Below, piece after piece: positions 1 through 33,045 of a stretch of DNA of 33,045 nucleotides. Every line of letters starts with the position of its first letter. Within the stretch, counting starts at the first letter, position 1. The notes under the pieces are model-generated. The model worked only from the letters and a program-made list of their open reading frames with translations, ran no database searches and was not told where the DNA came from. Source of the DNA: Hyphomicrobiales bacterium. Its GTDB lineage: Bacteria; Pseudomonadota; Alphaproteobacteria; Rhizobiales; HXMU1428-3. The stretch covers positions 1 through 33,045 of the forward strand of contig JAEPQF010000030.1 in the NCBI GenBank assembly GCA_017640685.1, written 5' to 3'. A program made the translations under genes and the position numbers.

Positions 1-426
1 GTTGTGGATCACTTAGGCCTTGTAAAATCAACAACTCAGAAACCACGAACAATAGAGCTGGGAGACATTACAGACGAACTGGCTACCATTGCCAAGGACT
101 TTAATATTGCTGTTGTCGTTCTCTGTCAGCTCAATAGAAGCTTGGAGAGCAGGGATAACAAAAGGCCTGAATTGCATGATCTTAGAAACAGTGGAGAGAT
201 TGAAGAAAACGCTGCTTGTGTACTTGGTTTATATCGCCCTGCCTATTATCTGGAAAAAACCAAGCATGACGATATGGCCAAAGAATTAGACCGTAAAGAG
301 CAGCTTAAAAAGATAGAAAATGATTACGAAGTTCATGTCTTAAAACAGAGAAACGGCCCGCTTGGAGAGGTGAAACTATCCTGTCATATGCCAACCAATT
401 CTATCGGTAATAAGGGGCGTTACTGA
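1..426 (+). CDS. Replicative DNA helicase, DnaB family (C-terminal part, cut by window edge)
   Basis: The reading frame is open from base 1 and has no start here, so this is the last 142 codons of a larger gene. It begins with VVDHLGLV, the Walker B strand of DnaB-type RecA-fold helicases. LCQLNRSLESR, then KRPELHDLRNSGEIEENAACVLGLYR, are the family's C-terminal motifs, including the arginine finger region. DnaB is the hexameric 5'-3' helicase that unwinds DNA ahead of the fork. A phage copy next to an initiator-like gene would supply phage replication without the host helicase. Its stop codon overlaps the next start (TGATG), which implies translational coupling. Family assignment is firm. 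Whether the upstream part is intact cannot be seen. Confidence 0.93.
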   Translation, partial: VVDHLGLVKSTTQKPRTIELGDITDELATIAKDFNIAVVVLCQLNRSLESRDNKRPELHDLRNSGEIEENAACVLGLYRPAYYLEKTKHDDMAKELDRKEQLKKIENDYEVHVLKQRNGPLGEVKLSCHMPTNSIGNKGRY

Positions 427-1454
427 TGGGGAATATTGGTCATAATTCACAACCTGAAATCACCCTTAAAGAGTGGATATTCTCAGTCATGGAGCGTGAC
501 GATGTGAGCGAAAAAGCGAAGCATATGGCGCACGTGATTTATCACCATTGGGACTTTGAAACGAACTCATGCAAGCTTACTTCTGGTGACTTCTCTCGCC
601 TGACTTCACTTGGGAAAAGCACGGTAAAAAAATACGCTTCTGAGTTAAAAAATATCGTTGATGAGGTGTGCGAAGGCAAGGGGCGTGCACCTAATGAGTA
701 CAAAAAGCACAATATCGTAGTGGTCTCTGAGGCGACCCACAAAGCCGTAGTGGTCTCTGACGTAGACCACAAAGAAAAAGCGCTAGTGGTCTCTGACGTA
801 GACCATAAAGCCGCTAGTGGTCTACGTGACGACCCACTACAAGAAAGGGAAGGGGGGGACTATAGGGGGGGTAGGGATAGATCCAGTACTACGAGTATAG
901 ATAATACTAAAAATATAAATCAAACACACTCTTCGCATCAGATTAAAAAATCTGACGCCGTTAGTGAGCCGAAAAGAAAAAAAATCGCTTACGCAAAATC
1001 GTTTGAAAATTTCTATCTGGCTTACCCGAAAAAAGGGACAAAGGCTGAGAGTTTCAAGGAGTGGAAAAAGCTATCAACTGAAGACCGTGAATGGGCATGG
1101 GATAGCCTGCCAGCTTATCAGGAGATGCTCAAAGAAGATGGTGGATGGCGCAAGCCGCTTGATCCAGTTCGCTACATCAGGCGCCGTATGTTTGAGGATT
1201 TCTCAAATGATGGATCATCACCAGAAAAGCCATGGGGATGGTGGCGTGGCCGCGATTGGAGCTTGTTCTCAATCGATGAATGGCGGGACATGGTAGCGAA
1301 AGCTCGGCCTAACGGTACATGGCCATGGGACACTCTAGGACCGCCCCCTGGGCATCCTGAATGCCTACTCCCTACCGAAGCGCAAAGTGCATACGGCGAT
1401 AAATATTTTAATCAAGTTCAAGAGTTAATCCAAACACATGGAGAGAGCGAATGA
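426..1454 (+). CDS. Phage replication initiator-like protein (O-like) carrying an internal origin
   Basis: A 342-residue protein directly downstream of and overlapping the helicase gene. Residues about 10-85 (KEWIFSVMERDD...LTSLGKSTVKKYASEL) look like a winged helix-turn-helix of the kind seen in phage replication proteins. Residues about 98-135 are low-complexity repeats (VVVSDVDHK) encoded by the DNA iterons. The C-terminal part is tryptophan-rich (KPWGWWRGRDWSLFSIDEWRDMV) and resembles C-terminal segments of phage replication proteins. The order N-terminal DNA-binding domain, iterons in the coding middle, C-terminal interaction domain matches lambda O and P22 gp18. The expected role is to bind the iterons and load the neighbouring helicase. 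No enzyme motif is seen. Function is inferred from layout and the DNA-binding fold, not from a recognised full-length homologue. Confidence 0.7.
   Translation: MGNIGHNSQPEITLKEWIFSVMERDDVSEKAKHMAHVIYHHWDFETNSCKLTSGDFSRLTSLGKSTVKKYASELKNIVDEVCEGKGRAPNEYKKHNIVVVSEATHKAVVVSDVDHKEKALVVSDVDHKAASGLRDDPLQEREGGDYRGGRDRSSTTSIDNTKNINQTHSSHQIKKSDAVSEPKRKKIAYAKSFENFYLAYPKKGTKAESFKEWKKLSTEDREWAWDSLPAYQEMLKEDGGWRKPLDPVRYIRRRMFEDFSNDGSSPEKPWGWWRGRDWSLFSIDEWRDMVAKARPNGTWPWDTLGPPPGHPECLLPTEAQSAYGDKYFNQVQELIQTHGESE
717..840 (+). repeat. Four iterons inside the initiator gene, candidate phage replication origin
   Basis: GTGGTCT begins at 720, 750, 786 and 817, so units are 30, 36 and 31 bp apart, close to three helical turns. 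Each unit is itself a dyad. In unit 2, GTGGTCT (750-756) faces AGACCAC (764-770) across 7 nt. Unit 3 has AGACCAT, and units 1 and 4 have GACCCAC as the right arm. They lie in the middle of the putative initiator gene, are followed by G-tracts (847-876) and then an AT-rich stretch (about 896-930). This is the arrangement of lambdoid origins: iterons plus an unwinding element inside the O gene. Confidence 0.75.
847..876 (+). other. G-quadruplex-capable tract between iterons and AT-rich stretch
   Basis: Four G-runs of 3, 7, 7 and 3 bases start at 847, 852, 865 and 874, separated by AA, ACTATA and TA. This fits the G3+N1-7 pattern on the + strand. It lies 7 nt after the last iteron and about 20 nt before the AT-rich segment. 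The region also encodes Gly/Arg residues, but long G-runs are unusual in this AT-rich DNA. Confidence 0.6.
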
Positions 1455-1867
1455 CTGAAACAGTAATCTTGTCAGCTTTAATATTAGCAGCACTAGTTTT
1501 GAGTTTGTTGGCGGCGTTAACTTTGAATAAAGCCAGACGCTTGAAAACAGAGATTGAGGAGGAGGAATACAAGCTGAAAGTCGAGAAGATGACAGCAATC
1601 AATGTTGGAGGTTTAAATAAGCTTGGCATACCACCAGAAAAGCCGCTCTCGACTCCACCAGCAAGCGAAAGCTCTAAAAAGGTAGATTGGGAGCCTGACG
1701 ACTACAAAGACCCATACAGCGGCGTCCCTGACAAGATTGAGAAGGTATTCAAAGAAAATAACTTCAAAGATAGGGCAGGTCCTAAGCATAGACGTTCTGA
1801 TGAAGATGAATTGCATGAGGTTAGTCACATGCTGAAAGACCATGAACTTAGAGAATACGGGGGCTAA
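1451..1867 (+). CDS. Small membrane-anchored phage protein, unknown function
   Basis: 138 residues, starting at an ATGA overlap with the upstream stop codon, so probably coupled. Residues about 4-25 (VILSALILAALVLSLLAALTL) form one transmembrane helix. A charged, probably coiled segment follows (KARRLKTEIEEEEYKLKVEK), then a proline-rich linker (IPPEKPLSTPP) and an acidic, lysine-rich tail. No catalytic motif is visible. It belongs to the replication operon by spacing. The single N-terminal anchor with a long cytoplasmic tail is all that can be stated. I do not recognise the family. Confidence 0.75.
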   Translation: MTETVILSALILAALVLSLLAALTLNKARRLKTEIEEEEYKLKVEKMTAINVGGLNKLGIPPEKPLSTPPASESSKKVDWEPDDYKDPYSGVPDKIEKVFKENNFKDRAGPKHRRSDEDELHEVSHMLKDHELREYGG

Positions 1868-2248
1868 ATGAGCAAGAAGGCTAAAACCACAATAGATAAG
1901 AAAAAACTAACAGATGTTCTTAACGCCGCTCGAAAGAGAGATTTTTTTCAAAAAGGCAAAAAGCCAGATTTAAAAAAAGCGTGCGAATATGACATGTTAG
2001 TTTCTCGATTACTGTACCTGGAAACACTTGAGGATCTTGTAAATTCTTATCGCGTCTCATCGGCCTTAAAAGACCCTAAATTAATTGAGGAAACTAAAGT
2101 GGTAAGCTTAGATAAGTTTTGTCGTATGTATACAGCCATCTGTCAGATGCAAGCTATCAAAGATTTAGATTTAATAGATCCTGATGATTTTAACGAGATG
2201 GCTTCGGCATTTAAAAAATTACAGAAAGCAGTTAAGGAGGCCGTATGA
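1868..2248 (+). CDS. Hypothetical phage protein, early operon
   Basis: 126 residues, mostly helical and lysine-rich. The start directly abuts the previous stop (TAAATG) and is preceded by a GGGGG ribosome-binding stretch. It has no membrane segment, cysteine cluster or nucleotide-binding motif. The middle (YDMLVSRLLYLETLEDLVNSYRVSSAL) is a predicted helical bundle. It ends in an ATGA overlap with the next gene, so the two are likely co-translated. I do not recognise it. Its position between replication genes and the late-control region suggests a regulatory or replication accessory role, which is inference only. Confidence 0.72.
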   Translation: MSKKAKTTIDKKKLTDVLNAARKRDFFQKGKKPDLKKACEYDMLVSRLLYLETLEDLVNSYRVSSALKDPKLIEETKVVSLDKFCRMYTAICQMQAIKDLDLIDPDDFNEMASAFKKLQKAVKEAV

Positions 2249-2943
2249 GTGAATTCAAGGATATGGCCTTAGAGGCCCGACTAAAGAAAGTAAAAAGAGC
2301 GCAGATTGACACCACAGGAAATCATCAGTTTCGCAAGCGCGAAAATACACCTAAAATGCCCGACTTAAATGGCTTTTCAACGCCAGAAAGGCTTCAACAT
2401 ACCGGAACCGGCGTAAGCGCTGGGGAGGTTAAACCAAGACTTAGTCCTTCAATAGTAAATTCACCTATCAGGCCTAAAAACGCCCCACCTCAAGCAAGAC
2501 AGGGAGCTCTTGAACAAAACCTAGATAAACACGAGCAACATGTTTTAACCAGGTATCTAGCTGCAGCTTTAACAGTGAACGGGCGTGCTAAAGTTTCAAG
2601 CTATGATGGGGGCAGTTTATCTAAAGGTTCAAAAGCTGAGGGAGAGCTGCCCTACACAGACGAAGAACAACATATGATAGAATGGTATAGCCAAATAACG
2701 AAACGCCTACCACATCGCACGCAATGCGGTCTAAAGTTGCTGTACAAAATCTATTTAGGTGAAAGCAATGGCGTATCCCTTGATGACATAGGTCGCTCAA
2801 TGACAAGGCATGACGACAAGAAGGTGATAAAGGGCGGGTACATAACTTTCTTCAGAATGGCAGTTCAGGACATTGAATTAGCCGAGAAAACAGTTTCTCA
2901 TATTCATATTATGCGCAAACAAATCTCGAATGCTGTAAATTAA
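2245..2943 (+). CDS. Hypothetical protein in the position of a late antiterminator (Q-like by location)
   Basis: 232 residues. The N-terminal half (about 1-95) is basic, proline-rich and probably unstructured. The C-terminal half (about 95-230) is helical, with DEEQHMIEWYSQITKRLPHRTQCGLKLLYKIYLGESNGVSLDDIGRSMTRHD, which could hold a helix-turn-helix. It is the last gene of the early operon. Within 25 bp of its stop lies a strong promoter, followed by an intrinsic terminator, as Q lies directly before pR' and tR' in lambda. I do not see similarity to lambda, 21 or P22 Q/gp23 sequences, so the antiterminator role rests on position. A host-type sigma or replication accessory protein is the main alternative. 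Confidence 0.65.
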   Translation: MSEFKDMALEARLKKVKRAQIDTTGNHQFRKRENTPKMPDLNGFSTPERLQHTGTGVSAGEVKPRLSPSIVNSPIRPKNAPPQARQGALEQNLDKHEQHVLTRYLAAALTVNGRAKVSSYDGGSLSKGSKAEGELPYTDEEQHMIEWYSQITKRLPHRTQCGLKLLYKIYLGESNGVSLDDIGRSMTRHDDKKVIKGGYITFFRMAVQDIELAEKTVSHIHIMRKQISNAVN

Positions 2944-2966
2944 TTTAAAAAAAGTTGTAAATATGA

Positions 2967-2995
2967 TTGACAATAGTTTTGAAATATCGTATCAA
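2967..2995 (+). promoter_or_regulatory. Strong sigma70-type promoter, candidate phage late promoter
   Basis: A perfect -35 TTGACA (2967-2972) is followed by a 17-nt spacer and a -10 TATCAA (2990-2995). Transcription should start near 3001-3003, at the base of the first hairpin (GCCCTT 3002-3007 with AAGGGC 3037-3042). It reads into the terminator at 3070 and the large structured region beyond. Confidence 0.75.
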
Positions 2996-3069
2996 GAAAA
3001 CGCCCTTATTGCGCCTTGCGCCGGTCATGCACACTGAAGGGCATCCAATCTATTGCTTAGTTGGTGAAG

Positions 3070-3107
3070 ACCCCACTCCCTATTCATTTAGGCTGTGGGG
3101 TTTCTTA
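3070..3107 (+). terminator. Intrinsic terminator just downstream of the candidate late promoter
   Basis: Stem ACCCCAC (3070-3076) / GTGGGGT (3095-3101), with an inner stem CCTA (3079-3082) / TAGG (3089-3092), followed by TTTCTTAT. A transcript from 3001 would end after about 105 nt unless antiterminated, as at lambda tR'. Confidence 0.75.
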
Positions 3108-3110
3108 TAT

Positions 3111-4064
3111 GAACTAACACTCACTTGATCTTTATTGTGCTAACTGAAACCAAGGCGCTACAAAGCTGTCAGTTAGCACAGTTACATCAAGTGAGATTCC
3201 ATTTTTCACATTGCAAATTGCAGAAAATGCAAATTGGTTTTTAACCTCTAAGTTAAAAACTCAACCGGTTACAAAATGTAATGGTTTCAACCTTTCGGAA
3301 ATCCCGAATAGTTCAGTTATTAGGAAATACCTAAACACTCAGTTATCAACAGTTGCCTTAATTAGGCCGTACGATTTGTTAACTATTTTACTACGAATCA
3401 ATTATACACATATTCGTGTCGGGAATTCCGACAGCGGGTATACTAATTCTCAAAAAAATGTGCCGGACCCTGATGGCCGTCAGGATCCGACTTCGCATAC
3501 TAAGTTTAGCAAACTTGCCTACTTGGATAAGATCGGAAATGTGCACTGATATGAACAACATTTCCATTTCTTATCTGAGTGTAAGCTCTTACATAAACGT
3601 AGCGGATTGCTAAAGAAACCAGTCGGTGAGACATGGTTTATCTCTCTTTCTAAGGATTAAAGCTTAATTGCTTCAAACCGACGTAAAGGTACGTCGCCTG
3701 TAAAACGTTTTTACGTGAAAGATCGTGCCATTTTAGCAATCTGGCCATGACATATGATTCGCCTTTCCTTGGCAAGGATGCGGGTTGTGGAAATCACAAT
3801 TTTACACGTCTAGTGTATGCAGAGGGACGGCAAACCGACTGCAACATGCGTCCCGACACTAGATGTTACCCTCACTGTTTTGCCCATAGGGTGGGGACTA
3901 ATTCACTTAACAATTTAAACAAAGAGCTTCAGAAGCGGCGTAAAACACCTCATTTCTAGAGCGATGCATAAGGCTGCAAACCCCGCCAGCTCTATGTGAT
4001 TGCTCCGCCCTTCTGAAGACCTAAAAGAATTTACACCCCAGAAAATAAAGCATGGGGTGTAAAT
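3111..4064 (+). ncRNA. Very large structured non-coding RNA candidate (GOLLD/ROOL-like in size and setting)
   Basis: About 950 nt with no credible gene: the short open frames lack ribosome binding sites and run through stems. Paired elements in order: 3120-3129/3186-3195 enclosing 3136-3147/3169-3180; 3237-3245/3252-3260; 3263-3272/3278-3286; 3294-3298/3304-3308; 3320-3324/3330-3334; 3393-3398/3412-3417; 3417-3422/3428-3433; 3464-3473/3480-3489; 3502-3507/3511-3516; 3526-3532+3535-3542/3558-3565+3569-3575; 3580-3585/3588-3593; long-range 3603-3614/3732-3743 enclosing 3616-3621/3634-3639, 3679-3684/3691-3696 and 3700-3705/3709-3714; 3766-3770/3774-3778; 3785-3789/3795-3799; 3806-3816/3856-3866 enclosing 3824-3829/3849-3854; 3868-3872/3888-3892; 3927-3940/4006-4018; 4029-4040/4053-4064. 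Nested multi-branch architecture in a prophage before the late genes is the setting of GOLLD and ROOL RNAs. Family membership is a hypothesis. The exact ends are uncertain. Confidence 0.68.
4029..4064. terminator. Hairpin between the structured RNA and topAI, likely terminator for the - strand gene
   Basis: A perfect 12-bp stem ATTTACACCCCA (4029-4040) / TGGGGTGTAAAT (4053-4064) with a 12-nt loop. Read on the - strand it is followed by TCTTTT, so it can end the topAI transcript. On the + strand the run after it is GGTGTTTGATT, a poor terminator, which may let late transcription pass or mark the RNA's 3' end. Confidence 0.65.
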
Positions 4065-4100
4065 GGTGTTTGATTAAAGAATTGATGTGAAACTAACTGT

Positions 4101-4358
4101 TCATCTTTGATTTAATTGCGCACGCACGGATTTAATCCCTAGCTTAGATGCTTGATAGGGATTTCCTTTTTTTGAACGTATAAACCGTCGTTTTAAAAGG
4201 CGTTGAAATACATTAAGCGTGCAGTCGGTCAAAACATGACCATCACGAGTTATGCAGGTAACTTCGTGTATTTTGCCATTAGAAAGTCGCTCATAGCGGA
4301 TTTCACCGCCGAGCGCGAGTTCATGCAAAACACGTTGTTCGTGCTTTGAAATATTCAT
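4101..4358 (-). CDS. topAI: TopAI/YjhX-type toxin, DNA topoisomerase I inhibitor
   Basis: 85 residues from the internal ATG at 4358, exactly the usual length of the YjhX family (UPF0386). An open frame extends upstream to 4430, but its first 24 residues have no family counterpart. MNISKHEQRVLHELALGGEI, then the CITRDGH / LTDCTLNVFQRL segments, then KKGNPYQASKLGIKSVRAQ, align along the whole length with E. coli YjhX as I recall it. In E. coli, TopAI binds topoisomerase I, blocks relaxation of supercoils and is neutralised by the acetyltransferase-like YjhQ. No YjhQ-like gene is adjacent here. It is transcribed against the late operon, so it may be a lysogeny-expressed cargo gene or act on DNA topology during phage growth. 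Family is firm; role in this phage is inferred. Confidence 0.88.
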   Translation of the reverse strand: MNISKHEQRVLHELALGGEIRYERLSNGKIHEVTCITRDGHVLTDCTLNVFQRLLKRRFIRSKKGNPYQASKLGIKSVRAQLNQR

Positions 4359-4563
4359 TGGATTTCTCGATTTTATGAAAGCGCAATTGTACGAACACTC
4401 AGCGAATAACTTGAGGGTTCTTTCTGTCATTGTTCCTATTGCTTTATCGCTAGAAACGAGCGCTAGGCCCGGGACTCTTTCATAAAATCTCCATAGATGA
4501 GGCTAGGTGCCTACTTACACTCTAAAAATAGAGTTGTTAGGAGAAGTCGTCAATATAAAATAT

Positions 4564-4586
4564 AGAATGCCCGACATTCTGTTTTT
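4564..4586. terminator. Small bidirectional hairpin terminator
   Basis: Stem AGAATG (4564-4569) / CATTCT (4575-4580). On the + strand it is followed by GTTTTT, on the - strand by ATATTTTATATT. It lies 17 bp beyond the stop of the - strand membrane gene and probably ends that transcript. The 4431-4602 gap also holds the hairpin ACTCTA/TAGAGT (4519-4534) and no gene. Confidence 0.5.
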
Positions 4587-4602
4587 AAATGCTTTAGACA
4601 TT

Positions 4603-5217
4603 TTATATTTTTTCGTAAAGAAACAGCCCATAGTTAATAAACAAAAGCGCTAATGTCCAATAAATGAATGACATAAAAAGGGGCAATTGTTTTAAGGTTT
4701 GTAATGCAAATCTTTTATTTTCTTTGAAGTGTTCGGGGTTATCTTTATCAGTCACCCAGGCCGCTATTTGCCATTTATTAATGACATTAAATCTATGAAA
4801 AATGCTTTTATGTTGAAGTAGCAATAAGACGCTTAAAGCGAAAAGAAATTGAATTACAATTACTGGCCAAAGCAGGCTTAAAAATAAGAAGATCGGCGAA
4901 AGCAAAATAACAACAATGATCAACGTAATAACGCTGATATCTGTCTTAGAGGCCTTGTTTACAGTCAGTGATCTTATCGCAGCCCCAAAGACTATAAAGC
5001 CAAGCACCATATAATCTTTGATGTATATAGGTGCTTTGAAATTAAATAATTCCTCTAGCCAACCAAAGAGAAAATTCCAAACAGCTCTAGTTATATCTGT
5101 GTAAGCTGACAGGATAAAAGCGAAGTCTTCCTGGATAGTTACCAGGCCCTTGAAGAGAGATATTAAACCAATAGCCGCAAATATAGACATTAGGTTGTTT
5201 GTAATAGTTTTGCTCAA
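4603..5217 (-). CDS. Polytopic membrane protein, unknown function (cargo gene)
   Basis: 204 residues with about four or five hydrophobic helices: roughly residues 10-30, 68-85, 95-140 (one or two spans) and 180-200. The start is TTG at 5217, five bases after a strong GGGGAG ribosome binding site; no ATG is near. Between the last spans is a soluble loop (NKWQIAAWVTDKDNPEHFKENKRFALQTLKQ). It has no transporter, kinase or protease motif that I recognise. It runs opposite to the late genes and diverges from the gene at 5313. Reverse-strand membrane genes in this position are often expressed in the lysogen (superinfection exclusion, conversion), but nothing here proves that. Confidence 0.75.
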   Translation of the reverse strand: MSKTITNNLMSIFAAIGLISLFKGLVTIQEDFAFILSAYTDITRAVWNFLFGWLEELFNFKAPIYIKDYMVLGFIVFGAAIRSLTVNKASKTDISVITLIIVVILLSPIFLFLSLLWPVIVIQFLFALSVLLLLQHKSIFHRFNVINKWQIAAWVTDKDNPEHFKENKRFALQTLKQLPLFMSFIYWTLALLFINYGLFLYEKI

Positions 5218-5244
5218 TTCAACTCCCCATAAACTAGATAATAC

Positions 5245-5268
5245 AATCTATAGCATAGCTCATAGATT
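5245..5268. promoter_or_regulatory. Inverted repeat between divergent genes, possible operator
   Basis: AATCTAT (5245-5251) and ATAGATT (5262-5268) separated by 10 nt, in an AT-rich 95-bp gap between the - strand membrane gene and the first late gene. The spacing suits a dimeric regulator. No clear promoter elements are seen around it. Confidence 0.4.
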
Positions 5269-5312
5269 ATTGAATTGATTTATCTTAATTCCCGAATTTA
5301 GGAGAATAAAGC

Positions 5313-5684
5313 ATGCCTAAAAGACGTATCGTAATAAACCGGAATAACAAAGATGCTCTATATGGCGTGCGTGCAAAAACAAGGTTTGATTGTTATTGGG
5401 CGGTGCAGTGCGAAGATGAAAAAATCTCATATCGAATTGAATTAAAAAACTGGATGGACGCTGGAGAAACAATTCAGACAGTTGAAGAGAACTCTAACTC
5501 TCTAACACTATCCAAGACAGTCAATGATACATCGGTTGACTATCTGCTAGAGGGTTGCGGACAGTTAGAAGCTTGCATCACCACAACTACAGGAGAAACG
5601 AAGACAGTTAAGCTGGACATCGTCGATCCTGAAAGACAGTTTTACAGAGGTTACAGGACACAAGAGGGGTGTTATGGCTATTAA
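5313..5684 (+). CDS. Phage Ig-like protein, resembles fibre-tail adaptor proteins
   Basis: 123 residues, mostly beta. Residues about 45-105 (WMDAGETIQTVEENSNSLTLSKTVNDTSVDYLLEGCGQLEACITTTTGETKTVKLDIVD) follow the pattern of the small Ig-like domain in phage fibre-tail adaptor proteins: 'W-dpGEtI', a strand of predicted polar residues, then 'Y-l-c-i-T-t-G-t---i-v'. The start ATG at 5313 has an AGGAG site 8 bases upstream. It is the first gene of the late operon and overlaps the small terminase start by 11 bp. A structural or decoration role is likely. The assignment rests on pattern, with moderate certainty. Confidence 0.6.
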   Translation: MPKRRIVINRNNKDALYGVRAKTRFDCYWAVQCEDEKISYRIELKNWMDAGETIQTVEENSNSLTLSKTVNDTSVDYLLEGCGQLEACITTTTGETKTVKLDIVDPERQFYRGYRTQEGCYGY

Positions 5685-6117
5685 GAAGAAAGAAGAAGCA
5701 AGGGCAAGAGGGCGCCCTACTGATTACACTGAAGAGGTAGCAGAGGAAATTTGCGAGCATATCGCAGAAGGCAAATCTCTAAATTCATGGATAAATGAAG
5801 ATTCAAAAAATAGGCCTAATAGATCAACTATCTATAGATGGCTGGATAAAAGTGAAGACTTTCGCAACAAATACATACGCGCGAAAGATATGAGCGCAGA
5901 TTATCACGCTGAAAATATCCTGGATGTAGCCGAAAGAAATGATCTTAATCCTAATGATAAGAGAGTGCGGATTGATGCCATGAAATGGGTGGCTAGCAAA
6001 TTAAAGCCCAAATCATATGGTGACAGAGTTGCTCATGAACATACTGACGGTGAGGGGAATTCTTTGACCCCAATTATCAATGTCACAATCGGAACTGAAC
6101 CTAAACCTGCATCCTAA
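5674..6117 (+). CDS. terS: Terminase small subunit (Sf6 gp1-like)
   Basis: 147 residues. RGRPTDYTEEVAEEICEHIAEGKSLNSWINEDSKNRPNRSTIYRWLDKSEDFRNKYIRAKDMSADYHAENILDVAE and the following KWVASKLKPKSYGDRV segment match the layout of the Sf6 small terminase: an N-terminal helix-turn-helix that recognises pac DNA, then an oligomerisation core. It forms a ring that selects concatemeric phage DNA and stimulates the large subunit. The gene overlaps its neighbours on both sides (11 bp and 38 bp), as is usual for terminase pairs. Headful (pac) packaging is expected from the Sf6-like relationship but is not directly shown. Confidence 0.92.
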   Translation: MAIKKKEEARARGRPTDYTEEVAEEICEHIAEGKSLNSWINEDSKNRPNRSTIYRWLDKSEDFRNKYIRAKDMSADYHAENILDVAERNDLNPNDKRVRIDAMKWVASKLKPKSYGDRVAHEHTDGEGNSLTPIINVTIGTEPKPAS

Positions 6118-7540
6118 GCAGGGCGAGGCCTTTTTATCTGAGGCAACAGAAAAACTTTACGGCGGGGCAGCAGGTGGAGGTAAATCTCATTTAATGAGGA
6201 TAGCCTCTATCATCTTTGCAACTGAGATAGCAGGTCTTCAGATATATCTATTCCGCCGCATAAAGGAAGATTTGGTAAAGAACCACGTTGAAGGCCCTAA
6301 AGGTTTTAGAGAGCTATTATCAGGCTGGGAGCAGCAAGGTTTCGTAACTATTGTAGAAGATGAAATACGCTTCTGGAATGGCTCCAAGATTTATCTATGT
6401 CACTGCAAAGACGAAAAACATAGATTTAAATATCAAGGCGCTGAAATTCACTTACTGTTGATTGATGAGCTTACGCATTTTACTGAGACTATTTACAGAT
6501 ACCTTCGTGGTCGCTGCCGTATGGTAGGGATTAACCTGCCTACTAAATACAGAGGCCGCTTTCCTTGCATCATTGGATCAAGTAACCCAGGCGGGCTAGG
6601 GCACCAATGGGTTAAGAGCACCTTTATTGATCCTTTAGAGCCTATGGAAATTAAGCTTATGCCTTCAAAAGAGGGGGGCATGAAAAGGCAATATATCCCA
6701 GCCAAGGTTGAGGATAACCCGTCACTAGCTACTGACGATCCAGATTACGTTACAAAGCTCATGGGGCTAGGCTCTGAAGAGCTTGTTGAGGCAATGCTAA
6801 ATGGTGATTGGGATCAAGTTGAAGGAGCTTTCTTCAATGAGTTTTCTAGAGCTAAACATGTGGTGCATCCATTCAGCATTCCAAACAGCTGGACTAAGTT
6901 TCGTTCATTCGATTGGGGCTCTGCGAAACCTTTCTCTGTTGGCTGGTGGGCGGTAGCTGGCGAAAGGTTTGAAACACCTTGCGGCAAAAGCATCCCAAGA
7001 GGCGCCCTTGTGCGGTATAGAGAGTATTACGGCTGTGTAGACGGCAAGCCTGATACAGGACTTAAGCTTCCTTCAAAAAAAGTAGCTGAGAATATTAGAG
7101 AAAAAGAGTATGGGGACGAGATTTCGTATGGAGTAGCTGACCCTGCAATATTTGCTAAAACCGACGGGCCATCAGTTGCCGATAACATGATGGAAAAGGG
7201 AGTCATCTGGAGAAAAGCAAATAATAAAAGGATCAGCAAAGACGGTGTTCAAGGTGGCTGGGATCAATTGAGAGATAGATTAGAAGGCGATGAAGATACT
7301 GGGCCAATGATCTATTGGTTTAGCACGTGCCTGGATTCAATTCGCTTAATACCAAGCATTCAGCACGACTCAAATAGGCCCGAAGATTTAGACACAAATG
7401 CTGAGGATCATATTTTAGATGAAACAAGGTATGCCTGCATGAGTAGGCCATTCATCAAGAAAACTAGAGTTAAAAATGAAAACAAGAGCGGTTACAGCTC
7501 ATCAAAGCGAGGGGGATCAAACTCTTGGAAACTAGCATAG
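6080..7540 (+). CDS. terL: Terminase large subunit (packaging ATPase and nuclease)
   Basis: 486 residues, full length for the family. The P-loop is GGAAGGGKS (residues 28-36) and Walker B is LLLIDE (about 125-130). The C-terminal RNase H-like nuclease shows its three acidic positions in FDWGSAKP, VADPAIF and DHILDETRYA. The protein docks on the portal, cuts the concatemer and pumps DNA into the procapsid with ATP. The ATG at 6080 lies inside terS; the protein begins LHPKQGEAFLSEATEKLYGGAAGGGKS soon after, as homologues do, so a much later start is not possible. A Gly/Ser-rich C-terminal tail ends the protein. Confidence 0.97.
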   Translation: MSQSELNLNLHPKQGEAFLSEATEKLYGGAAGGGKSHLMRIASIIFATEIAGLQIYLFRRIKEDLVKNHVEGPKGFRELLSGWEQQGFVTIVEDEIRFWNGSKIYLCHCKDEKHRFKYQGAEIHLLLIDELTHFTETIYRYLRGRCRMVGINLPTKYRGRFPCIIGSSNPGGLGHQWVKSTFIDPLEPMEIKLMPSKEGGMKRQYIPAKVEDNPSLATDDPDYVTKLMGLGSEELVEAMLNGDWDQVEGAFFNEFSRAKHVVHPFSIPNSWTKFRSFDWGSAKPFSVGWWAVAGERFETPCGKSIPRGALVRYREYYGCVDGKPDTGLKLPSKKVAENIREKEYGDEISYGVADPAIFAKTDGPSVADNMMEKGVIWRKANNKRISKDGVQGGWDQLRDRLEGDEDTGPMIYWFSTCLDSIRLIPSIQHDSNRPEDLDTNAEDHILDETRYACMSRPFIKKTRVKNENKSGYSSSKRGGSNSWKLA

Positions 7541-9447
7541 ATACTCCCCTTGAAAAACAAGAGAGAGAAAAGCAGCACGGGCATTTTCTGAGCGGTAAAA
7601 AGCTATTAACTCAATTCAGAACTTGGCGTGATGTCAAACAATTAGAGCGTGGCCATCAAAAAGAATATTGGCGTTATTATCATGGTGACCACTGGACTGA
7701 AGATGAGTTAGACACTTTGCGCCAAAGAAATCAGCCGCCAACTTACTACAATGAGATCAGACGTAAGGTGAACGGAGTTGTCGGCACTGAAGAGCAGATG
7801 AGACGTGATCCAAAGGCATTCGGGCGCAATCCTAATATGGATGACGAAAACGCTGCAAACGTTGCCACCAAATCAATTCGCTTTACTTGTGATAATAATC
7901 GGATGGCTTGGCAAGCGGCTGAAGTTCTGAGAAATGGAATAGTAGCTGGCATATCGGGCATACGTTACGACATTGACGAAGATAACGAAGAGATCAGCTT
8001 TGACGTTGTTGATGAGGCGCATACTTTTTATGATCCAAGATCGAAAAAAACAGATTTTAGCGATGCCAAATTTTTAGGTATTTGCCATTGGGTTGATAAA
8101 AATGACGCTAAAGCGCTGTTGTCCAGTGATAATGAAAAAATAGAACAGATTTTTGATGCTTTTAAAGGAATGAACTTTTCAGAAGCTCCTGACGAAGTTG
8201 ATAAAGGCCCAGAGAGCTGGGTGAATACCGAAGAAGATACGGTGTTTCTCATTGAGCACTGGTATAAAAACAATGGCGTTTGGCATTGTGCATTTCATTG
8301 CGCTGGGGTTGTTCTTGAAGAGTGGGTAAGTCCATTAAAGGATGAAAAAGGCGATAGCACACATATGTTTGAACTATGGTCGCCTTGCATCAAGAAAGAT
8401 GGAACTAGATACGGCCCAGTTAAGGACATGCTGCCAATACAGGACGCTATCAATAAGCGGGCTTCGAAGTTGCTTCATATGCTGAACACAAGGCAAACGA
8501 AGGCAAGAGCTGGTGCAATTACTGACGTAGACGCCATGAAGATTGAGCTTCATAGACCAGATGGTCACATTGAGGTCAATGACGATTTTGAAATATTAAG
8601 CAATACAGATCAGATATCTGGCCAAGCTCAGATCATGCAGTTTGAACTTAGTCAAATGGATAGATCAGGGCCGAACAATGCATTAATTGGCCGCGGAACA
8701 GAAAGTCAGTCAGGCGTTGCTATACAAGAGCAAAAAAGTTCAGGGATTACTGAATTGTCTTGGGATATGCAACAGTTCAGAGATTGGCGGCTTCGCTGTT
8801 ATCGCAAGATCTTTAACTGTCAAAAACAGTACTGGACTAAAGAACGGTTTATCCGAGTAACAGATATTAATGGAGCTGCTGAGTTCATTGGATTAAACCA
8901 GCCTGAAGTTAATGAACACGGACTTCCTGCTTTAGACGAATTAGGCCAACCAATATTAAAGAACAACGTTGCTGAGTTAGACGTTGACATTATTCTTGAT
9001 GAAGGGCCAGACACTCTAACAGTACAGCAAGAAGACTTCAGAATACTTGGCGAATTAATGCCTTTCTTGAAAGAGAACGGACAACAAATCCCAGCCAAAG
9101 TTTTATTTAGGGCAAGCCCAATCAGAAACAAGCAAGAGATTATCGACGCCCTTGAACAGCAAGATAAGGAAAATGCTCTTAAGGGGCCTGATCCAATTGC
9201 TATGAAGCAAATGCAATTAGCTCAGGCAGAGATGCAAGCCAAGATTGAAGAGATCGCAAGCCAAATCGAACTAAACCAGGCCAAAGCTGTAAGAGAGTAC
9301 AAACAAGCTGAGAAGATCGATTTTGAAAGAGACGCTAAAGAGTTCGAAATTCAACGAGAAATTCAGCAAGAACAAAGACAGTTTTTAGACCCATTAGATG
9401 GTGCTGTAATTGATCCCAGATCTTTTGAAGGGATCGAATATCAATAA
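7525..9447 (+). CDS. Portal protein, P22 family
   Basis: 640 residues. The start is TTG at 7525, eight bases after the purine-rich GGGGGA site and overlapping the end of terL; no ATG is close. The central motif GPNNALIGRGTESQSGVAIQEQKSSG (around residues 382-408) and the N-terminal NQPPTYYNEIRRKVNGVVGTEEQMRRDP are typical of P22-type portals. The C-terminal 100 residues form a long, charged, glutamine-rich helix (about 555-625), comparable to the barrel of P22 gp1. The dodecameric portal is the DNA entry and exit channel and the packaging gauge. A terminator follows the gene. Confidence 0.94.
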   Translation: METSIDTPLEKQEREKQHGHFLSGKKLLTQFRTWRDVKQLERGHQKEYWRYYHGDHWTEDELDTLRQRNQPPTYYNEIRRKVNGVVGTEEQMRRDPKAFGRNPNMDDENAANVATKSIRFTCDNNRMAWQAAEVLRNGIVAGISGIRYDIDEDNEEISFDVVDEAHTFYDPRSKKTDFSDAKFLGICHWVDKNDAKALLSSDNEKIEQIFDAFKGMNFSEAPDEVDKGPESWVNTEEDTVFLIEHWYKNNGVWHCAFHCAGVVLEEWVSPLKDEKGDSTHMFELWSPCIKKDGTRYGPVKDMLPIQDAINKRASKLLHMLNTRQTKARAGAITDVDAMKIELHRPDGHIEVNDDFEILSNTDQISGQAQIMQFELSQMDRSGPNNALIGRGTESQSGVAIQEQKSSGITELSWDMQQFRDWRLRCYRKIFNCQKQYWTKERFIRVTDINGAAEFIGLNQPEVNEHGLPALDELGQPILKNNVAELDVDIILDEGPDTLTVQQEDFRILGELMPFLKENGQQIPAKVLFRASPIRNKQEIIDALEQQDKENALKGPDPIAMKQMQLAQAEMQAKIEEIASQIELNQAKAVREYKQAEKIDFERDAKEFEIQREIQQEQRQFLDPLDGAVIDPRSFEGIEYQ

Positions 9448-9471
9448 ATAGTTATGTAAATGCGTTTAAAG

Positions 9472-9497
9472 AACCCGGCCTTTGTGCTGGGTTTTTT
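9472..9497 (+). terminator. Intrinsic terminator after the portal gene
   Basis: AACCCGGC (9472-9479) pairs with GCTGGGTT (9486-9493) with one G-U pair, followed by an unbroken T-run to 9497. It lies 24 bp beyond the portal stop and directly before the structured leader of the scaffold gene. Confidence 0.8.
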
Positions 9498-9500
9498 GTT

Positions 9501-9593
9501 GTCTCGCTTCAGGGCGAGTTCGGTTAATTCACCCTAGCCGTCAATTAGGGTGCCGGTGTCCATATCCTACCGAAAGTGGAAATGCTCGTAACC
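9501..9593 (+). promoter_or_regulatory. Structured 5' leader of the scaffold gene with competing helices
   Basis: Nested helix: CGAG+TTCGGT (9515-9524) with ACCGAA (9569-9574) and CTCG (9585-9588), enclosing ACCCTA (9531-9536) / TAGGGT (9546-9551). CGAG can instead join CTCGC (9503-9507) / GCGAG (9514-9518). GGTTA (9522-9526) can pair with TAACC (9589-9593), crossing the outer helix. The scaffold ribosome binding site (GGAG 9607-9610) follows. It does not match a riboswitch consensus that I know. Confidence 0.5.
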
Positions 9594-9620
9594 AGCAACG
9601 AAAAGCGGAGTGCAGAAAAG

Positions 9621-10469
9621 ATGACTAACGAGAATGACGAATTTGACAGTGTTTTTAATGAAGAAACTAACCTTGATTTAAGCGGCCAAGAAGATGGACC
9701 TCGTAATGAGGAGCATCATGTGACGCATGAGCCTGAAAACAGTCAAGAGACTGATGAGGGCGAACTGGATCAAGAAAAACAAACCTCAGAAGAGAGCACG
9801 GAAAAAGACGACAATCCTAAGACAGTTCCAATCGCTGCACTGCATGAGGAACGTGATGCAAGAAAGGCATTGAAAAGTGAAGTGGGAGAGTTGCAAGCTC
9901 AACTCCAAGAGATGGCAGCAGCCCAACAACAACTAATGCAGCACTTGCAAACTCAACCTCAGCAAAACACACCTGAACAGCATCAGTTTGTTGATCCACT
10001 GGATGATCCCAGAGGCTACCGTGACAACATCACTAACCAAGTCCAGCAAATGATTAGCCCTATCCAAGAACAGGTACAGGTTAATCAAATTCAAAATAGA
10101 GAGGCACAATCATTTTATGCCGCTCAAGCTGAATTTGGGCAAGAAGTGGTGCAGCAGGCAGTTAAGGCTGCTCATGATGCTGGTTTATCGCAAGACTTTC
10201 GTTTCAACTCAAATGATCCAGTTGGTGATTGTGTCAAATGGCACAAACAACAATTACTCATTCAAGAAACAGGCGGAGACCTTGAAAGCTATGTGTCGAA
10301 AATAAAGGCAGAGGCTAAGGCTGAAGCCTTAGCAGAGCAACAGCAAAATGCTAATGCGGGACAGGTGTCTAAAGGCAACATTCCACCATCTTTAAATAAG
10401 CAAACTAACGCCGGTGGCGTTGAAGCTTTTGTTTCAGAAGATGATTTTTTTAATAACATATTTAAATAA
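9621..10469 (+). CDS. Scaffolding protein
   Basis: 282 residues from ATG 9621, chosen because GGAG lies 10 bases upstream. An open frame continues to 9576, but that part overlaps the leader structure. The N-terminal 75 residues are strongly acidic and low-complexity. VPIAALHEERDARKALKSEVGELQAQLQEM (about 78-107), a conserved phage scaffold segment, begins a coiled coil rich in glutamine (to about 165). The gene lies between portal and coat, the scaffold position in P22 (gp8). It directs coat assembly around the portal and leaves before DNA enters. No protease motif is seen. Assignment is firm by composition, motif and position. Confidence 0.85.
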   Translation: MTNENDEFDSVFNEETNLDLSGQEDGPRNEEHHVTHEPENSQETDEGELDQEKQTSEESTEKDDNPKTVPIAALHEERDARKALKSEVGELQAQLQEMAAAQQQLMQHLQTQPQQNTPEQHQFVDPLDDPRGYRDNITNQVQQMISPIQEQVQVNQIQNREAQSFYAAQAEFGQEVVQQAVKAAHDAGLSQDFRFNSNDPVGDCVKWHKQQLLIQETGGDLESYVSKIKAEAKAEALAEQQQNANAGQVSKGNIPPSLNKQTNAGGVEAFVSEDDFFNNIFK

Positions 10470-10483
10470 GAGGACACTCAAAA

Positions 10484-11590
10484 ATGGCAATTACAATAAC
10501 CCCTGCTGAACAGCAACAAAAGGACTGGGAGAAAACATTTATTCGTGAGTATATCCGTGATAGCGGTTACCGAGAATTTATGGGGCCTGAACCTTCCAAT
10601 GTGATTCAGACTAAGAAAGGTAACACAATTCCTGGAAAGTCTTTAACTTTATCCTTAGCTTCAGGCTTAAGCGGCGATGGTCGATCAGGAACTGATGAAG
10701 ATCTTGTTGGTAATGAAGAATCTCTTTCAACTTACTCACATCAAATCAACATCAATGAACGGGTTCATGGTGTACTGATTTCAAAAGAGCAAGCAAAATA
10801 TTCCGCCGCTGATCAAAGAGCTTTGGTTGGACCATTATTAAAAGAGTGGTGTATGAACGAGACGCGAAATGATATTTCTGACGCTCTTTTAATGGCTGCA
10901 AGCGGTAAAACATTACGAGCACCGTTGAACACGCTTCACAATGAAGAAGCTAGCGTAGCGGAGAAAAACTCTTGGCTTACAGATAACTCAGATAGAGTCC
11001 TTTTTGGCAACGCAAAAACAAATCTTGTTGCCGGTGATTTTGCTGCATCTCTCGCTTCAATCGATTCAACTAATGATAAGCTGACTGGTGCGCGTGTATC
11101 ATTAATGAAGCGTATTGCAAAAACAGCAAGCCCACATATTCGCCCGTTACGAGTGAAGGGCAAGGGGCGTGAATATTTTGTATTGTTCACAGATACACGA
11201 GGTTTCCGTGACGTAAAAGAGGACCTGAAGAACGATAACCTTGCAGGTCGCGAACGGAATGTTAATTCCAATCCAGTATTCCAGGACGGTGAATTAATTC
11301 ATGATGGCGTCATCATTTGTGAAATCCCTGAACTACCAGTCTTCGCGGGCACCGGCGCTTCTAGCATTGATGTTTCACCGGCACTACTCTGCGGCGCTCA
11401 AGCGATCGCAGCCGGCTGGGGACAACTTCCCGAACTCACTAAACGTAATGAGAGTGACTATGGCCGAAAAATTGGCCGAGGCATTGAAGAGTATATTGGT
11501 ATCAGCAAAGTACAACGCTTTAGAGCTGGTGAGCCTTTGGTTGATCACGGAATGGTAAGTGGCTTCTTTGCAGGCGTTGAAGACGCTTAA
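10484..11590 (+). CDS. Major capsid (coat) protein
   Basis: 368 residues with an AGAGGACACT ribosome-binding context before ATG 10484, 14 bp after the scaffold gene. KGNTIPGKSLTLSLASGLSGDGRSGTDEDLVGNEESLSTYSHQININERVHGVLISKEQA (about residues 43-105) follows the pattern of the N4-gp56/DUF4043 type phage capsid family: 'G-tit-pL---L-GdG--g---LeGnEE-l--y---i-vd--rh-v'. Near the C-terminus, GRKIGRGIEEYIGISKVQRF is also typical. It forms the HK97-fold shell. The gene is followed by its own strong terminator, as often seen for the most expressed virion gene. Confidence 0.88.
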   Translation: MAITITPAEQQQKDWEKTFIREYIRDSGYREFMGPEPSNVIQTKKGNTIPGKSLTLSLASGLSGDGRSGTDEDLVGNEESLSTYSHQININERVHGVLISKEQAKYSAADQRALVGPLLKEWCMNETRNDISDALLMAASGKTLRAPLNTLHNEEASVAEKNSWLTDNSDRVLFGNAKTNLVAGDFAASLASIDSTNDKLTGARVSLMKRIAKTASPHIRPLRVKGKGREYFVLFTDTRGFRDVKEDLKNDNLAGRERNVNSNPVFQDGELIHDGVIICEIPELPVFAGTGASSIDVSPALLCGAQAIAAGWGQLPELTKRNESDYGRKIGRGIEEYIGISKVQRFRAGEPLVDHGMVSGFFAGVEDA

Positions 11591-11603
11591 CTAAATTAAC
11601 ATT

Positions 11604-11629
11604 AGGGCGGCTTTAGTCGCCCTTTTTTT
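11604..11629 (+). terminator. Intrinsic terminator after the coat gene
   Basis: GGGCG (11605-11609) pairs with CGCCC (11618-11622), extended by the flanking A-T pair, followed by seven T's. It lies 13 bp past the coat stop. Confidence 0.88.
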
Positions 11630-11653
11630 CAACAAATTAACAGGGAAAATAAA

Positions 11654-11941
11654 ATGGCAAAAGTTACTTATAACGGGTCGAATGAAAAAACTTCTACCTT
11701 GGGGCATGACTTTGTTAAAGGCGTTCCAGTGGAAATCCAAGATGAAAGAATTATCAATCGTCTTGATAACAATAAATACTTTGAAGTGGTTGAAGAAAAA
11801 AAGGAAAAAGAACCGACAGTTGCTGATTATAAAACTGCACTGAAAGACGCAAATGTTGAATTTGATAACGCGGCCAAAAAAGATGAACTCAAACAACTTG
11901 CAGAAGAAAATAATCTTACTGTAGAGGCAAGTCAGAACTAA
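11654..11941 (+). CDS. Small head protein with C-terminal HeH/LEM-like domain
   Basis: 95 residues. The N-terminal half (KVTYNGSNEKTSTLGHDFVKGVPVEIQDERIINRLDNNKYFEVVEE) resembles small beta-rich proteins that follow capsid genes. After a lysine/glutamate linker, residues about 54-90 (TVADYKTALKDANVEFDNAAKKDELKQLAEENNLTV) form a helix-extended-loop-helix repeat, common at the C-terminus of phage head proteins. The start has the context CAGGGAAAATAAA. It is probably a head-associated or decoration protein; its exact role cannot be told from sequence. Confidence 0.72.
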   Translation: MAKVTYNGSNEKTSTLGHDFVKGVPVEIQDERIINRLDNNKYFEVVEEKKEKEPTVADYKTALKDANVEFDNAAKKDELKQLAEENNLTVEASQN

Positions 11942-11964
11942 ATCTTTTTAGGGTAAACAATAAG

Positions 11965-12309
11965 ATGGTGCAGACTAAAACAATTCCTGATCTCGTAAAT
12001 TATACGTTAAGAACAGCGCTAGGTATTTTAGACGGTACAGAGACGCCTACTGCTGATCAGGTAAGAGATGTAAAAGACGTATATAGCGTTGTTTACTCTG
12101 AACTTGCCGACAAGGGGTTAGCTTACTGGGATGAAGAAAATATCCCTTCTGCAATTTTTGATCCTCTATGCCGTTTTTGCGGTAGCCGGATTGCGCCCTC
12201 TTTTGGCTTACCCCAAGATGTTTCTTTAGAGAAATATGCAGAATCTGAAATGAGAAAACACACTTCTAAAACATCATCGAAACTTCCTGTCCCAGGGCAA
12301 TATTTCTAA
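11965..12309 (+). CDS. Putative head-tail adaptor (P22 gp4 position)
   Basis: 114 residues, helical: IPDLVNYTLRTALGILDGTETPTADQVRDVKDVYSVVYSELADKGLAYWDEENIPSAIFDPLCRFCGSRIAPSFGL. The pattern of a short helical N-terminus, a tryptophan near the middle and a 'P----pl---v---ia--fG' segment is common in gp6/gp4-type adaptors that bind under the portal. It lies between coat and the gp10-like gene, exactly the place of P22 gp4. It is shorter than gp4 and lacks the lysozyme-like extension reported there. Its stop overlaps the next start (TAATG). Assignment is mainly by position. Confidence 0.62.
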   Translation: MVQTKTIPDLVNYTLRTALGILDGTETPTADQVRDVKDVYSVVYSELADKGLAYWDEENIPSAIFDPLCRFCGSRIAPSFGLPQDVSLEKYAESEMRKHTSKTSSKLPVPGQYF

Positions 12310-13751
12310 TGACAATCGTTCCAGTTAACCTTGGTGTCCAATCTAGAAAAGATCGGCATAGCGATAACGCACGCCTTGTGAATTGTTTTGCTGAGAGTGC
12401 GGGAGAGGGGGGTAAGGTTCAATATCCGATTTATGCGGATTATGGATTAAAGCGATTTCTGGCCTTGCCTTATGGAGCTGCTATAAGAGGGGCAATTTCT
12501 GTTAGAGATGATAGTCTTGACGCTGAGTTTTTATATGTTGTTTCAGGAAATAATTTATTCAAAGTCGCAAGAGACGGATCTCATATTTTATTGCCAATCT
12601 CTATTGCTGAAGGACGCCTCACAATGGCGTCTAATGGGAAACTTCCATTTCCTGAAATAGCTATTTGTGTCAATGGGATTGCCTATCTGGTTCAAACTGA
12701 TTTAGTTGACGATAATGACACCTATCAATTGATTTCTGATGTCGATTTACCTGCTTCAAATTCGGTCGAAGAAGTCGGCGGCTATTTTTTATTTACGAAT
12801 AACCAAGGTCAATATTATTTATCTGGTCGTAATGACGGCTTGAACTATGAAGCTATCGATCGTGGCGCGGCTGACGTTAGTCCTGATGGTATTCTTGTGT
12901 CAAAACGTTTGAGTGAGGGCCGAGTTCTCATATTCGGTCCAAAATCTATTGAGAGTTGGCGGCATACTGGAGATGCTGAATTCCCGTTAGAGAGAGATAT
13001 TGGATCAACGATACAATATGGCACTTACTCCCCTGACAGCATAGCTAAATATCAAGAATATCTTGGCTTTGTAAGCAGTGATGGGGTAGTTAGGCTTTTA
13101 ACTTCTCGTGGCTCAAGGATTATTTCAACAACATCCGTGCAAGACGATATTTCCAGAGTTGAGTTAAAATCAATCAAGGGTACTTTTTATTCAATTGAAG
13201 GTCAGAAATACTATTGCATCAGTTCTGATAAGTGGACATGGAAGTATAGTCTTAGCACAGGGCTATGGCACGAAAACAAATCTTATAACCAAGACCGTTG
13301 GCGCGGGGGTATATCAGTTGAATTTGATGGAAAAACACTCATAGGCGATTACAGAGACAGTCGACTTTATGAGCTCTCATCAGATTATCATCAAGAAGAT
13401 GATGAACCGCTTATTCTTGAGTTAACAACACCCGATCAGCAAGCTTTCCCCTCAAGATACAGATGCAATGCACTCTATTTAGATATTCAAACTGCGACAG
13501 GCATCCAGTCAGAAGATCCACATAATTATGAGCCTAAGGCAATGGTTCAATATTCAGATGATAGCGGTCGTAGCTGGTCAAATGAAAAATCAGTTGAAAT
13601 TGGGCGCATTGGTGAAACCAAGAAACGCGTTCGATTGCGTCGCTTAGGCCTTTGTAAAACTGGCGCAAGGTCATGGCGTATCTCTGTTGCTGCAAACGTA
13701 GCTAAGGGAATTTATCAAGCATCAGCCGATATAACACAGTTGGGAACATAA
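12309..13751 (+). CDS. Packaged-DNA stabilisation protein / tail hub, P22 gp10-like
   Basis: 480 residues, close to the P22 gp10 length. The start VPVNLGVQSRKDRHSDNARLVNCFAESAGEGGKVQYPIYADYGLKRF is characteristic of the gp10 family, followed by beta-propeller-like repeats (SGNNLFKVARDGSH, GYFLFTNNQGQYYLSGRNDGLNY, RVLIFGPKSIESWRHTGDAEFPLERDIGSTIQYG). The C-terminal part (FPSRYRCNALYLDIQTATG...YSDDSGRSWSNEKSVEIG) is also as in gp10. In P22 a hexamer of this protein closes the portal channel and carries the tailspikes and needle. Translation is probably coupled to the upstream gene. Confidence 0.9.
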   Translation: MTIVPVNLGVQSRKDRHSDNARLVNCFAESAGEGGKVQYPIYADYGLKRFLALPYGAAIRGAISVRDDSLDAEFLYVVSGNNLFKVARDGSHILLPISIAEGRLTMASNGKLPFPEIAICVNGIAYLVQTDLVDDNDTYQLISDVDLPASNSVEEVGGYFLFTNNQGQYYLSGRNDGLNYEAIDRGAADVSPDGILVSKRLSEGRVLIFGPKSIESWRHTGDAEFPLERDIGSTIQYGTYSPDSIAKYQEYLGFVSSDGVVRLLTSRGSRIISTTSVQDDISRVELKSIKGTFYSIEGQKYYCISSDKWTWKYSLSTGLWHENKSYNQDRWRGGISVEFDGKTLIGDYRDSRLYELSSDYHQEDDEPLILELTTPDQQAFPSRYRCNALYLDIQTATGIQSEDPHNYEPKAMVQYSDDSGRSWSNEKSVEIGRIGETKKRVRLRRLGLCKTGARSWRISVAANVAKGIYQASADITQLGT

Positions 13752-13979
13752 ATGAGCGGTTTAAGATACCCACTGCCTACAAATGAAACGCAGGCTCTTA
13801 CGAGTAACAGAACTGTATCAATGCCATATCGTGACTTTTTTCTTGAAGTCGAAAGACGCCTTAAGCCTCAAATTAAAAAAATAGAAAAACTTGATAGCAG
13901 CGCATCCAACGAAGACATCATTAACACAATAAACGAACTAATTGACGGGCTAACGGCCCTTAAGATCATGGAGAAATAA
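13752..13979 (+). CDS. Small late protein, unknown
   Basis: 75 residues, starting directly at the previous stop (TAAATG). The N-terminal part ends in MPYRDFFLEVERRLKPQIKKIEKLD, and the C-terminus (SNEDIINTINELIDGLTALKIMEK) is an amphipathic helix that could form a coiled coil. It lies between the gp10-like gene and the ejection genes. In P22 the needle gene 26 is in this place, but the sequence is far too short for a gp26-like trimeric needle and has no heptad-rich fibre. A small tail-assembly protein is the most that can be said. Confidence 0.7.
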   Translation: MSGLRYPLPTNETQALTSNRTVSMPYRDFFLEVERRLKPQIKKIEKLDSSASNEDIINTINELIDGLTALKIMEK

Positions 13980-13983
13980 GTCA

Positions 13984-14790
13984 ATGGGATTCTTTTCTGA
14001 CATAACTGGATCATCATCAAAAAAGGCCTTGTTTAAAAAAGCGGATGATGATCTTAGAGCAGCCCAGGCTTTAGGTGGGTCAGTTAACAACGCCTACAAT
14101 CAATTTGGTGATGCTCAAGAACTTGGCTTGCAGACAGTTGTAGATAGTTACGGCAATGCACGGCAAAGACAGTTAGAGGGTTATGACCAAACTCTTGGAT
14201 ACTTCAACCCTTACATAGAGAGTGGTCAACACTCTTCAAGACAGTATGGTGATGCTCTAGGTCTTCATGGGGATGCAGCACAAAATGAGTTTTATCAAAA
14301 CGAACAAAACTCAGCTGGCTTCCAAGCAGGGTTAAATGCCGGTGTTGATAGCTTGATGAGACGTTTTGGGGCGACAGACACAGCAAGACTTGGCGCTGAT
14401 GGTTTGCCGCGCTCAGGAAGGGTTTTAAAGAGCCTTCAGGATTATGGGAACCGCTACACAACAGATTACATCAATAACAAACTAAGACATCTCAGCGGGC
14501 TGCAAAACCAAGGATACGACGCTTCAGGAAGAGCGGCGTCTATAACTGGAAATCATTACAATAATCAGGCCAATTTAGAGCTAGGTTTGGGACAAGCTCA
14601 AAACGAATATTATCAAGCACCAGCGCAATCACGGCTCCAGGGTGAACTTGGAAGAGCTCAAGCTCTGTATCAAGGTCAGACTGGACATAACAGCACTATC
14701 GCCCAAGGGAAAATAGCTAAATCTAATGCTACCAACAATCTATTTACGCAGGGTTTGAATTTGGGTTCTAAAGCATTGGGGGCATTCTAA
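13984..14790 (+). CDS. Internal virion / DNA-ejection protein, glycine- and glutamine-rich
   Basis: 268 residues. Repetitive, rich in Gly, Asn, Gln and Tyr (GYDQTLGYFNPYIESGQHSSRQYGDALGLHG, YNNQANLELGLGQAQNEYYQAP), with a final small-residue segment (NLFTQGLNLGSKALGAF). 'YFNPYIESG...YGDALGL.G' is common in podovirus ejection proteins. It is the first of three overlapping genes in the place of P22 genes 7, 20 and 16, whose products leave the head before the DNA and help it cross the envelope. Start ATG 13984 is preceded by GGAG. Individual correspondence to gp7, gp20 or gp16 is not claimed. Confidence 0.78.
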   Translation: MGFFSDITGSSSKKALFKKADDDLRAAQALGGSVNNAYNQFGDAQELGLQTVVDSYGNARQRQLEGYDQTLGYFNPYIESGQHSSRQYGDALGLHGDAAQNEFYQNEQNSAGFQAGLNAGVDSLMRRFGATDTARLGADGLPRSGRVLKSLQDYGNRYTTDYINNKLRHLSGLQNQGYDASGRAASITGNHYNNQANLELGLGQAQNEYYQAPAQSRLQGELGRAQALYQGQTGHNSTIAQGKIAKSNATNNLFTQGLNLGSKALGAF

Positions 14791-15890
14791 TGGATAACTT
14801 TTTAGGACGCATCAAACACTTCAGCGTAGAGCCTGCTGTTCGAAACCTCTATCGCAATGACGAGCAAAAACGCATTAAAGAACAAACTGAATATAACCGG
14901 AAAAGGGATGCACTAGGTGATTTTCGTTATGTCCAAAGACTCGCGCAGCAGAATGAAGATAGAGCCTTTCAGAGAGGCAGACAGTTAAAGCAAGACGCTC
15001 GTCAAGACCAGCTGTTTAATATGAAGCTCGGGGCAATGAATGAAGCAAAAGAAGGGGCGGCCCTAAAAAAGCAGCATGATCATTTAGCGCGTGTTGCTTA
15101 TCTCGCTGACACTCCAGAAAAATGGGCGCGTATGACCGGAGCTCTAAAGAACAAAGGCTATAACTTTGGTGATCAGTACAATGACTTTGCATCACGAGAA
15201 AGCGTTCTAGCAGAATATGGTGATTTGGACATGATTAAGTCATTGTTTAAAGCTGAGCGTGCGGCGCAGGCGCCAAGTTTTAAAGTTCCGTCTGGTTTCA
15301 TGATGTCAAAAGATGGGTCGGGGGTTGTGCCAATTCCAGGCGGACCAAAAGATCTTAATTCTCCAAACCGTGTTTACACTGATGGTCAAGTTAAATCATC
15401 ATCATTTGCCAAACGTATGGATGATGCAGAAGGAATTCTAACAGGGCTTGAAACTAAAGGCTATGAGCGCGGCAGTCGTCAAGTATTTGCTGATTATGTA
15501 GGAAATGCATTTAACTCAAATGAGGGGCAGGCATACAAGCAAGCTCGAGAAGATTGGGTTAGAGCGAAGCTTAGACGTGAGTCTGGTGCAGCGATTGGCG
15601 TTGACGAGATGCGGCAAGAGATTGAGCTGTATTTTCCAAAATATGGTGATTCAAAAGAAGTTATTGCACAGAAAAGAGCAGCTCGTAATGCCGCCATGAA
15701 AAACCTCGTAGCCGAGAGCCAGGGGGCTTTCAGCAAATTTCATGGCGGTTTGACAAAGAGGCGCAATCCGTCTGATCTCAGTGATTTAAGAGGGCGTTAT
15801 TCCATCGAAGTGTTGAGAGATGCCTCCATGGCTATAAAAAGAGGCGCAGATCCTAGAAAAGTGAGACAAAGATTGGAAGGAATTAGATAA
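14790..15890 (+). CDS. Internal virion / DNA-ejection protein with helical core
   Basis: 366 residues, very rich in Arg, Lys, Gln and Asp in the first 90 residues (probable coiled coil). Residues about 245-310 (EGQAYKQAREDWVRAKLRRESGAAIGVDEMRQEIELYFPKYGDSKEVIAQKRAARNAAMKNL) form a recognisable segment of phage internal proteins: 'LRkESGAaI---E---e---YFP--Gds--vi-qk---R-----'. The start overlaps the previous stop (TAATG). By order it corresponds to the middle ejection gene of P22-like phages. No lytic transglycosylase motif is seen. Confidence 0.8.
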   Translation: MDNFLGRIKHFSVEPAVRNLYRNDEQKRIKEQTEYNRKRDALGDFRYVQRLAQQNEDRAFQRGRQLKQDARQDQLFNMKLGAMNEAKEGAALKKQHDHLARVAYLADTPEKWARMTGALKNKGYNFGDQYNDFASRESVLAEYGDLDMIKSLFKAERAAQAPSFKVPSGFMMSKDGSGVVPIPGGPKDLNSPNRVYTDGQVKSSSFAKRMDDAEGILTGLETKGYERGSRQVFADYVGNAFNSNEGQAYKQAREDWVRAKLRRESGAAIGVDEMRQEIELYFPKYGDSKEVIAQKRAARNAAMKNLVAESQGAFSKFHGGLTKRRNPSDLSDLRGRYSIEVLRDASMAIKRGADPRKVRQRLEGIR

Positions 15891-17947
15891 TGCCTGGTAT
15901 GTTTGACGATCTAATTCCGACTGAGAATAAGCAGAAGTATTCTTTTGATGACTTGATACCTGACAAGAAGAAAGTCACGCCTCAAAGAGAGAGAGCACGC
16001 GAAAATGTGCGCGAATTAGGGCAGGAAATCAGTGAATATTTACCAGGCATGAACTTAAGAGAGTTTCTTCCAAAGTCAGGTCCAGGTGCTTATTTAACAG
16101 CGCCTCTAAATTCAGCAACACACTTAGTAGATGAAGGTATTAAAAATTATGCCAATGCATATTGGGGCGGTATTCGAGGAATTCCAATTGCAGGGGCTTT
16201 TGCTGATGAAGCTATAGCATCTGTTAGTTCAGCTCTGGGTGGTGACTACGACAATGCTCTTGAGCATATAAGAGCTTTAGATGATGTTTCTGAGAAGAAT
16301 TATCCAGTAGCAAATACATCAGGTAAATTGATAGGAGGTTTAGCTGGAGGTTATGGCATTGGCGCTAAAGTCGTGAGTAAGGGAGCTCCATTAGCTGCTA
16401 ATTTAATTCGTAGTGGATTGAGCGGCGCCGTTGTTGCTGGTTCTCATGAATTTGGAAATGCAGAGGGCGGAACGAATAAACGTCTTGAAAAAGCAAGAGA
16501 TGGAGCTGTTTTAGGGGGCATGATTTCAACGGCTATCCCTGCATTACCTGCAGTTGCAGCACCAATCAGAACGGTAGCTAAAAAGGTCATACCTAAAAGA
16601 TACCAGAAGACTTTTGCTGATGATGAGATTTTAAGAGCCTTGGAAGCTGACGACCTTACACCGATGCAGGCATTTAGGAAGTACAATAAAGGTCAAAAAA
16701 ACACACGTTTCCATTCCAATAGTAAAGCCCAAAATCCTGAGGCGTTAGTGGATCTGGGAGACAACCTCACTAGGCTAGGGCGTACAGTAACAACCAATGG
16801 TAAAGCTACTAAAATTGGCACTGAGTTTGTAAATAAGAGACAGTTATCCCAAAACGATAGAATTAACGATGCGCTTGAGCGTGGGCTGAGACAAAAGAGT
16901 TCGGATGATTTTTATAAGTCTAAAGATAAGTTGGTTAGGGAGCAAAGGGAGGCTAGCAAACCAGCTTACGACAAAGCATTTAGCAATGCTAAACCTGTGG
17001 TAATTGACGACCTAATCGAAGAATGGGCAGAAAGAGCCAGCTTAACGAGTGACACAATCGGCAAAAAAATGTCTAAAGCAATTAAGGATATTTCTAGAGC
17101 TAATAAAACTAATGATCCTATGAGGGCATTAAGGGTTATAAATGGTGCTAAGCAAGGGTTGGATGATGCAATAGCTAAATCAAGACTGAAATCACCAAAC
17201 TTAGCTAGAGAATTGACCATAATGAAAAATGAGTTGCTTGAAAGGGTGGATAAGGTAAATCCGCATTATAAGGCAGCGAGAGATGTTTATAAAAATAATG
17301 CAGAATTATTGGATGCACAAAATGTAGGAAGATCATTTCTCAAAGGAGATGTGGAGGTAAATGTAAAATCTTTTAGAGGTTTAAGCCAACCAGAAAAAGA
17401 GATGTTCCGCAAGGGAGTAATCCAAGAGCTTAAGAAAAAGATGGGCGATTCAAGATTCACTCATGATAGAACTAAGTTTTTTGATAACCCAAATGCTAGG
17501 GAAGTACTAAAGGTTGTTTTCCAGAAAGATACTAAAAAGTTCGCGCCTTATAAGCAATTTATAGATCTAATTGAGAGTGAAGCTAATTTTGTCCGCACTA
17601 GAAATAAGATAATTGGCGGCTCACCTACTGCATCAAGATTAGCCGATAATCAGGAATTTGCTTTGAGAAGTGCTGGCAACTTCATGGACAGAGCTAAAGA
17701 TGGTCGCTTGCTTGAAGCTGTTATGGGTAGTCTTGCTAGGAAAGCTGAGGAATTTTGGAGCGTAAAGGCAAATGATGCAGAAGCAATCGCAAAGCTTCTT
17801 TTCAGCGATAACCCCAAGGCCATCTCTCAAACCCTTCTTAGGCTTCATAGAAAGTATGGCCAAGAGAAAACAAACAAATTAATTGATCAAATAGGTGAGA
17901 GTTATGGGCGCCTTTCTATCTCAGGGCAAGCTGGAATTAGAGATTAA
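15890..17947 (+). CDS. Large DNA-ejection protein (gp16-like by position) with FDDLIP repeats
   Basis: 685 residues. The N-terminus has two copies of FDDLIP (residues 5-10 and 19-24), a short motif common at the start of podovirus ejection proteins. Glycine- and alanine-rich hydrophobic segments at about 150-190 (SGKLIGGLAGGYGIGAKVV...SGLSGAVVAGSHEFG) and about 205-230 could insert in membranes. The rest is a long helical, charged body. It is the largest and last of the ejection set, like P22 gp16, which forms part of the DNA conduit through the inner membrane. Start overlaps the previous stop. No transcription terminator is evident before the 140-bp gap that follows. Confidence 0.82.
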   Translation: MPGMFDDLIPTENKQKYSFDDLIPDKKKVTPQRERARENVRELGQEISEYLPGMNLREFLPKSGPGAYLTAPLNSATHLVDEGIKNYANAYWGGIRGIPIAGAFADEAIASVSSALGGDYDNALEHIRALDDVSEKNYPVANTSGKLIGGLAGGYGIGAKVVSKGAPLAANLIRSGLSGAVVAGSHEFGNAEGGTNKRLEKARDGAVLGGMISTAIPALPAVAAPIRTVAKKVIPKRYQKTFADDEILRALEADDLTPMQAFRKYNKGQKNTRFHSNSKAQNPEALVDLGDNLTRLGRTVTTNGKATKIGTEFVNKRQLSQNDRINDALERGLRQKSSDDFYKSKDKLVREQREASKPAYDKAFSNAKPVVIDDLIEEWAERASLTSDTIGKKMSKAIKDISRANKTNDPMRALRVINGAKQGLDDAIAKSRLKSPNLARELTIMKNELLERVDKVNPHYKAARDVYKNNAELLDAQNVGRSFLKGDVEVNVKSFRGLSQPEKEMFRKGVIQELKKKMGDSRFTHDRTKFFDNPNAREVLKVVFQKDTKKFAPYKQFIDLIESEANFVRTRNKIIGGSPTASRLADNQEFALRSAGNFMDRAKDGRLLEAVMGSLARKAEEFWSVKANDAEAIAKLLFSDNPKAISQTLLRLHRKYGQEKTNKLIDQIGESYGRLSISGQAGIRD

Positions 17948-18038
17948 CAATTATAACTCTCATTATATGACCAGGGATAGGCACTACATTCTTTTAAGTT
18001 GAATAAATAATTTTAACACTTTATACGCTCACTTATAG

Positions 18039-18067
18039 TTGTTACAGTGCATCGCATAATATAAAAT
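18039..18067 (+). promoter_or_regulatory. Promoter of the epimerase cargo gene
   Basis: TTGTTA (18039-18044), a 17-nt spacer and TAAAAT (18062-18067). A shifted -10 TATAAA at 18060 overlaps it. A private promoter would let the epimerase gene be expressed in the lysogen independently of the late operon. Confidence 0.5.
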
Positions 18068-18087
18068 TATATGTTGCGGGGGTGAAT

Positions 18088-18996
18088 ATGATAGTTGTTA
18101 CGGGTGGATCAGGATTTATTGGTAGCCATCTAATAAAACAATTGTCTAAAAATAGCAAAGAAGTGATATCACTATCAAGTAGATTTAGTAATAGTATTTC
18201 TGATGATGTAAAGCAAATTTCCCTAGGTAAATTTGATGGTTATACTGACTTTTCAAAATTTCTAGAAAACGTTGATACAGTGATACATCTTGCGGGTCTA
18301 ACAAATTCTAGTGATAAGAATCAAAATCACTTGAATAACTATATAGTTACAGAACGGTTAGTTAAATGCGCGGCCGAAGCTGGCGTTAAAAGATTCATCT
18401 TCATTAGCACAATTGGTGTGTGTGGAAATAATTCATCAACAGCATTTACTGAGCAGAGCAAGCTTGATCCTGCCGACCACTACTCACAATCAAAATTATT
18501 AGCTGAAGAGGCATTAAAGGGCATATGTGATGTTTCAGATATGGAATACGTTATTATCAGACCTCCTTTGGTTTATGGCAAGGGTTTGCAGGGTAATTTA
18601 AAAAATGTTGTAAAATTACTTAGCAGTAAGTTGCCTATGCCATTTAAAGGTGTGAAAAGCTCTAGGTCTCTATGCTCAGTTAAAAACTTAGTAAATTTGA
18701 TAGAGGTGTGCGTTTCACATCCAAAAGCTTTGGGGAAGACATTCCATGTGTGTGATGGACATGACATTGCGACTTATGAGCTATTTAAATTATTGTCTAT
18801 ATATTCAGGCAGTAAGAACATATTTTTTTATGTTCCAGATTTCATATTATATTTATTGGAAATTATTTCAGTTAGAAAATTGCAAGTCAGTAAGATACTA
18901 AATTATGTTAGGGTTGATTGTTCCTATGCTCAGAAAGAGTTAGGATGGAGGCCATTGGAAAACACCAAAGATGGTATAAGGTCTATGTTTACCTAG
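18088..18996 (+). CDS. NAD-dependent sugar-nucleotide epimerase/dehydratase (WbpV-like), cargo gene
   Basis: 302 residues from ATG 18088 (GGGGG five bases upstream; an in-frame GTG at 18082 is possible). Extended short-chain dehydrogenase fold: TGGSGFIGSH (5-14) binds NAD(P), VIHLAG (65-70), catalytic Y122-x-x-x-K126 in HYSQSKLLAEE. SSRSLCSVKNLVNLIEVCVSHPKALGKTFHVCDGHDIATYELFKLL resembles the reductases that act on UDP-4-keto-6-deoxy-GlcNAc in O-antigen synthesis (WbpV type). In a prophage this suggests altered surface polysaccharide in the lysogen, which would block further phage adsorption. The substrate is not provable from sequence. More AT-rich codon choice than the virion genes fits recent acquisition. 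Confidence 0.82.
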   Translation: MIVVTGGSGFIGSHLIKQLSKNSKEVISLSSRFSNSISDDVKQISLGKFDGYTDFSKFLENVDTVIHLAGLTNSSDKNQNHLNNYIVTERLVKCAAEAGVKRFIFISTIGVCGNNSSTAFTEQSKLDPADHYSQSKLLAEEALKGICDVSDMEYVIIRPPLVYGKGLQGNLKNVVKLLSSKLPMPFKGVKSSRSLCSVKNLVNLIEVCVSHPKALGKTFHVCDGHDIATYELFKLLSIYSGSKNIFFYVPDFILYLLEIISVRKLQVSKILNYVRVDCSYAQKELGWRPLENTKDGIRSMFT

Positions 18997-19010
18997 TTTA
19001 TTGTCATAGC

Positions 19011-19196
19011 ATGTTTACACACGCAGCTAGTAGTGAAGTAATGATGTTATCCCTATGTTTCCTTGGTGTATCTATACTCTCAAATGTGTGTTTATATACA
19101 AAAACAAAACTATTAAGTGTATTACACACCTCTATGCCAAAGATAAATCCGCCTCACATCAAGAAGGCCGTCATGTATATGATGAAGGATAATTAA
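19011..19196 (+). CDS. Small hydrophobic protein downstream of the epimerase, possibly a remnant
   Basis: 61 residues from ATG 19011. Residues about 9-32 (SEVMMLSLCFLGVSILSNVCLY) form one membrane helix, followed by a basic tail (KPxHIKKAVMYMMKDN type). No ribosome binding site is evident. In O-antigen clusters an epimerase of this type is commonly followed by a membrane glycosyl-phosphate transferase. This could be an unrelated small protein or a leftover of such a gene. The frame continues upstream out of phase with the epimerase to 18918. Low certainty that it is expressed. Confidence 0.35.
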   Translation: MFTHAASSEVMMLSLCFLGVSILSNVCLYTKTKLLSVLHTSMPKINPPHIKKAVMYMMKDN

Positions 19197-19234
19197 AATA
19201 CAAAACCTGATTTCATTCACTTATAGATTAACAA

Positions 19235-19260
19235 AACCCAGCCCTAGCGCTGGGTTTTTT
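19235..19260 (+). terminator. Intrinsic terminator closing the epimerase cassette
   Basis: AACCCAGC (19235-19242) / GCTGGGTT (19249-19256), loop CCTAGC, then a T-run and ATTGG. The ending TTTTTTATTGG recurs at three other late-region terminators. Confidence 0.88.
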
Positions 19261-19299
19261 ATTGGCTTCTGAAAAGTGTAGGAACAGCATGTATAACAT

Positions 19300-19336
19300 T
19301 TGACATGCGTACTTTAATGAGGTACGTTGGCGTACC
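19300..19336 (+). promoter_or_regulatory. higBA promoter with overlapping operator
   Basis: -35 TTGACA (19300-19305), 17-nt spacer, -10 TACGTT (19323-19328). The inverted repeat GGTACG (19321-19326) / CGTACC (19331-19336) covers the -10 element. HigA antitoxins repress their own operon by binding such palindromes, so autoregulation is expected. Confidence 0.7.
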
Positions 19337-19357
19337 TTAACAAGGGACGACGCCATA

Positions 19358-19639
19358 ATGATTGAATCATTTAAAGATAAAATAACAAAGGCAATATTTG
19401 AAGGTAAGAGAGTAAAAAAATTACCTGAGGAATTACAAAGAAAGGCTGAAAGGAAGTTAATAAGAATAGACACTGCTCATTGTCTTGAGGATTTAAGTGT
19501 GCCCCCAGGTAATAAACTTGAGGCATTATCCGGAGACAGAAAAGGTCAGCATTCAATCAGAGTGAATGATCAATGGCGAATCTGCTTTGTGTGGGGTGAA
19601 GATGGTGTTTACGAGGTTGAATTCGTAGACTACCATTAA
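19358..19639 (+). CDS. higB: HigB-type toxin (RelE/ParE superfamily mRNA interferase)
   Basis: 93 residues, the usual length. [93 protein letters not shown] shows the HigB pattern: the '[30 protein letters not shown]' core and a C-terminal 'V-i-DYH'. HigB cleaves mRNA on the ribosome when free of antitoxin. The toxin-first order is typical of higBA. The pair forms its own unit between two terminators in the phage late region, probably stabilising the prophage or limiting other phages. Confidence 0.93.
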
Positions 19640-19697
19640 AAAGAAGAAAATAAGAATAAGAAGAAGAAAAGAGCAAAAATCGAAATGGAACAAGGAA

Positions 19698-20009
19698 ATG
19701 GCAAAAACCGTAGCGACCAGACGGGATTTACCTCCTATTCACCCAGGAGAAATACTTAGGGAGGATTTCCTCCCAGAATACAATTTAAAAGCTTATGGCC
19801 TAGCAAAAGCACTTAAGGTTAGCCGTAACCGAATTGAAAGGCTTATTCGAGAAGAGGTTTCTATTACTGCGGATACAGCTCTTCGTTTAGGAAAATTCTT
19901 CGGCACTAGCGCAGAAATGTGGCTGAATATGCAGAGAAAATATGACTTAGAAATTGCTGAGATAGAGCTAGAGCAAGCTCTCAAAGAAATTGAACCAGTA
20001 TCAGCATAG
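19698..20009 (+). CDS. higA: HigA-type antitoxin (XRE family DNA-binding protein)
   Basis: 103 residues. LPPIHPGEILREDFLPEYNLKAYGLAKALKVSRNRIERLIREEVSITADTALRLGKFFGTSAEMWLNMQRKYDLEIAE is the classic HigA/VapI helix-turn-helix protein; the C-terminus neutralises HigB and the helix-turn-helix binds the operator at 19321-19336. It lies 58 bp after higB, an unusually long gap that is almost entirely purines (19638-19680). A small out-of-frame ATG at 19685 precedes the start, so antitoxin translation may be tuned by local reinitiation; this last point is speculation. Confidence 0.93.
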   Translation: MAKTVATRRDLPPIHPGEILREDFLPEYNLKAYGLAKALKVSRNRIERLIREEVSITADTALRLGKFFGTSAEMWLNMQRKYDLEIAEIELEQALKEIEPVSA

Positions 20010-20032
20010 ACAGATAAAACACTAAACTATTA

Positions 20033-20058
20033 AAGGAGCTTTCGGGCTCCTTTTTTAT
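20033..20058 (+). terminator. Intrinsic terminator after higBA
   Basis: AAGGAGC (20033-20039) / GCTCCTT (20046-20052) with loop TTTCGG, followed by TTTTATTGG. Confidence 0.88.
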
Positions 20059-20085
20059 TGGGAAATCCAAAGAGGAATATCCGAA

Positions 20086-21435
20086 ATGGAACTAAGAGAT
20101 TACACACCAGATGAAATAGAGGCTCTAGTCAATGAAATTGAATTAGGAGCTATGAGGCGAGATACTGGGGTTGACCCGTCTATTCCTCAATACGATGCTC
20201 CAAGAGAAGTTCCAAGCTTGCGAAATGATCAATCGATTTTGGGTGATTATATCAACTCTCTAGAGTCTCAGGCTTTAGAAAGGCAGAAACACTTGAAGAG
20301 TGATGGTAGATCTCCAATGAGGCGATTTGGAGAGTACGTTGTTTATGGGGCACCTGAATATGATGGCGCTGAGGAGACCATGACCGACAGCCTTGCTTTA
20401 GCTCCTGTTAGAATGGCTTACCAGGGCGCAGTTAGTGCAAAAGAGGGCGTGGAGGAAGGGAAACCTTTAAAAGCTCTTGGCGGTACTGGCATGATGGCTG
20501 CTTCAGTATTGCCCTTGAGCGGCCCATTGGCTTCTAAGCTATTTTCTTCAATCCCAAGAGGTTTTGCGAGTGGTGCGGCTATATCAGCTAGCCCTATGCT
20601 CGCTGAGGAGGCTTTGAATGCAAGTCCTGCTTATGCAGAGGGTGAAATTGGCTTAGGTGAGGAAACTGTAAATAAGTTACGAAAACATGGGGGTCCTATT
20701 TTATCCGGTGTTCTAGGTGGAGGTCTATCAGCAGGGTTGGCCAAAAGCGGTTTATTAGAAAGAGTTGCTAATTTTAAACAGAAAGCAGTAGATATGGAGA
20801 GAGTACTGCAAAATAGAGAAAGAGCAAAAATCGCCATAGATGATTACCCAATACCAAATCACAGAACTAAGATTGAGCACGGCCTCAGAGATAAAGAGCC
20901 AATTAAATATCATAACTTAGATAACAATCAATTGCGTAACTCAAAGGTGAATTTAGACGAGGTAGCTGATGGCGACCTTTCTGACATCAACAAACTTGGA
21001 ACCATTGCTGGGGCACCTGCTGCAGTAGCATCTTACTACGCATTAGAAGATGAACCCGCATTAGCAGGGGCGCTAGGCGCTGGCCTAACTGGAGCTGTGG
21101 TTGGTAATAAAATGCCTTCACTATCAAGACGAAAAATATCTGATATTAAGCCGAAGGTTGAGAGATATGATCCCGTACCTGACAAGAAGCCATTTGTTCC
21201 TAATGGCCCATCTGATCAATTGAGATTAGGGAGAAGCCCGATTTCAGACGCGCACCCTAATAATTTAAGGCGTGTGGTAGAGAAGAAATTAAAAGAAGGT
21301 GAGCAAGTAAAAGATTTATCTGGAGAATATGGACTTGCACCATCAACTCTGTATCGATGGAGACGTAAGTTAAATAAATCTCCAAAGGTCAAAAAGATCG
21401 ATAAAAAGGATAATCCCACAGATACTGAAGAGTAA
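20086..21435 (+). CDS. Virion-like protein with C-terminal helix-turn-helix
   Basis: 449 residues with AGAGG before the start. The first 130 residues are polar and start YTPDEIEALVNEIELGAMRR. Residues about 130-190 and 205-225 are Gly/Ala-rich and hydrophobic (GGTGMMAASVLPLSGPLASKLF, GFASGAAISASPML, ILSGVLGGGLSAGLAKSG), and another such segment lies at about 305-345. This composition is like the ejection proteins upstream. Residues about 390-429 (NNLRRVVEKKLKEGEQVKDLSGEYGLAPSTLYRWRRKLN) form a transposase-type helix-turn-helix that is unexpected in a virion protein. The gene could encode an extra ejected protein that binds DNA. I do not recognise a named family. Confidence 0.75.
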   Translation: MELRDYTPDEIEALVNEIELGAMRRDTGVDPSIPQYDAPREVPSLRNDQSILGDYINSLESQALERQKHLKSDGRSPMRRFGEYVVYGAPEYDGAEETMTDSLALAPVRMAYQGAVSAKEGVEEGKPLKALGGTGMMAASVLPLSGPLASKLFSSIPRGFASGAAISASPMLAEEALNASPAYAEGEIGLGEETVNKLRKHGGPILSGVLGGGLSAGLAKSGLLERVANFKQKAVDMERVLQNRERAKIAIDDYPIPNHRTKIEHGLRDKEPIKYHNLDNNQLRNSKVNLDEVADGDLSDINKLGTIAGAPAAVASYYALEDEPALAGALGAGLTGAVVGNKMPSLSRRKISDIKPKVERYDPVPDKKPFVPNGPSDQLRLGRSPISDAHPNNLRRVVEKKLKEGEQVKDLSGEYGLAPSTLYRWRRKLNKSPKVKKIDKKDNPTDTEE

Positions 21436-21726
21436 TACAAAGTAACTATATCTGTAGATTTCTCTTCGCTTGATCTTTTTTTCAACCAAAATTTCAGCTT
21501 CGGCGCGATCCATATCGTATGGTATTTTAATTGGCTTATGTAAATAAGCACACATTAGGAGGAAGGTTGCCCAGAACAGGCTATCAAAAATATTTAATCC
21601 AGTCTTAATGCCCAAAAAATACAATATCGAGCTGCCTGCGAAAAACGGGAAAAAGATTAGTGAGCCATAATACCAAACAATATTCCAGTCGATATTGCTT
21701 TTCACTTCAGTACTTGGTGCTTTCAT
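21370..21726 (-). CDS. Small membrane protein, convergent with and overlapping the preceding gene
   Basis: 118 residues. Three hydrophobic segments: about 16-40 (IVWYYGSLIFFPFFAGSSILYFLG), 44-62 (LNIFDSLFWATFLLMCAYL) and 93-113 (SYFVLLFSICGIILFIDLF). ATG 21726 has a perfect AGGAGG site 7 bases upstream on the - strand, which supports it strongly. Its last 66 bp overlap the end of the + strand gene at 20086-21435. Function is unknown. Its reverse orientation in the late region suggests expression in the lysogen. Confidence 0.75.
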   Translation of the reverse strand: MKAPSTEVKSNIDWNIVWYYGSLIFFPFFAGSSILYFLGIKTGLNIFDSLFWATFLLMCAYLHKPIKIPYDMDRAEAEILVEKKIKRREIYRYSYFVLLFSICGIILFIDLFDLWRFI

Positions 21727-21837
21727 AGCTTGGCCTCCTATGACTCAACACCAAGATTCTAGCAGTTAATTTAAATAAATCAAACTCTACTTGATGTGTG
21801 TTATATTTCTCTAACAGTTACAATTAGGTGAGAAACT

Positions 21838-22008
21838 ATGAAACTTATACCGTTAAAGAGTGGGGATGAGTATGACGCTTTAACCAAGGCGCGTCATTGC
21901 TATAAGTATCTATCTAAGCCTGGTGTAAAAAAGGCTATTCGGAAAAGATATAATAAAAGGTTTCGCGCAACCTCAAAGGCGATGACAAAAGATCTTGCCT
22001 CTGATTAA
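21838..22008 (+). CDS. Small basic phage protein
   Basis: 56 residues: MKLIPLKSGDEYDALTKARH, then CYKYLSKPGVKKAIRKRYNK and a basic C-terminus. AGGTGAG lies upstream of ATG 21838 at good spacing. It has many Lys and Arg residues and no membrane segment. Small proteins beginning 'PLksGDEyDALTkaR' with a basic tail occur in phage late regions near fibre genes, as I recall; their function is not known to me. Binding to nucleic acid is plausible from the charge. It is a separate small gene between the terminators at 20033 and 22038. Confidence 0.68.
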   Translation: MKLIPLKSGDEYDALTKARHCYKYLSKPGVKKAIRKRYNKRFRATSKAMTKDLASD

Positions 22009-22037
22009 TCAGTAAGTAAAAGCAGAATTTTCAAATC

Positions 22038-22063
22038 ACCCGTCTTTCTAGGCGGGTTTTTTA
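22038..22063 (+). terminator. Intrinsic terminator before the tail fibre gene
   Basis: ACCCGTC (22038-22044) / GGCGGGT (22051-22057) with one G-U pair, then a T-run. It ends the 56-residue gene's transcript. The second half belongs to the 30-bp module repeated at 25711. Confidence 0.78.
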
Positions 22064-22081
22064 TTGGAGAAAGCAATATGA
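22052..22081 (+). repeat. 30-bp module, copy 1: terminator 3' arm + T-run + ribosome binding site + ATG
   Basis: Identical over 30 bp to 25711-25740. It comprises GCGGG, six T's, ATTGGAGAAAGCAAT and ATGA. GGAG serves as ribosome binding site for the tail fibre gene. Confidence 0.9.
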
Positions 22082-25000
22082 ACCAGTTTGTTTTACCAAA
22101 ACAATTCATTCCTGATGAAAATGGCAAGCCAATTGTGGGCGCAAAGGCTTATTTTTATAAAACAGGCACATTACAGTATTTGACGGTTTACAGGGATGCG
22201 CTTTTCGCAACGGCTCACGACCCCGAAAATATCACGAGTGATGCGCGTGGTGAATTCCCCCCGATCTTTATTAAAGACGAGACGTATAAATGTGAAGTCA
22301 GAGACGCAAATGACGTTGTGATTTCGGGCCCACATGACAACCTAACCGGACAGGTAGATCTTACAGATATTGTCTCAAGCAAAGAGCTCTACAATACACC
22401 AGTAAGAGAAATCCAGACAAATTATACTGCTTCAATTAATGACGCTCAAAAGAATGCTTTTTTAAATTCAAAGCCGATCAGTGACAACATTACCATTGAG
22501 TTGCCATCAGCTGCGGAAGTAGGGAACGGCTACGGCCTGACAGTTAGAAGCGCTTATTCAAGCGAATATAAAATTACTGTGGTTCCAAAGCCAGCTTCCT
22601 CTGAAACAATCGATGAGGCAGAGTTTATTGATATTACCACTTTCAACGAGCAGGTCAGATTTACATCTGATGGCGCCAATTGGATTGCGGCTAAATATAT
22701 TGTTCCTAAAGACACGATTACAATTGAGCAGCTAGACCCGCGTTTGAAGGGATCTATGATGCAAGTTGGCTATCCTGTTATGTGGTTTGGTAAGCCAGAA
22801 AAAGCTCCAGCAGGATTATTGCCAGCTGATGGTCAGCTTGTGAACATAGCAGATTATCAAGATCTTTATGATGCATACGGGGTAATGTATGGCGGTGATG
22901 GCGTTACCACTTTCGGCATGCCTGACCTCAGGGGTTATACAATTAGGGGTATGGATGATGGTGCTGGCCGAGACCCGGACGCGGCTAATCGAACGGCGAG
23001 ACCTGACGGTGTTGGTGGCGATAATATCGGTACCACTCAAGGCGATGAAATTAAGGGTCATACGCATACCGGTACAACTGATGAAAATGGTGAGCATCGT
23101 CACGAATTCCCATCAGGAGCGGCCGGTGTAGCTGTAGCTGCAGGTAATATCGGGGTTTATAATGTTAAAGTAAGCGGTGAAACTGGTGATGCAGGTAAGC
23201 ATACTCATACATTTACTACAAACGCTACTGGCGGGCTAGAAACACGCGGTAAAAACATTTATGCGAAAATATATATTGTAGCGGCTCCTGAGCTTACGGC
23301 AGGAGCTAGCGGGGCTCTCACAAAAATACATACGGTAAATGGATTGCCACCGAACACACTAGGAATTGATGGTGACTTTGCAATTGACCCAACTATTGCG
23401 CGACTTTATGGACCAAAATCAAATGGTACATGGTCAAGCCTAACAGAGTTGCAGGGAAGTGCCGGCGAAGACGGAAATACAATATTATCAGGGAATAACG
23501 CACCTTTAAATTCACTCGGTGTAAATGGTGACTTTTATTTCGATCTTAACAATAAAGATTTTTACGGTCCTAAATCAGGCAACGAATGGTTTGCGCCTAT
23601 ATCACTTACTGGCGATAAGGGTGATAAAGGGGAGGCCTTTTTAATTGATGCAATTGACATCGTAGCGAATAGATCAAACTATGATAGTGAAAGCGACGGA
23701 TTTATCTTTTATGCTAGTGACACTCAGGTTGCATATCATAAAGAAGGCTCTGATCCATCAGGATGGTTAGGCCCGATTTCACTAGGCGGAAGTGTAACTA
23801 GTTTAAATCAAAATACTTTTGCAGGGCGTGTAAGCTCTGGAAACGGTACTATTGAAGAGTTGAGCCCTGTTGTAGCTAGACAGATTTTGAATATTGAAGA
23901 CGGCGCAACGGCTGATCAAACTGGAGCTGAAATAAAAGCATTATACGAGGCAGAGGCAAACACGAATGCACTTACCGACCCTTTGCTAAATAAACTAAAC
24001 TCAATAGATGCATCGCATTATGGTGCCCCGATACAAAGCACAACGGATCTTGCAGCGCTTTCAGAAAGTGCAATCTCAGATAAAGAGAGACGATATGTTG
24101 AAGATGAACTATCAGACTATTTTTATGATAGTTCGGCACTATCTGGAGACATAGCGCCGACTGACCAGACAGGTGGAAGCGGGTTTTGGAAGAAGGTTGC
24201 AGTCGGTGGAGAGAGTGCGGCCTCTATTAAAACGAAATATGAATCAAATGCAGACACTAACGCTTTTACAGATGCATTAGCTAGCAAAGTGAACGGCATA
24301 GAAGTCAATGCTACAGCGGACCAAACAGACAGTGAGATTGAAACCGCTTATAATAATGTTGTTTCTGTTGTTTCATCATCAGAAATTACACTTGGCACAG
24401 AGGCCAGTGTAAGACGGTTTTCTCCGGCCAACATTAAGAGCATGATAGACACTCATAGCTCTGGATCTTCAACATCTTCTGCAGATCTTTTAATGATGCA
24501 ATTGAGATTGGCTGATTTAGAAGGGGATGCAGCAATCTTGAATGATGGGATTATTGACCCGTTTGATGATGAAACAGACGTGGACACCGTAAACTCTGCA
24601 AATCAAGTTTATGTCCCTTCTGATGGAAAGTATGGCGGCGCATCGGACGGAATTTTAATCGCTACCACTTTTGGCAGTAATATCGGTGATATGACTGGTG
24701 GCAATGGTATTAATGCAGCTTTCGATGGGAATACGATCACAGATGTGACGGCATCATCTTATCAGGGGTCGGCTGGTACAACCTTCGGATATGTTGGTAA
24801 AAACGCGACATCTTCACCCAAGGCAGTCGAAAAAGTGACATGTTATGGCGCGGCGAGCTTTGGTTTTGCCGGTGGTGCATCGGTGCCAAATGTCACAATT
24901 GATTTATACGGTAAAAATGGAAGTGCACCAACAGGCCCAACGGATGGAACATTGCTAGGTAGTAGTGGCCCTTTTGCTGATAGTAATGGGGCTGTTGTCA

Positions 25001-25431
25001 CTGTTAATTCATCAGACACAAGCACAACGTGGGATTATTTTTGGGTTGCAATAACACCAGCGGCTGACTTTGCCTTTATCGCAGAGGCAATGTTTTATGA
25101 GCCATCAGTACCCGCGAATATGACAATTCAATCTAATTCTTTCATGGCAGGTACTGCGCCAGACTTGGCCCGTGTCTTTGTTCAAATTGAAACGAATGAA
25201 AACATCACTTTGAATACGGACTTGATTGTATCAGCTTCACGAGATGGTGGCTCTAATTGGGTTGCAGGTGTTCTTGTTGATACTGGATTATCTGTAAATG
25301 GTGTGAAGCTCTATGATGCAAATGGCATTGATTTATCAGGCCAGGCTAGCAGTGCAGACATGAAATGGAAGATTGAAACCCTAAACAACAAACTCATGTC
25401 AATTCACGGCATTGGTTTTAAATGGAGTTAG
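22078..25431 (+). CDS. Tail fibre / receptor-binding protein with collar domain
   Basis: 1117 residues. Residues about 1-95 (LPKQFIPDENGKPIVGAKAYFYKTGTLQYLTVYRDALFATAHDPENITSDARGEFPPIFIKD) form the particle-binding head found in podovirus fibres. About 225-305 is a phage tail collar domain (GYPVMWFGKPEKAPAGLLPADGQ...YGGDGVTTFGMPDLRGYTIRGMDDG), followed by HTHTG, HRHEF and HTHTF, the His pairs that bind metal in such fibres. Next are two repeats with 'LG-nGDF--D-----YGPKS---W' (about 420-510) and two 'DGATADQT-AEI---YEA-ANTNA-TD' shaft repeats (about 620-655 and 720-765). The C-terminal 280 residues are a beta-rich domain ending KIETLNNKLMSIHGIGFKWS. No chaperone peptidase motif is seen. Fibre, rather than depolymerase tailspike, is the likely type. 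Confidence 0.88.
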   Translation: MNQFVLPKQFIPDENGKPIVGAKAYFYKTGTLQYLTVYRDALFATAHDPENITSDARGEFPPIFIKDETYKCEVRDANDVVISGPHDNLTGQVDLTDIVSSKELYNTPVREIQTNYTASINDAQKNAFLNSKPISDNITIELPSAAEVGNGYGLTVRSAYSSEYKITVVPKPASSETIDEAEFIDITTFNEQVRFTSDGANWIAAKYIVPKDTITIEQLDPRLKGSMMQVGYPVMWFGKPEKAPAGLLPADGQLVNIADYQDLYDAYGVMYGGDGVTTFGMPDLRGYTIRGMDDGAGRDPDAANRTARPDGVGGDNIGTTQGDEIKGHTHTGTTDENGEHRHEFPSGAAGVAVAAGNIGVYNVKVSGETGDAGKHTHTFTTNATGGLETRGKNIYAKIYIVAAPELTAGASGALTKIHTVNGLPPNTLGIDGDFAIDPTIARLYGPKSNGTWSSLTELQGSAGEDGNTILSGNNAPLNSLGVNGDFYFDLNNKDFYGPKSGNEWFAPISLTGDKGDKGEAFLIDAIDIVANRSNYDSESDGFIFYASDTQVAYHKEGSDPSGWLGPISLGGSVTSLNQNTFAGRVSSGNGTIEELSPVVARQILNIEDGATADQTGAEIKALYEAEANTNALTDPLLNKLNSIDASHYGAPIQSTTDLAALSESAISDKERRYVEDELSDYFYDSSALSGDIAPTDQTGGSGFWKKVAVGGESAASIKTKYESNADTNAFTDALASKVNGIEVNATADQTDSEIETAYNNVVSVVSSSEITLGTEASVRRFSPANIKSMIDTHSSGSSTSSADLLMMQLRLADLEGDAAILNDGIIDPFDDETDVDTVNSANQVYVPSDGKYGGASDGILIATTFGSNIGDMTGGNGINAAFDGNTITDVTASSYQGSAGTTFGYVGKNATSSPKAVEKVTCYGAASFGFAGGASVPNVTIDLYGKNGSAPTGPTDGTLLGSSGPFADSNGAVVTVNSSDTSTTWDYFWVAITPAADFAFIAEAMFYEPSVPANMTIQSNSFMAGTAPDLARVFVQIETNENITLNTDLIVSASRDGGSNWVAGVLVDTGLSVNGVKLYDANGIDLSGQASSADMKWKIETLNNKLMSIHGIGFKWS

Positions 25432-25435
25432 ACAC

Positions 25436-25672
25436 ATGGCGGCTATAAGACGAAAAGTAATTAATAATAATGTTCATGCGATTTCTAAACTTGAACTCAT
25501 AAAGAGGCTTGAAGCTGTAGATAGATTTAACGACGCGTTATCCATCTTAAAAGCTGATGATTTACTTTATGAAAAGTGGAGTGCAGCAAGTGAGATTAGG
25601 CAAGACGACGTGAACGCAAGAGCATTGTTTCAGAATTTAAACTTAGATCCTGATGTCATGCTTGGAAAGTAA
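25436..25672 (+). CDS. Small late protein after the fibre gene
   Basis: 78 residues from ATG 25436, with GGAG about 7 bases upstream. The frame continues upstream into the fibre gene to 25412, but that start has no site. It is helical: VHAISKLELIKRLEAVDRFNDALSILKADDLLYEKWSAASEIRQDDVNARALFQNLNLD. No membrane segment. In many phages a small gene here aids fibre assembly or is a structural cap; nothing in the sequence decides. A terminator follows. Confidence 0.7.
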   Translation: MAAIRRKVINNNVHAISKLELIKRLEAVDRFNDALSILKADDLLYEKWSAASEIRQDDVNARALFQNLNLDPDVMLGK

Positions 25673-25697
25673 TCATTGACATTATCAAACATGAAAC

Positions 25698-25721
25698 AGC
25701 CCGCCATTGAGCGGGTTTTTT
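25698..25721 (+). terminator. Intrinsic terminator between fibre unit and lysis genes
   Basis: CCCGC (25700-25704) / GCGGG (25711-25715), extended by the flanking A-T and G-U pairs, then TTTTTT. An in-frame TTG at 25707 inside the loop is not a credible start for the endolysin. Confidence 0.82.
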
Positions 25722-25740
25722 ATTGGAGAAAGCAATATGA
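25711..25740 (+). repeat. 30-bp module, copy 2, before the endolysin gene
   Basis: Exact match to 22052-22081, ending in the endolysin start codon (ATG 25737). It provides the GGAG ribosome binding site 9 bases upstream. Confidence 0.9.
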
Positions 25741-26495
25741 GAATTTCACAAATAGGCTTAGATCTTATTAAAGAGTTCGAAGGCTGTAGATTAAAGGCAT
25801 ATCGTTGCCCTGCAAACGTTTGGACCATTGGTTATGGTCATACAAAAACAGCAATGCCTGGTATGGAAATTAGCCAAGAAGAAGCTGAGCGTCTTTTAAT
25901 TGATGATATGGCCCGTTATGAACATGCGGTTGAGCGACGCTTAAAGGCTGGTGTTACGCTTAAGCAGTGCCAGTTCGATGCACTGGTATCATTCACTTAT
26001 AATTGTGGTGAGGGGAACTTAAGGAAGATTATTCCATATGTGAACCGCAAACAATTCAACACGGTACCAAGCAGATTGATGCTTTACAGAAAGGCGCGTG
26101 TAAACGGCAAACTAAAGACGCTTAAAGGTCTTGTAAGGCGTCGCCGCGCTGAGTGTGAGCTGTGGCGTGGTTTACGGGGTGAAAACGGTCCAATTGAAGA
26201 AATGCCGCAAGATGTTGAAGCGGGGCCAATTGAACGCAAACCTTTATCTGAAAGTCGTACAATTTTTGGCCATGTCATTGCCGCTCTAAGCGCGCTTGGG
26301 GCTGTTGTCTCAAGTTGGTGGGATACACTCAAAAAAGTCTATGACGCCGCTCAAGACCCTATCTCAATGCTACAGGGGATCTTTGGGCAAGTTGAATTAG
26401 GCTCAACAACTATTCTTATTGTATTAGGCCTTACAGGCCTTGCTCTCTCTACTTACGCCAAAATTGACGACAACAAAAACGGGGAGGTTGCATGA
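25737..26495 (+). CDS. Endolysin, GH24 lysozyme with C-terminal membrane segments
   Basis: 252 residues from ATG 25737. Residues 1-155 form a glycoside hydrolase family 24 domain: catalytic E15 in EFEGC, C24 at the place of T4 Asp20 (as in the P21/P1 branch), T30 in WTIGYGHT. It cuts the glycan strand between MurNAc and GlcNAc. No N-terminal signal-anchor is present. After a linker (about 158-175) come two hydrophobic segments, about 180-197 (HVIAALSALGAVVSSWW) and about 222-241 (TTILIVLGLTGLALSTYA). Such lysozyme-plus-membrane-tail proteins occur in prophages; the tail may hold the enzyme at the inner membrane or add a holin-like part. The gene ends in an ATGA overlap with the spanin gene. 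Confidence 0.92.
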   Translation: MRISQIGLDLIKEFEGCRLKAYRCPANVWTIGYGHTKTAMPGMEISQEEAERLLIDDMARYEHAVERRLKAGVTLKQCQFDALVSFTYNCGEGNLRKIIPYVNRKQFNTVPSRLMLYRKARVNGKLKTLKGLVRRRRAECELWRGLRGENGPIEEMPQDVEAGPIERKPLSESRTIFGHVIAALSALGAVVSSWWDTLKKVYDAAQDPISMLQGIFGQVELGSTTILIVLGLTGLALSTYAKIDDNKNGEVA

Positions 26496-26737
26496 GCATT
26501 CTATCCTTATTTGGGAGCCCTTTAATTCGTTATGGAGCTCTTGCTTTAACCCTCCTCTCTTTGGTCTATATGAAGTATTGTGAAATTAAACGCGAGGCTT
26601 ATCTGGCTGGGAAAAATGCCGTCTTAACTGAAACATTGAAGGTGAAACATGTTCGTAAGAAAAAAGCTCGCAGTGCTCGTCGTAACGTCCACTCTAACAG
26701 CTTGCGCAAAGGACGGGACCCCTATAGGCGCGATTGA
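26492..26737 (+). CDS. Rz-like inner-membrane spanin (short)
   Basis: 81 residues with an N-terminal membrane helix (about 9-27, SPLIRYGALALTLLSLVYMKYC). A charged helix follows (EIKREAYLAGKNAVLTETLKVKHVRKKKARSARR). The start overlaps the endolysin stop, and an Rz1-like lipoprotein gene begins inside it in another frame. This overlapping arrangement is diagnostic of Rz/Rz1 pairs, which fuse inner and outer membranes in the final step of lysis. The protein is short for Rz (lambda Rz is about 150 residues), and the C-terminal 25 residues are very basic, where the overlap with Rz1 constrains the sequence. Confidence 0.75.
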   Translation: MSILSLFGSPLIRYGALALTLLSLVYMKYCEIKREAYLAGKNAVLTETLKVKHVRKKKARSARRNVHSNSLRKGRDPYRRD

Positions 26738-26843
26738 TGATTGCGACAACTTTCGCAACATCACTTATTCAAAGAAAGACACCAGACAAACAAAGCGAGA
26801 GATAAGAGAGCATAATTCAGTTTATGACGCTCTATGTAAATGA
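26649..26843 (+). CDS. Rz1-like outer-membrane lipoprotein spanin, overlapping Rz
   Basis: 64 residues. The signal peptide MFVRKKLAVLVVTSTLTAC ends in the lipobox LTAC, with Cys19 as the acylated residue. The mature chain is about 46 residues (AKDGTPIGAIDDCDNFRNITYSKKDTRQTKREIREHNSVYDALCK). AAGGTG just before ATG 26649 is a good ribosome binding site. The first 89 bp lie inside the Rz-like gene in another frame. It is not proline-rich like lambda Rz1, but lipoprotein signal, size and overlap make the assignment likely. Two extra cysteines could form a disulfide. Confidence 0.82.
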   Translation: MFVRKKLAVLVVTSTLTACAKDGTPIGAIDDCDNFRNITYSKKDTRQTKREIREHNSVYDALCK

Positions 26844-26857
26844 GGCTTGAGAGATGA

Positions 26858-27100
26858 ATGGACCCTGTAGAGAAACATCACGTTTACGAGCGTATAGCAC
26901 GCACAGAGAACAAGGTTTTGCACCATTGCAGGGCCATCACAAAAACACAAAAAGATATTCAGGAACTCAAGAGCAAGAAGAGCACGGGCTTAGACAAATT
27001 ATATTATGCTGGATCGGTTATCTTGGTGCTTTACGTGATCTACTTATTAGACCCCGACTTCCTGAAAAGTATTATCAGTATATTGAAAGTGTTGGTGTAA
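26858..27100 (+). CDS. Small membrane protein in the lysis cluster, holin candidate
   Basis: 80 residues from ATG 26858. A polar, helical N-terminus (MDPVEKHHVYERIARTENKVLHHCRAITKTQKDIQELKSKK) is followed by one long hydrophobic segment at about 45-78 (LDKLYYAGSVILVLYVIYLLDPDFLKSIISILKVLV). An ATG at 26854 opens a different, longer frame, whose upstream half looks like a shadow. Size, single span and location next to the spanins suit a holin or antiholin, but there is no family match that I can name. Confidence 0.62.
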   Translation: MDPVEKHHVYERIARTENKVLHHCRAITKTQKDIQELKSKKSTGLDKLYYAGSVILVLYVIYLLDPDFLKSIISILKVLV

Positions 27101-27111
27101 GCAGGGGGCTC

Positions 27112-27294
27112 ATGGTTTTTCTGTTTTGCTTTTTCATAGCGCTGGGGCCAGCAACATATAGAATTACATCAAACCTTTTAAAGAGTTCCCCTGACATGAT
27201 TATCATCACTCAAGCTCAGGCCAGCGAAACAGTCAAATCTAATAAATACAGTAAAACAGATAAGCTTGGGTATTTTGTAGAGGACTGTTATTAG
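27112..27294 (+). CDS. Small membrane or exported protein
   Basis: 60 residues from ATG 27112, with AGGGGG three bases upstream (close). Residues 1-17 (MVFLFCFFIALGPATYR) form a signal-like hydrophobic start, followed by a polar chain ending KLGYFVEDCY. The frame is open upstream to 26854, overlapping the preceding gene. The start is placed after that gene's stop because the upstream half shows no protein-like pattern. Function unknown; it is the last gene of the + strand lysis unit. Confidence 0.5.
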   Translation: MVFLFCFFIALGPATYRITSNLLKSSPDMIIITQAQASETVKSNKYSKTDKLGYFVEDCY

Positions 27295-27333
27295 TTATCA
27301 TCGAATTAATTGAAATTATTTATTGAGTTTAAA

Positions 27334-28263
27334 ATGGTTGAATTTATACGAGAATTTTCATCAGAAATGATTTTGATTTCTTTATCTCTACTATCCGCGG
27401 TCTTAGCCACCGTTTGTATATTCGCTTCCAGAATCGCTACATTAAAACATAAAAAAAAATTTTTTAAGTCAATAGACTTTGATGATTTTACCATTGAGAC
27501 TGATAAACCTATTTTAGATACCGACGAGCAATCAATCTCGGCTGTAAGCTCTCATGATATTAACCAGCAAAATTTAGAACAAAATGAAAAAGATTTTCGC
27601 GGTGTTAGTGAGAATATATTCATGCAAGACAAAGATCTTGCTAAAGCGTTAGATAAAATCCAAGGTCCACTAGGGATCCAAAACCAAGCTCTAAGCACTT
27701 CACTATCCATTAAACCTTTTCGATGGGTTGAGCAATTACGCTCTAAATCCGGTTGGCTAGTTCAAAATATTCCAAATATCATGCGTAAAGGGGTGCAAGA
27801 AGAAATCGAAATAAGGATTTCTGATAATGATGAAGCAAGTGTAAAGGAGCTGATGAGTGGAATAGTGCATCAACATAGAATACAAACCTCGTCTACAATG
27901 AGCGTTCGTCTTTATGATCCTGACAGCTCATTTATTGTTGAGCGACTTACACCAGAAACTCAATGCGTCAATGACACTCTTGCCTCTTCCTATGGATTCA
28001 GGAGTTCAGCAAAGTTCGGGGTGTGGCAATGGAATGTTACTCCTAAAAAATCTGGCAAACACAGGTTAATTATTTCTGTGTCTGCTTTCATTGGCTCAAC
28101 GGACATACCTCTGCCTCCACAGGATATTGAAGTGTTGGTTAAAGTTAATATATCTAAATGGCTTAGAGAGGCCTTCAAATGGCTTCTTCTATTGCTGCTA
28201 GGAGCAACAATTAAAAACTTGTACGATGAATATTGGGCTACGCTTATTGAATATTTTTCCTGA
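27334..28263 (+). CDS. Two-ended membrane protein with a beta-rich domain (cargo gene, possible conflict effector partner)
   Basis: 309 residues from ATG 27334 (an in-frame TTG at 27310 is less likely). Membrane helix at about 11-32 (MILISLSLLSAVLATVCIFAS). Acidic, serine-rich linker to about 110. A beta-rich domain follows at about 145-275 (MRKGVQEEIEIRISDNDEASVKELMSG..., MSVRLYDPDSSFIVERLTPETQ, GVWQWNVTPKKSGKHRLIISVSAFI, LPPQDIEVLVKVN). A second hydrophobic segment lies at about 283-297 (FKWLLLLLLGATI). The 'PETQ...W-W-VTP---G-h-L-i-vs' pattern recalls an uncharacterised domain I have seen in bacterial proteins linked to TIR- or caspase-type modules, but this is from memory. No catalytic residues are evident. 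Confidence 0.72.
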   Translation: MVEFIREFSSEMILISLSLLSAVLATVCIFASRIATLKHKKKFFKSIDFDDFTIETDKPILDTDEQSISAVSSHDINQQNLEQNEKDFRGVSENIFMQDKDLAKALDKIQGPLGIQNQALSTSLSIKPFRWVEQLRSKSGWLVQNIPNIMRKGVQEEIEIRISDNDEASVKELMSGIVHQHRIQTSSTMSVRLYDPDSSFIVERLTPETQCVNDTLASSYGFRSSAKFGVWQWNVTPKKSGKHRLIISVSAFIGSTDIPLPPQDIEVLVKVNISKWLREAFKWLLLLLLGATIKNLYDEYWATLIEYFS

Positions 28264-28273
28264 TAAAAACTGA

Positions 28274-29542
28274 TCACCAAAAGTCTTCTGCGCTGGGTAC
28301 TCTGGTATAGGCAATTTTCCCTCCTGCATAGCCGCCCGCTGGTGGTTGCCACGGCCCTATGCTTACAATGGTTTTACCGTATTTTTCATTTAAACTATCA
28401 ATAGCATTGTTCAAGCTTTCCCACTTTTGACGGGTATCGTCATCATCTGCAAATAAATCTAGCTGCCTTCCTGATGCCTGCTGCAAATTATAAAGAGAAA
28501 CCCCAATTCTTATTATTTTTCCATACCGGGGTATCTGTAAAAGAGTTTCTCTCCAAAGCCTATCAAAGGCCCTTAGGCAAGCCTGATCATCTTGAGCTGC
28601 TGGGAAGCTCAAATCTCCTGAATAACTCACAGTGAGTTTCGGGTTTAGACGCAGCGAAAAATGCAGCCAAAGCTTGGTTGCGTAATATCCTTCTCTCCTC
28701 ATTCTCCTCGCGGCTTTCACCAATAATAATCTTGCGCACGCTTTAGCCTCTGGTTTACTTCTCGATTCTGGAGGTAAAACACGGCTATGACCAAACATTC
28801 CTCTTTTACTTGGCTCTGCTTTCACCTCATAGCCATTCAGTGCATACCAAAGTCTCTCTCCAGTTACATTCCTCCACAAAAGGCGCATATGTTTAGGGTC
28901 TGCATTAATGAGCTGTTCTGTCGTAAAAATCCCTGCTTTATAAAGACGTTTACGCATTCGTGATCCAACGCCTGGGATGTCATCAAAAGGAACCGGCAAA
29001 AGAGGGGCAGGCATATCATCTGGGTGCCAGATTGTGATACCGTTTGGCTTATCCATCTTACATGCGATTTTAGCAAGTAGACGGTTTGCAGCGATGCCGA
29101 TAGAACAGGTGATATGCGGCCCAATGTTTTTTCTAATTGTGCTCTGAATTTTTAAAGCAAGCGCCCTTGGGTCTCGTTTGTCACGTTGGTCAAGCCTGCA
29201 TGTGAGTTCATCAATTGATTTAATGGCTTCAATCGGGATGACAGAGGTTATTTCATTGATGAGCGATAAATGAGCACGCCTGTACAAATCAGGGCTTTGA
29301 GGCACTAGAATGAGGTCATGACACAATCTCTTTGCTTCTCTGATGGGCATCACGTTTTTAACGCCGCGGGCTTTAGCCTCTTTAGAGCATGCAATAACAC
29401 TTGTAAAATCTGTTGTATCAAACGGAACGACACCAACAGGTTTACCACGTAAGCGCGGCTTTGCCTGCTGCTCAACAGAGGCAAAAAAGCCGTCAAAATC
29501 TAAATATAATTGCTGGACTGTTTCTGGTTTTGCTATGCTCAT
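28274..29542 (-). CDS. Y-family translesion DNA polymerase (DinB/UmuC superfamily)
   Basis: 422 residues. Catalytic carboxylates: D15 in LYLDFDGFFASVEQ, and D111-E112 in KSIDELT. The segment GIAANRLLAKIACKMDKPNGI and the helix-hairpin-helix PFDDIPGVGSRMRKRLYKAGIFT (about 197-219) follow in the usual order. The little-finger domain occupies about 245-355. Residues 360-364 are QLDLF, a consensus clamp-binding motif. A 58-residue tail follows and ends GGYAGGKIAYTRVPSAEDFW. It copies damaged templates with low fidelity. No UmuD partner is near. The length and tail differ from chromosomal DinB (about 350), which suggests a phage branch. The start codon has no clear ribosome binding site, and a LexA-like site is only 9 bp upstream. 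Confidence 0.93.
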   Translation of the reverse strand: MSIAKPETVQQLYLDFDGFFASVEQQAKPRLRGKPVGVVPFDTTDFTSVIACSKEAKARGVKNVMPIREAKRLCHDLILVPQSPDLYRRAHLSLINEITSVIPIEAIKSIDELTCRLDQRDKRDPRALALKIQSTIRKNIGPHITCSIGIAANRLLAKIACKMDKPNGITIWHPDDMPAPLLPVPFDDIPGVGSRMRKRLYKAGIFTTEQLINADPKHMRLLWRNVTGERLWYALNGYEVKAEPSKRGMFGHSRVLPPESRSKPEAKACARLLLVKAARRMRREGYYATKLWLHFSLRLNPKLTVSYSGDLSFPAAQDDQACLRAFDRLWRETLLQIPRYGKIIRIGVSLYNLQQASGRQLDLFADDDDTRQKWESLNNAIDSLNEKYGKTIVSIGPWQPPAGGYAGGKIAYTRVPSAEDFW

Positions 29543-29550
29543 GATAGGCG

Positions 29551-29565
29551 AAACATAACATGAAC
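29551..29565 (-). promoter_or_regulatory. LexA-like SOS box before the Y-family polymerase
   Basis: On the - strand, GTTC-N7-GTTT, one mismatch from the alphaproteobacterial LexA site GTTC-N7-GTTC. It ends 9 bp upstream of the polymerase start, where LexA would block transcription. Gammaproteobacterial CTGT-N8-ACAG is not found here. Confidence 0.45.
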
Positions 29566-29587
29566 ATTTGTGGAGAGTCTATATGCG

Positions 29588-29693
29588 TTAGTTAAAGCTT
29601 TCTAACTAACAAATCACGACACTTTTGTTAGTTCGCGACACTTTTCACGACAGTAAATTCATAAAACTGTCGCGATAAATAGTGTTATTCACG
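29588..29693. repeat. Cluster of short repeats upstream of the polymerase gene
   Basis: YRCGACA-type repeats: CACGACACTTTT (29615-29626), CGCGACACTTTT (29634-29645) and CACGACAGT (29646-29654) in direct orientation, and ACTGTCGCG (29666-29674) inverted. TTAGTTA (29588-29594) faces TAACTAA (29603-29609). The 224-bp gap holds no gene. It looks like a multi-site protein-binding region. Confidence 0.6.
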
Positions 29694-29766
29694 AAATGAG
29701 CGTGTTTTTCATAATATGTCGATTTATTTAAGTTCTTTGAACATGTTTGAGGGATGTGTTTATAGT

Positions 29767-30063
29767 TTATCTATATCCGCGACTTTTTAGATCTGCTTCT
29801 TCAGCAAAAAAAGTTCCTGCCAATAATCCTATTGCCGTACATGGAATAGAGCAACCCCACCACAGCAAAACCTGGCCTGCATACTCAAGCCCACGGCCAT
29901 CATATAGGTGAAATGGCAATGCCAATGTTAATATAAAACTGTAACCAATAGCCATAATGCCAGCTAAAGATAGGGCAATGAAAACCAACATCAAGGTTCT
30001 TTCCCAAAACTTTAACATTAAAGCCGCAAGTAAAATTAAAAAGATTATTCCAAGTATTTTCAT
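29767..30063 (-). CDS. Small membrane protein, unknown
   Basis: 98 residues. Hydrophobic segments at about 3-17 (ILGIIFLILLAALML), 24-48 (TLMLVFIALSLAGIMAIGYSFILTL) and 66-85 (VLLWWGCSIPCTAIGLLAGTFF). The start lies one base after the upstream gene's stop, so it is the last gene of a compact - strand operon (31174 to 29767). No family recognised. Confidence 0.7.
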   Translation of the reverse strand: MKILGIIFLILLAALMLKFWERTLMLVFIALSLAGIMAIGYSFILTLALPFHLYDGRGLEYAGQVLLWWGCSIPCTAIGLLAGTFFAEEADLKSRGYR

Positions 30064-30064
30064 T

Positions 30065-30334
30065 TCACTTATTCTCTGTCTCTAAATTTTGCTTCTCTAG
30101 CGCTTTTCTGATCATCAAAACACATTCCTCAACCGCCCTTAAATCTGTTAGCAGTCTTTTCACTGTTTCTTGATCAATACATGGCTCCCAGTCAAACTTA
30201 CCTTCTGTAAGGTCCGATGTTATGATTGCTGCTTCCTGAAAGTCATTGATCTTGTCAATATGACTTAATGCGCTACGAGCTGAAAAAGAGAACCAAGATA
30301 AAGCTTCGTGTGCATCTTCGTTTATTTTGAACAT
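30065..30334 (-). CDS. Hypothetical small helical protein
   Basis: 89 residues, soluble and helical, with acidic and polar helices (FKINEDAHEALSWFSFSARSALSHIDKINDFQEAAIITSDL, KRLLTDLRAVEECVLMIRKALEKQNL). The start overlaps the end of the gene upstream by 13 bp; AAGAGA precedes it. No motif is recognised. Small helical proteins next to an attachment site often include regulators, but no helix-turn-helix is clear here. Confidence 0.7.
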   Translation of the reverse strand: MFKINEDAHEALSWFSFSARSALSHIDKINDFQEAAIITSDLTEGKFDWEPCIDQETVKRLLTDLRAVEECVLMIRKALEKQNLETENK

Positions 30335-30618
30335 TCTCTTGTCTCTATATAGGGGTTTAAGGCGGTCACTAAATTCTTTCTGGTTTTGTCATAGATTACA
30401 ATCATTGGCTTTACACCATCTAACTTAACAAGATATTTTGACCTAGTGTTGCTTTGTCTCTCAATAAAAATGCAAAAATAACTGCTACCTTGAATATCAT
30501 CTATTATGGTCTTTCTTTCAGCTTTTCCTAAGACTACGCCGAACCTTTGGAGTGACCTTTTTTGAAAATGGATTGTTTGGCAAATTTTTTTGCTTGCGCG
30601 GCGCTTCCTTCGTTTCAT
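30322..30618 (-). CDS. Hypothetical basic protein
   Basis: 98 residues from ATG 30618, with AGAGGTGAGGAG upstream. An open frame extends to 30708, but that part overlaps the J-domain gene. The N-terminus is very basic (MKRRKRRASKKICQ). The rest, KRSLQRFGVVLGKAERKTIIDDIQGSSYFCIFIERQSNTRSKYLVKLDGVKPMIVIYDKTRKNLVTALNP, is an alpha/beta fold that resembles small phage proteins of unknown function with a 'R-iyD----kiVTaL-p' ending, similar in pattern to RelE-like folds. I do not assign a toxin function. Confidence 0.68.
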   Translation of the reverse strand: MKRRKRRASKKICQTIHFQKRSLQRFGVVLGKAERKTIIDDIQGSSYFCIFIERQSNTRSKYLVKLDGVKPMIVIYDKTRKNLVTALNPYIETRECSK

Positions 30619-30622
30619 CTCC

Positions 30623-30639
30623 TCACCTCTCTTAGTTAA
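30623..30639 (-). repeat. 17-bp leader repeat, copy 1
   Basis: TCACCTCTCTTAGTTAA on the + strand, identical to 31177-31193. On the - strand it gives the ribosome binding site AGAGGTGA of the 98-residue gene and includes the stop codon of the J-domain gene. Confidence 0.85.
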
Positions 30640-31174
30640 TAGCCAGCTCAATTCTAGCTTGTTGATGGGCTTCATTGAGCGCAATCCATTCGCCTTCACT
30701 GCCTCCATGATCAGGGTGCGCTCGCTTGGCTAACTTTCTGAACCTAGTTTTAAGATCGAAGGGACTGGGGTTATATCCTGCGTCATAGCCGAATATCGTC
30801 CTCCATCCACTTTTTTTAGGCGCAGGTAAGGCCTCGAACCCCCTAAAGGCTTGCTCCATCATTTCTGATGAACCGTGTCGCTTGATAGCCCTCAAGCTTT
30901 CAATAGTTAAGCCTATAGCTCTAAGGTTTGATGTTTTGGTTTTGTATTTATCGCAGGCAAAGCAATACGATTTACCAGCCGAATTGAAATAAACGGCCAC
31001 AGGTGGAGCCTCAGGCGTTGATGTAATTTTCACGCCTGTCCCATTCATTAGCTTGATTTGGTTTTTTAAGTGTGCCCTGGCCTTTTGGTAATCAACCTTG
31101 AACTGTGATTGCTTCCTCAGATGTCGAGGTCTAATTTTTACTCCATCTGGCCATTGTAATTCGTTAATTTCCAT
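30632..31174 (-). CDS. Phage J-domain protein (DnaJ-like co-chaperone)
   Basis: 180 residues from ATG 31174 (AGAGGTG upstream; GTG at 31180 in frame is less likely). The C-terminal part is a J-domain: DLKTRFRKLAKRAHPDHGGSEGEWIALNEAHQQARIEL with the HPD tripeptide at residues 153-155, required to stimulate Hsp70 (DnaK) ATPase. The J-domain is at the C-terminus rather than the N-terminus, and lacks the G/F linker and zinc fingers. The N-terminal 120 residues are unrecognised, with SAGKSYCFACDKYKTKTSNLRAIGLTIESL in the middle. Phage J-proteins may recruit host DnaK for replication or repressor handling. First gene of the - strand operon near the attachment site. Confidence 0.85.
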   Translation of the reverse strand: MEINELQWPDGVKIRPRHLRKQSQFKVDYQKARAHLKNQIKLMNGTGVKITSTPEAPPVAVYFNSAGKSYCFACDKYKTKTSNLRAIGLTIESLRAIKRHGSSEMMEQAFRGFEALPAPKKSGWRTIFGYDAGYNPSPFDLKTRFRKLAKRAHPDHGGSEGEWIALNEAHQQARIELAIN

Positions 31175-31176
31175 AT

Positions 31177-31193
31177 TCACCTCTCTTAGTTAA
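31177..31193 (-). repeat. 17-bp leader repeat, copy 2
   Basis: Same 17 bp as 30623-30639, upstream of the J-domain gene start and giving its AGAGGTGA ribosome binding site. Confidence 0.85.
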
Positions 31194-31238
31194 AAACATA
31201 AATAAAATTACTAGAAGTTACTTATGTATGATTGTCAC

Positions 31239-31292
31239 TTGCACCCTACATTTGCACCCTACATTGGCACATGTTCTGCAAATGTCCTGCAA
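31239..31292 (+). repeat. Two tandem repeat pairs next to the attachment site (candidate integrase arm sites)
   Basis: TTGCACCCTACAT occurs twice head to tail (31239-31251, 31252-31264). Seven bases later ATGTYCTGCAA occurs twice head to tail (31271-31281, 31282-31292). They lie 60-115 bp inside the right attachment core, where tyrosine integrases and excisionases bind their arm sites. Confidence 0.65.
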
Positions 31293-31352
31293 TTCTCTGT
31301 AAACTATCAAATACGTAAGTTATTGTTTTTATTGGGTATGTATATTGTTTCA

Positions 31353-31402
31353 CTGGTCTGGGGGACCAGGGGTCGTAGGTTCAAATCCTATCGCTCCGAC
31401 CA
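31353..31402 (+). other. Right attachment site (attR): 3' fragment of tRNA-Pro(GGG)
   Basis: From the anticodon stem on, this is a tRNA 3' half: stem CTGGT (31353-31357), loop CTGGGGG with anticodon GGG, stem ACCAG, variable loop, T-arm GTAGG-TTCAAAT-CCTAT, acceptor CGCTCCG, A, CCA (31400-31402). No D-arm or acceptor 5' strand (expected CGGAGCG) exists upstream. A displaced tRNA 3' end is the classical mark of phage integration. The orientation means the whole tRNA gene should be at the left end, outside this window. Prophage ends here. Confidence 0.85.
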
Positions 31403-31451
31403 TTTCCAATAGTTACAGTTTATCTTGAATTTTTTCAGCTTTGCTAAGTTG

Positions 31452-31973
31452 CTAACTTAAAAGGGCGTGAGCTTTCCTTAAACGCACTTTTATAGAGGCA
31501 GCGGCCTCCACTTCTTTTGCTTGAGTTAATGTGGCTAAAATCTCAGTCTTTTTTTCTGGAAAAGAAACAGCAAAAACAGCAAGCCCATAATAAGTCCAGG
31601 CACGAACCATCTTATTCTCATGTTCAGTGCATTTTTGTAAGAAACCATAAATAACATTGCTTTGTTGCGAAGGTATTTTGACATATTCCATCACTTGTAA
31701 TACATGCAAAGTGGCCTCCCAATGCTGTAAGCATATAGCGCTCGAATAGAAAATTTCGCACTTAGTTGAGTTCAATGAAATAGCTTTGTTTTCACAATGA
31801 TGCTTGAAAAGCCACGTAGCTTCGCGCTCAACATCAGGACATGAAAAGAGATTAAAGAGTTCGGTGATAAAATTTTCATGTTCGCAAAAACGCGCATAGA
31901 TTTTCTTGATACTTGAAGTAGTTTTCAAATCACATTCTATGAGTTCAGCAAATAGATCATTATTCATATGCAT
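31452..31973 (-). CDS. Uncharacterised host protein, helical
   Basis: 173 residues, all helical, cysteine- and histidine-containing (FNLFSCPDVEREATWLFKHHCENKAISLNSTKCEIFYSSAICLQHWEATLHVLQVMEYVKIPSQQSNVIYGFLQKCTEHENKMVRAWTYYGLAVFA). The pattern of paired helices is HEAT/ARM-like, most clearly around EHENKMVRAWTYYGLA. It lies outside the attachment site, so it is chromosomal. No signal peptide. The function is not recognisable. ATG 31973 or the second Met (codon 3) may start it. Confidence 0.65.
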   Translation of the reverse strand: MHMNNDLFAELIECDLKTTSSIKKIYARFCEHENFITELFNLFSCPDVEREATWLFKHHCENKAISLNSTKCEIFYSSAICLQHWEATLHVLQVMEYVKIPSQQSNVIYGFLQKCTEHENKMVRAWTYYGLAVFAVSFPEKKTEILATLTQAKEVEAAASIKVRLRKAHALLS

Positions 31974-32018
31974 ATTCTCACAGTTTGAAAAAGCACCTTA
32001 AGTAATCAAGGTAAAAAA

Positions 32019-32807
32019 TTAATTTGCACCTACAAAATCGGTTAATGTTTTCAAATTTCTACCCGAAGCATGCGGTACTGCATCCAGCTTCTCTAAAGGA
32101 AAGCCTAGCCGATTAACCCACACAGTTGGATACCCAAACCATGTTGCACCAACCGCATCCCATCCAGCAAATGCAGTAAAGGCGATTTCCTCTTTTTGTA
32201 AACCAAATGCATCAACACCGAGTTGATAGGCTTTAGGAGCAGGCTTAAATGCTTGCGCGCGATCCGTACTGAGAACAAACTCGAAATAGTTTTCAATACC
32301 ATTATGTTGTAGGTTTTCTCTGAGCATATCTTCAGTCATATTAGAAAGAAATGCTAGCCTGATATTTTGCTCCTTCAAAGCCTCAAGCGCTGGTTTTACA
32401 TCTTTCCAGACAGGCAAACGAAGAAATGCTTTCATGATGTTTTCTTGTTTCTCTGGCGTCAGTTCTAGTTGCATGCTTTTGGCAGAAAACTGGAGAGCAT
32501 CCTCCATGACATGCCAGAAATTTTTATATTGTTTGCCAGAAGTTCTAAGCCATGTATAGCCGAAGATTTTCTTAAACCATGCTTTACGCAAGTCATCGCC
32601 ATGCTCAGGAAATCGTTTTTTTACGACTTTGAATGCCGATCTCGGATCAAATATGGGAAAAGCATCGAATGCAATAGCTTTAATTTTTTGTTGTCCAGCT
32701 GCAAGCGCAAAATTTCCAAACGGACTTGCTAGGGCTATTCCAAATGCTGCGCCACCTGTTGTGAGAGCCATGAAATCTCGTCGATTAAGGTCTCTTTTAT
32801 TTTTCAT
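32019..32807 (-). CDS. TAT-exported HAD-family protein, haloacid dehalogenase type II-like
   Basis: 262 residues from ATG 32807 (GGAGGAG upstream); an earlier in-frame start at 32858 would put the signal sequence too far inside. NRRDFMALTTGGAAFGIALASPFGNFALAAG is a twin-arginine signal (R9-R10), so the enzyme folds before export to the periplasm. HAD motifs: nucleophile D in AFDAFPIFD, S/T in FLSNMT, K in FKPAPKAY and the acidic loop in GWDAVGATWFGYPTVWVNR, matching L-2-haloacid dehalogenases (hydrolysis of 2-haloacids to 2-hydroxyacids). The first motif is FDAFPIFD rather than FDAYGTLFD, so the substrate may differ. Host gene. Confidence 0.88.
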   Translation of the reverse strand: MKNKRDLNRRDFMALTTGGAAFGIALASPFGNFALAAGQQKIKAIAFDAFPIFDPRSAFKVVKKRFPEHGDDLRKAWFKKIFGYTWLRTSGKQYKNFWHVMEDALQFSAKSMQLELTPEKQENIMKAFLRLPVWKDVKPALEALKEQNIRLAFLSNMTEDMLRENLQHNGIENYFEFVLSTDRAQAFKPAPKAYQLGVDAFGLQKEEIAFTAFAGWDAVGATWFGYPTVWVNRLGFPLEKLDAVPHASGRNLKTLTDFVGAN

Positions 32808-33045
32808 GGTTTGTTTCTCCTCCACAGGTTCACGTCTTAGGCGATTATTTACAGCCAATTGAAATAATAAAAAGTCTCACTTCCGAATAGCCTTAAAAGA
32901 CATCCAGTCGCGTCAATCATTATTCATAAATATAACAGTATCCTGCAGGTTGAATTTGCAAATCTTCGTGACGTACTCATCAAATATATTTGATAGGAGT
33001 GAAGAGCTAAACCCTCTTCTTTACTAACTAAAGAGGTGTCTAGTC
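32808..33045. other. Non-coding host DNA with a 16-bp palindrome and a hairpin
   Basis: No credible gene. ATCAAATATATTTGAT (32979-32994) is a perfect 16-bp palindrome, and TCTTTA/TAAAGA surrounds CTAAC near 33020-33037. These could be regulatory sites for the HAD gene or for a gene beyond the window. Nothing more is visible. Confidence 0.5.

Follow-up and report, generated by a model that had tools for sequence, protein, structure and literature searches.

We propose, with about even confidence, that positions 3111-4070 of the DNA analysed here form the untranslated late-operon leader of a P22-like phage, built as a mosaic of separable modules. Pairing of the RNA type on the plus strand, compensatory changes, the mosaic make-up, a conserved promoter arrangement and the gene order are all directly observed. 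The DNA (hereafter the window) is a whole contig of 33,045 nt from a 3.5-Mb Hyphomicrobiales genome; the host of the phage is a marine bacterium. An earlier note, made from the sequence alone, had seen in this place a structured RNA region without a credible gene at the early/late junction, and both the excess of folding and the compensatory changes in homologues bear out such a region, apparently non-coding and on the plus strand.

The leader is preceded by a DnaB-type helicase, a replication initiation protein, small genes and P0001. It is followed by two minus-strand frames (4101-4430, YjhX-like, and 4603-5217, without a match). Further downstream come a 123-aa protein with no match in the phages collection, the small and large terminase subunits, a P22-like portal, the major head protein, a head closure protein and an endolysin. 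The YjhX-like frame codes for a putative toxin (PF09857, E 7.7e-36) and runs antisense, with the structured leader on one side of it and the terminase genes on the other. Inside the stretch the only frames are of 65, 70 and 112 aa, and homologues of its module M6 differ by a 1-nt indel, which rejects conserved coding in M6; the absence of a credible gene, asserted before, is thus upheld.

Leaders were compared all-versus-all between the window and L007 (from G004), L008 (G001), L009 (G006), L017 (OFTM323), L010, L011, L019 and L020. The last four are viral contigs, L009 and L017 are cut at their own start, and the named related contigs belong to Hyphomicrobiales MAGs: Methyloligella sp. DHS20C07, Hyphomicrobiaceae bacterium IP29b_bin.21 and Hyphomicrobiales bacterium OFTM323. 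No described leader of such a kind was recognisable in the literature searched, which comprised open-licence papers only.

Table 1 Features of the late junction (positions in the window)
Feature	Position	Strand	Basis
P0001 (232 aa), the last early gene and a candidate Q21-like late antiterminator	2245-2943	+	predicted fold, weak scores
Candidate late promoter, TTGACA-N17-TATCAA	2967-2995	+	same arrangement in 9 of 9 leaders, by eye
TATTGCGCC stretch, candidate sigma-dependent pause element (putative role)	3007-3015	+	TGCG similarly placed in 8 of 9 leaders
M2, terminator-like hairpin with tail TTTCTTATAT	3069-3110	+	fold; related stretches in L007, L017, L019
Two inverted microvirus origin-like copies in a long hairpin, probably a DNA feature	3120-3195		BLAST; CTTGAT positions
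Strong hairpin	3459-3499		terminator-like site on minus strand, 3491-3462
M4, double-stem hairpin	3515-3605	+	fold z −3.4; 77 nt alike in L020 (74% identity)
Domain closed by a 12-pair helix	3603-3743	+	fold; homologue search empty
M6, two stem-loops with invariant core CAGAGGGACGGCAAACCGACTG	3807-3901	+	alignment A4, pair counts
M7, long bulged hairpin with compensatory changes	3926-4018	+	hand alignment, M7 model
12-pair hairpin, 3' end of the structured stretch	4029-4064	+	stem count

On the plus strand, the minimum free energy of 3111-4070 is −301.2 kcal/mol, against −228.2 ± 7.1 kcal/mol in 20 shuffles (z −10.4); the minus strand folds well too (z −8.9, 20 shuffles). The two lowest z-scores among 150-nt segments of the window are those starting at 3901 (z −5.5) and 3451 (z −5.1), and the 210 segments outside the region have a mean z of −0.38, a standard deviation of 1.1 and a minimum of −4.3. 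Segment 3751-3900, over the best conserved module M6, is of no unusual stability (z −1.3). Elsewhere, folding exceeded that of the downstream DNA at p<0.05 in three of five other leaders (L008, L019, L020); L007 (p 0.22) and L010 (p 0.099) fell short of significance.

Perfect inverted repeats of at least 9 bp, counted with loops of up to 150 nt, number six in the region. Among 300 dinucleotide shuffles their mean was 0.56 and their highest count 3, and each of 28 other 954-nt pieces of the window holds 0-2. Stems of at least eight Watson-Crick pairs, with spans up to 160 nt, number 10 against 0-9 in 30 other pieces of the window: the region is barely the highest, so that the excess is one of long perfect stems more than of stem number. 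Of the more than twenty inverted repeats announced earlier, the surplus of perfect ones stands, but stems of this length amount to only 10. The four helices that had been singled out are present where they had been placed, each with a G-U pair, a bulge or an inner loop; the long-range closing attributed to them is weaker than stated, the domains being local and the largest 3603-3743. On the minus strand, 3491-3462 forms a terminator-like 12-pair hairpin followed by a T-run, and the leader may also be transcribed antisense.

One of these helices, 3120-3195, exists as claimed but is probably a feature of the DNA, formed by two inverted copies of a microvirus origin-like element; having this separate explanation, it is not counted here as RNA evidence. 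An 85-nt BLAST query matched 128 phage records (best E 9e-6). Among the 40 matches listed, apparently all carry microvirus-type names, and the four whose taxonomy was inspected are Microviridae; there, the element is intergenic by annotation or reaches two bases into a gene, and in two of the four it adjoins the internal scaffolding gene. CTTGAT occurs at 3124-3129 on the plus strand and at 3191-3186 on the minus strand, the two elements facing each other. Around this hexamer the minus copy shares 27 of 30 nt with L040 and L041, and 15 of 30 with phiX174; in the last 24 of these 30 nt, two core letters included, 10 match phiX174, a value reached by 6.6% of shuffles. The CTTGA nick core is that of the annotated phiX174 origin. 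The link to the gokushovirus-type element is firm, and that to phiX174 rests on the core and the annotation. Unlike the microvirus records, the window has two inverted copies, in a tailed phage, and lacks the stem that flanks CTTGAT there. Eight-letter strings from the helix recur in four of ten other loci, in none of them in the leader. A search for Rep with one microvirus query in 8 genomes of the genus, run without a positive control, gave an empty answer that the tool itself rates as uninformative.

The stretch had been taken for a single RNA of about 950 nt, which is not supported: related leaders share modules in differing sets. Stretches common to the window and its relatives never exceed 137 columns, and their location changes from partner to partner; among themselves, the relatives share 728 columns at 70% (L007/L017), 222 at 99.6% (L008/L020) and 245 at 73% (L008/L010). 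M6 is present in six of nine sources at E up to 10 (the window, L007, L008, L009, L017 and, with 33 bits, L011) and missing at the same threshold from L010, L019 and L020. M7 occurs in four of eleven sources (the window, L007, L017 and L019) and M10 in six of eleven (L007, L008, L010, L017, L019 and L020), L017 having had no part in building the M10 model, which finds no copy in the window. M8 is found in L008, L010, L011 and L020, and like M10 only in relatives; no module is common to all leaders. Positions shift as well, the start of M6 lying about 60 nt past the −35 hexamer in L011 and 840 nt past it in the window. In L017, a 73-aa open frame sits between M7 and M10. Directly behind the M6 of L009 lies a tRNA-Thr gene (anticodon TGT, L009:148-224).

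M6 comprises 23 pairs, with 98.3% of 115 cells paired, against 34-43% when the structure is slid. Two of the 23 pairs have changes on both sides, a count reached by 126 of 500 shuffles and so not decisive; the covariation score is reached by 4 of 500. The M6 model found copies in 4 of 397 genomes of the order, all from the window's genus, and in 1 of 385 genomes of the class, the window's own, under stricter filters by which weak matches are lost. A pattern for the core hit one viral contig and five genome contigs, three of the latter true; the matches in L013 and L016 were rejected as chance because the rest of the motif is missing. A pattern for the 3' hairpin had no match in viral contigs, the 3-kb pieces L032 and L033 did not yield M6, and a search of the viral contigs with A8 returned only contigs already in the comparison.

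Compensatory change, proposed in the earlier note as a check, was found as double changes in M6, M7, M8 and a hairpin shared by L007 and L017. In the outer stem of M7, all 62 cells are paired in five copies and 3 of 14 pairs have double changes; M8 has 51 of 51 cells paired in four copies, with double changes in 3 of 13 pairs; the L007/L017 hairpin has 25 of 26 cells paired and 4 of 13 such pairs. These three were aligned by hand with bulges excluded, and the sequences per module are few (4-6). The M7 model R3 found exactly the four copies from which it was built and no others; a second M7 copy in L019 and M7-like stretches in L009 and L034 were recognised by inspection only. In L034:5972-6099, an M7-like stem surrounds a fold that by eye resembles a tRNA and has a CUA-type loop; neither ARAGORN nor Rfam called it. 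M10 (L007:11066-11139 and five relatives) includes a run of about 50 nt that hardly varies between phages and contains a 12-nt palindrome.

Modules M6, M7, M8 and M10 pair as RNA on the plus strand. Over the four of them, 27 G-U cells stand against 1 A-C cell on this strand, as expected for RNA pairing there; the M10 fold comes from RNAalifold on the plus strand and leans that way, and without M10 the counts are 14 to 0. The minus strand was rejected as their RNA strand on these counts. The M10 model gives the five two-sided copies 83.6-103.4 bits on the plus strand, against 17.6-23.3 bits on the opposite one. L017 retains the nearly invariant 3' part of M10 and has lost its 5' stem partner.

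For the last early gene, P0001, searches of Pfam and PHROG were empty at E up to 5, the Pfam Q families and PF06530 included, and the phages collection gave no match either. Homologues occur in L007, L010, G005 and G007 (34% identity in the latter two), a search of the viral contigs returning one locus; none is detectable in G001, the source of L008, although M6 is present there. AlphaFold2, working from 7 sequences, modelled P0001 with a pTM of 0.55; the last 150 residues by themselves reached 0.77. Searched with Foldseek against 350,542 PDB chains, the models placed phage 21 Q first twice, with weak E-values of 0.29 and 0.30 and no match at or below 0.001. With VIA-align, Q21 entries took ranks 1-7 in one search (Z 5.9-7.1, rmsd 3.4-7.0 Å, 89-122 residues aligned), the best Z of 7.1 being one that, according to the tool, may reflect just a common arrangement; in a second search they took ranks 1-6 (Z 5.2-6.8), followed by sigma region 4. 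As the fold scores are low and the model is helical, we call P0001 Q21-like, not Q21: the predicted structure weakly supports a resemblance to this antiterminator.

Behind P0001, the succession of TTGACA, 17 nt, TA and a TGCG stretch was picked out by eye in all nine leaders with their 5' end present, with TGTG for TGCG in L007; in the window, the combined pattern occurs once on both strands taken together. P0001 is the gene just before this candidate promoter, and in G005 and G007 the same succession follows the P0001 homologues; in G007, a 668-aa frame lies in between and a T-run hairpin comes directly after the arrangement. A consensus scan listed neither the proposed plus-strand promoter nor the terminator because, by our reading of its rules, the −10 element is without the required last T and the hairpin loop is over the limit of 8; promoter-like sites were altogether rarer than in shuffles (3 against 8.0).

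The lambdoid late leader behind PR' has a sigma-dependent promoter-proximal pause; here there is only a conserved TATTGCG-like stretch. Shared with the lambdoid layout are a last early gene (there, Q), a promoter, a conserved promoter-proximal stretch, a terminator-like hairpin, an untranslated leader and late genes. Non-coding RNAs are also lodged in the leaders of Stx phages, as one study describes: sRNAs (including Stx sRNA dyads) lie between the late promoter and the lysis genes, and StxS stems from the leader between PR' and tR' (PMC7873438). The leader described here differs in its length of about 1 kb with several unrelated structured modules, in having terminase and not lysis genes downstream, and in that P0001 falls outside the Pfam Q families.

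We infer that the leader is transcribed, with pausing, read-through or antitermination, processing and action in trans. RNA polymerase would start at the promoter 2967-2995 and pause just downstream, where the Q21-like product of P0001 could load. Without this product, transcription would stop at the hairpin 3069-3110 and leave a short leader RNA; with it, polymerase would continue into the terminase and structural genes. The leader RNA (plus sense, 3111 to about 4070) would then fold into a row of independent domains and persist as a stable RNA. These domains most likely act in trans late in infection, binding or sequestering RNA or protein of the host or of a rival phage. Our best guess is that the modules are late, trans-acting RNA cassettes.

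No Rfam family matched at its cutoff in the window, nor was a tRNA found in it; at E up to 10, 2700-4500 gave five matches (E 1.3-8.1), none of them GOLLD or ROOL. In the eight related loci, the sole match at cutoff was the tRNA of L009. Permissive searches of the L007 and L008 leaders returned nothing near a cutoff, the best sub-threshold match being Phe_leader in L007 (E 0.021; 29.1 bits, where the cutoff is 55), and assignment to any Rfam family was rejected. The same goes for membership in GOLLD or ROOL, entertained in the earlier note: their covariance models have no match at cutoff in the window or in the eight relatives. As for the GOLLD-type setting, in a phage or prophage and often near tRNAs, phage genes surround the leader and a tRNA lies in L009 only.

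GOLLD is a homo-oligomeric RNA cage, and one might see in the stretch a comparable giant ornate RNA of about 950 nt, of a new class, which would fold, and might multimerise, as a single unit and combine conserved modules with a variable part. Strong folding over the entire stretch, the phage setting at the late junction and the tRNA inside one relative speak for it. Like GOLLD, the leader is phage-borne, large and ornate with a conserved and a variable part; with ROOL it shares the phage setting, the ornate structure and a tRNA nearby in one relative. GOLLD is also described as having a conserved 3' and a less conserved 5' region and as lying near tRNAs (PMC12286853). We nevertheless hold a single giant RNA to be unlikely: no module is universal, M6 being missing from three leaders and M10 from the window, the domains are local, and in L017 an open frame separates two modules. 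Nor is there an Rfam match, as for GOLLD and ROOL, or the conserved long core of GOLLD. Degraded remnants, left by decaying old genes and intergenic DNA and carrying inverted repeats by chance, would fit the high turnover between relatives; six perfect inverted repeats where 0.56 are expected, together with the compensatory changes, make this disfavoured reading highly improbable.

The put RNA of phage HK022 binds the beta' zinc-binding domain and antiterminates in cis. M6 resembles it in architecture, with two stem-loops downstream of a phage promoter, and could likewise be a cis-acting RNA that binds RNA polymerase as a nascent two-hairpin structure and lets it pass terminators. Its invariant core agrees with this, as does L011, where M6 begins some 60 nt past the −35 hexamer and has a T-run hairpin immediately before it; put RNAs are given as about 70 nt with two stem-loops, and putR as about 270 nt from its start (PMC9378689). 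We give the idea a small chance only, as M6 belongs to a late and not an early operon, lies 840 nt downstream of the −35 hexamer in the window and is lacking in L010, L019 and L020. Alternatively, much of the stretch may be a DNA-level signal, such as protein-binding palindromes or replication origins. This is likely for 3120-3195, and M10 offers a 12-nt palindrome and a 3' part kept nearly invariant in L017 despite the lost 5' partner. For the stretch as a whole it seems quite improbable, given the prevalence of G-U over A-C cells on the plus strand and the strand preference of the M10 model.

On the preferred reading of a modular late leader, phages of one Hyphomicrobiales lineage carry in their late leaders varying combinations of at least four structured RNA modules that match no Rfam family and show compensatory changes. 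If expressed, these modules would be new phage RNAs, few enough to be tractable, and their position at the late switch makes their function testable. They also illustrate how several separate cassettes in a row can look like one giant phage RNA. With its inverted microvirus origin-like elements, the leader further hints that tailed phages and single-stranded DNA phages come into contact. A bolder version, to which we assign a low probability, sees in the late leader a site of exchange at which a tailed phage gathers short trans-acting cassettes that a Q21-like switch exposes or reads out late: the new RNA families M6, M7, M8 and M10, and the inverted origin pair, which could lure away the replication protein of a competing phage with single-stranded DNA. 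A similar stretch of L007 (about 10324-10425) and L017 (about 200-300) shows by eye an apparent small minus-strand frame with a ribosome-binding-like site.
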